Below, in pieces: positions 1-64,000 of a DNA stretch of 64,000 nt. Positions within the stretch are counted from its first letter, which is position 1, and each line of letters opens with the position of its first letter. Under the pieces are notes generated by a model. That model saw only the letters and a program-made list of their open reading frames with translations. It was not told the origin of the DNA and ran no database searches. The stretch lies in contig JAQWPT010000033.1 in NCBI GenBank assembly GCA_029245245.1, forward strand, positions 1 through 64,000. The letters run 5' to 3'. Position numbers and translations under genes: made by a program. Source of the DNA: Phycisphaerales bacterium (lineage in GTDB: Bacteria > Planctomycetota > Phycisphaerae > Phycisphaerales > SM1A02).

Positions 1-1377
1 TCCGGCGCGTTTCTGACAGAGTTCGAGCAGGTCCTGCACCTGGCCGCGGGCGGGTCGGATCTCGATCGGCGGATCGACCAGCCCGGTGGGGCGGATCACC
101 TGCTCGACCACGAGTCCCTCGGCCTGTTCGAGTTCGTACGGGCTGGGGGTCGCGGAGACGTAGACGGTCTGCGGGGCGAGGTCCTCGAACTCCTCGAACT
201 TGAGCGGCCGATTGTCCATCGCGCTCGGAAGTCGGAAGCCGTGATCCACGAGGGTCTGCTTCCGGGCGCGGTCTCCGAAGTACATGCCGCGGACCTGGGG
301 CAGGGTGACGTGGCTCTCGTCGATCAGCACCAGCCAGTCGTCGGGATCGTCGCCCCCGGCGCCGGTCTCGCCGGCGAAGCCGTGGCGAAAATAGTCGAAC
401 AGGCAGAACGACCGGACGCCGGGGAGTCGGCCGTCGAAGTGCCGGGCGTAGTTCTCCACGCCGGAGCAGTACCCGACCTCCTCGATCATCTCGAGGTCGT
501 ACCGGGTGCGACCGAGGAGACGCTGTGCTTCGAGCAGCTTGCCCTCTCCCTTGAGCCCCTCGACCCGCTCGACGAGTTCGCTTCGAATCGAGGTGAGGGC
601 GGAGGCCTTGTGATCCTCCGGCATGACGTAGTGCACCGCGGGGAACACGAACACCCGCTGCTCCTCGGCCAGTTGCTCGCCGGTGAGGGGATCGAACAGC
701 TGGAGCGACTCCACCTCGTCACCCCAGAGATCGATCCGGATCGCGAACTCCTCGTAGGCGGGATAGACCTCGATGCAGTCCCCCTTGACCCTGAACTGTC
801 CACGGACGGGATCGACCTCGTTCCGCACGTACTGCATGTCGGCGAGGGCGAGGAGGAACTTGCGGCGGTCGATGGCCCGGCCCTTCTCGACCATGACCGT
901 CTTCTTCGCGTATTCGGCCGGCGAACCGAGACCGTAGAGGCACGACACGCTCGCGACCACGATCACGTCCCGGCGGCTGAGGAGGCTGCTGGTCGCGGCG
1001 AGTCGGAGCCGGTCGAGATCGTCGTTCCGAGACGCGTCCTTCTCGATGTAGATGTCGCGGGCCGGGATGTACGCCTCGGGCTGGTAGTAGTCGTAATAGG
1101 AGACGAAGTACGAGACCGCGTTCTCCGGGAAGAGTTCGCGAAGCTCCTCGAACAGCTGGGCCGCGAGCGTCTTGTTGTGGCTGATGACCAGCGTGGGCCG
1201 ACCCACGCGTTCGATCACGTTGGCCATGGTGAACGTCTTGCCGGTGCCGGTCGCCCCGAGCAGGACCTGTTTGCGACGCCCCTCGTTGATACCGTTCACC
1301 AGCTGCTTGATCGCCTCCGGCTGGTCACCGGTGGGCGAGAACTCGCTCTTCAACTCGAAGGGTCTGGTCACGGCCAC
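1..1377 (-). CDS. uvrB: Excinuclease ABC subunit B (UvrB), C-terminus cut by window edge
   Basis: UvrB is the DNA-damage verification subunit of the cytoplasmic UvrABC nucleotide excision repair complex. About 459 codons are present; the family is usually near 670, so the last third lies outside the window. Seen in order: [13 protein letters not shown] near the N-terminus, Walker A GATGTGKT (about residues 41-48), [13 protein letters not shown], the DExH-type motif LIDESH, and [10 protein letters not shown] at the start of the second helicase domain. No ATG is available after the in-frame stop at 1383-1381. The start must be GTG 1377 or GTG 1371, and neither has a clear Shine-Dalgarno sequence. 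Family identity is certain; the exact start is not. Confidence 0.95.
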
Positions 1378-1411
1378 ATGCTAGGCCGTCCGGGACGGCA
1401 TCGTCGGCACG

Positions 1412-4018
1412 TCAGCCGCCGCGACCACCGGCGAGCAGCACCCGGGGCGATCGCCTGCGAAGCGCGAGGCTTGCGGGCAGGGCCGCGACCAGCGAGGCGG
1501 CGAGGACGAACAGCGAACCGACGATGGTCGGGATGATCGGTATCGAGAGGGCCAGCTGCAGGCCGGCGAGATCCCGATAGAGGCCGACGCCCATCCATGC
1601 GAGGTGGATGCCCAGGCCGACTCCCACCACGATCGCCGCGATCGCGGTCGCGGTGATCTCGGCGAGCACCAGCCGCGGTGCGACTTCGGGGGCGCCGCCC
1701 ACCGCGCGGATCACGCCGAATTCGAATCCCCGCGCGGTGATGCCGGCGGCGACGACGTTGCCGACGCCGAGGCACGCGAGCAGCAGTGCCGCCATCGCGA
1801 CCGCGGCGGTGACGCTGAGGATCCGCGCTCCGATGTCCTCGACCAGGGCCTTGATGCCGCGTCCGCTCGCGAAGATCGCCCCGGGGATCCGTTCCCGGAG
1901 GACGTCTCCGAGCCGTTCCTCGGCCGCGTCCGCGGCCTCGGCGTCGGCGGGCAGATCGAGATCCAGCTGCATGATGAAGGCTTCGCGGGTTCCGTAGCGG
2001 GTCGCCACGGTGTCGAAGTCCATGAAGACGCAGCTCACCGCGTGTTCCATGTAGACGCTTCGAATCCCGAAGAGACCGGTGGCCATGTCGAGGCCGGCGG
2101 CACCGACCACGCCGACGATCTCGAAGGTCGATTCGTCGCCTTCGGCACCGAGGGCGATCGAATCGCCGACGCCGAGGTCGCGAGCCACGAGGAACTCCTT
2201 GGCGACGAGGACCGCGTCACCTTCCTCGAGGCGTGGGATCGCCGCTTCGGCGGTGCCCTCGATCCAGTCGAGTCGGTTCATCTCGAGGAACTCGGCGGGC
2301 TCGAAGCCGACGCAGACCACGTTGGGCGGGGCGAGGTCGCCGGTGCCGAGTCGCTGCGATTCGGCCACCCGGAGCGGGAGGTACCCGACGGGGCTCGCCG
2401 CCGCGATTTCGGGAAGGGATGCGATGGTGGCCTGCTCGGCCTCGCCGAGTCCGCCGGTCTTCATCACGAACGCGTCCGCGAAGCGGACCCGCTCGCCGAA
2501 GTCGTCGACCAGCGCGAGGCCGTTGCTCCAGGTGGACACGAGCACCGAGAGCCCGACCATCAGCGCGCCCGCGGTCAGTCCGAGCCGGAAGGCGCCGCCG
2601 CGAAGGTTGCCGGTGACGAGCGAGGGCGGCAGTTTCCAGAGTCGAGCGAGCGCCCGCCCGAAGATCCGGGAGACGGCCACGAAGACCGGAACCGCGAGCA
2701 GGAAGTAGCCGACGTGGAGGGCGGGCAGCCCGAGGAAGGCGTAGAGGTTGAAGCGAAGGTCGGCGTCGCTGATGGCGAGCAGCAGGAGTTGGAACGCGAT
2801 CAGGACCAGGCCGACGACGCCGCACAGCAGGATCGCGGTGGTCCGGACCGGTCGGGCGCGGTTGGCGAGGGCTTCGAGGGGCGTGGTGGACGCGGCCCGC
2901 CACGCGGGCCAGGCCGCGCCGAGCAGGCCGGCGATCGTGGCGCCGAGGAACGCCAGCAGGAGGCCTTCGACCGGGATGACCAGTCCGCCGGGAAGGAAGT
3001 CGGCGTACCACCACGCGAGGACCGCGGAGATCGCCACGCCGAGCGGTGGACCGAGCAGCCCGCCGCCACCGCCGATCGCGAGACCGACGCACGCCTGGGA
3101 ACCGGCGAGTTGGGATCGACTCGCGCCGATGCAGCGGAGCATCGCGAGTTGCCGGATCTGCTCGCCGATGGCGGTGGTCATGCCGATGGCGACGATGAAT
3201 GCGCAGGCGAGGAACGCGACGATGGTCCCGGTGCGGAAGCCGACCCGGCTGGCGCGGACCTGTCGGTCGTATCCGGCCCGGGCCCGTTCCGCGGATTCCA
3301 GTCGAAGCGGGGTTTCGATGTTCGCTTCGTGAGTCGCCACCCAGGTCGGGACGTCGAGGCCGTCCTCGAGCACGATGGACACCACGCTCGCTTCCCCGGA
3401 ACGGCCGGAGGCCTCTTCGATCACGCGGCGATCGACATGGACCCGTGGCTTCTGCAGCGCACCGAGCTCCGGTCGATCGCGGATGCCCACGATCTCCAGA
3501 TCGATCGCGGGGCCGAATCGTTCGACGCGGATCACCTCGCCCACGCCGGCTTCGAGCCGTCGGGAGGTCAGCGGATCGAGCAGGACCTCCGACTGGTTGC
3601 GGGGGAAACGCCCCTCGAGCAGGTCGTACTGTTCGAAGACCGCGTCGCGTTCGGTCTCGACGCCGCGGGCCTGGACGGTGAGCCGGATCCTTCGGCCGTC
3701 CTCGTCGCGTCGATCGTCGGTGCGAGCGAGGGTCAGGGCGCCTTCGACCCGCGGCGACGCCTCGACGACGCCGGGCCAGGTGCGGACCATCTCGACCACC
3801 TCGGCGTCGAAGGGCGATCCGTATCGGTGGACGACCCGCGCGTCGACGGCCCCGATCGACCGGGAGATCCGATGCTCGATGCTTCCCTGGACGGTCCGCA
3901 TGCCGGTGGCGACCGCCGTCACGAGGGCCGACGCCATCGCCACCGCGATCACCAGCAGGATGGTGCGGACCCTACGCCCGGACAGGACGTGTCGCGCGAT
4001 GTGCCAGCTCGGTCTCAT
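1412..4018 (-). CDS. FtsX/MacB-type ABC transporter permease (YbbP-like)
   Basis: An 868-residue inner-membrane permease with two FtsX-like halves. There is one N-terminal membrane segment (about residues 18-40), a large extracytoplasmic domain (about 45-255), a block of membrane helices to about residue 520, a second soluble domain, and three C-terminal helices. This tandem layout of about 10 helices is that of YbbP/DUF214 permeases rather than the 4-helix LolC/MacB form. The gene starts inside the 3' end of the ATPase gene (47-nt overlap), so the two are translationally coupled and form one transporter. Substrate is unknown. YbbAP-like systems have been linked to lipid or lipophilic cargo, but nothing here shows the cargo. 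Confidence 0.85.
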   Translation of the reverse strand: MRPSWHIARHVLSGRRVRTILLVIAVAMASALVTAVATGMRTVQGSIEHRISRSIGAVDARVVHRYGSPFDAEVVEMVRTWPGVVEASPRVEGALTLARTDDRRDEDGRRIRLTVQARGVETERDAVFEQYDLLEGRFPRNQSEVLLDPLTSRRLEAGVGEVIRVERFGPAIDLEIVGIRDRPELGALQKPRVHVDRRVIEEASGRSGEASVVSIVLEDGLDVPTWVATHEANIETPLRLESAERARAGYDRQVRASRVGFRTGTIVAFLACAFIVAIGMTTAIGEQIRQLAMLRCIGASRSQLAGSQACVGLAIGGGGGLLGPPLGVAISAVLAWWYADFLPGGLVIPVEGLLLAFLGATIAGLLGAAWPAWRAASTTPLEALANRARPVRTTAILLCGVVGLVLIAFQLLLLAISDADLRFNLYAFLGLPALHVGYFLLAVPVFVAVSRIFGRALARLWKLPPSLVTGNLRGGAFRLGLTAGALMVGLSVLVSTWSNGLALVDDFGERVRFADAFVMKTGGLGEAEQATIASLPEIAAASPVGYLPLRVAESQRLGTGDLAPPNVVCVGFEPAEFLEMNRLDWIEGTAEAAIPRLEEGDAVLVAKEFLVARDLGVGDSIALGAEGDESTFEIVGVVGAAGLDMATGLFGIRSVYMEHAVSCVFMDFDTVATRYGTREAFIMQLDLDLPADAEAADAAEERLGDVLRERIPGAIFASGRGIKALVEDIGARILSVTAAVAMAALLLACLGVGNVVAAGITARGFEFGVIRAVGGAPEVAPRLVLAEITATAIAAIVVGVGLGIHLAWMGVGLYRDLAGLQLALSIPIIPTIVGSLFVLAASLVAALPASLALRRRSPRVLLAGGRGG

Positions 4019-4727
4019 CCATGCCCTCCGTCTGGAAGTCGTCGGCGACCCGGCCGTCCTGGAGAACCAGGACCCGGCGGCAGTGCGTGGCGGCGGCGGG
4101 CTCGTGGGTCACCATGAGCACGAGGACCTCGCGAGACGTTCCGAGTTCGTCCAGCAGGCCCCACAGCCGATCGCTCGCCGCGCTGTCGAGGGCGCCGGTC
4201 GGCTCGTCGGCGAGCAGGACCGGCGGGGCGAACAGCAGTGACCGTGCGATCGCGACCCGCTGTTGTTCCCCGCCCGACAGCGCATCCGGACGGTGCTCCA
4301 TCCGATCGCCGAGGCCGAGTTCGTCGAGCAGCGAGCCGGCGCGGCCGCGGAGCTCCCGCTCGTTCCCACCGTCGAGGACGCCGGGGAGCATCACGTTCTC
4401 GATCGCGGACATCGACGCGAGCAGGTTGAACTGCTGGAAGACGATGCCGATGCCCCGGCGGCGGAACGCGGTCAGTCCCGATTCGTTCATGTCGTCGATC
4501 CGCGCGTCGCCGACCCGGATCGTCCCCGAGTCGGGTCGATCGAGCCCGCCGATCAGGTGGAGCAGCGTCGACTTGCCGCTGCCGCTGGGGCCCATGACGG
4601 CGCAGAGGCCGGGCTCATGGAGATCCAGGTCCATCCCGCGCACCGCTTCGACCCGGCGTTCGCCGAGCGAATAGGACTTGCGGAGATCCCGGATCTCGAT
4701 ACCCCGAAACGCTTCTGGTGCGGTCAT
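3972..4727 (-). CDS. ABC transporter ATP-binding protein (LolD/YbbA family)
   Basis: A 251-residue cytoplasmic ATPase that powers the permease encoded just downstream. Seen: Walker A GPSGSGKST (residues 46-54), Q-loop in IVFQQFNLL, signature LSGGEQQRVA, Walker B VLLADEPTG followed by the D-loop ALDS, and H-loop in MVTHEPAAA. Length and motifs fit the MacB/LolD/YbbA class. Its last 47 nt overlap the permease start. The 112 nt upstream separate it from gcvH on the same strand, and I see no strong terminator there, so co-transcription with gcvH is possible. Confidence 0.93.
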   Translation of the reverse strand: MTAPEAFRGIEIRDLRKSYSLGERRVEAVRGMDLDLHEPGLCAVMGPSGSGKSTLLHLIGGLDRPDSGTIRVGDARIDDMNESGLTAFRRRGIGIVFQQFNLLASMSAIENVMLPGVLDGGNERELRGRAGSLLDELGLGDRMEHRPDALSGGEQQRVAIARSLLFAPPVLLADEPTGALDSAASDRLWGLLDELGTSREVLVLMVTHEPAAATHCRRVLVLQDGRVADDFQTEGMDETELAHRATRPVRA

Positions 4728-4839
4728 GGTGACAACGGTCCTCTCGAACGGGAGGGTTCGTCCGGGGAGTCCGCCGGATGCGACTCCCTGCCTGCTTCGG
4801 GAGGCGGCCCGGCCTGAATGAATCGGTCCACGAGCCGGA

Positions 4840-5217
4840 TCAGGCGTTCATGGCGTCGTACGCCGCCGCATCCATCAGGGATTCGAGGGGGCCCGCATCA
4901 GCGACTCGGAGTCGGATCAGCCAGCCTTCGCCGTAGGGATCGTTGTTCACGAGGGACGGATCGTCGACCACCGCATCATTGGATTCGGCGACCTCGCCGG
5001 CCACCGCGGTGTAGATGTCGCTGGTGGTCTTGACCGATTCCACTTCGCCGACCGAATCCCCGGCAGCCAGCTCGGTGCCCGCGGACTTCATCTCGACGTA
5101 GGTGATGTCGGTGAGGGCTTCGGTCGCGTGGGTCGTGATTCCGACGGTCACATGGTCGCCATCGACGAGAAACCACTCGTGGGACTCGGAGTATCGGCGA
5201 TCGGCGGGGGTCGACAT
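4840..5217 (-). CDS. gcvH: Glycine cleavage system H protein
   Basis: A 125-residue lipoyl carrier that shuttles the aminomethyl group between the P and T proteins of the glycine cleavage complex. The hallmark ESVKTTSDIY is present, with the lipoylated lysine at residue 63, preceded by SHEWF near residues 12-16 and followed by NNDPYGEGWLIRL. Length is normal for the family. No gcvT or gcvP is adjacent, so this copy stands apart from the rest of the system. Confidence 0.96.
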   Translation of the reverse strand: MSTPADRRYSESHEWFLVDGDHVTVGITTHATEALTDITYVEMKSAGTELAAGDSVGEVESVKTTSDIYTAVAGEVAESNDAVVDDPSLVNNDPYGEGWLIRLRVADAGPLESLMDAAAYDAMNA

Positions 5218-5675
5218 GGCGTGGATCCGGGAACGGGACTCGGGGGCGTCGGAGGCTTACTTTTCCTCGCGACGAACGGGCGGCGATCATACCCCGTGAT
5301 CCGCACAAGACTGTCTGGAAGGGTGAACGAGCGGGGGGGTGGGAGAATACCCCAAACCCCACTCAATCGATCCACAAACAGTATTCGCGGTGAATTTGGA
5401 TGCTAGATTGTTCGAGTCGCGGAGACGCGGCCACTTCATTTGATCTTTCTCCCCTCTGGAAAGCACCGGTCTCACGACCGGTGCTTTCTTTTCGACGTCT
5501 CCGCATCTGCCGCCGGTCTCTGACCGTGACGTCAAGGAACGGTGTTTCGATCTCCGATCTCCGAGGGGCGTGCCGGGCCTCCATCGATGCGGAGCCGCCC
5601 GGGACGGTGGATTTCGGCCGTCCCGCTACACTCCGGGCTCTCTGTTCGGTCGACGACGAGTCTGGAGGACGGTTC
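5218..5675. other. 458-nt intergenic region with a lone terminator hairpin
   Basis: This region lies between gcvH (minus) and the TIM-barrel gene (plus). It holds a run of G near 5332-5341, an A/T-richer patch near 5375-5412, and a terminator-like hairpin at 5459-5492 pointing along the plus strand. Reading frames that cross it have no family resemblance and low-complexity Arg/Ser-rich translations. The hairpin has no plus-strand gene upstream to terminate, so a short transcript may be encoded here. Confidence 0.5.
5459..5492 (+). terminator. Intrinsic terminator-like hairpin
   Basis: A perfect 12-bp stem, gaaagcaccggt (5459-5470) paired with accggtgctttc (5477-5488), with a 6-nt loop and followed by four T. 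It faces the plus strand, where no gene lies immediately upstream. Confidence 0.65.
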
Positions 5676-6509
5676 TTGGCGCAGATTCAACTCCTGGTGA
5701 CGGCTTCGGTGGGGGCTTTTCGAAGCCGAATCGAATCGCCGGATGATCCGCTCGAACTGGTCGACATGCCGCGATTCGCGGTGGGCGAGCTCGGTGTCCG
5801 AGGGCTTTCGATTCCCGCCTCGATGCTCACGGGGCTCGATGGGACGGCGCTTGAGCGGATCCGGGACGAGGCGGATCGCGCCCGATGCCCGACCCTCCTC
5901 CTGTTCGAGGAAGAGGGATTCGATCTCGGCACCACCGATGCCGCGATCCGGGCGGCGGCCGTCGATCGGATCGGGCGCCTCGCCCGAGCGGCGAGCATGC
6001 TGGGCTGCGCGAATCTCGGAATCGCCTGCACGGGTGCCGACGAGGAGGTCCGCTTCGATCTCGCCGCCGTCGCACTCCGCGAGGTCATGCAGAAGATCGA
6101 TCGCCACGATGTGAACCTGCTCCTCGGCAACCACCCCGGACTCACCGAGGATCCGGATCGGCTGACCGAGCTGATCAAGAAGGTCGGTGGCTTCCGGATC
6201 GGCTCGTTGCCGGACTTCCGGACCGCCCACGATTCCGGCGACTTCGCCGGAAATCTTCGCCGGCTCGCACCCTATGCGGGCACGATCATGGCGACGGTGG
6301 GTGCCTCGGGCCGCGGACGCAAGCCCGCGGCGGCGTCGAAGGACAAGACCCCGTTCGACGTGGTCGAAGGGCTCCGATCGGTGCTCGCGGTCGGCTATCA
6401 GCACGCGATCTCACTGGATCACGCCGGGGGCAAGCACGCGGCGGCCGCCATCATCGCGGCCCGCGAGTTGCTCGAGAAAGGGTTGGAAAGTCACGCGGAG
6501 GGGGAATGA
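5676..6509 (+). CDS. Sugar phosphate isomerase/epimerase-like TIM-barrel protein
   Basis: A 277-residue protein from a TTG start. I chose TTG 5676 because GGAGG sits at 5664-5668 with 7-nt spacing and because the open frame further upstream has no family character. It resembles the AP-endonuclease-2/xylose-isomerase-like TIM-barrel family: repeated beta-alpha units, LLLGNHPGLTEDPDRL, a loop with FRTAHDSGDF, and IMATVGASG. I cannot confirm metal ligands or substrate. It ends in a 4-nt overlap (ATGA) with the cytidylate kinase start, so it is the first gene of the overlapping run up to 9221. Confidence 0.65.
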   Translation: MAQIQLLVTASVGAFRSRIESPDDPLELVDMPRFAVGELGVRGLSIPASMLTGLDGTALERIRDEADRARCPTLLLFEEEGFDLGTTDAAIRAAAVDRIGRLARAASMLGCANLGIACTGADEEVRFDLAAVALREVMQKIDRHDVNLLLGNHPGLTEDPDRLTELIKKVGGFRIGSLPDFRTAHDSGDFAGNLRRLAPYAGTIMATVGASGRGRKPAAASKDKTPFDVVEGLRSVLAVGYQHAISLDHAGGKHAAAAIIAARELLEKGLESHAEGE

Positions 6510-7252
6510 GAACGATGCCCGCACCGTCGGATGATTCCGCCCGGACCAGCTCGCCCCGTGACGAATCCGCGGTGTCTCCGCTGATCGTGACCATCGACGG
6601 GCCGGCGGGCACCGGCAAGTCGACCGTGGCGCAGCGGGTCGCGGAACGACTCGGCCTGATGGTGCTGGACACCGGTGCGATGTACCGGGCGGCCGCGCTG
6701 CTCGCGATCCGGCTCGAAATCGATCCCTCGGACGGGCCGGCGATCGCGAAGGCGATCGAGACCCACGTGATGGAAGTCGACTTCACGGCGGATCCGCCTT
6801 CGCTTCAGCTCGACGGGGCGGACCCCGGCGAGGAACTCCGAAGCCGGGAGGTCGAGGCGATCGTCTCGATCGTCGCGGCGCAACCGGAGGTTCGACGAAG
6901 ACTCGTCGCGGTCCAGCGGGCGATCGCGGCATCGCACCCGCATCTGGTGACCGAGGGACGTGATCAGGGATCGGTGGTCTTCCCGGATGCCCAGGCGCGG
7001 TTCTATCTCACCGCATCGAGTGCGATCCGCGCGAAACGTCGCGTGGATCAACTTCGTCGGAAGGGGCAGTCTCCGGACCCCGTGGAGATCCGGGAGGGGA
7101 TCGAGGCCCGAGATCGAATCGATGCCGGGCGTTCCGACGCACCGCTGACCAGGCCGGTCGGCGCCATCGAGATCGACACCGACGAACTGGGGTTCGACGA
7201 GGTCGTGGATCGGATGATCGAGTCGATTCCCGCGCCGGGCGAGCGGGCATGA
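6506..7252 (+). CDS. cmk: Cytidylate kinase
   Basis: A 248-residue enzyme that phosphorylates CMP/dCMP to the diphosphates. Seen: P-loop GPAGTGKST after a short disordered N-terminus (about 30 residues), LDTGAMYRAAALLA, EGRDQGSVVFPDA (family consensus EGRDIGTVVFPDA), RAKRRVDQLRRKG and the RDRIDAGRSDAPL lid region. ATG 6506 overlaps the previous stop by 4 nt. ATG 6515 is an alternative start three codons on, with GGAGGGGG at 6497-6504 upstream of both. Overlaps plsC by 4 nt. Confidence 0.94.
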   Translation: MRTMPAPSDDSARTSSPRDESAVSPLIVTIDGPAGTGKSTVAQRVAERLGLMVLDTGAMYRAAALLAIRLEIDPSDGPAIAKAIETHVMEVDFTADPPSLQLDGADPGEELRSREVEAIVSIVAAQPEVRRRLVAVQRAIAASHPHLVTEGRDQGSVVFPDAQARFYLTASSAIRAKRRVDQLRRKGQSPDPVEIREGIEARDRIDAGRSDAPLTRPVGAIEIDTDELGFDEVVDRMIESIPAPGERA

Positions 7253-7983
7253 GGCGGTTCCAGTTCGCGCGTCGAGCGCCGGGTCGACCGGCCATCGCGA
7301 CCTTCTGGTGGGACGTCTGCCAGTCGCTCTCGGCGTTGTTCGTCAAGATCGGATTCGGGCTTCGGGTCACCGGCCGGGAACGCATCCCGAAGACGGGGCC
7401 GCTGCTCTACCTCTCGAACCACCAGTCGTTCATGGACCCCGCGATCAACGGGGCGTTGATCCACGATCGTCCGTTCCGCCCGTTCGCTCGCGAGACGCTG
7501 TTCCGCGGGCCGTTCGGCTGGTTGATCCACTCCCTCGGTGCGCTCCCCGTGTCGGGTGGTGGTGGCGACAAGGCGGTCATGCGGGCGGCGATCGCCGAGC
7601 TCAAGGCGGGGCGATGCGTGCTCATCTATCCCGAGGGAACGCGGTCTCCGGACGGGACCGTGAAGACCTTCAAGTCGGGGATCGCCCTGCTGCTCAAGCG
7701 GGCCGATGCGACGATCGTCCCGATCGGCATCGACGGGGCCTTCGACGCCTGGCCTCGCGATTCCTCCCGACCGCGCTGGCGACGGCCGATCGAATGCGAG
7801 GCGGGAACGCCGATCACCGCGAAGGATCTGCTCGCGGAAGGCGTTCCGGAGGCGCTTCAGCGACTCGAGCGCGAGGTCGACGAGCTCCGGCTTCGATGCC
7901 GGGCGAGGCTCCGAGCCCGGTTCGGGCCGGACGTTCCGGCACCGGGCCCCGGCGACCGAGCCCTGTCGGATTCGTCCGAATGA
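7249..7983 (+). CDS. plsC: 1-acyl-sn-glycerol-3-phosphate acyltransferase (PlsC family)
   Basis: A 244-residue membrane-associated acyltransferase expected to make phosphatidic acid from lysophosphatidic acid. The catalytic HX4D motif is SNHQSFMDPAI, and the second conserved block is IYPEGTRSPDG. An N-terminal hydrophobic stretch (TFWWDVCQSLSALFVKIGF) fits membrane association. It sits in an overlapping run directly after cmk and before the CCA-adding enzyme (4-nt overlaps both sides). The cmk-plsC order is common in bacteria. Confidence 0.9.
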   Translation: MRRFQFARRAPGRPAIATFWWDVCQSLSALFVKIGFGLRVTGRERIPKTGPLLYLSNHQSFMDPAINGALIHDRPFRPFARETLFRGPFGWLIHSLGALPVSGGGGDKAVMRAAIAELKAGRCVLIYPEGTRSPDGTVKTFKSGIALLLKRADATIVPIGIDGAFDAWPRDSSRPRWRRPIECEAGTPITAKDLLAEGVPEALQRLEREVDELRLRCRARLRARFGPDVPAPGPGDRALSDSSE

Positions 7984-9221
7984 CCGCGGCCGGGACCGAT
8001 TTCGAGGAGGTCCGGAGCGTGGCGCTGCAAATCGCCCGATGCCTGATCGACGCGGGCCACGAGACCTATTTCGCGGGTGGATGCGTCCGTGACCGTCTGT
8101 TCGGTTTCGCGCCGACCGACATCGACATCGCGACGGCGGCGACGCCCGACGCGGTCCGCGCGATCTTTCCCAGGGCGCGGGGGGTGGGGGCGAGCTTCGG
8201 CGTGATGCTGGTGCCGAACGACGGGTGCAGCATCGAGGTCGCGACCTTCCGCTCGGACTTCGCATACGAGGATGGACGCCGGCCCGGACGGGTCCGTTAC
8301 GGCACCGCCGAAGAGGACGCGCAGCGTCGGGACTTCACGATCAACGGTCTGTTCGAAGTGCCGTCCGACGGACGGATCGTCGATCTCGTCGGCGGCCGCG
8401 CGGACATCGAGGCGCGGATCCTGCGGGCGATCGGTGATCCCGAGGACCGGTTCGAGGAGGACCGTCTGCGAATGCTTCGCGGCGTTCGCTTCGCCGCCCG
8501 CTTCGACCTCGCGATGGAGCCGGCCACCGAAGCGGCGATCTCGGCCCGGGCCGATCGACTCGGGGGCGTGAGTCGGGAGCGGGTCGGGCAGGAACTCCGG
8601 CGGATGCTCGCGGACCGGGGACGGGTTCGAGCGGCGGTGTTGGTGGAATCGACGACGCTCGATCGAACGGTGCTCGATGCCGGGCGGTCGATGGAGACTT
8701 CGGGGCATCCCCGGCTCGCCGTGATGCCCGAATCGGCGTCGTGGATCGACGCGCTCGCCGCCTGGGAGCTTGATCGAGGCACCGCCGGCGATGCCGTGGA
8801 GCGGCTCACGCCGGCCCTGGTGCTGTCGAACGAGGAGACCGCGACGCTGCGGGGGCTGTTGGAGACGCGTCGGCGACTTCTGGAAGCGTGGGACACGCTC
8901 GGCGTCGCCGCCCGCAAGCGGCTCGCGGCCACGGCCCTGTTCGCACGCTCGTGCGATCTGCTGGCGACCGAGGCGCCCGATCTCGTCGCCGGGATCCATC
9001 GGGACACCGATGTGCTCCGATCGACCGGGCTCGCGCCGGTGCCGCTGGTGACCGGTGAGGATCTGAAGGCGATCGGGCTGAAAGCCGGGCCGGTCTTCGG
9101 TCGAATCCTGACCGAGGTGTACGACGCCCAGCTGGAGGGGCGGGTGCATGGCCGGGAGGACGCGATCGCCCTTGCACGGTCGCTGGGCGAGGCCCCGGCC
9201 GACGCGGAAGGCGATGCCTGA
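7980..9221 (+). CDS. cca: CCA tRNA nucleotidyltransferase / poly(A) polymerase family
   Basis: A 413-residue class II nucleotidyltransferase. Seen: GGCVRDRLFG followed by PTDIDIATAATPD (the catalytic DxD), RRDFTINGLF, and EEDRLRMLRGVRFAARF of the neck domain, then an HD-less helical C-terminus. It most likely adds or repairs the 3' CCA of tRNAs. The one tRNA gene in this window (31103-31189) does not encode CCA, so such an enzyme is needed. Sequence alone does not separate full CCA-adding from CC- or A-adding or poly(A) activity. Starts in an ATGA overlap with plsC. Confidence 0.88.
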   Translation: MTAAGTDFEEVRSVALQIARCLIDAGHETYFAGGCVRDRLFGFAPTDIDIATAATPDAVRAIFPRARGVGASFGVMLVPNDGCSIEVATFRSDFAYEDGRRPGRVRYGTAEEDAQRRDFTINGLFEVPSDGRIVDLVGGRADIEARILRAIGDPEDRFEEDRLRMLRGVRFAARFDLAMEPATEAAISARADRLGGVSRERVGQELRRMLADRGRVRAAVLVESTTLDRTVLDAGRSMETSGHPRLAVMPESASWIDALAAWELDRGTAGDAVERLTPALVLSNEETATLRGLLETRRRLLEAWDTLGVAARKRLAATALFARSCDLLATEAPDLVAGIHRDTDVLRSTGLAPVPLVTGEDLKAIGLKAGPVFGRILTEVYDAQLEGRVHGREDAIALARSLGEAPADAEGDA

Positions 9222-9367
9222 ACGCCTCGGAAGCACGAATAAAAACGTCAAGCAACGGGGAACCGGACGCGGATTCGAGTCATCTACTTGATATCCTTCG
9301 GTATTCGGGATTCACTTCAAACATCAACCCGATTCCGATCCGTCCGTCCTGCTCTCTGGAGTTCAGA

Positions 9368-10531
9368 ATGTCGACCCCACTCCGATTCATCGCCCTGTCC
9401 GGGCTGCTCGCCGCCGCGACGGCGTCCTCACTCGCCGCCCGGGGGGCCGAGACGCCCGCCAACGCGCCCGCCATCACCGAATCCAAGGTCCCCGTGGTCT
9501 ACGTGGTGCCGATGAGCGGTCAGATGGGCACCGACATTCATCCCTCGATCTACGACGAGGTGGTCAAGGACGTCATGGAAGTCCAGCCCGACGTCATCGT
9601 CTACCAGCTGAAGTCGGCGGACATCGACAACAACTTCTACCTCGCCGGCAACGACGACCGCCGGGAATTCGGACTCGCCAAGATCGGCGAGTACCGTGAC
9701 CTGGTCCGCACGCTCCACGAGAAGCTCGATGCACGCCAGGTGATGTGGGTCGAGGACTCGGTCGGGCTCGGCAGCCTGCTCGCGCTCTCCTGGCCCGAGA
9801 TGTACATGTCGGAGGGTGCCCGTCTCTGGGGCCTCGCCCGCGTCTCCTCGATGGCGGCCGGCTGGAGCGATCCCGACGTCGCGTCGAAGATGTTGAACGC
9901 CTGGGTCGGCATGGGCAACGGCTTCCTGCAGATCGGCGGTTATCCGCTTGAGATCGGCTGGGCCATGATGCGACCGGAGTACAACCTCAGCGCGAGCTTC
10001 AAGGGCCGCGAGGTCACCTGGGCCAACGACACCGCCGGCCAGTGGGTCGTCGACTCGAGCGGCGACAACGTCGCGAACTTCAACGCCAGCCTCGCCGAGG
10101 ACATGGGACTCTCGCAGGGGACCGTCGAGAATCTCGACGACCTCATGTTCCTGATGGGATACCGGGAGTACGACGAGGCCGACTCCGGCAAGGAGATGGT
10201 CGAGAAGTACGTCTCCGACTGGCGTCGGACCTTCGATCGCTGCAAGACCTGGTGGGCCGACGCCCAGCAGAAGATGGGTTGGGCGTCGGGTGACGACGCG
10301 ATCAAGTACCTCGGCAGCGCGAAGACCGACATGGAACGGATTCTCCGGGCCTGTCGCCAGTATCCCGCGGTCGAGGCTCGTTGGCAGCAGGACTACGGAA
10401 TGAGCATCCTGCAACTCGAACTGCAGATCGAGGGGATCAAGGACCAGATCGGCGACATGCGTCGTGGCAACCAGAACCGTGGCCGTGGTGGCAGCAACCG
10501 CGGCCGTGGCGGTGGTGGTCGCGGACTCTGA
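9368..10531 (+). CDS. Secreted ClpP/crotonase-fold protein, probable pseudo-protease with RGG tail
   Basis: A 387-residue protein with an N-terminal signal peptide (about residues 1-27). It resembles the next gene's product in the ClpP/SppA-like core. Its WVEDSVGLGSLLALSWPEMY (from residue 127) aligns without gaps to the neighbour's serine region, but the nucleophile position is Gly133. The SPGG oxyanion motif is also missing (KSADID instead). The C-terminal half is a helical region ending in an Arg/Gly-rich tail with three or four RGG/RGRGG units. The pairing suggests a hetero-oligomer with the downstream protein. Function is unknown. Confidence 0.7.
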   Translation: MSTPLRFIALSGLLAAATASSLAARGAETPANAPAITESKVPVVYVVPMSGQMGTDIHPSIYDEVVKDVMEVQPDVIVYQLKSADIDNNFYLAGNDDRREFGLAKIGEYRDLVRTLHEKLDARQVMWVEDSVGLGSLLALSWPEMYMSEGARLWGLARVSSMAAGWSDPDVASKMLNAWVGMGNGFLQIGGYPLEIGWAMMRPEYNLSASFKGREVTWANDTAGQWVVDSSGDNVANFNASLAEDMGLSQGTVENLDDLMFLMGYREYDEADSGKEMVEKYVSDWRRTFDRCKTWWADAQQKMGWASGDDAIKYLGSAKTDMERILRACRQYPAVEARWQQDYGMSILQLELQIEGIKDQIGDMRRGNQNRGRGGSNRGRGGGGRGL

Positions 10532-10582
10532 GCCGGGTCCGGCATTCCGTTTGAAATCAGCAACTCCAGTCAGGGATTCCTC

Positions 10583-11893
10583 ATGCAGACTCGTTTCGCT
10601 CCCATCCTGATGTTCCTGTTCGCGGCCCTCGCCCTCGGTGGCGTCGCCTCCGCGGATCAGTACGAACTGATGTTCGACAACGGATCGAGCTGGCGCGGCG
10701 ACGACGGCGACCGCGTCGAGGTCGTCTTCTCCGAACGGGGCGTCTCGCAGTCGATGTCCGGCGTGGTCATGAAGATCGACGGCCGCCCGGGATTCGAGAT
10801 CGTGTTCGTCCGCGGCGAGATCGCGGGCAAGCAGGCGACGAAGGGGATCTTCGCCCCGGACATCGAGACCATGACCACCTCCGGTGACGCCGCCGGCGGC
10901 GGTGCGGTCACGAAGGCCGTCGGGACCACGAAGAAGCCCGATGCCGGGAACAAGGGTGGTTCCTCCAAGCCCGCCGTCACCACGGTGGGCGAGGACGGGA
11001 TCCTCGAGTCCTCGAAGCCCGGGGTGTTCTTCATGCCCTGGGAGGGACCGGTCGGCATCGAGGCACGGCACGACGAGATCAAGTCGATCATCGCCGAGGC
11101 GGACAAGTACGGTCCCGGCCAGATCATCGTTCTCCAGATCAACTCCCCCGGCGGGCTCGTGATCGAGGGCGACAAGATCCACGAGACGTTGAAGGACGTG
11201 AAGCAGCGGCATCGTGTGATCGCCTGGATCAAGGAAGCGATCTCGGCCGCGGCGTTCACCTCGCTTCACTGCGACGAGATCTACTTCATGCAGGTCGGTG
11301 CGATGGGCTCCGCGGTGATGTTCGCGGGTCAGACCGCGATCTCCGGCGGCGAGCTCGACGCGTGGCTCGAGAAGTTCAGCGAGGTCGCCGAGATCGGCGG
11401 CCGCGACCCGATCATCGCCCGGTGCATGGTGACCCGGACCGCGATGGCGAGCTACGACAAGGATGCCGAGACCGGCAAGGTGACGATCTACCCCGACATG
11501 CGGGGCGAGTTCGACATCTCCGACGACAAGAACGTGCTCACGCTCAACTCGGACAACGCGATCGACTGCGGCTACGCCGACGGCATCGCCAACACCACCG
11601 ACGAGCTGGCGGTCCTGCTGGACCTTCCGGAGTGGCACGAGGTCAACGATTCCGGTCGCCGCATCCACGATCGATGGCAGCGAACCGTGAAGCAGTGTCG
11701 TGATCGGATTCCCCGGCTTCAGGCCGAACTCCAGCGGAACCCCGAGCGTGCCATCACGCTCCTCAAGGAACTGCTCGGCTGGTACAACCGGTGCTATCCC
11801 GTCCTCGTCTACGAGATGGGACTTCCCCCGGATCCGGACCCGATTCGACGCCAGATCGAGGAGATTCGTCGTCAGCGGGGCAACCGGAACTGA
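10583..11893 (+). CDS. Secreted ClpP-fold serine protease-like protein (NfeD/SppA-like)
   Basis: A 436-residue protein with a signal peptide (residues 1-24). A linker rich in G/K/T (about 100-130) precedes a ClpP-like domain with LQINSPGG (residues 184-191) and the serine region AISAAAFTSLHCDEIY, with putative nucleophile Ser221. These match the NfeD/SppA type of membrane serine proteases, but no membrane-spanning or OB-fold NfeD domain is visible. The rest is helical and ends REIRRQ-like and basic. It lies 51 nt after its degenerate paralogue and before an intrinsic terminator, so the two probably form an operon acting outside the cytoplasm. Confidence 0.75.
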   Translation: MQTRFAPILMFLFAALALGGVASADQYELMFDNGSSWRGDDGDRVEVVFSERGVSQSMSGVVMKIDGRPGFEIVFVRGEIAGKQATKGIFAPDIETMTTSGDAAGGGAVTKAVGTTKKPDAGNKGGSSKPAVTTVGEDGILESSKPGVFFMPWEGPVGIEARHDEIKSIIAEADKYGPGQIIVLQINSPGGLVIEGDKIHETLKDVKQRHRVIAWIKEAISAAAFTSLHCDEIYFMQVGAMGSAVMFAGQTAISGGELDAWLEKFSEVAEIGGRDPIIARCMVTRTAMASYDKDAETGKVTIYPDMRGEFDISDDKNVLTLNSDNAIDCGYADGIANTTDELAVLLDLPEWHEVNDSGRRIHDRWQRTVKQCRDRIPRLQAELQRNPERAITLLKELLGWYNRCYPVLVYEMGLPPDPDPIRRQIEEIRRQRGNRN

Positions 11894-11957
11894 CGAAGCC
11901 TGATCCCACCATCGGGATCATGCCATCGGGTTCATGGCGACCACGAAAATCGAGAAG

Positions 11958-11995
11958 CGGGCCCTGGCGTGATGCCGGGGCCCGTCTTTCGTTCT
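11958..11995 (+). terminator. Intrinsic terminator after the ClpP-fold pair
   Basis: An 11-bp stem with one G-T wobble (CGGGCCCTGGC at 11958-11968 with GCCGGGGCCCG at 11974-11984), a 5-nt loop, then a T-rich tail tctttcgttc. Confidence 0.75.
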
Positions 11996-12023
11996 CGAAC
12001 CGGAATCGCGTTACGCTCGTGAC

Positions 12024-12656
12024 ATGAACGACGCCTTCTCCGACCGTCCGGCGACGCCGCCGGTGCTGCCCGCCGATGATCTCGAAGCCCGCTCGGTTCG
12101 CTGGCCGACGGTGATCGGGGTGATCTCCCTGGTCTACGGGATCCTCGCCCTCATCGGGAACGGATGCGGCGCGGCGTCGCCGTTCGCCACGCCGTTCTTT
12201 CTCCAGATGAGTGGGATGGACGCCGAGAAGCTCACGATGTCGCCGGCGCTGGTCTGGGTCCAGGTGGGATCCGGCGCGATCGGCATGGCGATCGCCATCC
12301 TGCTGTTGACGGGAAGCGTCGGGCTGCTTCGTCGCTCGACCCGGTCGCTGGGGCTCCTCAAGGCCTGGGTCGCGATCGCGATCGTCACCACGATCATCGG
12401 GATCGGGCTCGGTTTCTTCTTCCTCGACGCGAACGTGCAGTATCAGCTGGACATCCAGGATGCGACGAAGGCGATGATCAAGGATCGTGGTGGCGATGCG
12501 TCGCAGTTCCCCGCGAAGACCGCGGAGGAGATCAAGTCCCAGAGCCGCATCATGCTGGCGGTCTTCGGTCTGCTGCCGATGGTCTATCCGGTGATCCTGG
12601 GGTTCCTGATCACCAGCAAGAGTCGGTCCGAGCAGGCCATGGCCTGGGAGGAATGA
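12024..12656 (+). CDS. Hypothetical membrane protein, about four helices
   Basis: A 210-residue protein of no family I recognise. A Pro-rich N-terminus of about 28 residues is followed by hydrophobic segments at roughly 30-50, 82-105, 115-138 and 180-198. A soluble loop (about 140-178) lies between the last two. It stands alone: an intrinsic terminator lies upstream, and the next gene is convergent. It may be a small helper of the neighbouring ABC/SPFH region, but there is no direct evidence. Confidence 0.65.
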   Translation: MNDAFSDRPATPPVLPADDLEARSVRWPTVIGVISLVYGILALIGNGCGAASPFATPFFLQMSGMDAEKLTMSPALVWVQVGSGAIGMAIAILLLTGSVGLLRRSTRSLGLLKAWVAIAIVTTIIGIGLGFFFLDANVQYQLDIQDATKAMIKDRGGDASQFPAKTAEEIKSQSRIMLAVFGLLPMVYPVILGFLITSKSRSEQAMAWEE

Positions 12657-12668
12657 TCGGGTCCGGCC

Positions 12669-12717
12669 GCTGACCCGCTGGCCTGCTGACCCGCTGTCCT
12701 GCGGACGTCGGGTCAGC
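12669..12717. repeat. 16-nt tandem repeat plus hairpin between convergent genes
   Basis: GCTGACCCGCTG followed by gCCT is repeated directly (12669-12684 and 12685-12700, one mismatch). The second copy's GCTGACCC can pair with GGGTCAGC at 12710-12717. It lies between convergent genes and overlaps the 3' end of the minus-strand permease, so it may act as a bidirectional transcription end. There is no T-tract. Confidence 0.45.
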
Positions 12718-13750
12718 CGACCTCACGACGCTGGAAGAGCATCACCGCGATCGACAGGGCCACCACGATGAGGACCAGCCCGTACGGCACGGTCCAGGCG
12801 AGGTAGTCGAGCGGGATGTCCGCGTCCTGGGTGATCGCATCCGCCAGCCAGAAGACCTGGAAGTTGGGCACGATGGCGTAGGCGACTTCCAGCAGCCAGC
12901 TCTGCAGGGCCAGTTCGGCGCCGACCTGGCCGCCGGCCTCGGTGACCGCCGCTTCGATCTCTTCGATCCGAATGATGCGGCGGGCGATCAACCAGTCGGA
13001 CAGCAGTCCGAGCAGGAAGAAACCGATCGTCGTGACCAGGGTCAGGACCTGTCCCAGCCGCGTGCTCGCGGCGAGGGCGATCGAGGTCAGGACGAGCTCG
13101 CCGAGGAAAAGCACCGCGACCGCCACCCACAGGTTGCCTTCGAACTGCATGCGGATCGGCTGGGGGGAGAAGTCGGCGGCGAGCGGAAGGGTGATTCCGT
13201 AGGCCACCAGAAGCAGCGGCGTTCCGACCACGATGAAGGTGCTCGAGAACACGAAGTCGTAGAAGAAGTTGCACCAGATCCCGACGCCGATCGCGATCAG
13301 CACGGCACCGAACCCGAGGAGGATCACCGGGAGGTGGTAGGGGGTCGTGACCGTCTGCTGGACGCCGTGGATCTCCACCATCATGAAGACGAGGGCCAGG
13401 AAGGCGATCACCAGCACCTGGGCGCCGGCGACCCCGAGATACTTCCCCAGCACGAAGACCGGGCGGGAGACCGGCTTCGACACCACCGTGAGCACGGTTC
13501 GATTGTCGATCTCCCGGGTCAGGACGTTCGAGGCCACGAAGGCGGCGAGAATCGCGCCTCCGATGAAGATCGTGGAGAGCCCGATGTCGACGTACATCCG
13601 GTTGTCGTCCTGCAGCGTGTACGCGCTGAAGGGGTTGCTCAGGATCACGAGGATCGTGCACACCACCAGCACCACCAGCAGGACCGGTTGACGGATGCTC
13701 TCGAAGAGGGTGTTCCGGGCGATCGCCAGAAGCTGTTCGAAGACGGCCAT
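12713..13750 (-). CDS. ABC-2 type transporter permease
   Basis: A 345-residue inner-membrane protein of the ABC-2 class with about six helices: an N-terminal helix (about 23-40), a conserved region REIDNRTVLTVVSKPVSRPVF followed by KYLG, and a C-terminal helix. The same block (EVRDRQIWHLVTKPLGRLEY) appears in the permease at 19976-22102, so the two are paralogues. No ATPase lies beside it on this strand. It is divergent from the SPFH/ABC operon and may use that operon's ATPase (18729-19979). Cargo unknown. Confidence 0.8.
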   Translation of the reverse strand: MAVFEQLLAIARNTLFESIRQPVLLVVLVVCTILVILSNPFSAYTLQDDNRMYVDIGLSTIFIGGAILAAFVASNVLTREIDNRTVLTVVSKPVSRPVFVLGKYLGVAGAQVLVIAFLALVFMMVEIHGVQQTVTTPYHLPVILLGFGAVLIAIGVGIWCNFFYDFVFSSTFIVVGTPLLLVAYGITLPLAADFSPQPIRMQFEGNLWVAVAVLFLGELVLTSIALAASTRLGQVLTLVTTIGFFLLGLLSDWLIARRIIRIEEIEAAVTEAGGQVGAELALQSWLLEVAYAIVPNFQVFWLADAITQDADIPLDYLAWTVPYGLVLIVVALSIAVMLFQRREVG

Positions 13751-14094
13751 GGGGGTTCCTGGATCGGGCGGAGGGGTGAATCCGAGGCGGCGTTCGCTCG
13801 GTCGGAATGGCCGGAGACGGCCGGAGGTGCGAAGGAATCGTCGCCGCTTGAAGCCCCGAGGTCGGGCGAACGAGTATCATTCTGACCGGCGGGTACGAAC
13901 CCGACCGGCTCGTCATCGTACCCTCGGGGCGAGTCGGGCATCGGTGCTTCGCCTCGTCCGGAATCGTTTCACGCTCGTTCCGCTTCGGAACCTCCGTGAA
14001 GCGCCCTTCTGATTCCGGCTCCTGCCGAGTCGGTCGATGCGACCATCGACCACTGCTCCCGCGAACCCCTCGCCACCGCATCGGATCGAGGCTC
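13751..14094. other. 344-nt divergent promoter region
   Basis: This region lies between the minus-strand ABC-2 permease and the plus-strand SPFH operon, and promoters for both should be here. I see an A/T-richer patch around 13871-13884 (gagtatcattctga) in otherwise GC-rich DNA. There is no convincing -35/-10 pair, operator palindrome or small gene. Confidence 0.45.
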
Positions 14095-16254
14095 ATGAGA
14101 ACCGACCATCTCGCGTACCAGCAGGCGACTCGAGTCGCCGGAATGGGATTCATGCTTCAGGCCGCCATCGGCCTGATCATGCTGGTGTACGGATTCATCT
14201 TCAACGACTCCGCCTTCCAGGTGGCCAGCGAGCCGATTCTCGTCGGAACACTGGTCTGGATCGCGCTGGTGGTGGTGTTCCACCAGCACCGGCTCGAACG
14301 CCTCGAAGCGTTGGAGCGGGACGATCTCGCCTCCGCCCGCGGCGAGGACGCCGCCGGAATCTTCGAGGAGGGGGAGACCGACGTCGCGGCACGCCGGCTC
14401 CGCCTCATGCACGTCTGGCTGATGCCCATCGCCAGCCTGCTGGTGGCCGGACTGCTGGTGCTCTTCGGCCTCCGAACGATCGCCTGGTTCGACTGGCAGA
14501 CCAACCCCGAGCTGGACGTCGCGTCGTTCTCGCCGGGTCCGCATCCGGGCTGGCAGCTGGCGATCACGCTCGCGCTGGCCCTCTTCGCCTTCATCTTCTC
14601 CCGCTTCGTCGCGGGCATGGCCGCTCGCCCGGCGTGGGCGAATCTCCGAGGTGGTGCGGGCCACATGGTCGGCAACGCCCTGGTGCTCCTCTCGGTCGCG
14701 GTGGGCATCGCGTTCCAGTTCTTCGAGAACGACGGGGTGCTGGAGGGCATCACCTGGGGACTCGCGATCTACATGCTGCTGATCGCGGCGGAGATCGTCC
14801 TCAACTTCGTGTTGAACCTCTATCGGCCCCGGCGTCCGGGCGAGACGCCCCGACCCGCGTTCGATTCGCGGATCCTCAGTCTCTTCGCGGCGCCGGATTC
14901 GATCGTCCGCTCGATCAACGAGGCGGTGAACTACCAGTTCGGCTTCGACATCACCAGCTCGTGGGGCTATCAGCTGCTGCTTCGCAGCTTCGCATGGCTG
15001 CTGGCGTTCGGGCTCGTGGTGCTCATCGCCCTGAGTTCGGTGGTGGTCGTCGAGCCCGGGCAGCAGGCGGTCCGCCTGCGTGGCGGTCGGATCGTCGGCT
15101 CGGTCTACGAAGGCTCCACGATGTTCAAGCTTCCCTGGCCGCTCGAGACCGTCGAGGTCATCGACGCCGCCCGGATCCAGGAACTGAGTCTCAACGGCGT
15201 GCCCCGCGAGGTCCGGGAGGTCGACCTCTGGGACCCCGCCGCGGAGCCGATCAACGAACTCTTCCTCGTCTCGGCGAACCCGCTCCCCGACGAGGTCACG
15301 CGTTCCGTCGACCAGCTCGAAGTCGCGCAGCGTCGTCTCGACGAGGCGACCGGACGCGCCGACGAGGCGTCCGAGCAGGCCGAGACCCGGCAGGCGGTCA
15401 CCAACCAGTTCGCCCTGCTCGACGTCGACGTGATCCTGCGATATCGCCTGAAGTCCGGCGCCCTGATCGACTTCCTGAACTTCTCCAACGACGTTCGTCC
15501 GAAGCGAAGTCCGCTGGACATGCGGGAGCTCGCGCTGCAGGACATCGCGCTCCGCGTGGTCACCCAGACCTTCTCGCAGCTGTCCCTCGAGGACGTCCTC
15601 TCGCCGCAGGGATCGGCCCTGCCCACGGAGATGCGGAATCGCATCCAGCTCGCCTTCGACGACGCCAGCACCGGCGTGGAAGTGGTCTCGGTCGCGATTC
15701 CCGCGCTCCGCCCGCCCGGTGACTCGGTGTCGATGTTCGAGGAGCTCGCGATCGACACGCAGAACGTCCGGAAGACGCTCGAAGAGGCGCGGCGGACCGC
15801 GAACGCGGCGCTCGCCGGAATGGTCGGCGACGCCGACCGGGCGCGGCAGATCGTCGCGATCATCGAGCGGTACCGGGAGCTCGACCGAACCGAGGGCCCC
15901 GACGCGGAGGCCACGATCGACGCCCGGGTCGAAGCCGAGCGGATGCTCCGCGACAGCCAGGGCCTGATCGCCTCCTTCATCGCGAGCGTCCGCAGCCTCC
16001 GGTGGCAGATCCACATGGACGCCCGCCGCAAGACCGACGAGGTGCGGGGACAGGTCGGGGCCTTCTCGGCCGCGCCCAAGCTCTACCGCGAACGCCGGAT
16101 CATGGAAGTCCTGTCCGAAGTGCTTCAGGGAGTCCGGTCCAAGTACGTGCTGGCCGTCGATTCGGCCCGCACCGATCTCGACGTGGAGATGCAGGAGCCC
16201 GACACGGGCCTGAACCTCCGCGAGTATCTCGACAAGCCTGGTGAATCCAACTGA
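14095..16254 (+). CDS. Polytopic SPFH/band-7 protein (HflK-like) with six-helix N-terminal domain
   Basis: A 719-residue protein. Helices at about 16-36, 46-65, 103-130, 150-172, 187-207 and 216-240 form an N-terminal membrane domain. A seventh helix (about 300-320, ending VVVVEPGQQAVRL) leads into an SPFH/prohibitin domain and a long helical region (about 560-690) that can form coiled coil. Ordinary HflK has one helix, so the extra membrane domain is unusual. SPFH proteins build oligomeric cages in the membrane and often control a partner protease or transporter. It is the first of three SPFH genes, followed by an ABC exporter; no ftsH is visible. ATG 14095 was chosen over upstream codons because MRTDHLAYQQATR begins the conserved-looking part. 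Confidence 0.8.
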   Translation: MRTDHLAYQQATRVAGMGFMLQAAIGLIMLVYGFIFNDSAFQVASEPILVGTLVWIALVVVFHQHRLERLEALERDDLASARGEDAAGIFEEGETDVAARRLRLMHVWLMPIASLLVAGLLVLFGLRTIAWFDWQTNPELDVASFSPGPHPGWQLAITLALALFAFIFSRFVAGMAARPAWANLRGGAGHMVGNALVLLSVAVGIAFQFFENDGVLEGITWGLAIYMLLIAAEIVLNFVLNLYRPRRPGETPRPAFDSRILSLFAAPDSIVRSINEAVNYQFGFDITSSWGYQLLLRSFAWLLAFGLVVLIALSSVVVVEPGQQAVRLRGGRIVGSVYEGSTMFKLPWPLETVEVIDAARIQELSLNGVPREVREVDLWDPAAEPINELFLVSANPLPDEVTRSVDQLEVAQRRLDEATGRADEASEQAETRQAVTNQFALLDVDVILRYRLKSGALIDFLNFSNDVRPKRSPLDMRELALQDIALRVVTQTFSQLSLEDVLSPQGSALPTEMRNRIQLAFDDASTGVEVVSVAIPALRPPGDSVSMFEELAIDTQNVRKTLEEARRTANAALAGMVGDADRARQIVAIIERYRELDRTEGPDAEATIDARVEAERMLRDSQGLIASFIASVRSLRWQIHMDARRKTDEVRGQVGAFSAAPKLYRERRIMEVLSEVLQGVRSKYVLAVDSARTDLDVEMQEPDTGLNLREYLDKPGESN

Positions 16255-16321
16255 CCCCGAGGTCCGATCCGGGGCTTCGACGTCCCGGCGTTCCCGTCAA
16301 CGCGAAACTGCGCAGCGAACC

Positions 16322-17266
16322 ATGAGCAAGACCATCACCGCCGTCGTCGCCATCCTGATCGTCCTGGTGCTGATCCTCTTCAACACCACCTTCACCGTGA
16401 ACTTCCACGAAGTCGCGGTGAAGACGAGGCTCGGCCGTCCGGCCGGAATCGTCCGCGAGCCGGGACTGCACTTCAAGCTCCCGTTCTTCATCGACTCCGT
16501 CGCGAAGCTCGACACGCGACAGCAGTTCGTGAAGTCGCCCATCAAGACCGTCCAGACCCGTGACGGTCAGCAGGTGATGGTCCAGGCCTTCATGCTCTGG
16601 AAGGTCGGCCAGGGCGACGAGGAGGCCAAGGCCTTCTACAACAGCTACGGATCACTCGCCGGCGCCCAGCGCGACCTCGAGACGCTGCTCCAGGGGGGCC
16701 TCGGACGGATCGGCGGCTACGCGTTCGACGAGTTGATCGGACCCAGCAGCAAGCTTCCGGAGGCGGAGGGCGCGATCCTCGAAGAGGTCCAGTCCCCCGA
16801 GAACGTCCTCACCGGCGTGGTGCCGATCTCGGTCGGGATCAGCCGGGTCGTGTTCCCGCCGAAGACGACCACCGCGGTGATGCGACGCATGTCGGCGGTG
16901 CAGGAGACCCTCGCCAACATCGAGGAGTCCCGAGGCAACTCCGAAGCGAACACCATCAAGCAGAAGGCCCAGGCGCAGGCCCAGATCATCCGGGACTTCG
17001 CCGAGCAGTGGGCCGCGGTGATCGAAGCCCGCGGCAACGAGGAGGCCACGAGGTACTACGAGCAGATGCGGGAGCACGCGGACCTCGCGATCTTCCTGTC
17101 CTGGCTCGAGACCCTCCGCTCCGGCCTTCGCGGCTCGACGACCTTCGTCACCGACATGACCAAGGCGCCCTTCCACCTGATCGACCTCGAGGCCGACACC
17201 ACCGGTGACGGCATTCCGCAGCCCTCGACGTCCTACGTCGAGACCGGATCGGAGGACGGCCAGTGA
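16322..17266 (+). CDS. SPFH/band-7 protein (HflC-like)
   Basis: A 314-residue protein with one N-terminal membrane anchor (residues 5-22). The SPFH domain starts FHEVAVKTRLGRPAG and includes EPGLHFKLPFFIDSVAKLDTR, and a helical C-terminal region follows (about 205-285). Length and layout are those of HflC, the partner of HflK in the FtsH-regulating complex. Here it lies between two other SPFH genes, so a hetero-oligomer is likely. ATG 16322 starts directly before the anchor. The stop overlaps the next gene's GTG by 4 nt. Confidence 0.83.
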   Translation: MSKTITAVVAILIVLVLILFNTTFTVNFHEVAVKTRLGRPAGIVREPGLHFKLPFFIDSVAKLDTRQQFVKSPIKTVQTRDGQQVMVQAFMLWKVGQGDEEAKAFYNSYGSLAGAQRDLETLLQGGLGRIGGYAFDELIGPSSKLPEAEGAILEEVQSPENVLTGVVPISVGISRVVFPPKTTTAVMRRMSAVQETLANIEESRGNSEANTIKQKAQAQAQIIRDFAEQWAAVIEARGNEEATRYYEQMREHADLAIFLSWLETLRSGLRGSTTFVTDMTKAPFHLIDLEADTTGDGIPQPSTSYVETGSEDGQ

Positions 17267-18732
17267 GCGAGGAACGACCCGACGAATTCGAACCGGTCCG
17301 TGAAGAGGACGATCTCGGGACCGAGGACGACTCCCCGCGTCGCGAGAAGTCGGCGGAATTCACCGTCGTCGCGGATGCGGCCGCCACGACCGACCTCCGC
17401 GACGCGATGGATCCGGCGAACCAGAGCCTGACCGAGGCCCTGCGACTGAGCTACCGCGTCCTCCAGCTCGCGATCCTCGCGCTCGGCGTGGTCTTTCTCT
17501 TCAGCGGTTTTCAGACCGTCGAGGAGAATCGCACCGGAATCCGGACGCTCTTCGGGGCGATCGAAGGCGAGGGCTCGGATGCCCAGATCTCCGCCGGCCT
17601 GCAGCCGTTCTGGCCGTATCCGGTGGGGGAGATCATCACCGTCCCGCTCAAGCGCACGGTCTCCGTGGAGCAGTCCTTCTGGCCGAACTTCGGTGCGAAG
17701 TCGCTGACCCTCGAAGAGGCCACGACGAACGCCGAGACCAGTCGACCGCTCCGCCCCGGACCGGAGGGCAAGGGCGACGGCTCGCTCATCCTCGAAGGCG
17801 GCGACCTCGCTCACTGCCGGATGACCGCGGAGTACTCGATCGACGACGCCGTCTCGTTCCTGACCCGGTTCACCCCGGAGCAGGCCGACGAGATCGTGAA
17901 GCTCGTGCTCGAACAGGCCACCGTCCACACCGCCGCGACCATGACGCTCGCGGGATTCATCGAGGGTGACGAGGCGATCTCCGAGATCCGCCGGCGGGCC
18001 CAGGAGTCGCTCAACGCCAACGAGAGCGGGATCCGGATCGCCGCCGTCTCGGTCACCGACCGCGTGCCGCCGCTCGCGGTCCGTCGCAGCGTCCAGCAGG
18101 TCCAGTCGGCCCGGGAACGGGCGAAGATCGCGGTCGAGGTCGCTCGACGCGAAAGCACCACGATCCTCGACGACGCGGCGGGCGCGAGCGCCCTCGCGGG
18201 ACTCATCGAACTCATCGGTGACTACGAGACGGCCCTGAGCCGCGGAGACGAAGCCGAGGCCGAGGTCGTCCTGGCCCGCATCGGCGAACGATTCGAGTCC
18301 GACGAGATCGGCGGCGAGGCGGCGAAGACCATGACCGAGGCCCGTGCCTTCCGGTACATGATCGAGTCGAGCGTCGGGTCCGACGTGCGGCGTCTCATGA
18401 GCCTCGTCCCCGCCTACACGGAGAACCCGAACCAGCTGGTGCGCCAGCTCTGGCTCGATGCGTACAACGAGGTGCTCAGCGGTCCGGAGGTCGAAGTGAT
18501 CTCGGCTCCGCCCGGACTCCGTGGTCTCGCGCTCCGCATGAAGAGTTCGATGGACGTGTCGACGGCTCGCCGCAACGCGGCGTCGAACGCGAAGAAGGTC
18601 GACGCGATGCGCGGGATGGCCGACATGAACAACTGGCAGCTCGGTGGCCGGCAGATCAACATCAACCGGTCCGGTCGTCGCCTGAACCGCGACGCCCGTG
18701 GCGGCTACGGCCGCGAGGGAGACGGCGAATGA
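17263..18732 (+). CDS. SPFH/band-7 protein, third of the cluster
   Basis: A 489-residue protein. An acidic N-terminal tail of about 60 residues precedes one membrane helix (about 67-86, LQLAILALGVVFLFSGF). Then come an SPFH-like domain (TVEENRTGIRTLFGAI; GLQPFWPYPVGEIITVPL), a helical region (about 270-360), and a basic, Asn/Arg/Gly-rich C-terminal tail. The start is GTG 17263, in a GTGA overlap with the HflC-like gene. It differs from its neighbours by its long charged termini, which could be docking segments. Its stop overlaps the ATPase start by 4 nt. Confidence 0.75.
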   Translation: MSEERPDEFEPVREEDDLGTEDDSPRREKSAEFTVVADAAATTDLRDAMDPANQSLTEALRLSYRVLQLAILALGVVFLFSGFQTVEENRTGIRTLFGAIEGEGSDAQISAGLQPFWPYPVGEIITVPLKRTVSVEQSFWPNFGAKSLTLEEATTNAETSRPLRPGPEGKGDGSLILEGGDLAHCRMTAEYSIDDAVSFLTRFTPEQADEIVKLVLEQATVHTAATMTLAGFIEGDEAISEIRRRAQESLNANESGIRIAAVSVTDRVPPLAVRRSVQQVQSARERAKIAVEVARRESTTILDDAAGASALAGLIELIGDYETALSRGDEAEAEVVLARIGERFESDEIGGEAAKTMTEARAFRYMIESSVGSDVRRLMSLVPAYTENPNQLVRQLWLDAYNEVLSGPEVEVISAPPGLRGLALRMKSSMDVSTARRNAASNAKKVDAMRGMADMNNWQLGGRQININRSGRRLNRDARGGYGREGDGE

Positions 18733-19979
18733 ACGAGCTGATCGAGGGAAGCACCCGGGACGCGGCCCGTCCGTCGATCGGCGAGCCGATCGTCGAAGCG
18801 GTGGGCCTCACCAAGATCTTCAGCGACTTCTGGAAACGGGCCAAGGCCCGGGCGGTCGACGGGATCGACTTCGAGATCAATCGTCACGAGATCTTCGGGC
18901 TGCTCGGTCCGAACGGCTCGGGGAAGAGCACGACGATCAAGATGATCCTCGGCCTGCTCCACAAGTCCTCCGGACGTCTGAGCGTCTTCGGACGGGACCC
19001 GTCCGACGTCGCGATCAAGAGCAAGATCGGCTACCTCCCGGAGGAGTCGTACCTGTACCGGTTCCTCGACGCCCGCGAGACCCTCGACTACTACGCCCGC
19101 ATCTTCGGGCTCGATCACCGCACGCGGAAGCGTCGCATCGACGAACTGCTCGACATGGTCGGCCTCGCGCAGGTGAAGCGTCGGGCGGTCGGCGAGTACT
19201 CGAAGGGGATGAGTCGGCGGCTCGGACTCGCCCAGGCCCTGATCAACGACCCCGAACTGCTGATCCTCGACGAACCCACCTCCGGACTCGATCCGATCGG
19301 CACGCGACAGGTCAAGGACCTGCTGCTCGAACTGGGGCGACGGGGAACGACCATCCTGCTGAGCTCGCATCTTCTCGGCGACGTCGAGGACGTGTGCGAT
19401 CGCATGGTGATCCTCTACGGCGGGAAGATCCGCGGCGAGGGCCGCACCGGTGAACTGCTCGCCGACTCGGAGCACACCGTGATCCGCACCCCGACCCTCG
19501 ACGCCGCCACGGTCGACGAGATCGAAGGCGTGCTGCAACGACGCGGCGTCGCGATCGATTCGGTCCAGCGTCCGCGGCAGCGACTCGAGGATCTCTTCAT
19601 GGGGATCGTCGAACAGGCCCAGCAGGAGGCGGCGGACACTTCCGGCGCCCTGCAGGGCGGCGAGACCGCGGCCTTCCTCACCCGCGACGAGGCGGTGGAG
19701 ACGGGCGAGGGCGAATCGCTTCTCGACGCGCTCCAGACCGACCGCACGCCGGACGCGCCCCGGGCGGTCGAGAAGCAGGCGGACGTCGCGGCGGCCGCCG
19801 CCGAATCGACGCAGAAGTCGGCCGAAGTCCTCGACGAACTGCTTCAGGGAGAGGCCCCGGAGAAGCCGGAGGCCTCGGTGACCGAGGTGCCGGACGCGCC
19901 CGACGATCACGACAATTCGATCATCGACGGGTTGCTCGACGGTGACGGCGACGACGACGATCGGAGTCCGTCACGGTGA
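18729..19979 (+). CDS. ABC transporter ATP-binding protein with long acidic C-terminal tail
   Basis: A 416-residue ATPase. Walker A GPNGSGKST, Q-loop area IGYLPEESYLY, signature EYSKGMSRRLGLA (SKGMS-type, as in ABC-2/NatA/GldA-like exporters), Walker B LLILDEPTSGLDP, and H-loop LLSSHLLGDVEDV. The catalytic part ends near residue 300. The remaining 110 or so residues are acidic and Ala/Glu-rich, ending in a run of Asp, and are not typical of the family. It is coupled by 4-nt overlaps to the SPFH gene upstream and the permease downstream. Confidence 0.9.
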   Translation: MNELIEGSTRDAARPSIGEPIVEAVGLTKIFSDFWKRAKARAVDGIDFEINRHEIFGLLGPNGSGKSTTIKMILGLLHKSSGRLSVFGRDPSDVAIKSKIGYLPEESYLYRFLDARETLDYYARIFGLDHRTRKRRIDELLDMVGLAQVKRRAVGEYSKGMSRRLGLAQALINDPELLILDEPTSGLDPIGTRQVKDLLLELGRRGTTILLSSHLLGDVEDVCDRMVILYGGKIRGEGRTGELLADSEHTVIRTPTLDAATVDEIEGVLQRRGVAIDSVQRPRQRLEDLFMGIVEQAQQEAADTSGALQGGETAAFLTRDEAVETGEGESLLDALQTDRTPDAPRAVEKQADVAAAAAESTQKSAEVLDELLQGEAPEKPEASVTEVPDAPDDHDNSIIDGLLDGDGDDDDRSPSR

Positions 19980-22102
19980 AGACGATTCGGAAGATCTGGG
20001 GCGTGCTCGACGAAGTCCAGCACCGGTCGACGGCGAAGATCGTCCTCACGGTCCTCGCGGTGCTCGTGGTGGGTGCGGTCTTCGGGAAGATCTGGCTCGA
20101 GGCCGGCGCTGCGCGGGCTCGCTTCGACGACGTGGTCGAGGTCCTCCGGGACGCCAACTCGATCGAGATGGACGCGGTCGCGACCCGCCTGCTCGACACG
20201 GGCGAGGTCGAGGTCGGCGGCGAGACGTTCGGCGGTCCGTCGGTCAAGGCGGGCATCTCGGAGTTCTTCGACACCGAGTCCGGTCGCCTCACCCAGATCG
20301 CCGAGCTCGGGGCGTTGTTCATCGCGACCACGATCCCCGACTGGCTCCCGACGCTCGCGATCGATCGACCGGAATTCGTCGTCTGGGGCGGTCTGCTCGT
20401 CCTGGCCTGGCTCCTGATCGTGATCTGGACCGAGATCAGTCTTCCGGTCTTCGTCACCCTGCTCGCGACCTTCGCGCTCGCCGCGGTTCCCTGGTGGCAG
20501 GGCTACCGGGGCGTGGTGGTCTCGATCCTCGGCGTCGGCGTGCTGGTGATCACCTTCGTCCTGCTGGTCCGCCTCCTTCTGCTGGTCCTCTCGGTGTTGA
20601 GTTCGCCCCGGGCGACCTCGAATCGCCACGGTCGACCGTCGCGGCTGGTGGGCGTGGCCGCGGTCGCCCACACCCTCGTGCGGGAGAGCATCCGACTCCG
20701 GATCTCACTGGCGTTCATCGTGCTGATGCTGGTCACGCTCCCGCTCATCCCGCTGTGGATCGATCCGGACGCCCCCGTTCGATACCAGTTGCAGGACTTC
20801 CTCAGCGACTCCATGGCCCTGGTCTACACCCTCGCCGCGTGCATGACGCTGGTGCTGGCCTGTGCGACCGTCAGTTTCGAGGTCCGTGACCGACAGATCT
20901 GGCATCTCGTCACCAAGCCGCTCGGACGACTCGAGTACATGATCGGCAAGTGGGTGGGACTGGTCCTCCTCAACCTGGTCCTGCTCGCGATCGGTGGCGT
21001 CTCGATCTTCTCGTTCACGCAGTACCTGAGCACCAGAGCCGACGATCCCATGCAGGCGATCGAGGTCCACGACGAGGTGCTGACCGCCCGGGTGGGGGTC
21101 TACCCGAGCTTCGACCGGCTCACCGAGGATCAGGTCCGGGACCGGGCGCTTGCGGAGTACGAAAGCGATCTCCTGCTCAAGAGCGAGGTCGAGGACGGCA
21201 TCCGGACCTACGCGGACACCATCCGCCGGATCGTTCGACGTCTCCGGAAGGAATACCTCGACCAGCAGCGGATGATCGCACCGGGCGGTTTCGAGGACGG
21301 CAAGGAGTACGACGCCCGCGTCTACGAATTCGAGGGGCTCGGCGCCGCACGCGACGAGGGGCTCAACCTCACGCTTCGATACCTCTTCCACATCGGGCGG
21401 TCGGAGAACATCGACCGGTATCCGGTCGTCTTCCGGTTCCCCAGCCAGGGCGAGGAGGTCGGACAGGAGTTCGTCCCCGAGCAGTGGCACCGGCTGCTGG
21501 TCCCCGCGAGTTTCGTCGACGAGGACGGGATCCTCCGGGTCCAGATCCTCAACGGCGGATTCTCGGTGAGCACCCAGAGCGCGGCGACCCGGCGGTTCTT
21601 CTCCAACGGGGCCACGCTCTTCTTCGACGCGACGGACGTGGAGATCATGTGGCAGGCGGCGTCGTTCGAATCGAACTTCCTCCGTGCGATGATCGTCAAC
21701 TGGACCAAGCTCGCGTTCCTCGCGATGCTCGGCGTCTCCGCCGCGACGTTCCTGAGCTTCCCGGTCGCGGTGCTGCTCGCCTTCACCGTCTTCGTCGGTG
21801 GCTCGATGGCATCGTTCATCGGCAACAGCGTCACCCTCTTCCGGCCCGACGCCGACGCGATCGCGTTGATCCAGTGGGTGCAGATCCTGATCGGCTGGAT
21901 CGCCGGAAGCGTCGCGTGGCTGCTGGAGCCGTTCGGCCAGGCGAGTCCCAACTCGATGGTCGTCGAGGGACGTCTCGTCTCCTGGGCGGGCGTCGGGCGC
22001 GATCTCCTGGTCATCGGTCTCCTCTGGTGCGGCATGGCCCTCGGCATCGGCCTTCTGGTCTTCCGACGCCGCGAACTCGCGACCTACAGCGGACACGGCT
22101 GA
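19976..22102 (+). CDS. ABC-2 type permease with large extracytoplasmic domain
   Basis: A 708-residue membrane protein. Hydrophobic helices occur at about 20-42, 120-170 (two or three), 180-205, 243-262, 278-300 and 322-345. A soluble domain of about 200 residues (about 350-565) follows, then C-terminal helices (about 580-625 and 675-700). The soluble insert lies between the last early helix and the C-terminal helices and probably faces the periplasm. The block EVRDRQIWHLVTKPLGRLEY is shared with the permease at 12713-13750. The start is GTG 19976 in a GTGA overlap with the ATPase. It is the membrane half of the exporter. Confidence 0.82.
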   Translation: MKTIRKIWGVLDEVQHRSTAKIVLTVLAVLVVGAVFGKIWLEAGAARARFDDVVEVLRDANSIEMDAVATRLLDTGEVEVGGETFGGPSVKAGISEFFDTESGRLTQIAELGALFIATTIPDWLPTLAIDRPEFVVWGGLLVLAWLLIVIWTEISLPVFVTLLATFALAAVPWWQGYRGVVVSILGVGVLVITFVLLVRLLLLVLSVLSSPRATSNRHGRPSRLVGVAAVAHTLVRESIRLRISLAFIVLMLVTLPLIPLWIDPDAPVRYQLQDFLSDSMALVYTLAACMTLVLACATVSFEVRDRQIWHLVTKPLGRLEYMIGKWVGLVLLNLVLLAIGGVSIFSFTQYLSTRADDPMQAIEVHDEVLTARVGVYPSFDRLTEDQVRDRALAEYESDLLLKSEVEDGIRTYADTIRRIVRRLRKEYLDQQRMIAPGGFEDGKEYDARVYEFEGLGAARDEGLNLTLRYLFHIGRSENIDRYPVVFRFPSQGEEVGQEFVPEQWHRLLVPASFVDEDGILRVQILNGGFSVSTQSAATRRFFSNGATLFFDATDVEIMWQAASFESNFLRAMIVNWTKLAFLAMLGVSAATFLSFPVAVLLAFTVFVGGSMASFIGNSVTLFRPDADAIALIQWVQILIGWIAGSVAWLLEPFGQASPNSMVVEGRLVSWAGVGRDLLVIGLLWCGMALGIGLLVFRRRELATYSGHG

Positions 22103-22187
22103 CCCCGGGTCTCCAAGAACCGGCCGGCGACCCCGAACGTATCACGTGCCGACAGGCATTCCTCCCCGTCCCCAACGACCGCGTCCC

Positions 22188-24401
22188 ATGAGCAAAGACC
22201 GAATCATCCAGATCGTCGCGCTGGCCTTCGCGGTCACCGCGGTCTTCGGCGCCGGCCGGATCCTTCCCACCATCGTGGAGAAGGCGGGCCAGGAGCACCT
22301 GGTGCTCACCGTCGTCGATCCCACGACCGGGGAGCCGAACGACGACTCCGAGGTGATCGACGTCTTCACGAGCATGGTCCGATCCATCGAGACCACCATG
22401 ACCTTCGCCGGCGACGATCCGGTGGAATTCATCTTCGACGCCGGCACCCGCGACTGGAGCGGCAACGTCGGCGACGTGGTGGAGATCGCCTACCGCGATG
22501 GTGCGGTGACCGAGGAGGTGACCGCCCGGATCGACGGGATCGACGGGTACGCGCTCCGCTACACCGACGCCTCGATCGAGGGGGCGCCCCCGATCGTCGC
22601 CCTCGGGACCGCGATCGGCGCCCTGCGCGGCCTGATCGTCGACTACCTGTGGATCAAGGTCAACATGATGAAGGAGGAGGGTCAGTTCTACGAAGTCATG
22701 AGCGACGCGGATCTGATCACGAAGCTCCAGCCCCGGTTCTCGCAGGTGTGGGGGTTCCACGGCCACAACATGGCCTACAACATCTCGGTGCTCACCAACA
22801 CCCCGGAGGAACGCTGGGACTGGGTGAAGGCCGGGGTCAACCTCGTTCGAAACGAGGGTCTTCGATACAACCCCAACGACGTCGTGCTCCACAAGGAGCT
22901 GGCGTTCTGGTTCGCCCACAAGATGGACGGCGTGTCGGACGATGCGCATCTCCACTACAAGCGGGAGCACGCGAAGGAGTGGCACTACCTTCTCGGGAAG
23001 CCGCCCTTCAACGCCGAGGAGCGCGTGCTCTGGATGGAGACGATCGCGAACGCCGCGGAGTCCATCGAGGAGGCGGACGCCCGGGTGCCGGGGACGGCGC
23101 AGCTGGTCGAGGATCTCGAGGACGCCCTCGACCGGACCGGATCCGGCTTCGAGATGTCGCTCGATCGGGAATTCCTGATGAACATCGGGAAGTGGAACGC
23201 GGTCAAGCAGTCTCCCTACGCCAGGATCCTCGGACTCGACGCGACCTTCGCGAAGAACGATCCCATCTACGCGACCTTCGACCAGGTGCTCGGCGATCCG
23301 GCCCGCGTCGATCAGGTCCGTGAGTTCGTGAACTTCCTCCGGAAGAAGGCGCTCCGCGAGGACTACAACATGGAACCCGAGGTGATGTACGAGTACACCC
23401 GGGACATCGGACCGATCGACTGGCGTCATCCCCAGGCGCACGCCCTCTACTGGGGCAAGCTCGGGTCCGAGCGAGGCTCCAAGCGCTATGAGGACGCCGA
23501 GGACGCGTACAACGTCCTGAACAACGACCGGATCTGGCTTCAGGCGATGCAGGCGCTCGCGAAGTCCGGGCTGCTCAACGTCGATCCCTTCAGCAACGAC
23601 AACCCCGGGCGCCTCAACGACTCCCGCTGGATCCGGTCGATCGACCGGTACTTCCGCGAGCTCTACGGCAAGCACTTCAACTCGCGGGGCGGTGGTGGCG
23701 ACACCTTCGCCAACTTCCACGAGAACTTCATGAAGTACGCGATCCGGGATCTCTGGCGGGCGGGCGAGTACGAGGACGCCCAGGAGATCTACGACTACCT
23801 GAACGAACTCTACGGCGAAGGCGGCGTCATCCCGAACATGTCCTACAGCATGCCGATCGACGTCTTCGTGAAGGATCAGACCACGGGCGAGTACGAGATG
23901 CAGCCGGAGGTCGCGCGAAGCGACGTCTACGCCGCCCTCCGTCGTGGATTCCGGGAGGGTCTCCTGCTCAACAAGCCCGAGATCCTCGAGGACGCGGTGA
24001 AGTTCGCGGGCGAACTCACGCTCTACTTCCAGGGCCTCGAGGACAGCGACTACACCTCGAAGTTCGGCGAGAGCCGGATCAAGGACCTGATCGGGGATCT
24101 CGAGACGAGCGTCCGGGACATCTTCCAGGAGATCCTGCTCAACGACTCGCTCCCGCTGATCGACCGTTTGCAGATCTACGCCAAGGCGGGCGACGACCAG
24201 AAGCGGATGGCCTTCGACGAGGTCCGGCCGCTGCTCGAGGCGGAGTTCGCCCGCAGTCCGCTCGGAAACGCCCTCGAGTTCGACCAGGCGTTCAAGGAGC
24301 CGCCCGGGATGGAGGCGTATCGATCGTTCCGGGCCGCCGCCGCCAGACAGGAAGGTCAGCGCCGCGAGGACGTGATCGGGGCCGAGGCGGAACAGAAGTG
24401 A
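22188..24401 (+). CDS. Membrane-anchored helical (TPR-like) protein of the SPFH/ABC cluster
   Basis: A 737-residue protein of no named family known to me. ATG 22188 is chosen because one membrane anchor follows at once (IIQIVALAFAVTAVFGAG). The rest is soluble and rich in aromatic residues, with long helices and TPR-like pairs: WHYLLGKPP, RDIGPIDWRHPQAHALYW, and DLWRAGEYEDAQEIYDYLNE. It lies 85 nt after the permease and shares the GTGA overlap with the next gene. Its place at the end of the exporter run suggests a periplasmic partner of the permease's soluble domain. Confidence 0.7.
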   Translation: MSKDRIIQIVALAFAVTAVFGAGRILPTIVEKAGQEHLVLTVVDPTTGEPNDDSEVIDVFTSMVRSIETTMTFAGDDPVEFIFDAGTRDWSGNVGDVVEIAYRDGAVTEEVTARIDGIDGYALRYTDASIEGAPPIVALGTAIGALRGLIVDYLWIKVNMMKEEGQFYEVMSDADLITKLQPRFSQVWGFHGHNMAYNISVLTNTPEERWDWVKAGVNLVRNEGLRYNPNDVVLHKELAFWFAHKMDGVSDDAHLHYKREHAKEWHYLLGKPPFNAEERVLWMETIANAAESIEEADARVPGTAQLVEDLEDALDRTGSGFEMSLDREFLMNIGKWNAVKQSPYARILGLDATFAKNDPIYATFDQVLGDPARVDQVREFVNFLRKKALREDYNMEPEVMYEYTRDIGPIDWRHPQAHALYWGKLGSERGSKRYEDAEDAYNVLNNDRIWLQAMQALAKSGLLNVDPFSNDNPGRLNDSRWIRSIDRYFRELYGKHFNSRGGGGDTFANFHENFMKYAIRDLWRAGEYEDAQEIYDYLNELYGEGGVIPNMSYSMPIDVFVKDQTTGEYEMQPEVARSDVYAALRRGFREGLLLNKPEILEDAVKFAGELTLYFQGLEDSDYTSKFGESRIKDLIGDLETSVRDIFQEILLNDSLPLIDRLQIYAKAGDDQKRMAFDEVRPLLEAEFARSPLGNALEFDQAFKEPPGMEAYRSFRAAAARQEGQRREDVIGAEAEQK

Positions 24402-25060
24402 GCCCGGATCGACCGCCCGCGATCTGGTGCATCGGACGGAACTACGCCGATCACGCGGCGGAACTGGGAAACGCGCGTCCCGAGCGCCCGATGGTCTTCT
24501 TCAAGAATCCCGCGTCGGTGATCGGCGAGGGGGACTCGATCGTGATCCCGCCGGTCTGCGGCGAGCACGGCCCGCAGGTGGACTGGGAGGCCGAACTCGC
24601 GGTGGTGATCGGCCGGGATGCGAAGGATCTCGATCAAGGCTCGGTCGCCGATCATGTCGGTGGATATCGAATCGCCAACGACGTGACCGCCCGGTGGTGG
24701 CAGAAGCACGGATCGGGCGGTCAGTTCTGCAGAGGCAAGAGCTTCGACACCTTCTGTCCGCTCGGTCCGCTCCATCCGGCCACCGCGATCGCCGATTCGC
24801 AGACGCTCGGCATCCGAACCCGTCTGAACGGCGAGGTGGTCCAGTCCTCGAGCACCCGAGAGATGATGTTCTCCGTCGCCGAACTGCTCGTCGAGCTCAC
24901 GCGGGGCACCACCCTCGCGGCGGGGACGATCGTGCTGACGGGCACCCCGGCCGGCGTCGGGGCGGGGATGTCGCCGCCTCGGTTCCTCCGTGAGGGCGAC
25001 GTGGTGGAGATCGAGATCGATGGCCTCGGGACGCTTCGGAATCCCGTGGTCGAGGCCTGA
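24398..25060 (+). CDS. Fumarylacetoacetate hydrolase family protein
   Basis: A 220-residue cytoplasmic enzyme of the FAH superfamily (acylpyruvate, oxaloacetate tautomerase or related C-C hydrolase activities). Seen: CIGRNYADHAAELGN, FFKNPASVIGEGD, the metal-binding DWEAELAVVIGRD, ANDVTARWW (family NDVSARD), the K-containing GKSFDTFCPLGP, and LTGTPAGVGAG. Length is normal for the short single-domain class. The GTG start overlaps the preceding stop (GTGA). The specific substrate cannot be told from sequence. Confidence 0.9.
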   Translation: MSPDRPPAIWCIGRNYADHAAELGNARPERPMVFFKNPASVIGEGDSIVIPPVCGEHGPQVDWEAELAVVIGRDAKDLDQGSVADHVGGYRIANDVTARWWQKHGSGGQFCRGKSFDTFCPLGPLHPATAIADSQTLGIRTRLNGEVVQSSSTREMMFSVAELLVELTRGTTLAAGTIVLTGTPAGVGAGMSPPRFLREGDVVEIEIDGLGTLRNPVVEA

Positions 25061-25081
25061 ATCGGGCCCGTCTTCCCGCAC

Positions 25082-25360
25082 TCAATCCGAATTCGTGTCG
25101 GGCGGCACCGGGTCGAGGCCCGCGCCGCCGCCGGGTCGGCATCGAAGAACGCGGCACGCTGCCAGCCAGCCGCCACGGATTGCGCCGTGGCGTTCAAGGG
25201 CTTCCATCGCGTACCTCGAGCAACTGGGTTCGAAGCGACAGTGGCCTCCCAGCAATGGGGAGCCGAACCGCTGGTACCCGCGGACCGCGAGCATCAGGCC
25301 GCGGGTGGCGATGGATCGTCGGTTGGTGGTGTCGTCGGCTTCCGACTTCGTTTCCGCCAT
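25082..25360 (-). CDS. yidD: Membrane protein insertion efficiency factor YidD
   Basis: A small protein that aids YidC/Sec membrane insertion. Diagnostic residues are present: RGYQRFGSPLLGGHCRFEPSCSRYAMEALERHG in pieces, then LRCRPGGGAGLDPVP. From ATG 25360 it has 92 residues and overlaps rnpA by 67 nt. ATG 25294 gives 70 residues and overlaps the rnpA stop by one base (TGATG). The second start fits translational coupling, while the first keeps the full amphipathic helix. rnpA-yidD adjacency is the classical arrangement; rpmH and yidC are not in the window. Confidence 0.92.
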   Translation of the reverse strand: MAETKSEADDTTNRRSIATRGLMLAVRGYQRFGSPLLGGHCRFEPSCSRYAMEALERHGAIRGGWLAACRVLRCRPGGGAGLDPVPPDTNSD

Positions 25361-25707
25361 GTCTCGTCCAGTCGCTGGATCGCGGATTCGAGATGCGTGG
25401 CGTACGCGGCGAGGGACAGTTCCTCGTGCGGCCGGACCACGACCAGCAGATCGTAGCCGACCGGCCACGATCCCCGATTCAGCCTGAAGGTCTCGCGAAG
25501 CAGTCGCTTGAGGCGGTTCCGCCGCACCGCGTTGCCGCAGCGACGGCCGACCGACAGCCCGAGCCGAAGGCGGTCCAGCCCGTTGGGAAGGGCGTAGAGG
25601 AGCAGGGGGCCGGACTCGCGGCGGGTGCGGCCGGCGTGGACCTCGGAGAAGGCGGTCCGACCCTTGAGTCGATCTTCGGCACCGAAGGTGAAGCGGGAGG
25701 ACGGCAT
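25294..25707 (-). CDS. rnpA: Ribonuclease P protein component
   Basis: A 137-residue basic protein that binds RNase P RNA and helps mature tRNA 5' ends. Seen: FTFGAEDRLKGRTAFSEV at the N-terminus, LRLGLSVGRRCGNAVRRNRLKR in pieces with the RNR motif (residues 63-65), and RETFR. A Pro/Thr-rich C-terminal tail extends the usual length by about 20 residues. It overlaps yidD and lies only 4 nt after the ClC gene, so transcription may come from the ClC promoter. Confidence 0.93.
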   Translation of the reverse strand: MPSSRFTFGAEDRLKGRTAFSEVHAGRTRRESGPLLLYALPNGLDRLRLGLSVGRRCGNAVRRNRLKRLLRETFRLNRGSWPVGYDLLVVVRPHEELSLAAYATHLESAIQRLDETWRKRSRKPTTPPTDDPSPPAA

Positions 25708-25711
25708 CGCC

Positions 25712-27457
25712 TCAGCTCTCCGCCAGCGCGTGCTGGTACTCGCGCATCAGACGGCTTCGGGTCAGGACGCCGATGACCTGGCCGTCACCGGGCCGGCTCA
25801 GCACCGCGAGGGACGCCGCATCGTGCTCGCTGAAACGATCCAGCGCGACGTCGAGGGTGTCGTCGAGCACCATGCTCGGCAGGTCGGTCCGCTCGATCTC
25901 GTTCACCTGCAGCAGGGGGATCGCCTCGCGGAAGACCAGCGCGGCCTGCAGGTCGGCGCCGGTGACCATGCCGAGGTAGTTGTCCTGCTCGTCGACCACC
26001 ACGAAGTCCGAGACCGCGAAGCGTTCGCTGAGGTCGAGAAGTCGCTGGCCGCTGTCGTCCGGCCGCACCGTCACCGGAGGCATGAGCGGCACGTCCCGGA
26101 CCGTGAGCTGCCGGAGCAGGGTCAGGTCGGTGCTTCCTCCGACGCGGATGCCGGCCGCCGCGAGTTCCGCGGTGTACACGCTCTCGCGATAGAAGAGACG
26201 CCCGACGATGACGCTGAGCACGGCGCAGAGCATCAGCGGCACGATCAGGCTGTAGGTCTGCGTGATCTCGTAGACCAGCATGACGCCGGTCATCGGCGCG
26301 TGGGTGGTCGCCGCCACCATCGCCGCCATGCCGACGAGGGCGAAGTGGGCGGGGCTCGCTCCGGGGAACCACCCGGTCTTCGCCACCAGGAGCCCGAACA
26401 TGCTTCCGATGATCGCGCCGACCATGAGGGCGGGTGCGAAGAGACCGCCGGCGCCTCCGGAGCCGAGGGTCAGGCTGGTCGAGATGATCTTGAGGACCAC
26501 GAGCAGCAGGAGGATGCCGATCACCACTCCGGTTCCATCGGCGATCATCGAGCCTTCGGCGTCGACGTAGGAGGCCGGATCGAGGAGCCGCATGATGACG
26601 ATGTAGCCGTTGCCGAAGAACGGCGGCACCGGATCGGACGTGAGTTCCGTGCCTCTCGGTGCGACGAACACCATGTAGCCGACGCCGAGAATGCCCAGCA
26701 GCAGGGCGCCCACGCCCGGACGCAGCATTTCGGGGATCGGGATCCTGCCGAAGCAGCGTTCGCTCCACTGCATCGTCTTGATGAAGAGGACCGCGACGAG
26801 ACCGCAGGCGATCCCGAAGGCCACGAAGGCGGGGGTCATGCCGATCGTGAAGGGGACCGGATTGTTCTCGAAGAACTCCGGACCCACGCCGAAGAGCGGT
26901 TCGTTCGACCCGAGGATCGACTGGGTGGTCGCCGCGGCGAGGACCGAGGCGATGACGATGGGCGTGAAGGTCCGGAGCGAGAAGTCGCGGAGCAGGACCT
27001 CGAGCACGAAGAAGATCCCGGCGATCGGGGCGTTGAACACCGAGGCGAGGCCGGCCGCGGCGCCACAGCCGAGCAGCGTCGTCCCGCTCTTCGCATCGAG
27101 TCGAAGCAGCCGGGCGAGGTTCGAACCGATCACCGCCCCGATCGTCACGATCGGGCCCTCGGGGCCGGCGGAGCCGCCGGAGCCGATGGTCAGGGTCGAT
27201 CCGATCCACTGTCGCACCAGCAGCCGGAGCCGGAGCCGGGATTGTTTTCGGATGACCCCGTAGATGACGTTCGAGACGCCGTGTCCCTTGAATTCCGTCG
27301 GGCAGAGCCAGGCGAGCACGCCCGTCAGGACGGCGCCGATCACGGGGATGATCGGAAGCAGCCAGAGCAGCGTCGACGGGGACTCGGTCCCGAACTCCTC
27401 GGCGAGATGCTCCAGCCACTGGATCGGCTTGATGAACAGGTAGCCCGCCACGCCCAT
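25712..27457 (-). CDS. ClC family chloride channel/antiporter with two CBS domains
   Basis: A ClC protein of 581 residues from ATG 27457. Selectivity-filter motifs are seen: GSGGSAGPEGPIVTIG, with the gating Glu in PEGP that is typical of H+/Cl- exchangers, and GSGGAGGLFAPALMVG. Two CBS domains fill about residues 445-575. The ATG falls inside the first membrane helix. The frame stays open upstream to a TGA near 27691 and reads like a true ClC N-terminus (RLWNLVLGLATRLGFSREWW). The only start-like codon there is CTG 27580, so the gene probably begins above 27457, with a rare start or a sequence error. Confidence 0.88.
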   Translation of the reverse strand: MGVAGYLFIKPIQWLEHLAEEFGTESPSTLLWLLPIIPVIGAVLTGVLAWLCPTEFKGHGVSNVIYGVIRKQSRLRLRLLVRQWIGSTLTIGSGGSAGPEGPIVTIGAVIGSNLARLLRLDAKSGTTLLGCGAAAGLASVFNAPIAGIFFVLEVLLRDFSLRTFTPIVIASVLAAATTQSILGSNEPLFGVGPEFFENNPVPFTIGMTPAFVAFGIACGLVAVLFIKTMQWSERCFGRIPIPEMLRPGVGALLLGILGVGYMVFVAPRGTELTSDPVPPFFGNGYIVIMRLLDPASYVDAEGSMIADGTGVVIGILLLLVVLKIISTSLTLGSGGAGGLFAPALMVGAIIGSMFGLLVAKTGWFPGASPAHFALVGMAAMVAATTHAPMTGVMLVYEITQTYSLIVPLMLCAVLSVIVGRLFYRESVYTAELAAAGIRVGGSTDLTLLRQLTVRDVPLMPPVTVRPDDSGQRLLDLSERFAVSDFVVVDEQDNYLGMVTGADLQAALVFREAIPLLQVNEIERTDLPSMVLDDTLDVALDRFSEHDAASLAVLSRPGDGQVIGVLTRSRLMREYQHALAES

Positions 27458-27742
27458 GATGAGGCCGACCCCCGCCGCGACGACGAGGAGCCACCACTCG
27501 CGGCTGAATCCAAGGCGGGTCGCGAGGCCGAGTACGAGATTCCAGAGTCGGGTGGCCTTGCGGCCTCGGTCTCCTGGCAGGGCCGGAATCCGGTCCGAAT
27601 CCGCGACCGTACCCGTTTCCGAGCCGGGGTCAAGCCCTGCCTGCGGGAGTCTGGCCGTGGACTGGCCTACAGGGGGCTGGATCGGGTATCATCGTCGGAT
27701 TGGCGGGATTTCCGTCAGGAATCATTCCAGAGGTCCACACCC

Positions 27743-27952
27743 ATGATCGAAGCCCTGAAGAGCGACGAAATCGTGCGCAAGGTCGGCGGCAGGTTCCGCC
27801 TCACCGCCCTCATTCAGAAGCGGATCGCCGAACTGATCGACGGGGCTCGCCCGCTCGTCGAGCGGAACGGCATGTCCGATCTCGAAGTCGTGATCGAGGA
27901 GATCATGCAGGACAAGATCTCGCTCGAGGATCCCACCCAGCCGGAAGGCTGA
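27743..27952 (+). CDS. rpoZ: DNA-directed RNA polymerase omega subunit
   Basis: A 69-residue protein. It has the omega pattern (IVRKVGGRFRLTALIQKRIAELIDG), where V-x-x-x-RF/Y and the K-R pair match the conserved contact region. It supports assembly of the beta-prime subunit. It lies 43 nt upstream of the phosphopantothenoylcysteine decarboxylase gene, the usual rpoZ-coaBC neighbourhood, which strengthens the call. Confidence 0.85.
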   Translation: MIEALKSDEIVRKVGGRFRLTALIQKRIAELIDGARPLVERNGMSDLEVVIEEIMQDKISLEDPTQPEG

Positions 27953-27995
27953 GTCGAGGAACCGACCCGCTGCGTGCTCGATCCCGGAGTGATCC

Positions 27996-28595
27996 GTGAC
28001 GGATGCGACGAACGCGAACCCACGCGACGAACCGACCGACGGTGTCTTCACCGGACGGAAGGTTCTGGTGTGCGTGTGCGGTGGCATCGCCGCCTACAAG
28101 TCGGCGACCGTGGTTTCGCGGCTGGTTCAGGCCGGTGGAGAGGTGACGGTGGCGATGACCGAGGCGGCGACCCGCTTCATCGCGCCGCTGACGTTCCAGG
28201 CACTGAGTGGACGGCCGGTCTTCACGAGCCAGTGGGATCAGTTCGATCACGCCGATCCGCAGCACGTTCGAATGGCGGAAGGGCTCGACGCGGCGCTGGT
28301 CGCGCCGTGCACCATGAACACGCTCGCCAGACTCGCCGCGGGGTTCACGGACGATGCGGTCACCACGGCCCTCTCGGCGATCGATCGCGACCGGGTGCCG
28401 GTGCTGCTCGCACCGAGCATGAACGCGGAGATGTGGTCGCAACCGGCGACCCGTCGGAATCTCGACGTCCTCTCGAATGATGGGTTCACGCTGATCGAGC
28501 CCGCGAGCGGATGGCAGGCGTGTCGACGCGTCGGCTCGGGGCGTCTTCCCGAGCCCGAGGCCCTGATCGCCGCCCTCGCCGCCTCGCTCACCTGA
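27996..28595 (+). CDS. coaC: Phosphopantothenoylcysteine decarboxylase (CoaC-type flavoprotein)
   Basis: A 199-residue FMN-dependent decarboxylase of coenzyme A synthesis. Seen: VCVCGGIAAYKSATVVSRL, MTEAATRFIAPLTFQALSG, HVRMAEGLDAALVAPCTMNTLARLAAG in pieces with the active His, and APSMNAEMW (the PxMNxxMW motif). The start is GTG 27996. Only the decarboxylase half is present; the CoaB synthetase half that is usually fused is not here or downstream, so CoaB must be encoded elsewhere. Confidence 0.9.
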   Translation: MTDATNANPRDEPTDGVFTGRKVLVCVCGGIAAYKSATVVSRLVQAGGEVTVAMTEAATRFIAPLTFQALSGRPVFTSQWDQFDHADPQHVRMAEGLDAALVAPCTMNTLARLAAGFTDDAVTTALSAIDRDRVPVLLAPSMNAEMWSQPATRRNLDVLSNDGFTLIEPASGWQACRRVGSGRLPEPEALIAALAASLT

Positions 28596-28780
28596 ATTTT
28601 CATGGATCGGGAACCGCGGGCCGCTTGTTTTCGGACCGTACCCTGGATTCACTGGCTTCGGCACGCTTCGAGGGTACGCTCGGGAAGCGGATGTCGGTCC
28701 CGGTGAATCTCCGATGGATCGAGATGATGTCAGGGGGGTGGAGGATGCCTGTCCGCCCTCATCTATTCGGAGACCATCGC

Positions 28781-30247
28781 ATGCATCGAATTCCGGCCGT
28801 TCTGCTCATGATCTGCGGCGTCGCTTCACCATGCCTCGCCGGCCCGCCGTCGCCGCTCGACGTGCGGATGCGGGGCATCCATCGTCATCAGGTGGTGCTT
28901 GATCGCAGCGACGCGGACGGTGGCGGAATCGCCGGCGCCTGCGAAGCGGTCGTGGTCGCGCACACCGAGAGTGATTTCGGTCCGGGCGAGTACGTCGCGC
29001 AGGGTGGGTTCATCGAGGGCGAGATCGCCGCGACGAGTTTCGAACTCCCGCCCGACGCCTTCCCCGTCCGTCTCGATCTCTTCGAATCGTTGTTCGCGAC
29101 CAGTTCGACGGTGGTCGAGACGACCACGGAATATGCGATCTACGTCTGGTCCGGTCGCCCCGACACCGGAACGCTGGTGTTCAACGTCGCGTCCGACGGC
29201 GACATCCTCCCGCACATCACCATGCCGCCGGGAACCACCGGCGTGCGGCTCGAGTTCCTCGTCGACCCGGGTGATCCCGATCAGATCTGGATCGACGACG
29301 ACGGTTCGCACACGGTCACGGTCGGGATCGAGATCGTCGAGCATCACCAGCCACCCACGAACCAGTGCGTCACGGCCCCCGATGCCCAGTTCAACGCGTT
29401 CCCCTGCACCGACGTCGACGGCCTCCAGGCCGCGACCGGGAACTGGATCTTCGTCGAGGACTGCGGAATCTTCGGATGTCCCGAGGGATGGAAGCGTTTC
29501 TCGGATCTTCCGAGCATCTGCCGGCCCAGCGGCGACTGGGTCCAGCGTTTCACGTGGACGCCGAGCGCCTGCGATGCGCTCGGGGCCTGCTGCATCGGCG
29601 GGACCTGCTCGACCCTCGACGAATTGACCTGTGCCGACGCGGGCGGCGTCTTCCTCGGTGCGGGCACCGACTGCAACGCCGGCGACTGTGCGGAGACCGC
29701 GCCGTGCTGCTTCCCCGCGACCGGCGGGTGCGTGCAACTCACCCCCGCGGACTGTTTCGCGGTCCAGGGCATTCCGGGGCCGGTCGGTGAATCCTGCGAC
29801 GACTACATCTGCTTCCCGGAAGGTGCCTGCTGCCTGCCGACGGGGGACTGCGCCGGCATCGTCTCACCGGGTGAGTGCGCCGCGCTCGGCGGCGTCTTCC
29901 AGGGCGACGGGACCGACTGCCTAGACATCGACTGCCCGGAACCCGTCGGCGCCGCGTGCTTCGGAAACGGCTTCTGCCTCGTGCTCACCGAAGCGGAGGC
30001 CGACGCCGCCGGCGCCGAATGGCTTGGGATCGGTACGACCTGCGAGGACCTCGATGGCGATGGAACCGCGGATGCCTGCGAGACCGCCGGATCGCCCGCG
30101 GACCTGAACGGCGACGATCGGGTGGACGGCATCGACCTCGGCCTGTTCCTGGTCGGCTGGGGCCAGCCCGGGCCGACGGACTTCGACGGGAACGGAACCA
30201 CGAACGGCATCGACCTCGGCATCATGCTGGTCGAATGGACCGGCTGA
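28781..30247 (+). CDS. Secreted protein with GACC cysteine repeats and dockerin-like tail
   Basis: A 488-residue protein with a signal peptide (residues 1-23). ATG 28781 was chosen because it starts the signal peptide directly. A beta-rich N-terminal domain (about 30-220) is followed by a segment with four conserved Cys (about 225-265). Three cysteine repeats follow, of the form GACC-x-GxC-x-ECxxxGGxFxGxGTDC-x-C (about 268-385), and a fourth partial one. The C-terminus has two Ca-binding loops (DLNGDDRVDGIDLGLFL and DFDGNGTTNGIDLGIML). It is probably surface-exposed or secreted. Related multi-Cys repeats occur in many Planctomycetes secreted proteins; function unknown. Confidence 0.78.
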   Translation: MHRIPAVLLMICGVASPCLAGPPSPLDVRMRGIHRHQVVLDRSDADGGGIAGACEAVVVAHTESDFGPGEYVAQGGFIEGEIAATSFELPPDAFPVRLDLFESLFATSSTVVETTTEYAIYVWSGRPDTGTLVFNVASDGDILPHITMPPGTTGVRLEFLVDPGDPDQIWIDDDGSHTVTVGIEIVEHHQPPTNQCVTAPDAQFNAFPCTDVDGLQAATGNWIFVEDCGIFGCPEGWKRFSDLPSICRPSGDWVQRFTWTPSACDALGACCIGGTCSTLDELTCADAGGVFLGAGTDCNAGDCAETAPCCFPATGGCVQLTPADCFAVQGIPGPVGESCDDYICFPEGACCLPTGDCAGIVSPGECAALGGVFQGDGTDCLDIDCPEPVGAACFGNGFCLVLTEAEADAAGAEWLGIGTTCEDLDGDGTADACETAGSPADLNGDDRVDGIDLGLFLVGWGQPGPTDFDGNGTTNGIDLGIMLVEWTG

Positions 30248-30270
30248 TCGGAACTGGAAGGTGAGGAATG

Positions 30271-30307
30271 ACGCACGCCCCGCTTCTGATCGAAGCGGGG
30301 CGTGCGT
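30271..30307. terminator. Strong hairpin between convergent genes
   Basis: A perfect 15-bp inverted repeat (30271-30285 with 30293-30307), loop ctgatcg. It lies between the stops of two convergent genes. There is no T-run on either side, so it is either a bidirectional transcription end or mainly an mRNA 3'-end protector. Confidence 0.6.
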
Positions 30308-30329
30308 GTCGTTCCCGACGCGTGTTCGG

Positions 30330-30950
30330 TCATCCGGTCCAGTTCGCGAAAAGCAGGCCGAGATCGAGTCCGTTGACCTTGAAGTCATGGTTCAGGTCGC
30401 CGATCGGGAAGCTGATCGGCTCGACCTCGATGCGCATGCTCTGGCCATAGTTGGCGCCCTGACGGTGATTCTCGGCGGCGATGCGGAAGAAGATCACCTG
30501 GCCCGCTTCCACGTTGAATTCGGCCTCCGCGCCTCCGAAGCAGCTTTCCACGTCGTCCGGTGCGTTGTTGAAGCCGCAGGCGATGAACCCGCCTTCACAT
30601 GTGTGGCGTGCCGCGACGATCCATTGCGGGCTCACGTCGCCTCCCGAGCAGACCACGGCCCGCAGATTTCCCGTGACCGGTGCGACGTACCGGACGAACA
30701 GATCCGCTTCATTCGCCCACACGCAGCCGCCTTCCCACGACGGCGATGTTCCACCGTAGTCGAGCTCGAACCACGAACTGGAGGGGGCGCTGCCGAGGAT
30801 GACGTCGCAATCGTCGCCTTGGAAGGTCGAGCCGCTCCCGGGTCCCGCATGGGAAGTGGGGCTCGACTCCAGGAAGAGTGCCGCGGACGCCGTGAGCGCG
30901 GCGATGGTGGCGATCGTGGGTGCGATTCGGTCGTGGTATCTGCGAGACAT
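30330..30950 (-). CDS. Secreted protein with dockerin-like C-terminus
   Basis: A 206-residue protein with a signal peptide (about residues 1-36, ending SHAGPG). The middle is a beta-rich domain resembling the bacterial pre-peptidase/PPC type (SWFELDYGG, ADLFVRYVAPVTGNLRAVVC, GQVIFFRIAAENH), with three or four Cys. The tail GDLNHDFKVNGLDLGLLFAN carries one Ca-binding loop and matches the style of the 28781 gene's tail. Convergent with that gene. Function unknown. Confidence 0.72.
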   Translation of the reverse strand: MSRRYHDRIAPTIATIAALTASAALFLESSPTSHAGPGSGSTFQGDDCDVILGSAPSSSWFELDYGGTSPSWEGGCVWANEADLFVRYVAPVTGNLRAVVCSGGDVSPQWIVAARHTCEGGFIACGFNNAPDDVESCFGGAEAEFNVEAGQVIFFRIAAENHRQGANYGQSMRIEVEPISFPIGDLNHDFKVNGLDLGLLFANWTG

Positions 30951-31102
30951 GGCGATTCCTCCACTGGGATTTCGGGTCGGTCGCTCCAGAGCGTCTGGAA
31001 GACCTGATTGCGGAAACAGGTAGGGGCCTGATTCACCGTTGTGACGAGGAAATCCCGGATCGCTCGCGAAGCCGATCGGAGGTCGTTAGAATCCCACGCT
31101 CT

Positions 31103-31189
31103 GGAGAGGTGGCAGAGCGGTTGAATGCGCCGGTCTCGAAAACCGGTATGGCCTCCGGGTCATCGTGGGTTCGAATCCCACCCTCTCCG
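31103..31189 (+). tRNA. tRNA-Ser (CGA)
   Basis: An 87-nt class II tRNA. The acceptor stem GGAGAGG (31103-31109) pairs with CCTCTCC (31182-31188), with discriminator G31189. The D-arm contains GCAGAGCGGTTGAATGC, the anticodon loop CTCGAAA gives anticodon CGA, a long variable arm follows, and the T-arm has GTTCGAATC. No CCA is encoded. It reads UCG serine codons. Confidence 0.95.
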
Positions 31190-31196
31190 CTTGCAG

Positions 31197-31234
31197 ACGA
31201 CCGCCGGCACGATCTCGTGCCGGCGGTCGTTTTT
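31197..31234 (+). terminator. Intrinsic terminator of tRNA-Ser
   Basis: A perfect 16-bp stem (31197-31212 with 31215-31230), 2-nt apparent loop, followed by T-rich sequence. It ends the tRNA transcript. On the other strand it lies just past the end of the Bat operon and may serve both. Confidence 0.85.
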
Positions 31235-31266
31235 CATCCACCAGTTCCAAGGAACGCCGGAGACGC

Positions 31267-32121
31267 TCAGACGGCGTCGCCGGTGTCGTCCGCGATCCAT
31301 CCGACGGTGCCGTCCGGGAGTCGGATCCGCCACCATCCCGGACGTCGTTCGAGGATGGAGAATTCGACGCCCTCGGAGAGCGTCTCGTCGGCGGCGGGGG
31401 AGAACGTCGCGCCGTTGCCGGTTCGGAGGACCACCTCGTCGTTCAGGAGCACCCCTGCGGAACGACGGGCCGCGAGCGTTCGATCCACAACGAGCGTTCC
31501 GGTGGTGAGGACCGCGGTGATCCCGAGGATCACGATGACGGACCGCCACGCGAGGGTCGTCGCTTCCCCTTCGCCGGGTCGTGGGCCGCGGCCCCTTGCT
31601 CGACGCACCAGCAGGATCAACCAGAATCCACACCAGGTCGACAGGGCGATCAGGTGGCGAGTCGGCGCGTCGAGGACCTTCCACCATCCCGCGAGATTGG
31701 AGACGGTGAGATCGGTGGCGTCGGCTTCGATCGGTCGTTCGACGCGGCGCCGAGCCTCTGCGAGATTCGCGGCGACGTCGTCGTCGAAGGGCGCGAGTCG
31801 TTCGGATCGGCGGTACGCGATGATCGCTTCGCCCAGTCGTTCCGCCCGGAGTTCGGCGTTGCCGAGGTTGTACCAGGCGGCTGCGTTGTCGCCACCCGCC
31901 TCGATCACGACTCGCCAGCCGTCGGCGCTTCGTTGGAAGTCGCCCAGGGCGTCGGTCGAGCCCGCCACCTGGCCGAGTCCCGATTCGTAGTCCGATTCCG
32001 CATTCCGGGCGAGCTCGAGCAGATCGGCGTTCCCGAAGGCCGAAGGGGTTTCGATCGCTCCGAGCAGCATGAGGCCGGCGATGAGGATCACGCGGATGGA
32101 GTTTGCTGGGGACGTCCTCAT
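31267..32121 (-). CDS. batE: BatE-like TPR and SH3 domain protein, last gene of the Bat operon
   Basis: A 284-residue protein. Signal peptide or anchor (residues 10-30), two or three TPR helices pairs (NAAAWYNLGNAELRAERLGEAIIAYRRSERLAP in pieces, about 85-118), two membrane helices (about 160-172 and 193-212), and a C-terminal bacterial SH3 domain (about 220-284, GWWRIRLPDGTVGWI). TPR plus membrane helices plus SH3 is the BatE layout. It probably scaffolds the Bat complex at the membrane. The start overlaps the batD stop (ATGA). Confidence 0.8.
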   Translation of the reverse strand: MRTSPANSIRVILIAGLMLLGAIETPSAFGNADLLELARNAESDYESGLGQVAGSTDALGDFQRSADGWRVVIEAGGDNAAAWYNLGNAELRAERLGEAIIAYRRSERLAPFDDDVAANLAEARRRVERPIEADATDLTVSNLAGWWKVLDAPTRHLIALSTWCGFWLILLVRRARGRGPRPGEGEATTLAWRSVIVILGITAVLTTGTLVVDRTLAARRSAGVLLNDEVVLRTGNGATFSPAADETLSEGVEFSILERRPGWWRIRLPDGTVGWIADDTGDAV

Positions 32122-33989
32122 CGGTCGCGCCTCCGTCCCGGCCGGAGCGTGTCGAGGGTGGGGATGAGCGCCGTCGCCCGTCGTTCCAGTTCGGCGTCGT
32201 CGCCGGAAGCACCCGCATATCGGGCGGTCTCCGCGGCGTCGAGCACGCTTCGCAGTTCCTCGCGATCCGATCGATCGAGCCCCGCCCGTTCGACGGCGGC
32301 TTCGGCCTCGCGTGCCGTCATCGCACCGTCGGGGAGATGAAGTCGATTCGCGATGAGACCGCAGAGCGACGCATGGACCCGATCCGCCGCCGAGCCTTCG
32401 CCGCCGAGGATCGACTTCGCCTTCGATCGTGCGGCCGCGGCGCGTCCCGCGTCCGGATTCGCCAGTCGATGCTCCCGCCGACGGACCAGCAGCAGCCCGA
32501 GGAGGTACGTCGCCGGGCCTGCGATCGCGATCGCCGTCGTCGTCCAGCCGGGTTCGAAGACGCGTCGGGGAGTCGCGGCGTCGGCGACCGGATGATTCGC
32601 CCGCAGGCCGCCCGTGGTGGCGGTCAGCGTCGTGCCCCGCAGGATGGCCTGATCGAGGCCGTCTTCGCCACGCACCGTGCTCGCGAGATCCAGCCGTTCG
32701 CTCGGGGCCACGTTGATCGGAACCGGCTCGCTGCTCGCGGTCACGTATCGCCCGAGTTCCGGATCGAAGCTCACGAACGGAATCGAGGGGATCGCGTCGA
32801 GGTCGTCGCGCTCCGGTCGAAGTGTTTCGGTGAAGGTCTTGGTCCGTCCCTCGACGATGCCCGTGGTCGGATCGTCCGGGACCCGGAATCCGTCCAAGGC
32901 CTCGAGGTCGCGGAGCGGCGGGGGTCGGAGGTTCGCGAGATCACCTGCGATCCCGGGCGACTCGTCGGTGACCTCGAGCCGGAGCGTGATGGGATCACCC
33001 ACCGAGACGTCTCGAGGCTCGGCAAGGGCCCGAACCGAGAATCGCCCCACGGCACCCGTGAAACTCGACGGCCGCCCCTCCTCCGGAAGGGACCGAACCT
33101 CGATCGGCCGGATTTCGGCGGTCTGGACCACCGGGCGGATTCCTTCGATCTCCACCTGACGTCGATTGAAGATGTCCCGGGTGACGGCGATGCCGGTCGG
33201 TTGTCGAAGCACGACCTGGACTTCACCCGGATCGATCGCCCCGGCCTTGATCGGTACGACGTCGTGCTTGATCTCGTAGAGAAAATACGTTCGGTCCCCG
33301 CGTTCGACCGAGCGTCCGGAAGGCCGCCGCCGATTCCTCGCGAGCTCCTCGAGCGACTCCTTGAAGATCCCCCAGGAGGACTCGCCCGCCGAGATGAGCC
33401 CCCACATGTCGGCCTCGTCCAGGCGTATTCGATTCGCTCGATCGACGAACTGTTCGACCCAGATCTGCAGGGTCAGTCGTACCGGCTGGCCGACCCAGGC
33501 CTTCACGGGGGTGCCGATGATCTCGACGACGAGAAGATCACCCACCTCGCTCTTCGTCGCGATGACCCGCCACGGATCGCTCTCGAACCGTTCGCCGTCG
33601 ACCGTCAGGTCGATGGGCGGAATCTCGATGATTCCAGGTCGTGTCGCCACGAATCGGACCACGTAAGTCCGGGTGGAGCGGGTCGTCGCCACGCCGTTGA
33701 TGATCTGGGTGAAGGTGCTTTCGCGGGCGCTCGGAAGCACCGTGCTCGTGAGGCCCTCGATCTCGGGTACCCGCGGTTCGGTCCACGCTTCGGCGTTCAC
33801 GATGTCGATTTCAAGAAGGAATGGTTGGCCGACCCAGACCTCGCGCTGGCCGAACTTGAACTCCGCCAGCCCGTCGGCGAAGACGCTCGTGTTCAGGCAT
33901 CCGAGGCAGGCGAAGAGGACCGCCAGAAGGCGCGGCATCACGCGAACGACCCGTTTGGTGGATTCAGGGGAGACGGCGGCTTGCATCAC
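32118..33989 (-). CDS. batD: BatD-like protein
   Basis: A 623-residue protein. Signal region (about 17-38), then repeated beta-sandwich domains in which VWVGQPFLLEIDIVN, AWVGQPVRLTLQIWV and VSVGDPITLRLEVTD mark three units. A membrane helix follows (about 478-500) and then a cytoplasmic helical tail (about 505-623). This is the BatD (oxygen tolerance) plan. The ATG at 33989 overlaps the batC stop by 4 nt, which supports that start; ATG 33938 would begin nearer the signal peptide. Probably interacts with the VWA proteins BatA and BatB in the periplasm. Confidence 0.85.
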   Translation of the reverse strand: MMQAAVSPESTKRVVRVMPRLLAVLFACLGCLNTSVFADGLAEFKFGQREVWVGQPFLLEIDIVNAEAWTEPRVPEIEGLTSTVLPSARESTFTQIINGVATTRSTRTYVVRFVATRPGIIEIPPIDLTVDGERFESDPWRVIATKSEVGDLLVVEIIGTPVKAWVGQPVRLTLQIWVEQFVDRANRIRLDEADMWGLISAGESSWGIFKESLEELARNRRRPSGRSVERGDRTYFLYEIKHDVVPIKAGAIDPGEVQVVLRQPTGIAVTRDIFNRRQVEIEGIRPVVQTAEIRPIEVRSLPEEGRPSSFTGAVGRFSVRALAEPRDVSVGDPITLRLEVTDESPGIAGDLANLRPPPLRDLEALDGFRVPDDPTTGIVEGRTKTFTETLRPERDDLDAIPSIPFVSFDPELGRYVTASSEPVPINVAPSERLDLASTVRGEDGLDQAILRGTTLTATTGGLRANHPVADAATPRRVFEPGWTTTAIAIAGPATYLLGLLLVRRREHRLANPDAGRAAAARSKAKSILGGEGSAADRVHASLCGLIANRLHLPDGAMTAREAEAAVERAGLDRSDREELRSVLDAAETARYAGASGDDAELERRATALIPTLDTLRPGRRRDR

Positions 33990-34999
33990 CAGTCGCGCTC
34001 CACGGGCTTCTTCGGACGACGTTCCTCGGCCTCGGCCTTTTCGCGGCGACGCTGGCGTTCCTTGTCCCGGACCGATTGCAGGAGTCGTTCGGCCTCTTCC
34101 CTGGTCATCCGCGGCTCGGAGGCCTCGGCATCATCCGATGCCTTCGATGAAGACGACGTCGCCTCGGCATCGTCTTCCTGTTCGGAATCCTTCTGCTGGT
34201 CCTGCTCCTCCTGGTCCTCCTGCTCCTGGTCTTCTTGCTGCTGGTCCTGCTGCTGCTGATCCTGCTGCTGCTGATCCTGCTGCTGCTGATCCTGCTGCTG
34301 CTGATCCTGCTGCTGCTGGTCCTGCTGCTGCTGGTCCTGTTGCTGCTGGTCCTGTTGCTGCTGGTCCTGCTGCTGCTGGTCCTGTTGTTGCTGGTCCTGC
34401 TGCTGTTGCTGTTGTTGCTGGTCCTGCTGCTGTTGCTGTTGCTGTTCAAGTTGCTCCTGCATCTGCTGAAGTTGCTTGATCAGGTCCCAGGTCATTTCTG
34501 CATTGGCGCGGGCATCTCCATCATCAACCTGGGATTCAATGGCGGTACGGTAGTGATTCAACGCGGAATCAAGTTCCGCCTGTGCGGTCTCCAACTGGTC
34601 GATTGCCTGCTGGGCACCGGTTTCATTTCCAGCCTGCAGGGATTCAACGACTTGTCGGTGGGTCACATTGCCGAGGTTGTAGACCGAATCCGACAACAGA
34701 CTCTGGTCGTCGGTCAACGCAATGGCCTCTGTGAAATCTGATGCGGCCGCGGGCCAGTTCCCAAGCCGGTAGTTGGCAACGGCTCGGTTGTACGCCAGTT
34801 CGGCCATGGGGATCTCGAGTTGGGCCTGGGCAGCGTCGATGGCAGTGATCGCATCTTCGAAGCGTCCCTGGTCAATCGCAAGTGCACTGTCCTGGACGAG
34901 TGATCGGTACGAACCGGTTGCCGAAGGAGCGACAGCGGGTGGGGCTGCAACGAGTGATGATGTGACAACCAGCAGGCTGGCGGAAATCAGGTTGATCAT
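33986..34999 (-). CDS. batC: BatC-like TPR protein with QQQQD repeat
   Basis: A 337-residue protein. Signal peptide (about 1-23), then TPR helices (about 38-170, AELAYNRAVANYRLGNWPAAASDFTEA), then a Gln/Asp region (about 184-275) containing ten perfect QQQQD units, an acidic Ser/Glu stretch, and a basic C-terminus. TPR with a long low-complexity tail is seen in other BatC proteins. DNA for the N-terminal half is clearly lower in GC than DNA for the C-terminal part, with the change at the repeat; see the findings. Overlaps both neighbours by 4 nt. Confidence 0.8.
   Translation of the reverse strand: MINLISASLLVVTSSLVAAPPAVAPSATGSYRSLVQDSALAIDQGRFEDAITAIDAAQAQLEIPMAELAYNRAVANYRLGNWPAAASDFTEAIALTDDQSLLSDSVYNLGNVTHRQVVESLQAGNETGAQQAIDQLETAQAELDSALNHYRTAIESQVDDGDARANAEMTWDLIKQLQQMQEQLEQQQQQQQDQQQQQQQQDQQQQDQQQQDQQQQDQQQQDQQQQDQQQQDQQQQDQQQQDQQQQDQQQQDQQQEDQEQEDQEEQDQQKDSEQEDDAEATSSSSKASDDAEASEPRMTREEAERLLQSVRDKERQRRREKAEAEERRPKKPVERDW
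34244..34393. repeat. 15-bp minisatellite, ten units, in batC
   Basis: Ten in-phase 15-bp units (plus strand pattern GTC/ATC then four CTG or TTG codons) encode QQQQD on the minus strand. They sit in a wider CTG-rich tract of about 34187-34447. Left units vary by ATC/GTC and right units by CTG/TTG. Such arrays change length by slippage and are prone to misassembly. Confidence 0.92.
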
Positions 35000-36048
35000 G
35001 GCAGGGCAACCTCCATGTGTTTCGGCCTTGTGCGTCGATCAGTCAGGAATCCGTCGATCAACAGCAGGAGCAGGGCCAGGGCTGCGAACCACTGGTAGCG
35101 AGGTACATGCTGCTCGATCCGGGCCGTTTCATGAGTCCGGCCGCTGCCGAGGGCGATGACATCGCCGTAGATTCCCGCCATGTCGACGTTCCCGGTGCCT
35201 GCGGGAATGTAGGCGCCTTCGGCGGCCATCGCGATGTCCTGCAGCAGATCGGAATTGAGTTTCGACCACACTTCCTCGCCATCGTGCGTCAGGTACAGTC
35301 GCTGCCCGTCGATCTCAACGGGAATTCTGCCGCCTTCATGCACGTCCCCGAGCCCGACGGTGAACACGGAGATGCCCCGATTCGCCGCCTGAGACGCGGC
35401 TTCAACCGGGTAGCTGCCCATGTCATCTCCGTCACTGAAGATGACGATGGCCTTGAAATCCTCGACTTCGTCGGTGAACGAATCCATGGCGAGTCGAATC
35501 GCATCGCCGGTCATCGATCCGCCACGCCTGCCCTGCCTGGCCTGGAGTTCGTCGAGAGCCAGTCGCATTGCACCGTAGTCGAGGGTCAGCGGAACCGTGA
35601 CGGAAGCCTGCCCGCCGTAGGTGATCAGGCCGACGCGGTCGCCACCGATGGTTTCGAGCACATCCTCGATGTACTGCTTGGCCCGCTGCATCCGGTTGGG
35701 CTTGACGTCCTCGGCCAGCATCGATCGGGAAGTGTCGACCACGAAATACACGTCGATGCCCTTCTGCTGTACTTCCTGGTAGCGGATGCCCCAGCGGGGA
35801 TCGAGCAGGCTGAAGACCATCAGGACCATCGCAACGAGGACGAGAATGGACCGGATCCTGCGACGTGGCATGCTCGTGTTTGCGGTGAGTTTCTCCGCCA
35901 TGGGTGGAGAGGCGAGGCGACGCAGTGCGAACTTCCGCGTCTTGTAGGAAAGCACGACGACCACCGCAACTGCAAGCACGGCCCACAGCCAGTTCATTGA
36001 TTCAAGATGGTTGAAGCGAATGTCCATGAATCGTGTTCCAGGTGTCAA
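34996..36048 (-). CDS. batB: BatB-like VWA domain protein
   Basis: A 350-residue protein with two N-terminal membrane helices (about 19-38 and 66-84). A VWA domain (about 97-270) carries the MIDAS sequence VVDTSRSM, SMTGDAI and IFSDGDDMG. A C-terminal helix (about 322-338) follows. ATG 36048 overlaps the batA stop (ATGA). The metal site looks intact, so ligand binding through a divalent cation is likely. Partner of BatA. Confidence 0.88.
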   Translation of the reverse strand: MTPGTRFMDIRFNHLESMNWLWAVLAVAVVVVLSYKTRKFALRRLASPPMAEKLTANTSMPRRRIRSILVLVAMVLMVFSLLDPRWGIRYQEVQQKGIDVYFVVDTSRSMLAEDVKPNRMQRAKQYIEDVLETIGGDRVGLITYGGQASVTVPLTLDYGAMRLALDELQARQGRRGGSMTGDAIRLAMDSFTDEVEDFKAIVIFSDGDDMGSYPVEAASQAANRGISVFTVGLGDVHEGGRIPVEIDGQRLYLTHDGEEVWSKLNSDLLQDIAMAAEGAYIPAGTGNVDMAGIYGDVIALGSGRTHETARIEQHVPRYQWFAALALLLLLIDGFLTDRRTRPKHMEVALP

Positions 36049-37136
36049 GGAAGTCGTCGGTACCTCGTTCCCGCGAGCAGGACTTCCAGCAGCAGTGCGA
36101 TCAAGGGGATCACCAGCAGCGGGGGAAAGGTGAAGCCGCCGAAGCGGACGGAGTCGACGGACATGTCCGCATACTGCTCGTACTGCCGTTCAATGATTTC
36201 CGTCGTCTCCAGTTCGTTGATGCGCTGGTAGATGGATTGCAGGGATTCGGTGTCGGTGGCACGGAAGTACTGACCGTCGGTCATCACCGCGATTTCCCGG
36301 AGCGTTTCCTCGTCGAGAGTGGTTTCCATCCGCTGTACGACCTGCTGGCCGCGGGCATTCTGTCCGAGCACGGGAACGATGCCGGTGGTGCCTGCGCCGA
36401 TCGTGTAGATCTTGATATTGAAGGCCGCGGCCATCTCGGCGGCCTTCATGGCCGTGATGTCGCCCGCGGTTTCTTCGCCGTCGGTCAGCAGGATGATGAT
36501 GCGGCTCTTGATGTCGTCATCACTGCGGATGTCGGCACGGTCCTGGAGCGAGGTGAGGCGTGACACGGCCAGGGCGAGGCCGTCGCCAATGGCGGTCAAT
36601 GCGCCTTCCTGCTCGTATGCCACTCGGACCTGCTTGAGCGCTTCGATCAGGTGACGGTGATCAAAGGTCATTGGGCTGTTGCTGTCGGGGTAGGACGCGA
36701 AGGTGACAAGGCCGACGAGGTCGTTCTCCCGACCCGGCATCTCGTCGACGCCGAGAATGAAGTCCGCCACCACGGCCTTGACTGCCTCCAGGCGGGTCAC
36801 GTTCTGGCCGTTGCGCACGAAGTCCAGTGCCTGCATGCTGCCGGAGCGGTCGACCACCATCTCGATGGCGACGGCATCCGCGTGGACGCGCGTCTGCTGA
36901 TCGGCACGAAGAGGTCGGGCAAGGCAGACGATCAGCGACACGACAGCGATGGTGCGCAGGGCAGGAATGATCCAGCGGGTCCGCACGACCCAGCTTCGAG
37001 GAACCCTTGCGAGCAGCGATGTGGTGGAGCAGGGCACCGTGGCCCGTCGTCGGGCGATGGACCACCGCCACCAGAGTACGGGTACGAGGACGCCCAGCAG
37101 CAGGAACCAGATGGAAGGTTGCTCGAAGAGAAACAT
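36045..37136 (-). CDS. batA: BatA-like VWA domain protein
   Basis: A 363-residue protein with N-terminal helices (about 7-27 and 55-75), a VWA domain (about 90-300) with an intact MIDAS (VVDRSGSM, then ILLTDGEETAG), and a C-terminal helix (about 337-355). Two membrane segments before a VWA domain and one after is the BatA plan. The start and the upstream gene's stop share one base (37136), so translation is coupled. Confidence 0.88.
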   Translation of the reverse strand: MFLFEQPSIWFLLLGVLVPVLWWRWSIARRRATVPCSTTSLLARVPRSWVVRTRWIIPALRTIAVVSLIVCLARPLRADQQTRVHADAVAIEMVVDRSGSMQALDFVRNGQNVTRLEAVKAVVADFILGVDEMPGRENDLVGLVTFASYPDSNSPMTFDHRHLIEALKQVRVAYEQEGALTAIGDGLALAVSRLTSLQDRADIRSDDDIKSRIIILLTDGEETAGDITAMKAAEMAAAFNIKIYTIGAGTTGIVPVLGQNARGQQVVQRMETTLDEETLREIAVMTDGQYFRATDTESLQSIYQRINELETTEIIERQYEQYADMSVDSVRFGGFTFPPLLVIPLIALLLEVLLAGTRYRRLP

Positions 37137-38164
37137 CAGGCGGTCTCCCCCTGCGCAGTGTCTGGTCGCGGTTGCGTATCCACCACGAAGCAGCGAGCCA
37201 TGTGCAGTGCCTCTTCGCCTTCGGACACGTGGGGTTCATGGAGGGCGAACTTCACCAGGTCCGCGATGCGGAGAAAGCCGCGGAGCTGGTCCTGCTGCGG
37301 CGTGTGCAGGGTGTCGCTGCCTCGCATGTCCTGAAGGAACTCCGGGGTGGTCCGAGTCGGGGCCACCAGGCCGAAGCGACCCTCGATGTAGTGCCGGAGG
37401 ATGTCGGTCAGTCTGAAGTAGTAGGGCTGGAAGCATCGACGCTGCAGGAGTCCTTCAGCTTCCAGGGCATCGAGCTGCTCCTGGGCGAGGATGTGCGGCG
37501 GCAGTGGTGGTGCTGTTGGAACTGGCCCACGTTTGATCAGGTAGACGACCAGCGAGCCGACGAGAGCGACGACGAGCCCTCCGAGGATGATCCAGAGTCC
37601 CCAGTTCAGCAGGGGGACCTGGACGGGCCCCCGGATGTCACGCAGGGTGCTGGCTTGGGAGGCTTCGCCCAGTGCAGTGTTGATCACGATGCCAAGCGGT
37701 TCGGTCGTGACGGAGCCGGTGATCTCCACGTCTCCACGCCGGTCGGTGAAGCGGGCGGTGATGGCGGGGATGTCGTGGGTGCCTGCTTCGAAGGTGTCAA
37801 GGACAAGTCGTTGCGACCAGATTCGATGATCCTGATCCGGATAGTCGGGTCGGACCTGGTCCTCCAGCACGTGGAACGTGCCCAGCATGGACGTGTCCTC
37901 CACGTCGATCAGGGGCATCGTGATGACCACGTCGGCTTCGGTGACAGCGCGGATCTCGAGCACGAGTGGGCTGCCCACGTCGAGCGTTCCCGCATCGGCC
38001 ACCACGGTCAGTTCGACCGGGCCCTTGCTGGCGCTCTGTTGCACGGGCGAGTCCCCGGTGACCTCGGTGGCCCGGGTGCAGGCGGCCGGCGGAGCGGTGA
38101 CCAGCAGCAGCAGGAGCAGGCGCCCGAGCATGACATGGCTGAAGATGCGTCGCATTCGGCTCAT
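37136..38164 (-). CDS. Bat operon protein, BatD-like single-pass membrane protein
   Basis: A 342-residue protein. N-terminal signal sequence (about 8-30, ending PPAAC, a poor lipobox with Pro at -3), an extracytoplasmic beta-sandwich domain (about 45-180), one membrane helix (about 190-213), and a cytoplasmic helical domain of about 125 residues (FRLTDILRHYIEGRFGLVAPT). It looks like a short BatD or the DUF4381-type protein often found between DUF58 and VWA genes. 4-nt overlap with the DUF58 gene. Confidence 0.7.
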   Translation of the reverse strand: MSRMRRIFSHVMLGRLLLLLLVTAPPAACTRATEVTGDSPVQQSASKGPVELTVVADAGTLDVGSPLVLEIRAVTEADVVITMPLIDVEDTSMLGTFHVLEDQVRPDYPDQDHRIWSQRLVLDTFEAGTHDIPAITARFTDRRGDVEITGSVTTEPLGIVINTALGEASQASTLRDIRGPVQVPLLNWGLWIILGGLVVALVGSLVVYLIKRGPVPTAPPLPPHILAQEQLDALEAEGLLQRRCFQPYYFRLTDILRHYIEGRFGLVAPTRTTPEFLQDMRGSDTLHTPQQDQLRGFLRIADLVKFALHEPHVSEGEEALHMARCFVVDTQPRPDTAQGETA

Positions 38165-39042
38165 CGTTGGATCCTCGCTTCACGTCGCTTGAAGAAGCGG
38201 CTCAGGGATTCAACGAATGGTTCACCGGTGTGCAGGGCAAGTCGATCAATCCGGTAGCGATTCATCCAGGTGTTCAAGTCCGCCTCCTGCTGCTCGGCCA
38301 TGCGGCGGTAGGCGGTGCGTGTGGCGGAGGAGTTCGTGTCCAGCAGCACGATCTCACCGGTTTCGTTGTCCTGAACCTCGATGAGGCCGACGCGAGGAAG
38401 GTCGTCCTCGAACCGGTCGCGCACATCCACCGCGATCAGGTCGTGCTTGCGGCGGGCGATCTGCATCGCCGACTCAAACCCGGTGTCCTGGAAGTCGCTG
38501 ATGAGAAAGGCGGTGCACTTGCGTTTCTGGATCCGATTGAGGTATTCCAGTGCCACGGACAGATCAGTACCCCGGCCCTCGGGCTGGAGGGCGAGCAGTT
38601 CCCGGATGACGCGAAGAACGTGTCGTGGTCCCTTCCGGGGGGGGACGAAGAGTTCGACCCGGTCCGTGAAACAGATCAGCCCGACCTTGTCGTTGTTTCG
38701 GATGGCGGACAGGGCCAGCGTGGCACCGATCTCGGCCACGAGTTCCCGCTTCTGCTGCTCGTTGGTGCCGAACGACTGGGAGCCACTGAGGTCCACCAGG
38801 AGCATGACCGTCAGTTCCCGTTCCTCACGGAAGACCTTCACGTAGGGTTCGCCGGCGCGGGCGCTGACGTTCCAGTCAATGGTGCGGACATCGTCGCCGA
38901 CCTGGTATTGGCGGACTTCCTCGAACTCCATGCCACGGCCCTTGAAGGCGGAGTGGTACTGGCCTGCCAGCACGTCGTTGACGGTGCGGGAAGTGCGGAG
39001 CTCGATTCGTCGAATTTTCTTGAGCAGCTCGGTGGGGATCAT
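38161..39042 (-). CDS. DUF58 domain protein of the MoxR/Bat operon
   Basis: A 293-residue cytoplasmic protein. Diagnostic DUF58 block GRGMEFEEVRQYQVGDDVR followed by IDWNVSARAGEPYVKVF, then a VWA-like fold with LLVDLSGSQSFG (MIDAS-type DxSxS) and FLISDFQD. DUF58 proteins accompany MoxR ATPases in nearly all Bat-type operons and are thought to be part of the MoxR-dependent chaperone system. It lies 57 nt after moxR. Confidence 0.93.
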   Translation of the reverse strand: MIPTELLKKIRRIELRTSRTVNDVLAGQYHSAFKGRGMEFEEVRQYQVGDDVRTIDWNVSARAGEPYVKVFREERELTVMLLVDLSGSQSFGTNEQQKRELVAEIGATLALSAIRNNDKVGLICFTDRVELFVPPRKGPRHVLRVIRELLALQPEGRGTDLSVALEYLNRIQKRKCTAFLISDFQDTGFESAMQIARRKHDLIAVDVRDRFEDDLPRVGLIEVQDNETGEIVLLDTNSSATRTAYRRMAEQQEADLNTWMNRYRIDRLALHTGEPFVESLSRFFKRREARIQR

Positions 39043-39099
39043 CCCGGTGTCCTTCGAGCGGAAACGGTTCAGTGGAAAGAGAGCAGTACGATCGGCCGG

Positions 39100-40122
39100 T
39101 CAGGGAACACTGACCTGCTGGAGGATCGTCTCGATGATGTCCTCGGAGGTCTTTTCCTCCGCCTCGGCTTCGTACGTCGTGGCAATGCGGTGCCGCAGCA
39201 CGTCCGGTGCGAGGTCCTTGACATCCTGGGGAACGACGTAGCCACGACCATCGAGGAAGGCATTTGCCTTCGCGCAGAGCGAGAGAGCCAGGGTGGCACG
39301 GGGGGAGGCCCCGAACTCCACCAGGTTCGCCAGATCGGCGCCGTAGCGTTCCGGTTCCCTCGTGGCGTAGACCAGGTCGACGATGTACCCGGCGATCTTC
39401 TCGTCCATGTAGATGGAGTCGACGATCCGGCGTGCATCCAGGATGTCCTGGGGCGTCATGACCGGCTGGACTCGTGGTACCTGCTGGGTGGACGACATCC
39501 GATTCAGGATGAGCAGTTCCTCATCCCGGGAGGGGTAGGAGACGACCACCTTCATGATGAAGCGGTCGACCTGGGCCTCGGGCAGGGGATACGTGCCTTC
39601 CTGCTCCACCGGGTTCTGGGTTGCCAGAACGAGGAACGGAGAAGGAAGTGGGTGGGTTTCCTTTCCGATGGTGACCTGGCGTTCCTGCATGGCTTCCAGC
39701 AGGGCGCTCTGCACCTTGGCCGGTGCACGGTTGATCTCATCGGCAAGAATGACATTGGAGAAGATCGGACCGGTGTTGACCACGAACTCCCCGTCGTCGG
39801 GGCGATAGATCAGCGTGCCGATGATGTCGGCCGGAAGGAGATCGGGCGTGAACTGGATTCGCTGGAACGGGGCGTCGATCCCGTCTGCGAGTGTGGAAAT
39901 CGCCAGTGTCTTGGCAAGTCCCGGTACGCCTTCGATCAGCAGGTGCCCGTTTGCCAGCAGCCCGATGAGCATGCGATGCAGCAACTGGTCCTGGCCGACG
40001 ATGACTTCGTGGGTTTTCCGCTCCAGGAGGCGGAACGGTTCGCTGGCCGCCTGGACCTGGTCGGTTACCTGTTTGATATCGAGTTGACTGGTGGTCATCT
40101 CTGGTTCCTCATGCTGTGCCAT
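39100..40122 (-). CDS. MoxR-family AAA+ ATPase
   Basis: A 340-residue ATPase from ATG 40122, chosen because GAGGAAG lies a short distance upstream. Walker A is GVPGLAKT (the MoxR form), Walker B VILADEINRAP, sensor LVLATQNPVEQEGTYPLPE, arginine finger region EAQVDRFIMKV, and a helical lid domain to the C-terminus. MoxR proteins are chaperones that act on VWA partners; here batA, batB and DUF58 follow in the same operon. First gene of the operon, divergent from mtfA (191 nt between). Confidence 0.95.
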   Translation of the reverse strand: MAQHEEPEMTTSQLDIKQVTDQVQAASEPFRLLERKTHEVIVGQDQLLHRMLIGLLANGHLLIEGVPGLAKTLAISTLADGIDAPFQRIQFTPDLLPADIIGTLIYRPDDGEFVVNTGPIFSNVILADEINRAPAKVQSALLEAMQERQVTIGKETHPLPSPFLVLATQNPVEQEGTYPLPEAQVDRFIMKVVVSYPSRDEELLILNRMSSTQQVPRVQPVMTPQDILDARRIVDSIYMDEKIAGYIVDLVYATREPERYGADLANLVEFGASPRATLALSLCAKANAFLDGRGYVVPQDVKDLAPDVLRHRIATTYEAEAEEKTSEDIIETILQQVSVP

Positions 40123-40313
40123 GGTGTGCTTCCTCGGGAGCAGACGATTGGGACCCCCGGGTGTCATGCGTACGGCACGTGCGTGGAGGTGGTTCGTTCC
40201 AAAATCATGATAACCGCATTCCTGACCCTTTCAGAGCGGTTCCGATTCGGAGTTTGGCCGTGGGGCAGGCCGAAGTACCTGTCTCATGGCCCATTGGATA
40301 CCCTCCTGCATCC

Positions 40314-41093
40314 ATGTCTCTGCTCTCCAAGCACCATCGTCGAAAGTTGTTGGCTGAGCCCTTTCCCAGTTCCTGGGAAGCGGTGCTCGAAGCGGACTAT
40401 GGCACCTGGACCTGCTTGAGTGATGCGGATCGAGCTCGGCTCCGGGACATCATTCGGATCCTCGTGGATGAGAAGTACTGGGAGGGGTGCAGCGGGGTCG
40501 AGATCGATGATCGGATCCGCGTGCTCATTTCGGCCATGGCCGGCATGTTGCTGCTGGATCGGGATCACGGGTACTACCACAACGTACGGACGATTCTCGT
40601 CTATCCAGAGGCCTACATGCAGCAGCAGGAACTGGTGGGGCGGGACGGACTGGTGCACACCGGCTCTGCCAACCTCGGGGAAGCCTGGTTCAACGGGCCG
40701 GTCATCGTGTCCTGGAAGGATGCGCTGGAGGCGGCCCGGAATCCCGGTCGAGGACTCAACGTGGTCTACCACGAGTTTGCCCACACGCTGGACATGCTCA
40801 CCGGCATGACCAACGGCACGCCGCCGATGCGTGAACGCGCCCACTACGCCCGGTGGCACGAGGTCATGACCAGCCAGTTCAGTGAGATCCGGAACGTGTA
40901 CGAGCGAGGGGGGCGTGATGTCATTCGTCCCTACGGGGTCACGAACGTGGCGGAGTTCTTCGCCGTGACCACGGAGGTCTTCTTCGATGCCCCGGCGGCG
41001 TTGCAGATGCATCGTGGAGATCTGTACGACCAGTTCAGCTTGTTCTACGGACAGGATCCGGTCCAGCGGTTTCCGGGTGCTTCCCATGGATGA
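40314..41093 (+). CDS. mtfA: MtfA-like zinc metallopeptidase (M90 family)
   Basis: A 259-residue cytoplasmic protein. The zinc-binding motif is VVYHEFAHTLDM (HExxH), followed by the downstream Glu in NVAEFFAVTTEVFF. The N-terminus (RKLLAEPFPSSWEAVLE) and LVYPEAYM are also typical. In E. coli, MtfA binds Mlc and affects glucose transport; no Mlc or PTS gene is visible here. Its last 8 nt overlap the start of the oxoprolinase gene. Confidence 0.93.
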   Translation: MSLLSKHHRRKLLAEPFPSSWEAVLEADYGTWTCLSDADRARLRDIIRILVDEKYWEGCSGVEIDDRIRVLISAMAGMLLLDRDHGYYHNVRTILVYPEAYMQQQELVGRDGLVHTGSANLGEAWFNGPVIVSWKDALEAARNPGRGLNVVYHEFAHTLDMLTGMTNGTPPMRERAHYARWHEVMTSQFSEIRNVYERGGRDVIRPYGVTNVAEFFAVTTEVFFDAPAALQMHRGDLYDQFSLFYGQDPVQRFPGASHG

Positions 41094-44000
41094 CGATCCG
41101 CGTGGGAAGCCAGCGGTGCTTGATGCTTCTGCAGATACGGGTGGAACCTTCACCGACGTGGTTCTTCGCCGCCTCGATGGAGGGCAGATCGCATCGAAGG
41201 TGCTCAGCAGCGGAGTGGCCCGGTTCGTTCTGGCATCCGTAGACGGTTCAAGCGTGACTCTTGCCGACGTCGATCCGCCACTGGCTGACTGGAGCGGGTT
41301 CCAGCTGCAGAGCCCCGGGCATGAGGCGGTCGGCATCGTGGGATCGACCGATGGTGGCCGCACTCTGCGTCTGGAGCGTTCATCCGGCCTCCGACCCGGC
41401 GCTGTCGTGGACCTCTCCAATGGAGAACCAGCACCGGTGCTGGGAGTTCGGCTGGCGACGGGGACTCCCATGACGCATCCGCTGCCGGACGTGGCGCTTC
41501 GACTGGGCACGACTCGAGGCACCAATGCGCTGCTGGAAGGCAGGATCGATCCGGTACTGCTGGTGGTGACCAAGGGGTTCCGTGATCTGCTGACCATCGG
41601 CAATCAACACCGACCTGACATCTTCGCCTTGCCGGTCGTGCTTCCAGGGACGGTGCATGCCGGAGTCCTTGAGGCGATCGAGCGGGTTGATGCCAGCGGC
41701 ACGGTGCTCGTTGAACTGGACGAGCAGTGTCTGGCCCGGGAAGCCGATCGGTTCATCGAGCAGGGCATCACGTCGGCTGCGGTCGCCTTCATGCATGCAT
41801 GGCGTGCCCCGGGGCACGAGGAACGGGCGGCACGCGTCCTTCGTGACTGCGGATTCCAGCACGTGACGACTTCCAGTGGCCTGGCCCCGGTGATTCGCAT
41901 CGTGCCCCGGGCGCAGGCCGCGGTGGTCGATGCGTCCCTGCAGTCCCCTGTCGGCGGGTTTCTCGAATCCGTGCGAAGTGGACTCGGTGCATCGCGCGAT
42001 GTGCTGGTGATGACCAGCAGTGGTGGACTGGTCGCATCCGGAGCCTACCGGGCCAGGGATTCACTGCTCAGTGGGCCTGCCGCTGGCGTGGCCGGAGCGG
42101 CGGGAGTTGCCAGGCGATGGGGATTCGATCGGGCCATCAGTTTCGACATGGGTGGAACGAGTACGGATGTCTCGCGTTGGGACAGGGGATTTACCTACCA
42201 GTTCGAGCAGACCATCGGGGATGTCACGCTCGCCACCGAGGCACTCGATATCACCACTGTGGCCGCCGGAGGCGGCTCCATCTGCCATTCGATCGATGGA
42301 GAGCTGGACGTGGGGCCCCGCAGCGGCGGAGCGGATCCCGGACCAGCCTGCTATGGACGGGGCGGGCCGCTGTGCCTGACAGATGTCAACCTGCTGCTGG
42401 GTCGGGTCGACCCGATTCGGTTCGGGGTTCCCATCGATGCGGCGGCTGCGCAGCATGCATTCGACGAGGTGACGGTCGGGATGGATCCCGATGCAGCCAT
42501 GGATCGACTTCTGGCCAGGGCAAATCGGCGGATGGCCGATGCGGTAGCCCGAATCTCTCTTCGTCAGGGGTGCGACCCGAGCGACTTCGTGCTTGTGGCC
42601 TTCGGTGGAGCGGGTCCCCAGCACGCCTGCGCAGTGGCGGAGGCATTGTCGATCCGCTCCATTCTCGTCCCACGGGGCGCCTCGGTGCTCAGTGCAGTGG
42701 GACTGATGGAGTCTTCGATCGAGCGATTCGAACACGAGGAGGTGCTCGAGGAACTTTCGTGCATCGAGGATCTGCAGGAGCGAATCACCACATTGGAACA
42801 ACGTGCCCGGCAGCGGGTGGTGGACGCGGGGGGGTGTGAGGAGTCGATCGAAGTTCGGCGTGTCCTGCTGGACCTGCGTCTGCGTGGACAGGACACGACA
42901 CTGGATGTGCCATGGAAGCCGGGCATGAACATCGAGGAGGCGTTTGCCGAGCGATTCCTTGCCATGTACGGGTACACGCCCCCGGATCGTCCCGTGGAAC
43001 TGGCGTCACTGCACGTCCTGGCGGGAACCCGGCCCGAGCCGATCACGCCGGTGCCGAGACCGGAGCCGCGTCTTCGCGTGGCTTCGACCAGGAGCATCCG
43101 GGCGAGATTCGCAGGCCGTTGGATCGAGGCGCCATCGATCGCGGTGGAAGACCTTGTTGTCGGAGATCTGATCCACGGTCCGGCGATTCTCACGGATCGA
43201 ATGACCACCACGGTACTTGAGCCGGAGTGGTCGGCCCTGGCCGGTCCGGATGGAGCACTGCTGCTGGAGCGATCCGGGACGAGCGTGTCCATCGTGCCCC
43301 GTGATGCTGATGCGGAAGTGGAGCGATTCGCCGATGCCTTCACGGCCGTTGCCCGGGAAATGGGTGAGGTGCTGCAGCGCTGCGCGATTTCGGTGAACGT
43401 CAAGGAGCGTCGGGACTACTCCTGCGCTCTGCTGGATGCACAGGGACGACTGGTCGTCAACGCGCCACACCTGCCCGTGCACCTGGGATCGATGGGCAGT
43501 TGTGTCCAGGAAGTCATTCGTGTCATCGACATGCAGCCTGGTGATGTCGTGTTGACGAATCATCCCCGCTACGGCGGTTCGCATTTGCCGGACCTGACCG
43601 TCATCTCGCCGGTGTACCACGAAGGTGGTCTGCTCGGGTACGTCGCCAGCCGCGCCCACCACGCGGAACTTGGTGGAAGTCGCCCGGGCTCGATGCCGCC
43701 GGATGCCTCGCGACTCGTGGACGAGGGAGTGGTGGTGCCTCCACTGAAGGTCATCGAGGGTGGGGTGGGACATTGGGACGAAGTGGAATGCCTGCTCCTG
43801 TCGCCGCCGTGGCCAACGCGTCGCATCGAGGACAACCTGGCGGATCTTCGCGCCGCCGTCGCGGCCAATCACCGCGGGGTCGAGGCCCTTCGGATCCTGG
43901 CGGCTTCCAGTGCGCCTGGTGCCGTGTCGATGAACATGCATCGGCTGCAGGCCCGGGCCGAATCGCTCGCCCGTGCAGCCCTGCAGTCGCTTCCCGATGG

Positions 44001-44868
44001 TCGTTGCGAAGCCACCGAAGTCATGGACGACGGTACGCGCCTCTCGGTGGCGATCGAAATCGACGGAGATCGGGCCACTGTCGATTTCGCGGGAACCTCC
44101 GGGGTGCATCCCGGCAATCTCAATGCGACCACCGCGATCGTACGCAGCGCCGTGCTGTACGTACTTCGCCTGCTCATCGGTCGTCGCCTGCCGCTGAATG
44201 ACGGCATTCTCGATCCGGTGGATCTGGTCATTCCCGAGGGCATGCTCAATCCGCCGTGGGTGGAGGATCCATCCCGATGCCCTGCAGTGGTCGGAGGAAA
44301 CGTGGAGACCTCGCAGCGTCTGGTCGACACGCTCCTCAAGGCGTTGGGGCGTTCAGCGGGCTCCCAGGGAACCATGAACAACACGCTCTTCGGCAATGCG
44401 CAGTTCGGCTACTACGAAACCATTGCGGGCGGGTGCGGGGCGGTGGACGGGACTCCCGGTGCCTCCGGGGTCCATTCACACATGACCAATACCCGCATCA
44501 CGGACCCGGAGATTCTCGAACAGCGATACCCGGTTCGCCTGGAAGCATTTCAGATGAGGGCGGGCAGTGGTGGGCCGGGTCGATTTTCCGGTGGCGAGGG
44601 ACTCCATCGCGTGCTTCGATTTCTCGAGCCGGTGCAGTTGTCCATGTTGACCCAGCATCGACAGGAGGGGCCCTTCGGCATGGCCGGGGGTGGACCGGGA
44701 GCTCCGGGTCGGCAGCAGGTCACCATTGCCGGCACTGACGCTGAGGTGTTGGAGGCGTCGGATCAACGGGATCTTCCCGCGGGGAGCCTGCTGGAGATCT
44801 GGACACCTGGCGGAGGCGGGTGGGGCGAACCCGTGGAGTTCAGTTCCGTTCCACGAGCCGGTCGATGA
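41086..44868 (+). CDS. Fused HyuA-HyuB hydantoinase/5-oxoprolinase family protein
   Basis: A 1260-residue enzyme of the ATP-dependent 5-oxoprolinase/N-methylhydantoinase family. The N-terminal HyuA half starts [11 protein letters not shown] and continues with [36 protein letters not shown] and [15 protein letters not shown]. The HyuB half begins near residue 745 ([20 protein letters not shown]) with [30 protein letters not shown] and MNNTLFGN. About 90 residues of beta-rich sequence (about 40-125) are inserted between the first and second HyuA motifs. The hydantoin or oxoproline substrate cannot be told. The 3' end overlaps tyrA (convergent) by 29 nt. Confidence 0.9.
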
Positions 44869-46036
44869 GGAAACTCGACTGCTCCAGGGCGGTCTGGGAG
44901 AACTCTCCGAAGAACGATTCAACTTCGCTGAAGAGGGAACGGAACGCATCGCGGTCGTCGTTGGCGACGGCCTCGTGCAGTTCCCGTGCGGCATCCCTGA
45001 ATTGCTGCATGACCATGTCGCGATTCGGATTCGACATCTGGATGGAGGCGTAGAGATCGGCGGACTGGGCGAAGTGCCTGGCCGTCATCAGCAGTTCCAT
45101 GTGGTAGATCGGTGAGGTGAATCGAAGCGTTTCCTGGACGGAGACGTCGAGCTTCTGCATGGTTCGACCAAGCACTTCGGTTGAATAGTGGGTGAGCACC
45201 TGGACGATGGCCATGGCCCGGTCGTGATCCTCCGGAGTGCTTTCAAGCAGGGTCAGGCCACAGGCACGGAACATGTCCGTCAGCCACGAGGACCAGTCCA
45301 GATCGCCGACGATGCGGCCGGGTGTCATCACGATGCGCTGGCCCTGCAGTGAATGGAGGGATGGCCCGAAGAGCGGGTGGGTGCCGATGACGCTGCAGGT
45401 ACTCGATTCGAGCATCGCGGTGACGGGTGCCTGCTTGATCGAAGTGATGTCGATCAGCAGTGATTCAGGGCGGCAGGCGGGGCCGATCTCCCTGATGACA
45501 TCGATGGTGGATTCGATGTTCACGGCGACGACCACGACGTCCGCTTCGCCGGCCACTTCAACTCCGGAGGCGTCCGTATCGACGTCGGCGATGAGGACGG
45601 TGTGACCGAGCATCGAGAAGAGGTTCTCGAGGCACCGGCCCATGCCGCCGTGGCCACCGATGATGGCAATTGTCCGTGGCTCGATGTTCTGCGGGATCGC
45701 GGCCTTGAGAGACGCCTGCCGGTCGCGACTGGCCCAGAGGATGACGCGGAACAGGCTCTCGATGACCTCCGGCCGGATTCCTCCGTCTCCGCCCATGGAT
45801 CGACGATCCTTGATCAGGGAGGCTTCGCGGCCTGGATCGCGGATGGGGACCCCGGACTGCCGCTTCACATCGGCGACGGAGGCGACCAGTTCGTTCCGCC
45901 TGGCCAGGAGGTGGACGAACTGGTGGTCGACTTCGTCGATCTGATCCCGCAGCAGCTGGAGCGCCTCGGGAATTTCAGGAAAGCCGGTGTCATCAGTGCC
46001 GGGAGATCGCAGTGGGGGTTGAAATGGAGCACCCAT
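44840..46036 (-). CDS. tyrA: Bifunctional chorismate mutase / prephenate dehydrogenase (T-protein type)
   Basis: A 398-residue tyrosine-pathway enzyme. The chorismate mutase domain (about 28-105) has LLRDQIDEVDHQFVHLLARR and later PIRDPGREASLI. The NAD-binding prephenate dehydrogenase starts IAIIGGHGGMGRCLENLF, with the active-site VIGTHPLFGPS. Domain order matches E. coli TyrA (T-protein, 373 residues). ATG 46036 is preferred to the in-frame ATG 46084, which would add 16 Pro/Arg-rich residues. The stop lies inside the convergent oxoprolinase gene. Confidence 0.9.
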   Translation of the reverse strand: MGAPFQPPLRSPGTDDTGFPEIPEALQLLRDQIDEVDHQFVHLLARRNELVASVADVKRQSGVPIRDPGREASLIKDRRSMGGDGGIRPEVIESLFRVILWASRDRQASLKAAIPQNIEPRTIAIIGGHGGMGRCLENLFSMLGHTVLIADVDTDASGVEVAGEADVVVVAVNIESTIDVIREIGPACRPESLLIDITSIKQAPVTAMLESSTCSVIGTHPLFGPSLHSLQGQRIVMTPGRIVGDLDWSSWLTDMFRACGLTLLESTPEDHDRAMAIVQVLTHYSTEVLGRTMQKLDVSVQETLRFTSPIYHMELLMTARHFAQSADLYASIQMSNPNRDMVMQQFRDAARELHEAVANDDRDAFRSLFSEVESFFGEFSQTALEQSSFLIDRLVERN

Positions 46037-46158
46037 GGTTCCATCGTCGGGTCGAGGTGGGACCGGTCTTGACAATCCTCGCAATCCGCCCGGGGTTCAC
46101 TACAATGTGCGGCCCCCACGGGCCTGCAGCCCATTTTCGAACACCCAGGAATCATGAC

Positions 46159-47553
46159 ATGAGTACCAGCACCATTGATCATTCCGTGGCTCGCTCCTCC
46201 TTCGTTCAGGAGTTCATGCACGCTCTTTCCGATCGGAATCCCGGTGAGACCGAGTTCCTCCAGGCCGTCGAGGAATGCATCGTGTCTCTCGAGAAGGTCG
46301 TGGAGCGGCATCCGGAGTACCGGTCGGCCGGCATCCTCGATCGCATCGTGGAACCAGAGCGCATCATCCAGTTCCGGGTGACCTGGATGGACGATCAGGG
46401 CGAGGTCCACGTCAATCGTGGGTACCGGGTTCAGTTCAATGGCGCCATCGGCCCCTACAAGGGTGGACTCCGATTTCACCCGAGCGTCAATCGGAGCATC
46501 CTGAAGTTTCTCGGGTTTGAACAGGTCTTCAAGAACAGCCTGACCACGCTCCCCATCGGGGGTGGCAAGGGCGGCAGCGACTTCGACCCACGCGGCCGAA
46601 GTGATGCCGAGATCATGCGGTTCTGTCATGCCTTCATGAGCGAACTCTTCAGGTTCATCGGGCCGGACACCGATGTGCCCGCTGGTGACATCGGGGTTGG
46701 CGGTCGGGAGATCGGCTACCTCTTCGGCCAGTACCGCAAACTCACGAATCGATTCACCGGCGTGCTTACGGGTCGAGGCATCAACTGGGGAGGCAGCCTC
46801 ATTCGCCCGGAAGCCACCGGATTCGGCGCCGTCTACTTCGCCTCGAGCATGCTCGAGACCCGGGGTCGTTCCCTTGAGGGCATGGACTGCCTTGTTTCCG
46901 GTTCGGGCAATGTCGCGCAGTACACCACGGAGAAGGTGCTTGATCTCGGCGGGCGCGTGATCACGATGTCCGATTCCACGGGCTACATCCACGACCCCAA
47001 CGGCATTGATCGCAACAAGCTCCAGTGGATCATGGATCTCAAGAACAACCGTCGTGGTCGAATCGCGGAATACGCCGAAGCCCATTCCGGTGTGACGTAC
47101 CACGACCACGACCTCTCGGCTGGTTCCAGCCCGCTGTGGCGGATTCCCGCAGAAGCGGCGTTTCCGTCGGCGACCCAGAACGAAATCGATGGAGCGGCCG
47201 CACAGGTCATGGTCGACAACGGAGTCATCTGCGTCTCCGAGGGTGCCAACATGCCGACCATGCCCGAAGGGCAGCACTGCTTCATCAAGGAGAACGTCCT
47301 CTACGGTCCAGGCAAGGCCGCCAATGCTGGCGGCGTGGCCGTCTCGGCACTGGAAATGGCGCAGGGCAGCCAGCGCATGTACTGGTCGCGTGAGGAAGTG
47401 GATCGCCACCTCAAGGACATCATGGGCCGGATCCACAAGGCGAGCCTCGAGGCCGCTGCCGACTACGGCGTGGCTGGCAACTACCTCCACGGTGCCAACA
47501 TTGCAGGTTTCCGCAAGGTGGCCGATGCCATGATGGATCAGGGAATCATCTGA
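46159..47553 (+). CDS. gdhA: Glutamate dehydrogenase (NADP-type)
   Basis: A 464-residue enzyme that interconverts 2-oxoglutarate plus ammonia and glutamate. Seen: YKGGLRFHPSVN, the catalytic-lysine segment PIGGGKGGSDFDP, DTDVPAGDIGVGGREIGYLFG in pieces, the dinucleotide motif SGSGNVAQYT, and the C-terminal YLHGANIAGFRKVADAM. Length and motifs fit the hexameric NADP-dependent class (GdhA). ATG 46159 is used because the nearby ATG 46154 runs into TGA after two codons. Codon choice is strongly biased, as expected for a well-expressed gene. Confidence 0.96.
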   Translation: MSTSTIDHSVARSSFVQEFMHALSDRNPGETEFLQAVEECIVSLEKVVERHPEYRSAGILDRIVEPERIIQFRVTWMDDQGEVHVNRGYRVQFNGAIGPYKGGLRFHPSVNRSILKFLGFEQVFKNSLTTLPIGGGKGGSDFDPRGRSDAEIMRFCHAFMSELFRFIGPDTDVPAGDIGVGGREIGYLFGQYRKLTNRFTGVLTGRGINWGGSLIRPEATGFGAVYFASSMLETRGRSLEGMDCLVSGSGNVAQYTTEKVLDLGGRVITMSDSTGYIHDPNGIDRNKLQWIMDLKNNRRGRIAEYAEAHSGVTYHDHDLSAGSSPLWRIPAEAAFPSATQNEIDGAAAQVMVDNGVICVSEGANMPTMPEGQHCFIKENVLYGPGKAANAGGVAVSALEMAQGSQRMYWSREEVDRHLKDIMGRIHKASLEAAADYGVAGNYLHGANIAGFRKVADAMMDQGII

Positions 47554-47822
47554 TCAAGCGGGCCAAGAAAGTTCGATTTCGGTTCTCAGTCGGTGCTGCT
47601 GTATGCTAGGATTCGGATGTGAAGGATGGTTCGATCATTGATCGGATCGCTTCCGGGTCGGTTTCCGGCCCCTACGTGAACTCCTTGAGGTGAACGAGAT
47701 CAGGCGATCGAAGCCATGGCGCTTCGTGAACTGACCAGATCGATCATGTTCTCGAGCAGCCACCAGTCTGACGCATGCCTGGCCACTTCTGGTGGCCTCG
47801 CGGTACAGAGTAAACCCGGGGA

Positions 47823-48461
47823 ATGGACGGCATGAACGCCATGACACGTATCGAGTTTGGTGACCAGATTCGCCATTGTGACCACCCCGAGTGGGGTACG
47901 GGATCCGTGGCGAAGGTCGAGGATACATCCGCTGGGGGGACACCTTCCCAGAAGGTCACCATCCGGTTTCCCAATGCGGGCATCAAGGTCATCCAATCCG
48001 TCAGCGGAAAACTTGAGCGGATCGAGCAGCAGTCCACGAGCCTGGCCGAGCCATCTTCGGCCGATCGCATCGAGGAACTGGATCGCATGTCCAAGGATGA
48101 GTTGCTCGCTCCCGTGGCCAGTCGGATGTTGCAGGAGATCATGCTGGCCATTCCAGAGCCATGCCGTGATCCATTTCGATCGCTTTCGGCCCGGATCGAA
48201 TCGACCCTGGATCTGTGGAGGTTCGATGAAGGCAGCGGAGGGCTCAACGACTGGGCCGTGATGCAGACCGGGTTGGACGACCCCCTGGCCAGATTCAACC
48301 GCCATGAGCTGGAAGAGCATTTCAAGCGATGGTCCCATGAACGCGAGCAGCACATCAAGCGTCTGCTCCACGAAGCGAGTGATGCATCCGTAGACGTCGA
48401 GCCGCTGCTTGCCAAGGCACCCTCCGTGGCACGGCGGACTCTGCAGCGTGTCCATCGCTGA
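47823..48461 (+). CDS. DUF3553-like protein of unknown function
   Basis: A 212-residue protein. The N-terminus (EFGDQIRHCDHPEWGTGSVAKVED) resembles DUF3553, a small beta-barrel domain seen at the C-terminus of UvrD/Rep-type helicases, here alone at the N-terminus. The remaining part is helical with an acidic/basic mix and no motif I know. Three ATGs (47823, 47832, 47841) are possible. In the 269 nt upstream of it I see a TATGCT-like -10 near 47603 and nothing else. The N-terminal similarity suggests nucleic-acid or protein docking, but that is inference. Confidence 0.65.
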   Translation: MDGMNAMTRIEFGDQIRHCDHPEWGTGSVAKVEDTSAGGTPSQKVTIRFPNAGIKVIQSVSGKLERIEQQSTSLAEPSSADRIEELDRMSKDELLAPVASRMLQEIMLAIPEPCRDPFRSLSARIESTLDLWRFDEGSGGLNDWAVMQTGLDDPLARFNRHELEEHFKRWSHEREQHIKRLLHEASDASVDVEPLLAKAPSVARRTLQRVHR

Positions 48462-48668
48462 AGCGTCGTCCGCACCCTTTCCCACCCTTCCCAGATCCAC
48501 CAGACGGAACCGGTACGGGCTCATGGCCCTCTGCGTGCAGTCTGTGCGGCCTGATGCGCGGCTGAATTTCCCGATTTCACTGCAGTGTCATGCCTTGGCT
48601 CCAGGTTGGGTGTACTTCTTCACTGGTGTCCCACGAAGGGGCTCATATTTGAAGAAGAGGGGAAAGAC

Positions 48669-48986
48669 ATGGATGAGCAGACCTTTCAGGAGAAGTTCAC
48701 GGAACTCCTGCAACGGATCGGGGAGTTGCCTCCGGAGCAGCGATCCTGCATGGAGCAGTTGGCGGATGCGACGCAGCGTCGTCGTGACCGTCTCAGTCAT
48801 TCGGTCAGTGAACTCCAGGAATCACTCGACTTCCTTCGACTGAGCGTGAAGTATCTCGTATTCGATCTCGAAGCGACACGACGTGAAAATACCTACCTTC
48901 GCCAGTTGCTCGATCAGGCGACGCGAGAGCGTCGCCGGTCCCGGGAGGACAGCGACGAGGATGAGCACGGTCACAACGAACACTGA
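48669..48986 (+). CDS. Small coiled-coil protein, conserved unknown
   Basis: A 105-residue, highly charged, mostly helical protein. ATG 48669 has GGGGAAAG shortly upstream. The middle, SLDFLRLSVKYLVFDLEATRREN in pieces, contains heptad-like hydrophobic spacing and is of a type I recall from many Planctomycetes genomes, though I cannot name a family. The C-terminal 25 residues are Arg/Asp/His-rich. Probably cytoplasmic and oligomeric. Neighbours give no clear role. Confidence 0.65.
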   Translation: MDEQTFQEKFTELLQRIGELPPEQRSCMEQLADATQRRRDRLSHSVSELQESLDFLRLSVKYLVFDLEATRRENTYLRQLLDQATRERRRSREDSDEDEHGHNEH

Positions 48987-49039
48987 ATCGGAATGTGATG
49001 AATGGGGGAGAGGAGGCCGGGGTGCGTCTGATCACATGA

Positions 49040-50329
49040 TCAGGAGGCACCCCGGTTCGTGTTTGCAGTGGCTTCAACCAGTTCGTCCCAGCACGTGGTG
49101 TAGCGGGGGGAGTGATGCTGTCGGCGGGTGATCCAGGCTTCGCCGGTGCCCATGGCGGCACTGCGGAGAGTGCCGGTGCCCATGGTGCGGTTGATGTGGT
49201 CCATGACATGCATGACACGATTGGACGTGCCGGGGTCCAGTGGATCGAAGAGTTGCAGTTGCTCCGGCTGGGATGACTCGATCGCCGTCAGTTGCACGCC
49301 GGCCTTCTTGAAGTGGAACCCTTCCTTCCAGATGCGCTGCCCGGCCGCCAGGGCATGACGGATGAGAGTTGGGGTGTCGTTGACGGGCGCGGGCAGCCTG
49401 GCGGTGGCGTGGTTGGCGTACCGGGGCTGGTCGGTGCGGTACCGGTCGGTGGCCATGGAGACGGTGAGCACGCCGGCGGTGGAGTGCTGATCGCGGAGTT
49501 TCTCTGCTGCACGGGACGTAAAGGAGGCCAGGGCCCGGGCGAGTTCATCCCAGGTCTCGATGGGTTTGGCGAAGGAACGGGATCGCATGATGGTCTGTCT
49601 GGGGGGCGGAGCCTGCTCGAGCGTGAAGGCGGGAATGCCGCGAAGTTCGTGCACGGTTCGCAGGCCGACCACATTCAGTCGCGTTTGGATCCATCGATCG
49701 TCGGCGCGGCGAAGATCCAGGGCGGTGTGGATGCCATGGGTGGCCAGGGTTTGTTTCCACCGGGGCCCGATGCCCCAGACATCGCCGACATCCACGGAGG
49801 CCAGGGTGGACTCATCATCCGCACCGGTGCCGAGCCTGGTAACGCCTGATCCGGTGCGATCCTGCTTGGCCAGGTGGTTGGCGACCTTGGCGAGGGTCTT
49901 GGTGGGTCCAATGCCGATGGACACGGGGATCCCGGTGTACTGGAGTACGGCCTTGCGCATGGTGGCGACGGACTCGAGCAGATCTCCCGAGGCGATCCCA
50001 TCGAGGTCGAGAAAGGCCTCGTCGATCGAGTAGGACTCCAGTTCCGGGAAGAAGGATTGGACGGTGCTGAACACCCGGCGCGACATGTCGTCGTACAGGG
50101 TGTAGTTGGAGGATCGGACGACGACGCCCCGGTTCCGGATCAGGTCACGCAGTTCGAAGACCGGCTGGGCCATGCCGATGCCCAGGGCCTTGGCCTCGTT
50201 GGACCGTGCGACCACGCATCCGTCGTTGTTGGAGAGCACGATCAGCGGCCGGTGCTCAAGGGACGGATCGAAAACCCGCTCGCAGGAAGCGTAGAAGTTG
50301 TTGCAGTCGACGAGTGCGAAGGTGGTCAC
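49040..50329 (-). CDS. umuC: Y-family translesion DNA polymerase V catalytic subunit UmuC
   Basis: A 429-residue error-prone polymerase. Seen: [20 protein letters not shown] (catalytic Asp at residue 8), [20 protein letters not shown], the catalytic [11 protein letters not shown], a helix-hairpin-helix region ([15 protein letters not shown]), and a little-finger domain. Length is near E. coli UmuC (422). It lies 6 nt after umuD and should be SOS-induced, but I find no convincing LexA box upstream. Confidence 0.95.
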
Positions 50330-50335
50330 GGATGG

Positions 50336-50800
50336 TCAGGGAGCGTGGATGGTCCAGGTGACGACGCCCCACACGCGAGCGTCGGTATCCTCGTTGATGT
50401 CGAGGACGGGATAGTCGTCGTTCTCGGGAACCAGTTGCAGACCATGTTCGCCTTGCTGCAGTCGCTTGATCGTCAGTTCGCCGTCGACGGCGGCGATGAC
50501 CACATGGCCGGGAGCGGGTGATCTGCTTCGGTCCACTACCAGCAGGTCACCATCGTGAATTCCGGCCCCGGTCATGGAGTGTCCGCGGGCCCGGACGAAG
50601 AACGTGGCGGCGGGATGGGTGACCAGCGCTTCATGCAGATCAAGTGGTCGGTCGATGTAGTCATCGGCCGGGGAGGGAAAGCCGGCTTCGACGCCGGCGC
50701 CGAAGAGCGGGCTGGCTTGCTGGTGGCTCGAAGGAGCAACTTGGGATGCGGCACCGATCAGGTCGATGCCGGTGGAGCCGTGGTTGGACGGTGCGGGCAT
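50336..50800 (-). CDS. umuD: UmuD-type self-cleaving accessory protein
   Basis: A 154-residue S24-family peptidase. The cleavage site is probably Ala-Gly in EAGFPSPADDYID, which matches E. coli UmuD CGFPSPAADY. The catalytic Ser is in RGHSMTGAGI and the Lys in DGELTIKRL. RecA-stimulated self-cleavage gives UmuD' that activates UmuC, encoded 6 nt downstream. The N-terminal arm is somewhat longer than in E. coli (139 residues). Confidence 0.93.
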   Translation of the reverse strand: MPAPSNHGSTGIDLIGAASQVAPSSHQQASPLFGAGVEAGFPSPADDYIDRPLDLHEALVTHPAATFFVRARGHSMTGAGIHDGDLLVVDRSRSPAPGHVVIAAVDGELTIKRLQQGEHGLQLVPENDDYPVLDINEDTDARVWGVVTWTIHAP

Positions 50801-50852
50801 GCCAGACCCTAACAGGACGCGAACGCCAGATCAAGGCAGGTGGGAGTAGTCT

Positions 50853-51107
50853 GTGGCCATGGACGAGGGACCAAGCCAGGCAGACCTGGAACGATTCGGT
50901 GGAGACGAGCAGGCGGCCTGGTGCCCCGAGTGTGGAGCGGAGGTCTGGGATGACGCCGAGTACTGTCCGGAGTGCGGGGACCAGATCGGTGGTCGGACCA
51001 GTTCAAGGCCGCCGATGGAACGTGAGCTGCGGCAACGCTGGATCGTGCTCGTCGCCGTGCTCGTGCTGCTGGGCTTTCTCTGGTGGTTCTTCCGACTCTT
51101 CCTGTGA
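50853..51107 (+). CDS. Small zinc-ribbon membrane protein
   Basis: An 84-residue protein from GTG 50853, chosen because GGGAG at 50842-50846 is well placed; ATG 50859 is a second option. Two CPEC knuckles (AAWCPECGAEV and AEYCPECGDQI) form a zinc ribbon (about residues 24-44). One membrane helix (about 63-80, LVAVLVLLGFLWWFFRL) ends the protein. Divergent from umuD. Function unknown. Confidence 0.75.
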   Translation: MAMDEGPSQADLERFGGDEQAAWCPECGAEVWDDAEYCPECGDQIGGRTSSRPPMERELRQRWIVLVAVLVLLGFLWWFFRLFL

Positions 51108-51115
51108 CGCGTCGT

Positions 51116-52411
51116 TCAGTGCTCGTTGACTCGCCCGTGGGAGTTGAGCGAGAAATGGAGTACCGATGGCGTGTTCCAGGATTTCATTCGCAGGCGTTGA
51201 TCACCAATTCGCGATTCCCACTGGTTGATGGGTACGGGAAACGATGATGATGCAAGTCGGCTCCAGCCCCAGATCGCGTAGCAGTCGTAGGCGGCTCTTC
51301 CATTGTCCGGAGCGAAGGCATAGGCCAGGGGTACGCGCCGATTGAGATCGGACATCGTTCCGAACTCGGGCCAGTTGTTGAGCACGTTCCAGTGGCTGAC
51401 ACCCTTGCGGCGAAGTTCGTCCGGATCGAATGGGATCCAGCCAGCCTCGGGCAGGAACAGTTCCGCCCAGACCAGCAAGTTCTTCTTGCCCCGTCGATCC
51501 TCGCCACGGCCGATCACCGCCCGGGCGGGTATGCCTGCGGCGCGAAGCAGGGCTACGCAGACACAGACCAGGTCGTTGGGGGTTCCAGTTCCTCGCTCGG
51601 CGGCGGCAAGCGCTCCGTACACTTCGAGCCCACGGATGGAACGACCGGGGCCGTAGAGCGTGGTGTCCCCTTGCTTCTGGATGCTGTTGCATGCGTATCG
51701 CACCAGTTCCTTGGCGGCGATCCACGGTGGTACGAGACGAAGATCGCCTCCGGAGACTTCAAGAACCGCATTTGCGAACACGGCACTATCGGATTCGATC
51801 AATGCCTGGGGCTGCAGTTCATCCTTGACGGCACTGGGCCAGGAGGCTGGCCATGGAATCTGCTGCAGGGCCTGGTCGTCCACGGTGCTGGAGTAACAGA
51901 TGGCCTCGTGAAAGGTGCGAAATCGAAGTTGGGTGGCGAGGTTCATGATCTTGGGGTTGAAGGTAATGCCGGTCGTCGGCCCCTCGATCAGCCGCTCGTT
52001 GAAGAGGCCTTCGCCCGAGAGCAGTTCGGGGCCGCTGCCTCCGTCAAGACGCTGGCCATGCAGTTGCACTTCGGCCTCAATCGTGTCCAGGTTCACGTAG
52101 CTGGAGGCGCTCTGGGGAATCAGCGGCATCAGCAGGGGGCGAGTGGGATCCTGAACCGCAAGGGAGTGGATCCCCACGTTGAAGGTCAGGTCGTAGCGGC
52201 GTGGTTTGTCCCAGGTGATGTACGGGTTGGACTTCGGGGGAGCCGGGGTGGCAATGCTGATGGCCGTGGGCGGAGCGGTACCTGGTACCGCCGTGGGGGC
52301 GGCTGGAGCCGGCGGCGTCGCGGGCGGCGTCGCGGGCGGCGTGGTGGGAGGCTGCTGGCCGAGCATCGACATGGTCAGCAGCACGACGGCGAAGGAAGAG
52401 AGAGAAACCAT
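51116..52411 (-). CDS. Secreted transglutaminase-fold protein, catalytic residues replaced
   Basis: A 431-residue protein with a signal peptide (1-18) and a Pro/Ala/Thr-rich linker (about 20-60). The last half carries a transglutaminase-like domain: LVCVCVALLRAAGIPARAVIG and NLLVWAELFLPEAGWIPFDP fit the family. The usual Cys position, 12 residues before the conserved Arg290, is Pro278. The His of HAWxE is Leu313; Asp329 is kept. So it is probably not a peptidase or transglutaminase. MlaE is encoded 9 nt upstream on the same strand, so the two may be co-transcribed. Confidence 0.72.
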   Translation of the reverse strand: MVSLSSFAVVLLTMSMLGQQPPTTPPATPPATPPAPAAPTAVPGTAPPTAISIATPAPPKSNPYITWDKPRRYDLTFNVGIHSLAVQDPTRPLLMPLIPQSASSYVNLDTIEAEVQLHGQRLDGGSGPELLSGEGLFNERLIEGPTTGITFNPKIMNLATQLRFRTFHEAICYSSTVDDQALQQIPWPASWPSAVKDELQPQALIESDSAVFANAVLEVSGGDLRLVPPWIAAKELVRYACNSIQKQGDTTLYGPGRSIRGLEVYGALAAAERGTGTPNDLVCVCVALLRAAGIPARAVIGRGEDRRGKKNLLVWAELFLPEAGWIPFDPDELRRKGVSHWNVLNNWPEFGTMSDLNRRVPLAYAFAPDNGRAAYDCYAIWGWSRLASSSFPVPINQWESRIGDQRLRMKSWNTPSVLHFSLNSHGRVNEH

Positions 52412-52420
52412 GGTTGCATT

Positions 52421-53257
52421 CTAACCCAGTGGATTGCGGACGGACTGCGTGATGAACTGCATGTCGATGGCGTTGAGAAAGGCGGCGAGGACGAAGTTGA
52501 TCACGATGATGGCCAGGAAGCTGATGACGAACGCGTTGGTTGTCGCACGGCCGACGCCCGCAGCACCCGGCCGGCAGGTGAACCCCTTGTAGCAGGAGAT
52601 CAGGCCGATGCTCAATCCGAAGAAGACCGACTTGATCAGGCCGGTGACCGGTTCCCACCAGCCCAGGAAGTATTCCGTGAAGCTCCAGTAGTCGATGGGG
52701 GGGACGCCGTTGAATCCGACGGTGATCAGGTACCCGCCCCAGACGCCAAGGAGGTCGGAATAGATGGTGAGGATCGGCGTCATCACCACACAGGCGACGA
52801 CCCGGGGGACCACCAGCAGGAGAATCGGGTCGCTGGCCATCGCACGCATGGCATCCAGTTGCTCGGTCACCCGCATCGTGCCCAGCTCGGCGGCCAGGGC
52901 ACCCCCGACGCGGCCGGCGACCATGACCGCGGCCAGGACCGGGCCGATCTGCTTGACCACCGAGACATTGATGATGCCACCGAGTCGGCCCTCGAGCCCG
53001 AAGGCCTGGAACTGGTTGAAGGTCTCCAGGGCCAGGATCATCCCGATGAAGCCACCGGTGATGGCCACCACGGGGATCGAGGCCACCCCGACGGCGTAGA
53101 ACTGTGTCCGGATCAGTCGCCACCGGCCCCAGCGACCAGGTTGGGTCAGGAACCAGCGAAAGGCGATCAGGGAGAAGATGATGAAACGGCCGAACCCGGC
53201 GATCCCATGAAAGACCCGATGCCCTACGTGGGAGATGCCGCGAGCGGCCGCTGTCAT
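52421..53257 (-). CDS. mlaE: MlaE-type phospholipid ABC transporter permease
   Basis: A 278-residue inner-membrane permease of the MlaE/Ttg2B family, with TM segments at about 55-80, 150-175, 200-225 and 245-265. Seen: AITGGFIGMILALETFNQFQAFGLEG in pieces, GPVLAAVMVAGRVGGALAAELGTM and the conserved DAMRAMASDP. MlaE works with ATPase MlaF and MCE protein MlaD to move phospholipid between membranes. Neither lies in the window, so this copy is separated from its partners. Confidence 0.9.
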   Translation of the reverse strand: MTAAARGISHVGHRVFHGIAGFGRFIIFSLIAFRWFLTQPGRWGRWRLIRTQFYAVGVASIPVVAITGGFIGMILALETFNQFQAFGLEGRLGGIINVSVVKQIGPVLAAVMVAGRVGGALAAELGTMRVTEQLDAMRAMASDPILLLVVPRVVACVVMTPILTIYSDLLGVWGGYLITVGFNGVPPIDYWSFTEYFLGWWEPVTGLIKSVFFGLSIGLISCYKGFTCRPGAAGVGRATTNAFVISFLAIIVINFVLAAFLNAIDMQFITQSVRNPLG

Positions 53258-53288
53258 CTCGATACCTCTTTGATGAGACCCTGTGGGT

Positions 53289-54134
53289 CTACTTCATTGG
53301 TTCGTCGGTTTCGACGACGGCGGTCGTCGTGGTCGTGGTCGTCGGAGTAGTGGTGTCCGCCATGCTGGTTTCGGTCTGTGACGTGAGGTAGATCTCGACT
53401 CGCCGATTCACAGCGGTTCCGCCGGACTCGTTGGGAACCAGAGGCTTGTACTCACCCCAGCCGGCAACCTGCACGCGATCTGCATTGATCCCGGAGTTGA
53501 CCAGCACGTCGCGAACGGCGATCGCACGGTGAACGGACAGGTGCATGTTGGTGGGATGCTGGTTGCGCGAGTACTTCACAGGGACGTCATCGGTATGTCC
53601 GAGGATCACGAGTTCGAAGTTCTCGGCCGAGGGCGAATCCAGGATCGTCGCCAGGGCGGTCAGCGATGTTGCGCCGGCATCCTTGACCTGATCCTTGCCT
53701 GAGTTGAAGGTCAAATCGCTGTTGAAGCGAAGCATGCCGGTTTCCGGATCGAAGGTGACCTGGTCCGGGTACTGGCTGGCGAGTCGAGCCAATGCAGCCT
53801 GCACGTCCGCTGGCAGGGGGCCGATCTCCATTGCGCTGACCTGCATTGCGAGGTCCTGGTTGGAGAGCGAGATCTGGTCGAGTTCGCCCCCGAGGATCTC
53901 ATATCTCTCCTGAAGGAGAGAGATGTCGCCTCGGGCCGCGGTCAACTGCTGCGTCCGGTTCGAGAGCTGGGACTGCATCGCGTCACGCTCGTCGGTGACG
54001 GTCAGGAGTTGCTCTTGAAGCGATCGCTTGACCTGAAGAAGGTTGTCGTACTTGTCCTGCTGAACACACCCGCTGGCAAGCAGGGGCAAAGTAACAGCAG
54101 CCGCAGCGCACGTGGTGGGAAAAATGCGTGCCAT
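53289..54134 (-). CDS. OmpA-family peptidoglycan-binding lipoprotein
   Basis: A 281-residue lipoprotein from ATG 54134, whose signal ends LPLLASGCVQQ (lipobox Cys at about residue 23). A coiled coil (about 28-90) precedes an OmpA C-terminal domain (about 140-255) with ILGHTDDVPV, HLSVHRAIAVRDVLVN, VAGWGEYKPLV and NRRVEIYL. This binds peptidoglycan non-covalently and ties the outer membrane to the wall. A Thr-rich tail (TTTPTTTTTTT) ends the protein. It lies just before mlaE on the same strand, so an envelope operon is likely. Confidence 0.88.
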   Translation of the reverse strand: MARIFPTTCAAAAVTLPLLASGCVQQDKYDNLLQVKRSLQEQLLTVTDERDAMQSQLSNRTQQLTAARGDISLLQERYEILGGELDQISLSNQDLAMQVSAMEIGPLPADVQAALARLASQYPDQVTFDPETGMLRFNSDLTFNSGKDQVKDAGATSLTALATILDSPSAENFELVILGHTDDVPVKYSRNQHPTNMHLSVHRAIAVRDVLVNSGINADRVQVAGWGEYKPLVPNESGGTAVNRRVEIYLTSQTETSMADTTTPTTTTTTTAVVETDEPMK

Positions 54135-54310
54135 GGTGGGATACCCCGCGTGATTGAAAGAGGTACTCTGAGGTCGCACAGCGGCTTCCGTTCCGCTGGG
54201 CATGTCAGGAACAGTGTACCCTCCCGTGACCCGCAGTGGGGGCGGGAACGACCGGTGTGGATGGCGCGTTGGTTGGTGGTGGCCAAGGACTTGCGGCTGG
54301 GAGTCGGACC

Positions 54311-55567
54311 ATGGCGGAGCAGGCAGGCATGAAGTTGATCCAGGCGGCGGCGGTGATCGACGCCGCCGGGGTCCATGCCGCACCGGGTTCGCTGCTCATG
54401 GAGGACAATACGGTACTGGCCGCAGGCCCACCGGAGTCCATCGGGATCCCAGGCCAGGCGGAGGTCATCGATGAGACCTCGGCGGTTTTGCTGCCGGCCA
54501 TGGTCAATGCCCATGCCCACCTCGATCTCAGTGCCCTGGAGCCGCGGCCGTTCCCGGGACGCTTCGAGTCCTGGCTGGAGTCGATTCGGGAACAGAGAAT
54601 CTCCCAGCAGGAGCGGGGATCACTGCTGGCAGACACGCGGCTGGGTATCGAACTCTCGCTGGCAGGGGGGGTCGCCTTTGCAGGCGATATCGCCGGGGCG
54701 GGGCAGTTGGAGCCGATGCATGCCCTGCGTGACAGCCCGCTCGGTGGGATTTCCTTCATCGAGTGCTTCGGGCTGGGGGACCGGCAGGACGCGTCGATCG
54801 GGCGGATGCGTTCGGTCATCGATTCGGTGCCCGGGCACGCCGACGGCGTTCGGATCGGAATCTCGCCGCATGCACCCTATTCATGCGGGCCCGCGGTCTA
54901 CGACTTCGCGATGGCGGCCGGCTTGCCGGTCACGACGCACCTGGCCGAGAGCCTGGAGGAGGAAGAGGTCCTGTTCCAGGAGACCGGCCCATTTCGAGAG
55001 CTGGCCGAGCGGCTGGATGCCTGGAGCGAGGGCACGGTCATGCCGCGTTGCCACCCGGTCGAGGCGATGCGGTCCAGCCTGGAGTGCCGTCCGATCCTGC
55101 TGGTGCACCTGAACTACATTGAGGACGAGCACGTCGAACTGCTTGCGCAGACCGGGGCGATGGTCGCCTACTGTCCGCGGGCCAGCGACTACTTCGGTCA
55201 TCCGCACGCCCGTCGACCGGACCACCGCTACCGGCAGATGCTCGATGCCGGCGTCACCGTGGCGTTGGGAACGGATTCACGAACCTGCCTGGACACGCCT
55301 GACCGCATCGGGGTGCTCGACGAGATGCGGCACCTGTTCATCCGTGACGGTGCCGACCCTGCGGCACTTCTGGCGATGGCGACGCTGCACGGAGCACGGG
55401 CCCTGGAACTCGAGGAGTCTCTGGTCACGTTCGAGACCGGGTCCATCGGGGGCGTGATCGCGGTGGATGTTCCGGATCCGGGGCATCCGGACCCTCTGGC
55501 CGCGGTGCTCCGGCAACGCAGCGGCCCGAGGTGGGTCGTGGCACCAGCCATCGGATCCAGGTCATGA
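54311..55567 (+). CDS. Amidohydrolase family protein (deaminase-like)
   Basis: A 418-residue metal-dependent hydrolase of the MtaD/TrzN/SsnA class. ATG 54311 has GGGAG at 54299-54303 with 7-nt spacing; ATG 54329 is another choice. Metal and active-site motifs: NAHAHLDLSAL, ISPHAPYSCG, TTHLAES, LLVHLNYI and ALGTDSRTCLD. Candidate activities are adenosine/methylthioadenosine, guanine or aminofutalosine deamination; nothing nearby decides between them. No other menaquinone or purine genes are adjacent. Confidence 0.82.
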   Translation: MAEQAGMKLIQAAAVIDAAGVHAAPGSLLMEDNTVLAAGPPESIGIPGQAEVIDETSAVLLPAMVNAHAHLDLSALEPRPFPGRFESWLESIREQRISQQERGSLLADTRLGIELSLAGGVAFAGDIAGAGQLEPMHALRDSPLGGISFIECFGLGDRQDASIGRMRSVIDSVPGHADGVRIGISPHAPYSCGPAVYDFAMAAGLPVTTHLAESLEEEEVLFQETGPFRELAERLDAWSEGTVMPRCHPVEAMRSSLECRPILLVHLNYIEDEHVELLAQTGAMVAYCPRASDYFGHPHARRPDHRYRQMLDAGVTVALGTDSRTCLDTPDRIGVLDEMRHLFIRDGADPAALLAMATLHGARALELEESLVTFETGSIGGVIAVDVPDPGHPDPLAAVLRQRSGPRWVVAPAIGSRS

Positions 55568-55833
55568 GCAGCCCATGAGCGAGGTGCAACCCTGCCGCTC
55601 CAATGAACTTTGGATCGATCCGGGAGTGCCTGCCGATGTCACGGAACACGTGGGGGGTCCATGCGTCGGACGTTGTCAGGACGGGTTTGGAGGCGGTACT
55701 CCGATTGCCCGGGCAGATCCGGGACATCGACTCCATGTCCGATCCTCAGCACCCAGGAGGCGATCTTCTCCAGAATTCAATAGGCCCACGGGGTCGGACC
55801 CGATAAGATGATTCTGGAGGGAGGGCACAAGGC

Positions 55834-56250
55834 ATGGCTCATTCATCACAGCAGATCGATTGGCGAGCGATGGTCGATTCCGCGGGACCATATCCACTGT
55901 CGGCCTTCAACTTCGTGCAGGAAGGCCTGAGTTTCACCTCCGAGCAGGTGTTCGAGGATCCCATCGGGCTGCCCGAGATGGATCGTCACGTCAGCGGCCA
56001 GGAACTGTGCATGGGCCTCAAGAACTACGCCCTTGCCCAGTACGGCATGATGGCCCCGGTGGTCCTTGCCCAGTGGAACATCAAGCGCAGCGACGACTTC
56101 GGTCGCATCGTCTTTGCCATGATCGAAGCAGGCCTGATGAGTTCCAGTACCGAGGACACGCCCGAGGATTTCCACGCGGTGTTCGACTTCAACGAGGTCT
56201 TCTCTCGCAGCGAAATGCTCTGCCGCATCGGTGACGAGCAGGATCCCTGA
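55834..56250 (+). CDS. Minf_1886 family protein (Planctomycetes/Verrucomicrobia conserved unknown)
   Basis: A 138-residue soluble protein. The run YPLSAFNFVQEGLSFT, RHVSGQELCMGLKNYALAQYG in pieces, VLAQWNIKRSDDFGRIVF and a Phe/Asp-rich C-terminus match what I remember of the TIGR04138 (Minf_1886) family, restricted to Planctomycetes and Verrucomicrobia. Function is unknown. It stands alone with 266 nt upstream, in which I see no gene, and it ends before an intrinsic terminator. Confidence 0.85.
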   Translation: MAHSSQQIDWRAMVDSAGPYPLSAFNFVQEGLSFTSEQVFEDPIGLPEMDRHVSGQELCMGLKNYALAQYGMMAPVVLAQWNIKRSDDFGRIVFAMIEAGLMSSSTEDTPEDFHAVFDFNEVFSRSEMLCRIGDEQDP

Positions 56251-56295
56251 GTCTCCCTTGACATGTGCCGCCCCCTTGGGGTCATGAGACGCATT

Positions 56296-56319
56296 CCGCC
56301 CTTCCGGGGCGGTTTTTTT
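56296..56319 (+). terminator. Intrinsic terminator after the Minf_1886 gene
   Basis: Hairpin CCGCCC (56296-56301), loop ttcc, GGGGCGG, then seven T. Confidence 0.85.
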
Positions 56320-56387
56320 CTTGCCCCAACCGTGAAATCCTGTTCAGATGGATTGAACTCTTGATGCGCCCTGAGGGAGGGAAAGCC

Positions 56388-58895
56388 ATGAATATTCGTC
56401 TCATCGTTACGTCCATCGTGCTGAGCATGCTCTGCCAGTTCTCGGCATCGGCCCAGGTCATCGACTGCGTCTGTTCTTCTGCGTACTCGGTCGGTGATCG
56501 AGTCCAGTTGACGCAGGATATGGACGACAGTTCCGGTCTCCTGGCAGGAGCGGTGGGGACCGTGCTCTGTGGTTCCGCGTCGGGAAACCTCTACGTCAGT
56601 TGGGATGCATGGGCGGGTGGTCACAACAGCAATGGCTCTTGTGCATGCGAGAGTGGTGATGATGACCCGGACAACAGCCACTGGTACGTCAGTTGCTCGA
56701 AGGTCGTCGCCTATATGCCGATCGACTGCGCCTGTGCTTCGCAGTATTCGGTCGGTGATCGAGTCGAGTTGGCGGAGGATCTGAACGACGAATCCGGACT
56801 CATGGCAGGCTCGCTTGGGACCGTCGTGTGCGCAAGGCCGACCGACCGAGTTCTGGTCGACTGGGATGACTTGGGTACAGGTCACGATGGAAACGGCATT
56901 TGCGTCTGTGGTGCAGAGGGTGGTTCAGGTTTCAGCAACTGGTTTGTGAATTGCGACATGATCGGGCCCTCCAGTGTTATCGAGTGTGCCTGTGATTCGG
57001 AGTACTCGGTGGGTGACCGCGTCACGCTCCTCGTCGACAATCCGGACGGCGCAACCAATCTTCCTGCAGGGTCAGCTGGTACGGTCCTGTGTGGCGATGC
57101 TGGCTCTTACGACCTCTACGTCAGTTGGGACAGTTGGTCAGATGGACATAACGAAACCGCGTACTGTGACTGTCAAAGCGGTGCAGGCGACCTGGACAGC
57201 AGCCATTGGCTCGTCTTGTGTGGGGATGTCCGACGTGGCGAGCCCGGAACCATCGAGGTGCCCGGCGACTACGCGACGATCCAAGGGGCCATCGATGTGT
57301 CCATCGATGGTGAGACGATTCAGGTTGCCGCGGGGACATACTACGAGTACGCCATCGATACCTCCGGGCGCGCCGTGACGATTTCCGGTGCCGTCGATGC
57401 CGACGGTGAGCCGACCACGATCGTGGATGCCGATTCAATGGGGAGAGGGTTCTACTTCTACACGGGAGAAACTTCCGCCACGGTTCTGCAGAACCTTGTC
57501 ATCAGGGATGGGATCGCTGCCACCGACGGGGCGGGGGTCTACATCTCCAACGCCCACCCGCGTTTCAGCAACTGCCATTTTGAGAATAACGATGCTGCAG
57601 GCAGCGGGGGAGGGGTGTACATGACAAATTCTGCGACTCGGTTTACAAACTGCACATTCCACTCCAACACTGCAGCAAACGGCGGCGGCGTGTACGTGTA
57701 CAGCTCCTACAACGCACTTTTCGATGGATGTCAATTTGACTTCAACGAGGCGGTGTACAGCGGGGGTGGATTCTACGCAATGACGAGTACCTATTTTCAG
57801 CTCTGGGATTCCACGTTCACCGGCAACAGTGCAGGTGAAGGGGGCGGTGGAATGGCCGTGTATGATCCGAGTTATTCGGCCGTCATCCACGACACCGAAT
57901 TCATCTACAACGTCGCGTCCTACGGGGCCGGCCTCTATGGCTACTATGTGTACTTCAATATGGAAGGCAACGTGTTTCGCGACAACGTCGCAGCAGCAGA
58001 CGGCGGTGTCGGCGGCGGTGCCTACCTCAGCGAATGCGCAGGGTCGATCCGTTCATCGCAACTCGTCGGCAACAGTGCCTCGAGCGGCGCAGGAATGTAC
58101 GTCTATGGCGACTGGGGCACGAGTGTGACCGAAACGTCCTTCGAGGGCAATGTCGCGGAAGTCCACGGAGGTGGGTTGGTGACGTTCGTCACCTACGACC
58201 CGTTGTCTCTGTCCGAGTGCACCTTCATGGGCAACCAGGCCGAGCTTGGTGGTGGCATGTACTCGTACTGGTCCGACTCGGGACTCTCCAGCTGCACCTT
58301 CAACGGGAACCTCGCGACTGTGGATGGAGGAGGACTCTACGGGTATGCAGGCACTTCGACACTCACGAACTGCACGTTCCGCGGAAACTCGGCGATCGCC
58401 TCCGACTTCTCCGTGTGCCGTGGTGGAGGGATCTTCAACTTCCAGGGCCAGGAATCGACGATGGTCGGCTGCACCATCGAGGACAATACGTCCGGTTCCG
58501 GTGGAGGCATCTACAACGAAGGGTCTGACCCGGTGCTTGAAGACTGCACCGTCTCATCCAATGTCGGCAAGGTCTGTGGTGGCGGCATGTTCTCCGAAGA
58601 CGGCGTGGCCTGGATGACCGGGACCACCTTCTGCGCCAACCAGCCCGACAACATCATCGGTGCCTGGGTCGATCAGGGAGACAACGACCTGTCCGCCACC
58701 TGCGAACTGCCACCGGGCCTGTGCGTCGGCGATGTGAATGCCGACTACGACGTGGACGTGCTGGACCTGCTCTACGTGATCGCGGTCTGGAATACCGACA
58801 ACCCCGCCGGCGACATCAACGAGGACGGCTGGGTGGACGTGATGGACCTCCTGGAGGTCATCGGCAACTGGGGTGAGTGCGGCGACGCAGATTGA
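56388..58895 (+). CDS. Secreted beta-helix protein with three N-terminal repeats and dockerin-like tail
   Basis: An 835-residue protein. ATG 56388 has GAGGGAGGG upstream and starts the signal peptide (1-22). Three repeats of about 80 residues (about 24-105, 107-188, 193-279) each begin with an xDCxC/ECAC cluster and YSVGDRV, and contain GTVLC and HWYV-type ends; they look SH3-like. A right-handed parallel beta-helix follows (about 285-760, with many GGGxY and NCTF turns), then two Ca-binding loops (GDVNADYDVDVLDLLYVI and GDINEDGWVDVMDLLEVI). Probably displayed or released; binding to a polysaccharide is plausible but not shown. Confidence 0.8.
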   Translation: MNIRLIVTSIVLSMLCQFSASAQVIDCVCSSAYSVGDRVQLTQDMDDSSGLLAGAVGTVLCGSASGNLYVSWDAWAGGHNSNGSCACESGDDDPDNSHWYVSCSKVVAYMPIDCACASQYSVGDRVELAEDLNDESGLMAGSLGTVVCARPTDRVLVDWDDLGTGHDGNGICVCGAEGGSGFSNWFVNCDMIGPSSVIECACDSEYSVGDRVTLLVDNPDGATNLPAGSAGTVLCGDAGSYDLYVSWDSWSDGHNETAYCDCQSGAGDLDSSHWLVLCGDVRRGEPGTIEVPGDYATIQGAIDVSIDGETIQVAAGTYYEYAIDTSGRAVTISGAVDADGEPTTIVDADSMGRGFYFYTGETSATVLQNLVIRDGIAATDGAGVYISNAHPRFSNCHFENNDAAGSGGGVYMTNSATRFTNCTFHSNTAANGGGVYVYSSYNALFDGCQFDFNEAVYSGGGFYAMTSTYFQLWDSTFTGNSAGEGGGGMAVYDPSYSAVIHDTEFIYNVASYGAGLYGYYVYFNMEGNVFRDNVAAADGGVGGGAYLSECAGSIRSSQLVGNSASSGAGMYVYGDWGTSVTETSFEGNVAEVHGGGLVTFVTYDPLSLSECTFMGNQAELGGGMYSYWSDSGLSSCTFNGNLATVDGGGLYGYAGTSTLTNCTFRGNSAIASDFSVCRGGGIFNFQGQESTMVGCTIEDNTSGSGGGIYNEGSDPVLEDCTVSSNVGKVCGGGMFSEDGVAWMTGTTFCANQPDNIIGAWVDQGDNDLSATCELPPGLCVGDVNADYDVDVLDLLYVIAVWNTDNPAGDINEDGWVDVMDLLEVIGNWGECGDAD

Positions 58896-58920
58896 TCGAC
58901 TCCAGTATTACAACGCTTCA

Positions 58921-58957
58921 CCACGAGCGGCCCCTTGGGCCGCTCGTGGCCGTTTTT
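58921..58957 (+). terminator. Intrinsic terminator of the 56388 gene
   Basis: Stem CCACGAGCGGCC with GGCCGCTCGTGG around a short C/T/G loop, followed by CCGTTTTT. The same hairpin is found in repeat copy B. Confidence 0.85.
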
Positions 58958-58984
58958 GGCTCTTTCACGCTCAATTTTATCGAT

Positions 58985-59000
58985 GTAAACGGTTGTTTAC
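58985..59000. promoter_or_regulatory. Palindrome GTAAAC-GGTT-GTTTAC, copy A
   Basis: A perfect 6-bp inverted repeat with a 4-nt spacer, 82 nt before the start codon, conserved exactly in copy B where nearby bases differ. A likely regulator-binding site; the regulator is not known. Confidence 0.55.
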
Positions 59001-59081
59001 CCGTTGATTTAGCGGACAGAGTTGCTCAAATGTGGCTTCGTTAACAAACATTTACCATCCTGACCCTGGGGAGGGGAAACC

Positions 59082-59963
59082 ATGAATCGTACCGCTACTA
59101 TCGTTGCCGGCCTGTCGCTGGCGTTCGTTGGAACATCCACCACCTACGCCGCCACGATCAATGTGCCCGGTGACCTGCCCTTCATTTACGCTGCTATCAA
59201 TTTATCAGTCAATGGTGACGTGATCAACATCGCTGCCGGCACCTACTACGAAGGCAACCTGAACCCCCAGGGCAAGGCCATCACCATCCAGGGCACGCTC
59301 AATGGAGATGGAACACTGGCGACCATCATCGATGCCCAATCCGGACCCGCCAGCGTGTTCGTGTTCAACAGCGGCGAAACATCCGGAACCGTGATCAAGG
59401 ACCTGGTGATTACTCGGGGATCAGCCATCCTCGGCGGTGGGATCATGTGCTCCGGCAGCCCCACCATCACGAACTGCACAATCTCGAACAATCAGGCCTA
59501 CAGCAATAGCGGCGGGGGGATCTTTATAAACGGCAGCCCCATCATCACTGACTGCACCATCTCAGACAACTCAGCCAACTGGGGCGGCGGGGTCTGCGTT
59601 CAGAATCCGGGCAACCCCACCCTCAGCGGCTGCACGGTCTCAGGCAACACGGCAGGCAATGGGGCCGGCGGGATCTTCATCGCCGGCCAACTCACTCTTT
59701 CCGATTCATGCGTGAGCATGAACTTTCCAGAACAGATCAACGGCAATTACACCAATGGCGGTGGCAATGAAATCACGTCGTCGTACCCCTGCGGCGGCTA
59801 CGCTGCCGGTGACGTGGACCAAGATGGCGATGTCGATCTCGCTGACCTGGTGGCGATGAGAGCTGCTCTTGGACTCTGCAAGAGTGACGTTGACTCCGAC
59901 TATGACACGGACGTCATGGATCTGCTGTGGGTCATTGACGGCTGGAACACCGTCTGCCCGTAA
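59082..59963 (+). CDS. Secreted beta-helix protein with dockerin-like tail, tandem copy 1
   Basis: A 293-residue protein with GGGGAGGGG upstream of ATG 59082. Signal peptide (1-24, ending TTYA), then a beta-helix (about 28-215, with NCTISNNQAYSNSGGGIF and DCTISDNSANWGGGV rungs), then two Ca-binding loops (GDVDQDGDVDLADLVAMR and SDVDSDYDTDVMDLLWVI). It shares its signal peptide and its last 50 or so residues almost exactly with the next gene, while the beta-helix is different. Probably surface-attached. Confidence 0.82.
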   Translation: MNRTATIVAGLSLAFVGTSTTYAATINVPGDLPFIYAAINLSVNGDVINIAAGTYYEGNLNPQGKAITIQGTLNGDGTLATIIDAQSGPASVFVFNSGETSGTVIKDLVITRGSAILGGGIMCSGSPTITNCTISNNQAYSNSGGGIFINGSPIITDCTISDNSANWGGGVCVQNPGNPTLSGCTVSGNTAGNGAGGIFIAGQLTLSDSCVSMNFPEQINGNYTNGGGNEITSSYPCGGYAAGDVDQDGDVDLADLVAMRAALGLCKSDVDSDYDTDVMDLLWVIDGWNTVCP

Positions 59964-59990
59964 CCAGACTCACTGCACCATCAATACGAC
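59811..59990 (+). repeat. Direct repeat, dockerin-coding 3' end, copy A
   Basis: 180 nt matching 61196-61375 except for a few bases. It covers the two Ca-binding loops, the stop codon and about 27 nt after it. Confidence 0.93.
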
Positions 59991-60007
59991 CAATACGCCA
60001 CGCTTCA

Positions 60008-60043
60008 CCACGAGCGGCCTCAAGGGCCGCTCGTGGCCGTTTT
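60008..60043 (+). terminator. Intrinsic terminator of tandem copy 1
   Basis: Stem CCACGAGCGGCC / GGCCGCTCGTGG followed by CCGTTTT; same as 58921-58957. Confidence 0.83.
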
Positions 60044-60070
60044 GGCTCTTTCACGCTCAATTTTAGCGAT

Positions 60071-60086
60071 GTAAACGGTTGTTTAC
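60071..60086. promoter_or_regulatory. Palindrome GTAAAC-GGTT-GTTTAC, copy B
   Basis: Same perfect inverted repeat as at 58985-59000, in the same position before the next gene. Confidence 0.55.
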
Positions 60087-60166
60087 CCGTTGATTTAGCG
60101 GACAGAAATGCTCATAGTGGCCGTGTAACCAACCATTTACCATCCTGACCCTGGGGAGGGGAAACC

Positions 60167-61348
60167 ATGAATCGTACCGCTACTATCGTTGCCGGCCTGT
60201 CGCTGGCATTCGTTGGAACATCCACCACCTACGCCGCCACGATCCATGTGCCCGGTGAGCACGCCCTGCTTCAGGAAGCCATCGATGACGCCGTCGACGG
60301 GGATACGATCCAGATCGCGGCCGGCCACTACGTCTGGTCCGATATAACAATCCAGGGAAAACACCTGACCATCCAGGGCACGAACAAAAATGGGGTGCCT
60401 GGGGATGGATCAGCTTCTTTGACCACCATCAATGCCGACCATGCCCACCGCATCATGCTGATCGGCAGCACCAACTCCGCCCACGGCGCTTTGACGAACG
60501 GGACAAAGATCCGTGATTTGATCCTGATCAATGGGCACACGCACGCCAACCCCGATTCCAATGAGATCAACGGCGGCGGTATATGGGTCGGTCATAGCGA
60601 CGCACACTTTTACAACGTCACTGTCCAAGATTGTAAAGCGTGGAATTACGGCGGCGGCATCTACATACTCGGTGGCAGTCCGACCATTGAGTACTGCCAT
60701 ATCAACCACAACGAGTCATATGGCCACGCGTATGCCGGCGGCGAGGCAAGGGGGGGTGGAATCCACTGCACCGGTAGCGCCTCGCCCACGATCACCGACA
60801 GCTTTATCACAAACAACAAGGCTTATTCCGACTTTACGATTGGTGGTTTGGGTGGTGGTATCTTCTGCACTGCAACGCAGGGTCTGCTGATCGAGGGCTG
60901 CCATATCACGTACAATATTGCTAGGCTCGGAACGGCGGTCTATGGCGATGGCAGTGCCGAAGTACACTTGGAGCATTGCTTCCTTTTGCCGTCACTGGAC
61001 GTATCAGCGGGCTGTCTGCCCGTGGAGCATACCTGGTGGACGTGTACGCTGCTTCATAATGCGGATAATTGCACAGCCCCCAACTGCCCTCCTATCACAA
61101 TCGAGGACAGCGAGATCTGCGGAGAGGGTGATCATATCGGCGGCAGGGTTCACTTTTTAACCGGAAACCAAATCCACGACTGCCTCGATGCCGCTGACGT
61201 GGAACAAGATGGCGATGTCGATATCGCTGACCTGGTGGCGATGAGAGCTGCTCTTGGACTCTGCAAGAGTGACGTTGACTCCGACTATGACACGGACGTC
61301 ATGGATCTGCTGTGGGTCATTGACGGCTGGGGCGGCATCTGCCCGTAA
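60167..61348 (+). CDS. Secreted beta-helix protein with dockerin-like tail, tandem copy 2
   Basis: A 393-residue protein. The signal peptide and dockerin-like tail are nearly identical to copy 1. The middle (about 28-335) is a different beta-helix, about 100 residues longer, with HVPGEHALLQEAIDDAVDG and rungs such as GGGIYILGGSPTIEYCHINH. It also has a Cys-rich segment (about 280-320). The fixed ends and variable centre suggest that the central module was exchanged or diverged fast. Confidence 0.82.
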   Translation: MNRTATIVAGLSLAFVGTSTTYAATIHVPGEHALLQEAIDDAVDGDTIQIAAGHYVWSDITIQGKHLTIQGTNKNGVPGDGSASLTTINADHAHRIMLIGSTNSAHGALTNGTKIRDLILINGHTHANPDSNEINGGGIWVGHSDAHFYNVTVQDCKAWNYGGGIYILGGSPTIEYCHINHNESYGHAYAGGEARGGGIHCTGSASPTITDSFITNNKAYSDFTIGGLGGGIFCTATQGLLIEGCHITYNIARLGTAVYGDGSAEVHLEHCFLLPSLDVSAGCLPVEHTWWTCTLLHNADNCTAPNCPPITIEDSEICGEGDHIGGRVHFLTGNQIHDCLDAADVEQDGDVDIADLVAMRAALGLCKSDVDSDYDTDVMDLLWVIDGWGGICP

Positions 61349-61375
61349 CCAGACTCACTGCACCATCAATACGAC
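61196..61375 (+). repeat. Direct repeat, dockerin-coding 3' end, copy B
   Basis: Second copy of 59811-59990. Confidence 0.93.
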
Positions 61376-61381
61376 ACCACG

Positions 61382-61415
61382 CAACCCCGCGCTTCGGCGC
61401 GGGGTTGTTTCTTTG
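61382..61415 (+). terminator. Intrinsic terminator of tandem copy 2
   Basis: Stem CAACCCCGCGC (61382-61392), loop TTCG, GCGCGGGGTTG (61397-61407), then TTTCTTT. Confidence 0.87.
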
Positions 61416-61420
61416 GTGCT

Positions 61421-62833
61421 TCAGAACTCCATGCCCACGATGAGGTAGCCGATCACATCGTCCTCCAGCGGCGCGACTTCACCGCCACCAGGCGAACCGA
61501 TCCACTCGAAGCCCGGCTGCACATAGCACCACGGGGTGAGCTGCACCTTGTAGAACAGTTCGATCCCCGTCTCCTGTCCGCCAGCAGGACCGGCGCCACC
61601 ATCGCGCGTCACCGACTGGTAGACCCCCGGGTTGTTCGTGAATGACGTCCAGCCACCGGCGAGCCCCAGGGCATCGGCGGGGCGGCCGGGGATGATGCCC
61701 GTGGCGCTGAGGCCGGCCATCAACGACCACTCCACCGCGTTCTTGTCCGGGTCGCTCCAGGCGAACTGGCCGAAGAACCGGATGCCGCCACCGGCGTCGG
61801 CCGTGGCCTTGTCACCGCACCAGATGGTCTGCTGCCAGCTCACGTAGAGCCCCGGAACATCCTCCACGCCCTGGGTATCCGTGCCGCCGGTCGCCGTGAG
61901 ACCGGTCTGCAACCAGCCGCCGACGGCCAGCGAGCCGGGATGGCACTGGGACAACTCCCAGTCGAGTTCCCATTCGGTGATCAGGAACCAATGCCCGTCG
62001 TTGTCGAAGAAGGTGGCCGGTCCACGGGTGCCTGTATTCGGCCCGGACTGGCCGGTCACCGGATCGTACGCTGCGGTCGTGCCGTCGTACCAGCCGAAGT
62101 GACCGGTGACGTGCTCGCCGAGGTTCAGCGAAGCCTGCAGCGCGGTCGCCTCGGCGGGATAGGTCGGCAGGTAGTTGTTCAGCGATGGTGGATTGTGCAT
62201 CAGGTTGTACTGGAACGACCCGGACGCATCGATGTTCGAGAAGGTGGCGTTGGCATCCATCTTGCCGAAGCGGAGCGAGAAGATGTCGTCGAAGAGCGAC
62301 TGCTCGTAGTAGAGCTGGGCGATGGCCGCGAAGTTCGTCTCGTCGTCATCGATGAAGTTGCCGTTGGAGCCCACGTAGGATCCAGTGGGATCAAAGGTGT
62401 TCTGCAGCGGGAACCGGCTGTTGTACCAGTTGAAATATTCCAGGTCGAGGAAGAAGGTGCCACCCTCGTGCCCCAGGAGCTTGTCGGTGTCCGCGGTCAG
62501 GGTGATCCCGATCGGTCCACCGCCGAAGAAGCCGGTCTCGAGGCCGCCCTGGAAGTTCTCCATCAGCAATGCGGTGTAGCGGCCCTGCAGGAACAGGCCG
62601 TTGTCCTCCATGCTCGTGCGCAGCCCGTTCCAGTCGCTGGTGAGCGTGAGCGATTCCATCGGCCATTCGTCGTGCTTGCGGGCGGTGATCGGGGCCATTC
62701 TCGTGGCGCACTGCATCGAGTTGGGAGCCTTCATGGCCACCTTGCTCGCTGGAGCGGAGGGATCACCACCGCTGGACGTTCCGGTTTCCGGGACATCGGC
62801 GAGCAGCAGCAGCAGGCAGGTGAGTTCGAGCAT
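61421..62833 (-). CDS. OprB-family carbohydrate-selective porin
   Basis: A 470-residue outer-membrane protein from ATG 62833, which starts a short signal-like segment (LELTCLLLLLADV). OprB family features: LTSDWNGLRTSMEDNGLFLQGRY, an RFGKMDANATF segment, FGWYDGT, and the C-terminal strand IGYLIVGMEF ending in Phe, typical of beta-barrel proteins. It forms a pore, possibly for sugars. It is divergent from the multicopper oxidase with 74 nt between. Confidence 0.85.
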   Translation of the reverse strand: MLELTCLLLLLADVPETGTSSGGDPSAPASKVAMKAPNSMQCATRMAPITARKHDEWPMESLTLTSDWNGLRTSMEDNGLFLQGRYTALLMENFQGGLETGFFGGGPIGITLTADTDKLLGHEGGTFFLDLEYFNWYNSRFPLQNTFDPTGSYVGSNGNFIDDDETNFAAIAQLYYEQSLFDDIFSLRFGKMDANATFSNIDASGSFQYNLMHNPPSLNNYLPTYPAEATALQASLNLGEHVTGHFGWYDGTTAAYDPVTGQSGPNTGTRGPATFFDNDGHWFLITEWELDWELSQCHPGSLAVGGWLQTGLTATGGTDTQGVEDVPGLYVSWQQTIWCGDKATADAGGGIRFFGQFAWSDPDKNAVEWSLMAGLSATGIIPGRPADALGLAGGWTSFTNNPGVYQSVTRDGGAGPAGGQETGIELFYKVQLTPWCYVQPGFEWIGSPGGGEVAPLEDDVIGYLIVGMEF

Positions 62834-62839
62834 GGAGTT

Positions 62840-62870
62840 GCGGTACCTTGGTGTTGCGGTACGGTACCGC
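62840..62870. promoter_or_regulatory. GCGGTACC motifs and palindrome in divergent promoter
   Basis: A GCGGTACC at 62840-62847 and a perfect palindrome GCGGTAC-G-GTACCGC at 62856-62870 lie in the 74-nt gap between the OprB gene and the oxidase gene. A shared operator for the two is likely; the regulator is not visible. Confidence 0.55.
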
Positions 62871-62907
62871 ACCGTGCCCCCAGCCGTCGCGAACAGGAGC
62901 CTTGAAC

Positions 62908-64000
62908 ATGTCCACGCCCAATGAACGTCAGCCTGGTCCCTCGCGCCGGGAAGCCCTCGTGGCCGGGGCCGCGGCTCCGCTGGTCCTGCTCGGCAGCGCC
63001 GGTGCCCAGCCGGTCAACCAGGCTCCGCCGTCGACCGATGAGCGTCCGGGACGCATGCCCGCGGCTCCCAAGCCCGACTTCGTCTTTGACATCGAGCAGA
63101 AGACCGTTGCGCCGCTGGGAATACCGACGGACGCGATCCTCGTCAACGGGACCGATCCCGGGACCGAGATCCGCTACACCGAGGGCGACATGTTCCGGGT
63201 GCTGCTGAACAACACGATGCAGATTCCCTGCACCGTGCACTGGCACGGGCTGCTCGTCCCCAACTACATGGACGGCGTGCCGGGGATCACCCAGTACCCG
63301 ATCGGGCCCCGGCAGTCGGTGTTCATGGAGTACCCGATCGTCCAGTCCGGGTCCTACTGGTACCACTCGCACTACGGGCTGCAGGAACAGCAGGGTTTGC
63401 GCGGGCCGTACATCATCGAGGAATCCAGGCCGGCCTACGACTACGACAAGGACATCACCGTCTTCATGACCGACTGGCTCGACCAGTCGCCCGAGGGAAT
63501 CATCCCCCAGATCCGAAACGAGCAGCCGCAGACCGCGGCCGTCAAGACGCCGGTTCCCGGTGGAGCGCCGTTTCCCGGCGACACCCCGTTCAACATCGAC
63601 GTGAACTATCCCGGCTACCTGATGAACGGCAAGTCGGTCGATGATCCCTGGACCATGCAGGTCAAGCAGGGCGATCGGCTGCGATTGCGTCTGATCAACG
63701 GATCGACCGCCACGTTCTTCCGTGTGCAGCTCGAGGACCACGAACTGGAGATCATCGCCGCCGACGGCCAGCCGGTGGTGCCCACGAAGGCCGGCAACGT
63801 GGTCATCGCCATTGCCGAACGCTACGACGTACTGGTGACCATCAAGAAGTCCGGTTCGTTCACCCTCAACGCGGTGGCCCTGGGAACCAGGCGACAGGTC
63901 GCCGGTGTACTGCACACGCAGGGCGCTTCGAAGAAACCGTCACCGGGCATGCCCAGCTGGCAGGGGCGTGCCGGTGGGTCGGCCGACTACGCATCGTTGA
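62908..64000 (+). CDS. Multicopper oxidase, Tat-exported, 3' end cut by window edge
   Basis: A partial gene of 364 codons that stays open to the end of the window. ATG 62908 has AGGAG upstream. The N-terminus has a twin-arginine signal (SRREALVAGAAAPLVLLG). Copper-ligand motifs: CTVHWHGLLVPNYMDG (HxHG) and SYWYHSHYGLQEQQG (HxH). The laccase-like third domain with the last ligands is outside the window. It resembles CopA-type copper oxidases; substrate (Cu(I), phenol, Mn) cannot be told. Confidence 0.92.
   Translation, partial: MSTPNERQPGPSRREALVAGAAAPLVLLGSAGAQPVNQAPPSTDERPGRMPAAPKPDFVFDIEQKTVAPLGIPTDAILVNGTDPGTEIRYTEGDMFRVLLNNTMQIPCTVHWHGLLVPNYMDGVPGITQYPIGPRQSVFMEYPIVQSGSYWYHSHYGLQEQQGLRGPYIIEESRPAYDYDKDITVFMTDWLDQSPEGIIPQIRNEQPQTAAVKTPVPGGAPFPGDTPFNIDVNYPGYLMNGKSVDDPWTMQVKQGDRLRLRLINGSTATFFRVQLEDHELEIIAADGQPVVPTKAGNVVIAIAERYDVLVTIKKSGSFTLNAVALGTRRQVAGVLHTQGASKKPSPGMPSWQGRAGGSADYASL

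Follow-up and report, generated by a model that had tools for sequence, protein, structure and literature searches.

A change of genus inside the batC minisatellite of a Phycisphaerales contig most probably marks an inter-genus assembly chimera

The question raised by this locus is whether a batC gene that reads in frame through a CTG-rich minisatellite belongs to a single genome. The window, by which we mean the whole 64,000-nt stretch analysed, comprises bases 1-64,000 of contig C30 (363,956 bp) of the source MAG G000 (family f1, genus g1), an assembly of 2.69 Mb in 38 contigs that is estimated to be 96.48% complete and 2.61% contaminated. It was compared with the g1 congeners G001 and G002 and with genomes of g33, a different genus of the same family, including G161, G162, G163 and G164. 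As judged from the sequence comparisons, the contig is almost certainly an inter-genus assembly chimera, joined in the batC array. The window was divided as follows:

1-34,190, no strand: segment assigned to a g33 genome and presumably foreign to the MAG (blastn blocks, GC 0.669, tetranucleotides)
34,188-34,455, minus strand: CTG-rich minisatellite in batC, mostly of DQQQQ units; probable join site
34,456-64,000, no strand: sequence assigned to the host (MAG, genus g1; blastn block to G002:C1, collinear with G001:C7 and G006:C66)

The preliminary description had placed a compositional break near the minisatellite and had proposed, as checks, a GC and tetranucleotide profile of the window and a comparison of best-match taxonomy on both sides. 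Its A/T counts in 60-nt lines were exact: 19 and 20 in the lines at 33061 and 34021, and 28, 28 and 25 in those at 34501, 34681 and 34861. Five lines alone are weak evidence; A/T per line averaged 19.9 on the left (sd 3.2, n = 569) and 22.8 on the right (sd 3.7, n = 491), where 24% of lines have 20 or fewer. The break was nevertheless borne out window-wide. The GC content was 0.669 in 1-34,190, 0.596 in 34,191-34,460 and 0.620 in 34,461-64,000. A single change point in GC raised the log-likelihood by 84, whereas none of 500 permutations of the 1-kb blocks gained more than 38, and chance was rejected as the source of the step. The best GC change point was 33,150, ~1 kb left of the array. The tetranucleotide scan, with a host and a g33 model, switched at 34,191, the left edge of the array (34,166 with the array masked).

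Pieces of 4 kb were also compared by tetranucleotides with the pooled profile of 19 other G000 contigs and with a g33 contig stretch non-homologous to the left side of the window. All eight pieces from the left part (within 1-32000) were nearer to g33 than to the MAG's other contigs by tetranucleotides, the seven right pieces were host-like, and the piece spanning the join was intermediate. The next 20 kb of C30 past the window were also host-like (5/5 pieces). The 19 other G000 contigs, with up to 20 kb sampled from each, had GC of 0.59-0.64, and each of their 76 4-kb pieces was nearer to the MAG mean, which was built partly from them. By composition, therefore, the host lies on the right and the odd sequence on the left, with a composition that fits another source and flips where the lineage does. 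A change of codon style within the gene had also been claimed. The GC3 ranges of the left ORFs (0.79-0.92 in 14 of 15, and 0.73 in one) and the right ORFs (0.70-0.87 in 14 of 15) overlap; the TPR part of batC has a GC3 of 0.46.

The genes around the join carry the names MoxR, DUF58, BatA, BatB, BatC (a TPR protein) and BatD, those of the bat operon. PF07726, PF01882, PF07584 with VWA, VWA, TPR and PF13584 follow each other in a row, so that gene order and Pfam families are as in the bat operon; here, however, the row is assembled from two genomes, the batC tail and batD coming from another genus than the remainder:

32,118-33,989, minus strand: batD, g33-type (92% to G163; 33% and 31% to the congeners)
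33,986-34,177, minus strand: C-terminal tail of batC, g33-type (86% over 58 residues to g33, 55% over 40 to g1)
34,450-34,999, minus strand: TPR domain of batC, g1-type (68% over 154 residues to g1, 35% over 133 to g33)
34,996-36,048, minus strand: batB (VWA), g1-type (BatB 83% to G002, 78% to G001)
36,045-40,167, minus strand: batA (VWA), a gene without Pfam match, DUF58 and MoxR, all g1-type by sequence comparison

Thirty-four gene pieces were compared with stretches of g33 and g1 genomes, and 24 of them matched one set alone because only stretches of each genome were compared. All 17 left pieces scored best in g33, with 79-97% identity, and all 17 right pieces scored best in g1, 16 of them at 68-91% and one (56,265-58,895) at 38%. 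The pieces that matched both sets, four on the left and six on the right, agreed with their side in 10 of 10 cases.

The window BatD matched three g33 genomes at 92%, 90% and 89% and four others of that genus at 67-68%, but G002 and G001 at 33% and 31%. In a search of 181 family genomes, including G000, 10 genomes other than G000 passed E 1e-150 (seven in g33, three in g54). No near donor species for the left part was found among these 181 genomes, the best BatD being at 92%, and this lack of a near match counts against a chimera. Trees were built from selected sequences, 20 in the BatD tree and 15 in the BatB tree, the latter without G166. The window BatD fell inside g33, in a clade with G162, G163 and G164 (100/100), and the window BatB grouped with G001 and G002 (98/97). 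The lineage therefore flips along the contig, in the gene pieces and in both trees, as in an inter-taxon chimera.

The blastn alignments gave the same division. Window 700-34383 formed one 33.8-kb block to the g33 contig G162:C150 at 88.0%, and window 4282-30316 and 31037-34246 matched G163:C56 at 89.3% and 85.2%. Window 34389-55468 formed one block to the g1 contig G002:C1 at 75%, up to the last base of that contig. G162:C150 itself runs on beyond its own array into a g33-type batB, and the right side of the window matched 40 kb of G162:C150 in two pieces only, at 66% and 70%.

The minisatellite has a core at 34,193-34,432 with a period of 15 and 16.2 copies, and overlapping rows span 34,188-34,455. 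Array positions 34,260-34,339 match the end of the g33 contig G164:C56 exactly over 80 bp, and 34,305-34,369 match the end of the g33 contig G161:C69 exactly over 65 bp. The alignments to g1 begin at 34,389 (G002) and 34,359 (G001), and the longest exact run common to the array and any g1 contig end is 29 bp. Given g33 runs of 80 and 65 bp against at most 29 bp for g1, the switch probably falls in the right-hand portion of the array, at about 34,340-34,390. No exact run of at least 20 with 34,101-34,520 occurs at the ends of G162, G163 or G002:C44. With these results and the 29-bp limit for g1, the joining k-mer itself was not seen, which counts against a chimera.

The repeat unit varies among the Q/D/E-rich batC arrays of the relatives, being DQQQQ in the window, G164 and G161, ESDQQQ in G162 and DSEQQQ in G163. 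The BatC linker array is a fast-changing coding minisatellite whose unit differs by genome (34188-34455 here; L090, L092, L094, L115, L117, L119 and L121). The C-terminal motif of BatC stays recognisable despite the change of array, as LLQxxRDKExxRR or alike with DW at the end. We also observed a perfect 12-base tandem repeat of 2.7 copies at 52311-52342.

The preliminary description had named the CTG-rich array as a place where an assembler might join two genomes, and the relatives agree with this role. Among 34 relatives in which both BatB and BatD were found, eight have batB and batD on separate contigs; 1.6 would be expected if contig ends were evenly spread, for a gap of 1,300 bases and with contig counts rounded. 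From this set G000, G033 (matches 1.5 Mb apart) and G029 (no full BatB) were left out, and G025 was counted as unsplit, though its batD is broken over two contigs. The array stood at a contig end in six of the eight split relatives, on both sides in five of them. Among g33 genomes, contigs of G161, G163 and G164 end in the array, and those of G162, G166 and G167 cross from batD to batB. The contig ends of the remaining two split relatives, G034 and G008, showed no array. The G034 contigs C34 and C5 (L091, L090) share an overlap of exactly 55 bp within batC, ahead of the array, and this split resembles an unresolved 55-mer more than a break at the array. With both genes on one contig in 26 of the 34, the array does not stop every assembly. 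The join of the window nevertheless lies in a repeat that assemblies often fail to cross.

The left part also brings surplus copies of single-copy genes:

6,587-7,228, plus strand: cmk (cytidylate kinase, PF02224) domain, g33-type second copy (91.5% to G163)
8,064-8,426, plus strand: CCA-adding/polyA polymerase head domain (PF01743), g33-type second copy (87.5% to G163)

G000 has g1-type copies of both elsewhere, cmk at C10:141345-141980 (74-77% to congeners) and PF01743 at C13:19918-20280 (71-82% to congeners over the 120-residue head domain). One cmk was found in each of eight relatives searched, against two in G000; PF01743 was present once in seven of the eight (none was found in G034) and twice in G000. 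A search of G000 for the 9.1-kb congener flank G002:C44, in which 40 of 130 candidates were scored, gave no match longer than 121 bases, while the same search gave kilobase matches in G001 and G006 (G001:C31, G006:C66). BatD has one match in G000. It is as if the true g1 batD flank had been lost in assembly or binning. A search of G000 with the g33 flank beyond the array (12,000 of the 12,776 bases of G162:C150:40001-52776) found no near copy among the 40 of 155 candidates that were scored; of the six matches, one covered 32 bases at 91% and the others stood at 67-73%. The missing g1 flank fits replacement as well as artefact, and the redundancy fits an artefact better.

Composition, per-gene ancestry, collinearity with two genera, the split batC, the redundancy and the recurrent contig ends together point to a chimeric join, in line with the preliminary description. 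Members of g1 (the MAG) and g33 were probably present in the same metagenome, from a presumably shared sample, and both have a bat operon with a CTG-rich batC array coding DQQQQ-like units. The short-read graph paths of both genomes would have entered the array and could not have been resolved there, so that the assembler probably took the wrong exit at a putative common k-mer. This step would have joined the g1 side (batC TPR domain, batB, batA, DUF58 and MoxR) to the g33 side, with the batC tail, batD and the genes that follow. Both halves come from the same operon and keep one reading frame, so the joined sequence passes for a single intact gene.

It is possible, though rather unlikely, that within this chimeric reading the two contigs were joined by a scaffolder or by gap filling across the array and not in the assembly graph. 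Contigs of several relatives end at the array, which favours such a route, but the window contains no N; the practical meaning would be unchanged.

A real recombination event, in which g33 DNA of 34 kb or more entered a g1 cell, recombined through the batC minisatellite and replaced the cell's own batC tail, batD and downstream genes, is very improbable. The in-frame hybrid batC and the correct operon order count against a chimera to the extent that recombination would also give them, and the absence of the MAG's own batD flank from the G000 search is what replacement predicts. However, the 34 kb carry no sign of drift towards the host composition, replacement alone would not account for the additional g33-type copies of cmk and the CCA gene, contigs of relatives frequently stop at the site of the junction, and no mobile-element family was found among 18 left-side ORFs scanned with Pfam. 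If real, the join would represent inter-genus replacement through a repeat. The further proposal that the rapidly changing minisatellite acts as a recombination port, exchanging bat-operon flanks between genera with a functional hybrid BatC, is slightly more doubtful still. A mobile island was judged unlikely from the same Pfam scan of 18 left ORFs and the single junction seen; contig base 1 is the window start, so the left end of the segment coincides with the contig end and a second junction could lie beyond it. Ordinary variation of composition within one chromosome, without foreign DNA, has a next to negligible probability and was rejected, for although right-side GC also varies (0.56-0.66 per kb) and four of the 76 host pieces reach 0.655, none of the 76 is nearer to g33 by tetranucleotides and the gene-piece ancestry, which flips at one point, refutes it.

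The join is thus very probably an ordinary artefact, and the hybrid batC should not be read as biology. The GUNC paper (PMC8201837) treats chimeric contigs produced by misassembly as a known fault of MAGs, held to be rarer than misbinning. As in the cases it describes, fragments of two sources stand in one contig; here, in contrast, both sources belong to one family and the join is in frame within one gene. In the terms used there, the left part combines redundant contamination (cmk, CCA gene) with replacement (batD flank). With default GUNC settings, one study reports potential chimerism in about 11% of marine MAGs (PMC11247762) and likewise concerns cross-taxon sequence in MAGs passing a CheckM limit; the example worked through there is an entire contig binned across domains, whereas our join lies within a contig and below the family level. 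The share of genomes that GUNC flagged in one GTDB release is given as 11.25% in PMC11261887. Left uncut, the contig would credit a hybrid BatC and 34 kb of genes to the wrong genus. For cleaning of the MAG, the contig should be cut at 34,188-34,455 and bases 1-34,190 taken out. In family f1, short-read assembly is likely to be vulnerable at the batC array, and batC-spanning contigs of other MAGs deserve a check.

Dockerin tails of different type had also been noted on the two sides. Both motifs exist, NGLDLGLLFANW at 30,374 on the minus strand and VMDLLEVIGNW at 58,839 on the plus strand, but they lie ~4 kb and ~24 kb from the break and prove little alone; the difference adds little to the case for a chimera and was left out of the evidence. 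The ORF with the first tail (30330-30950, minus strand) sits inside the G163 alignment gap at 30,316-31,037, so G163 may lack it. The second motif belongs to a beta-helix protein (56265-58895, plus strand) with a C-terminal dockerin and two dockerin-like motifs, at 58,764 and 58,839; its best match among the compared g1 stretches reached only 38% over 363 residues.
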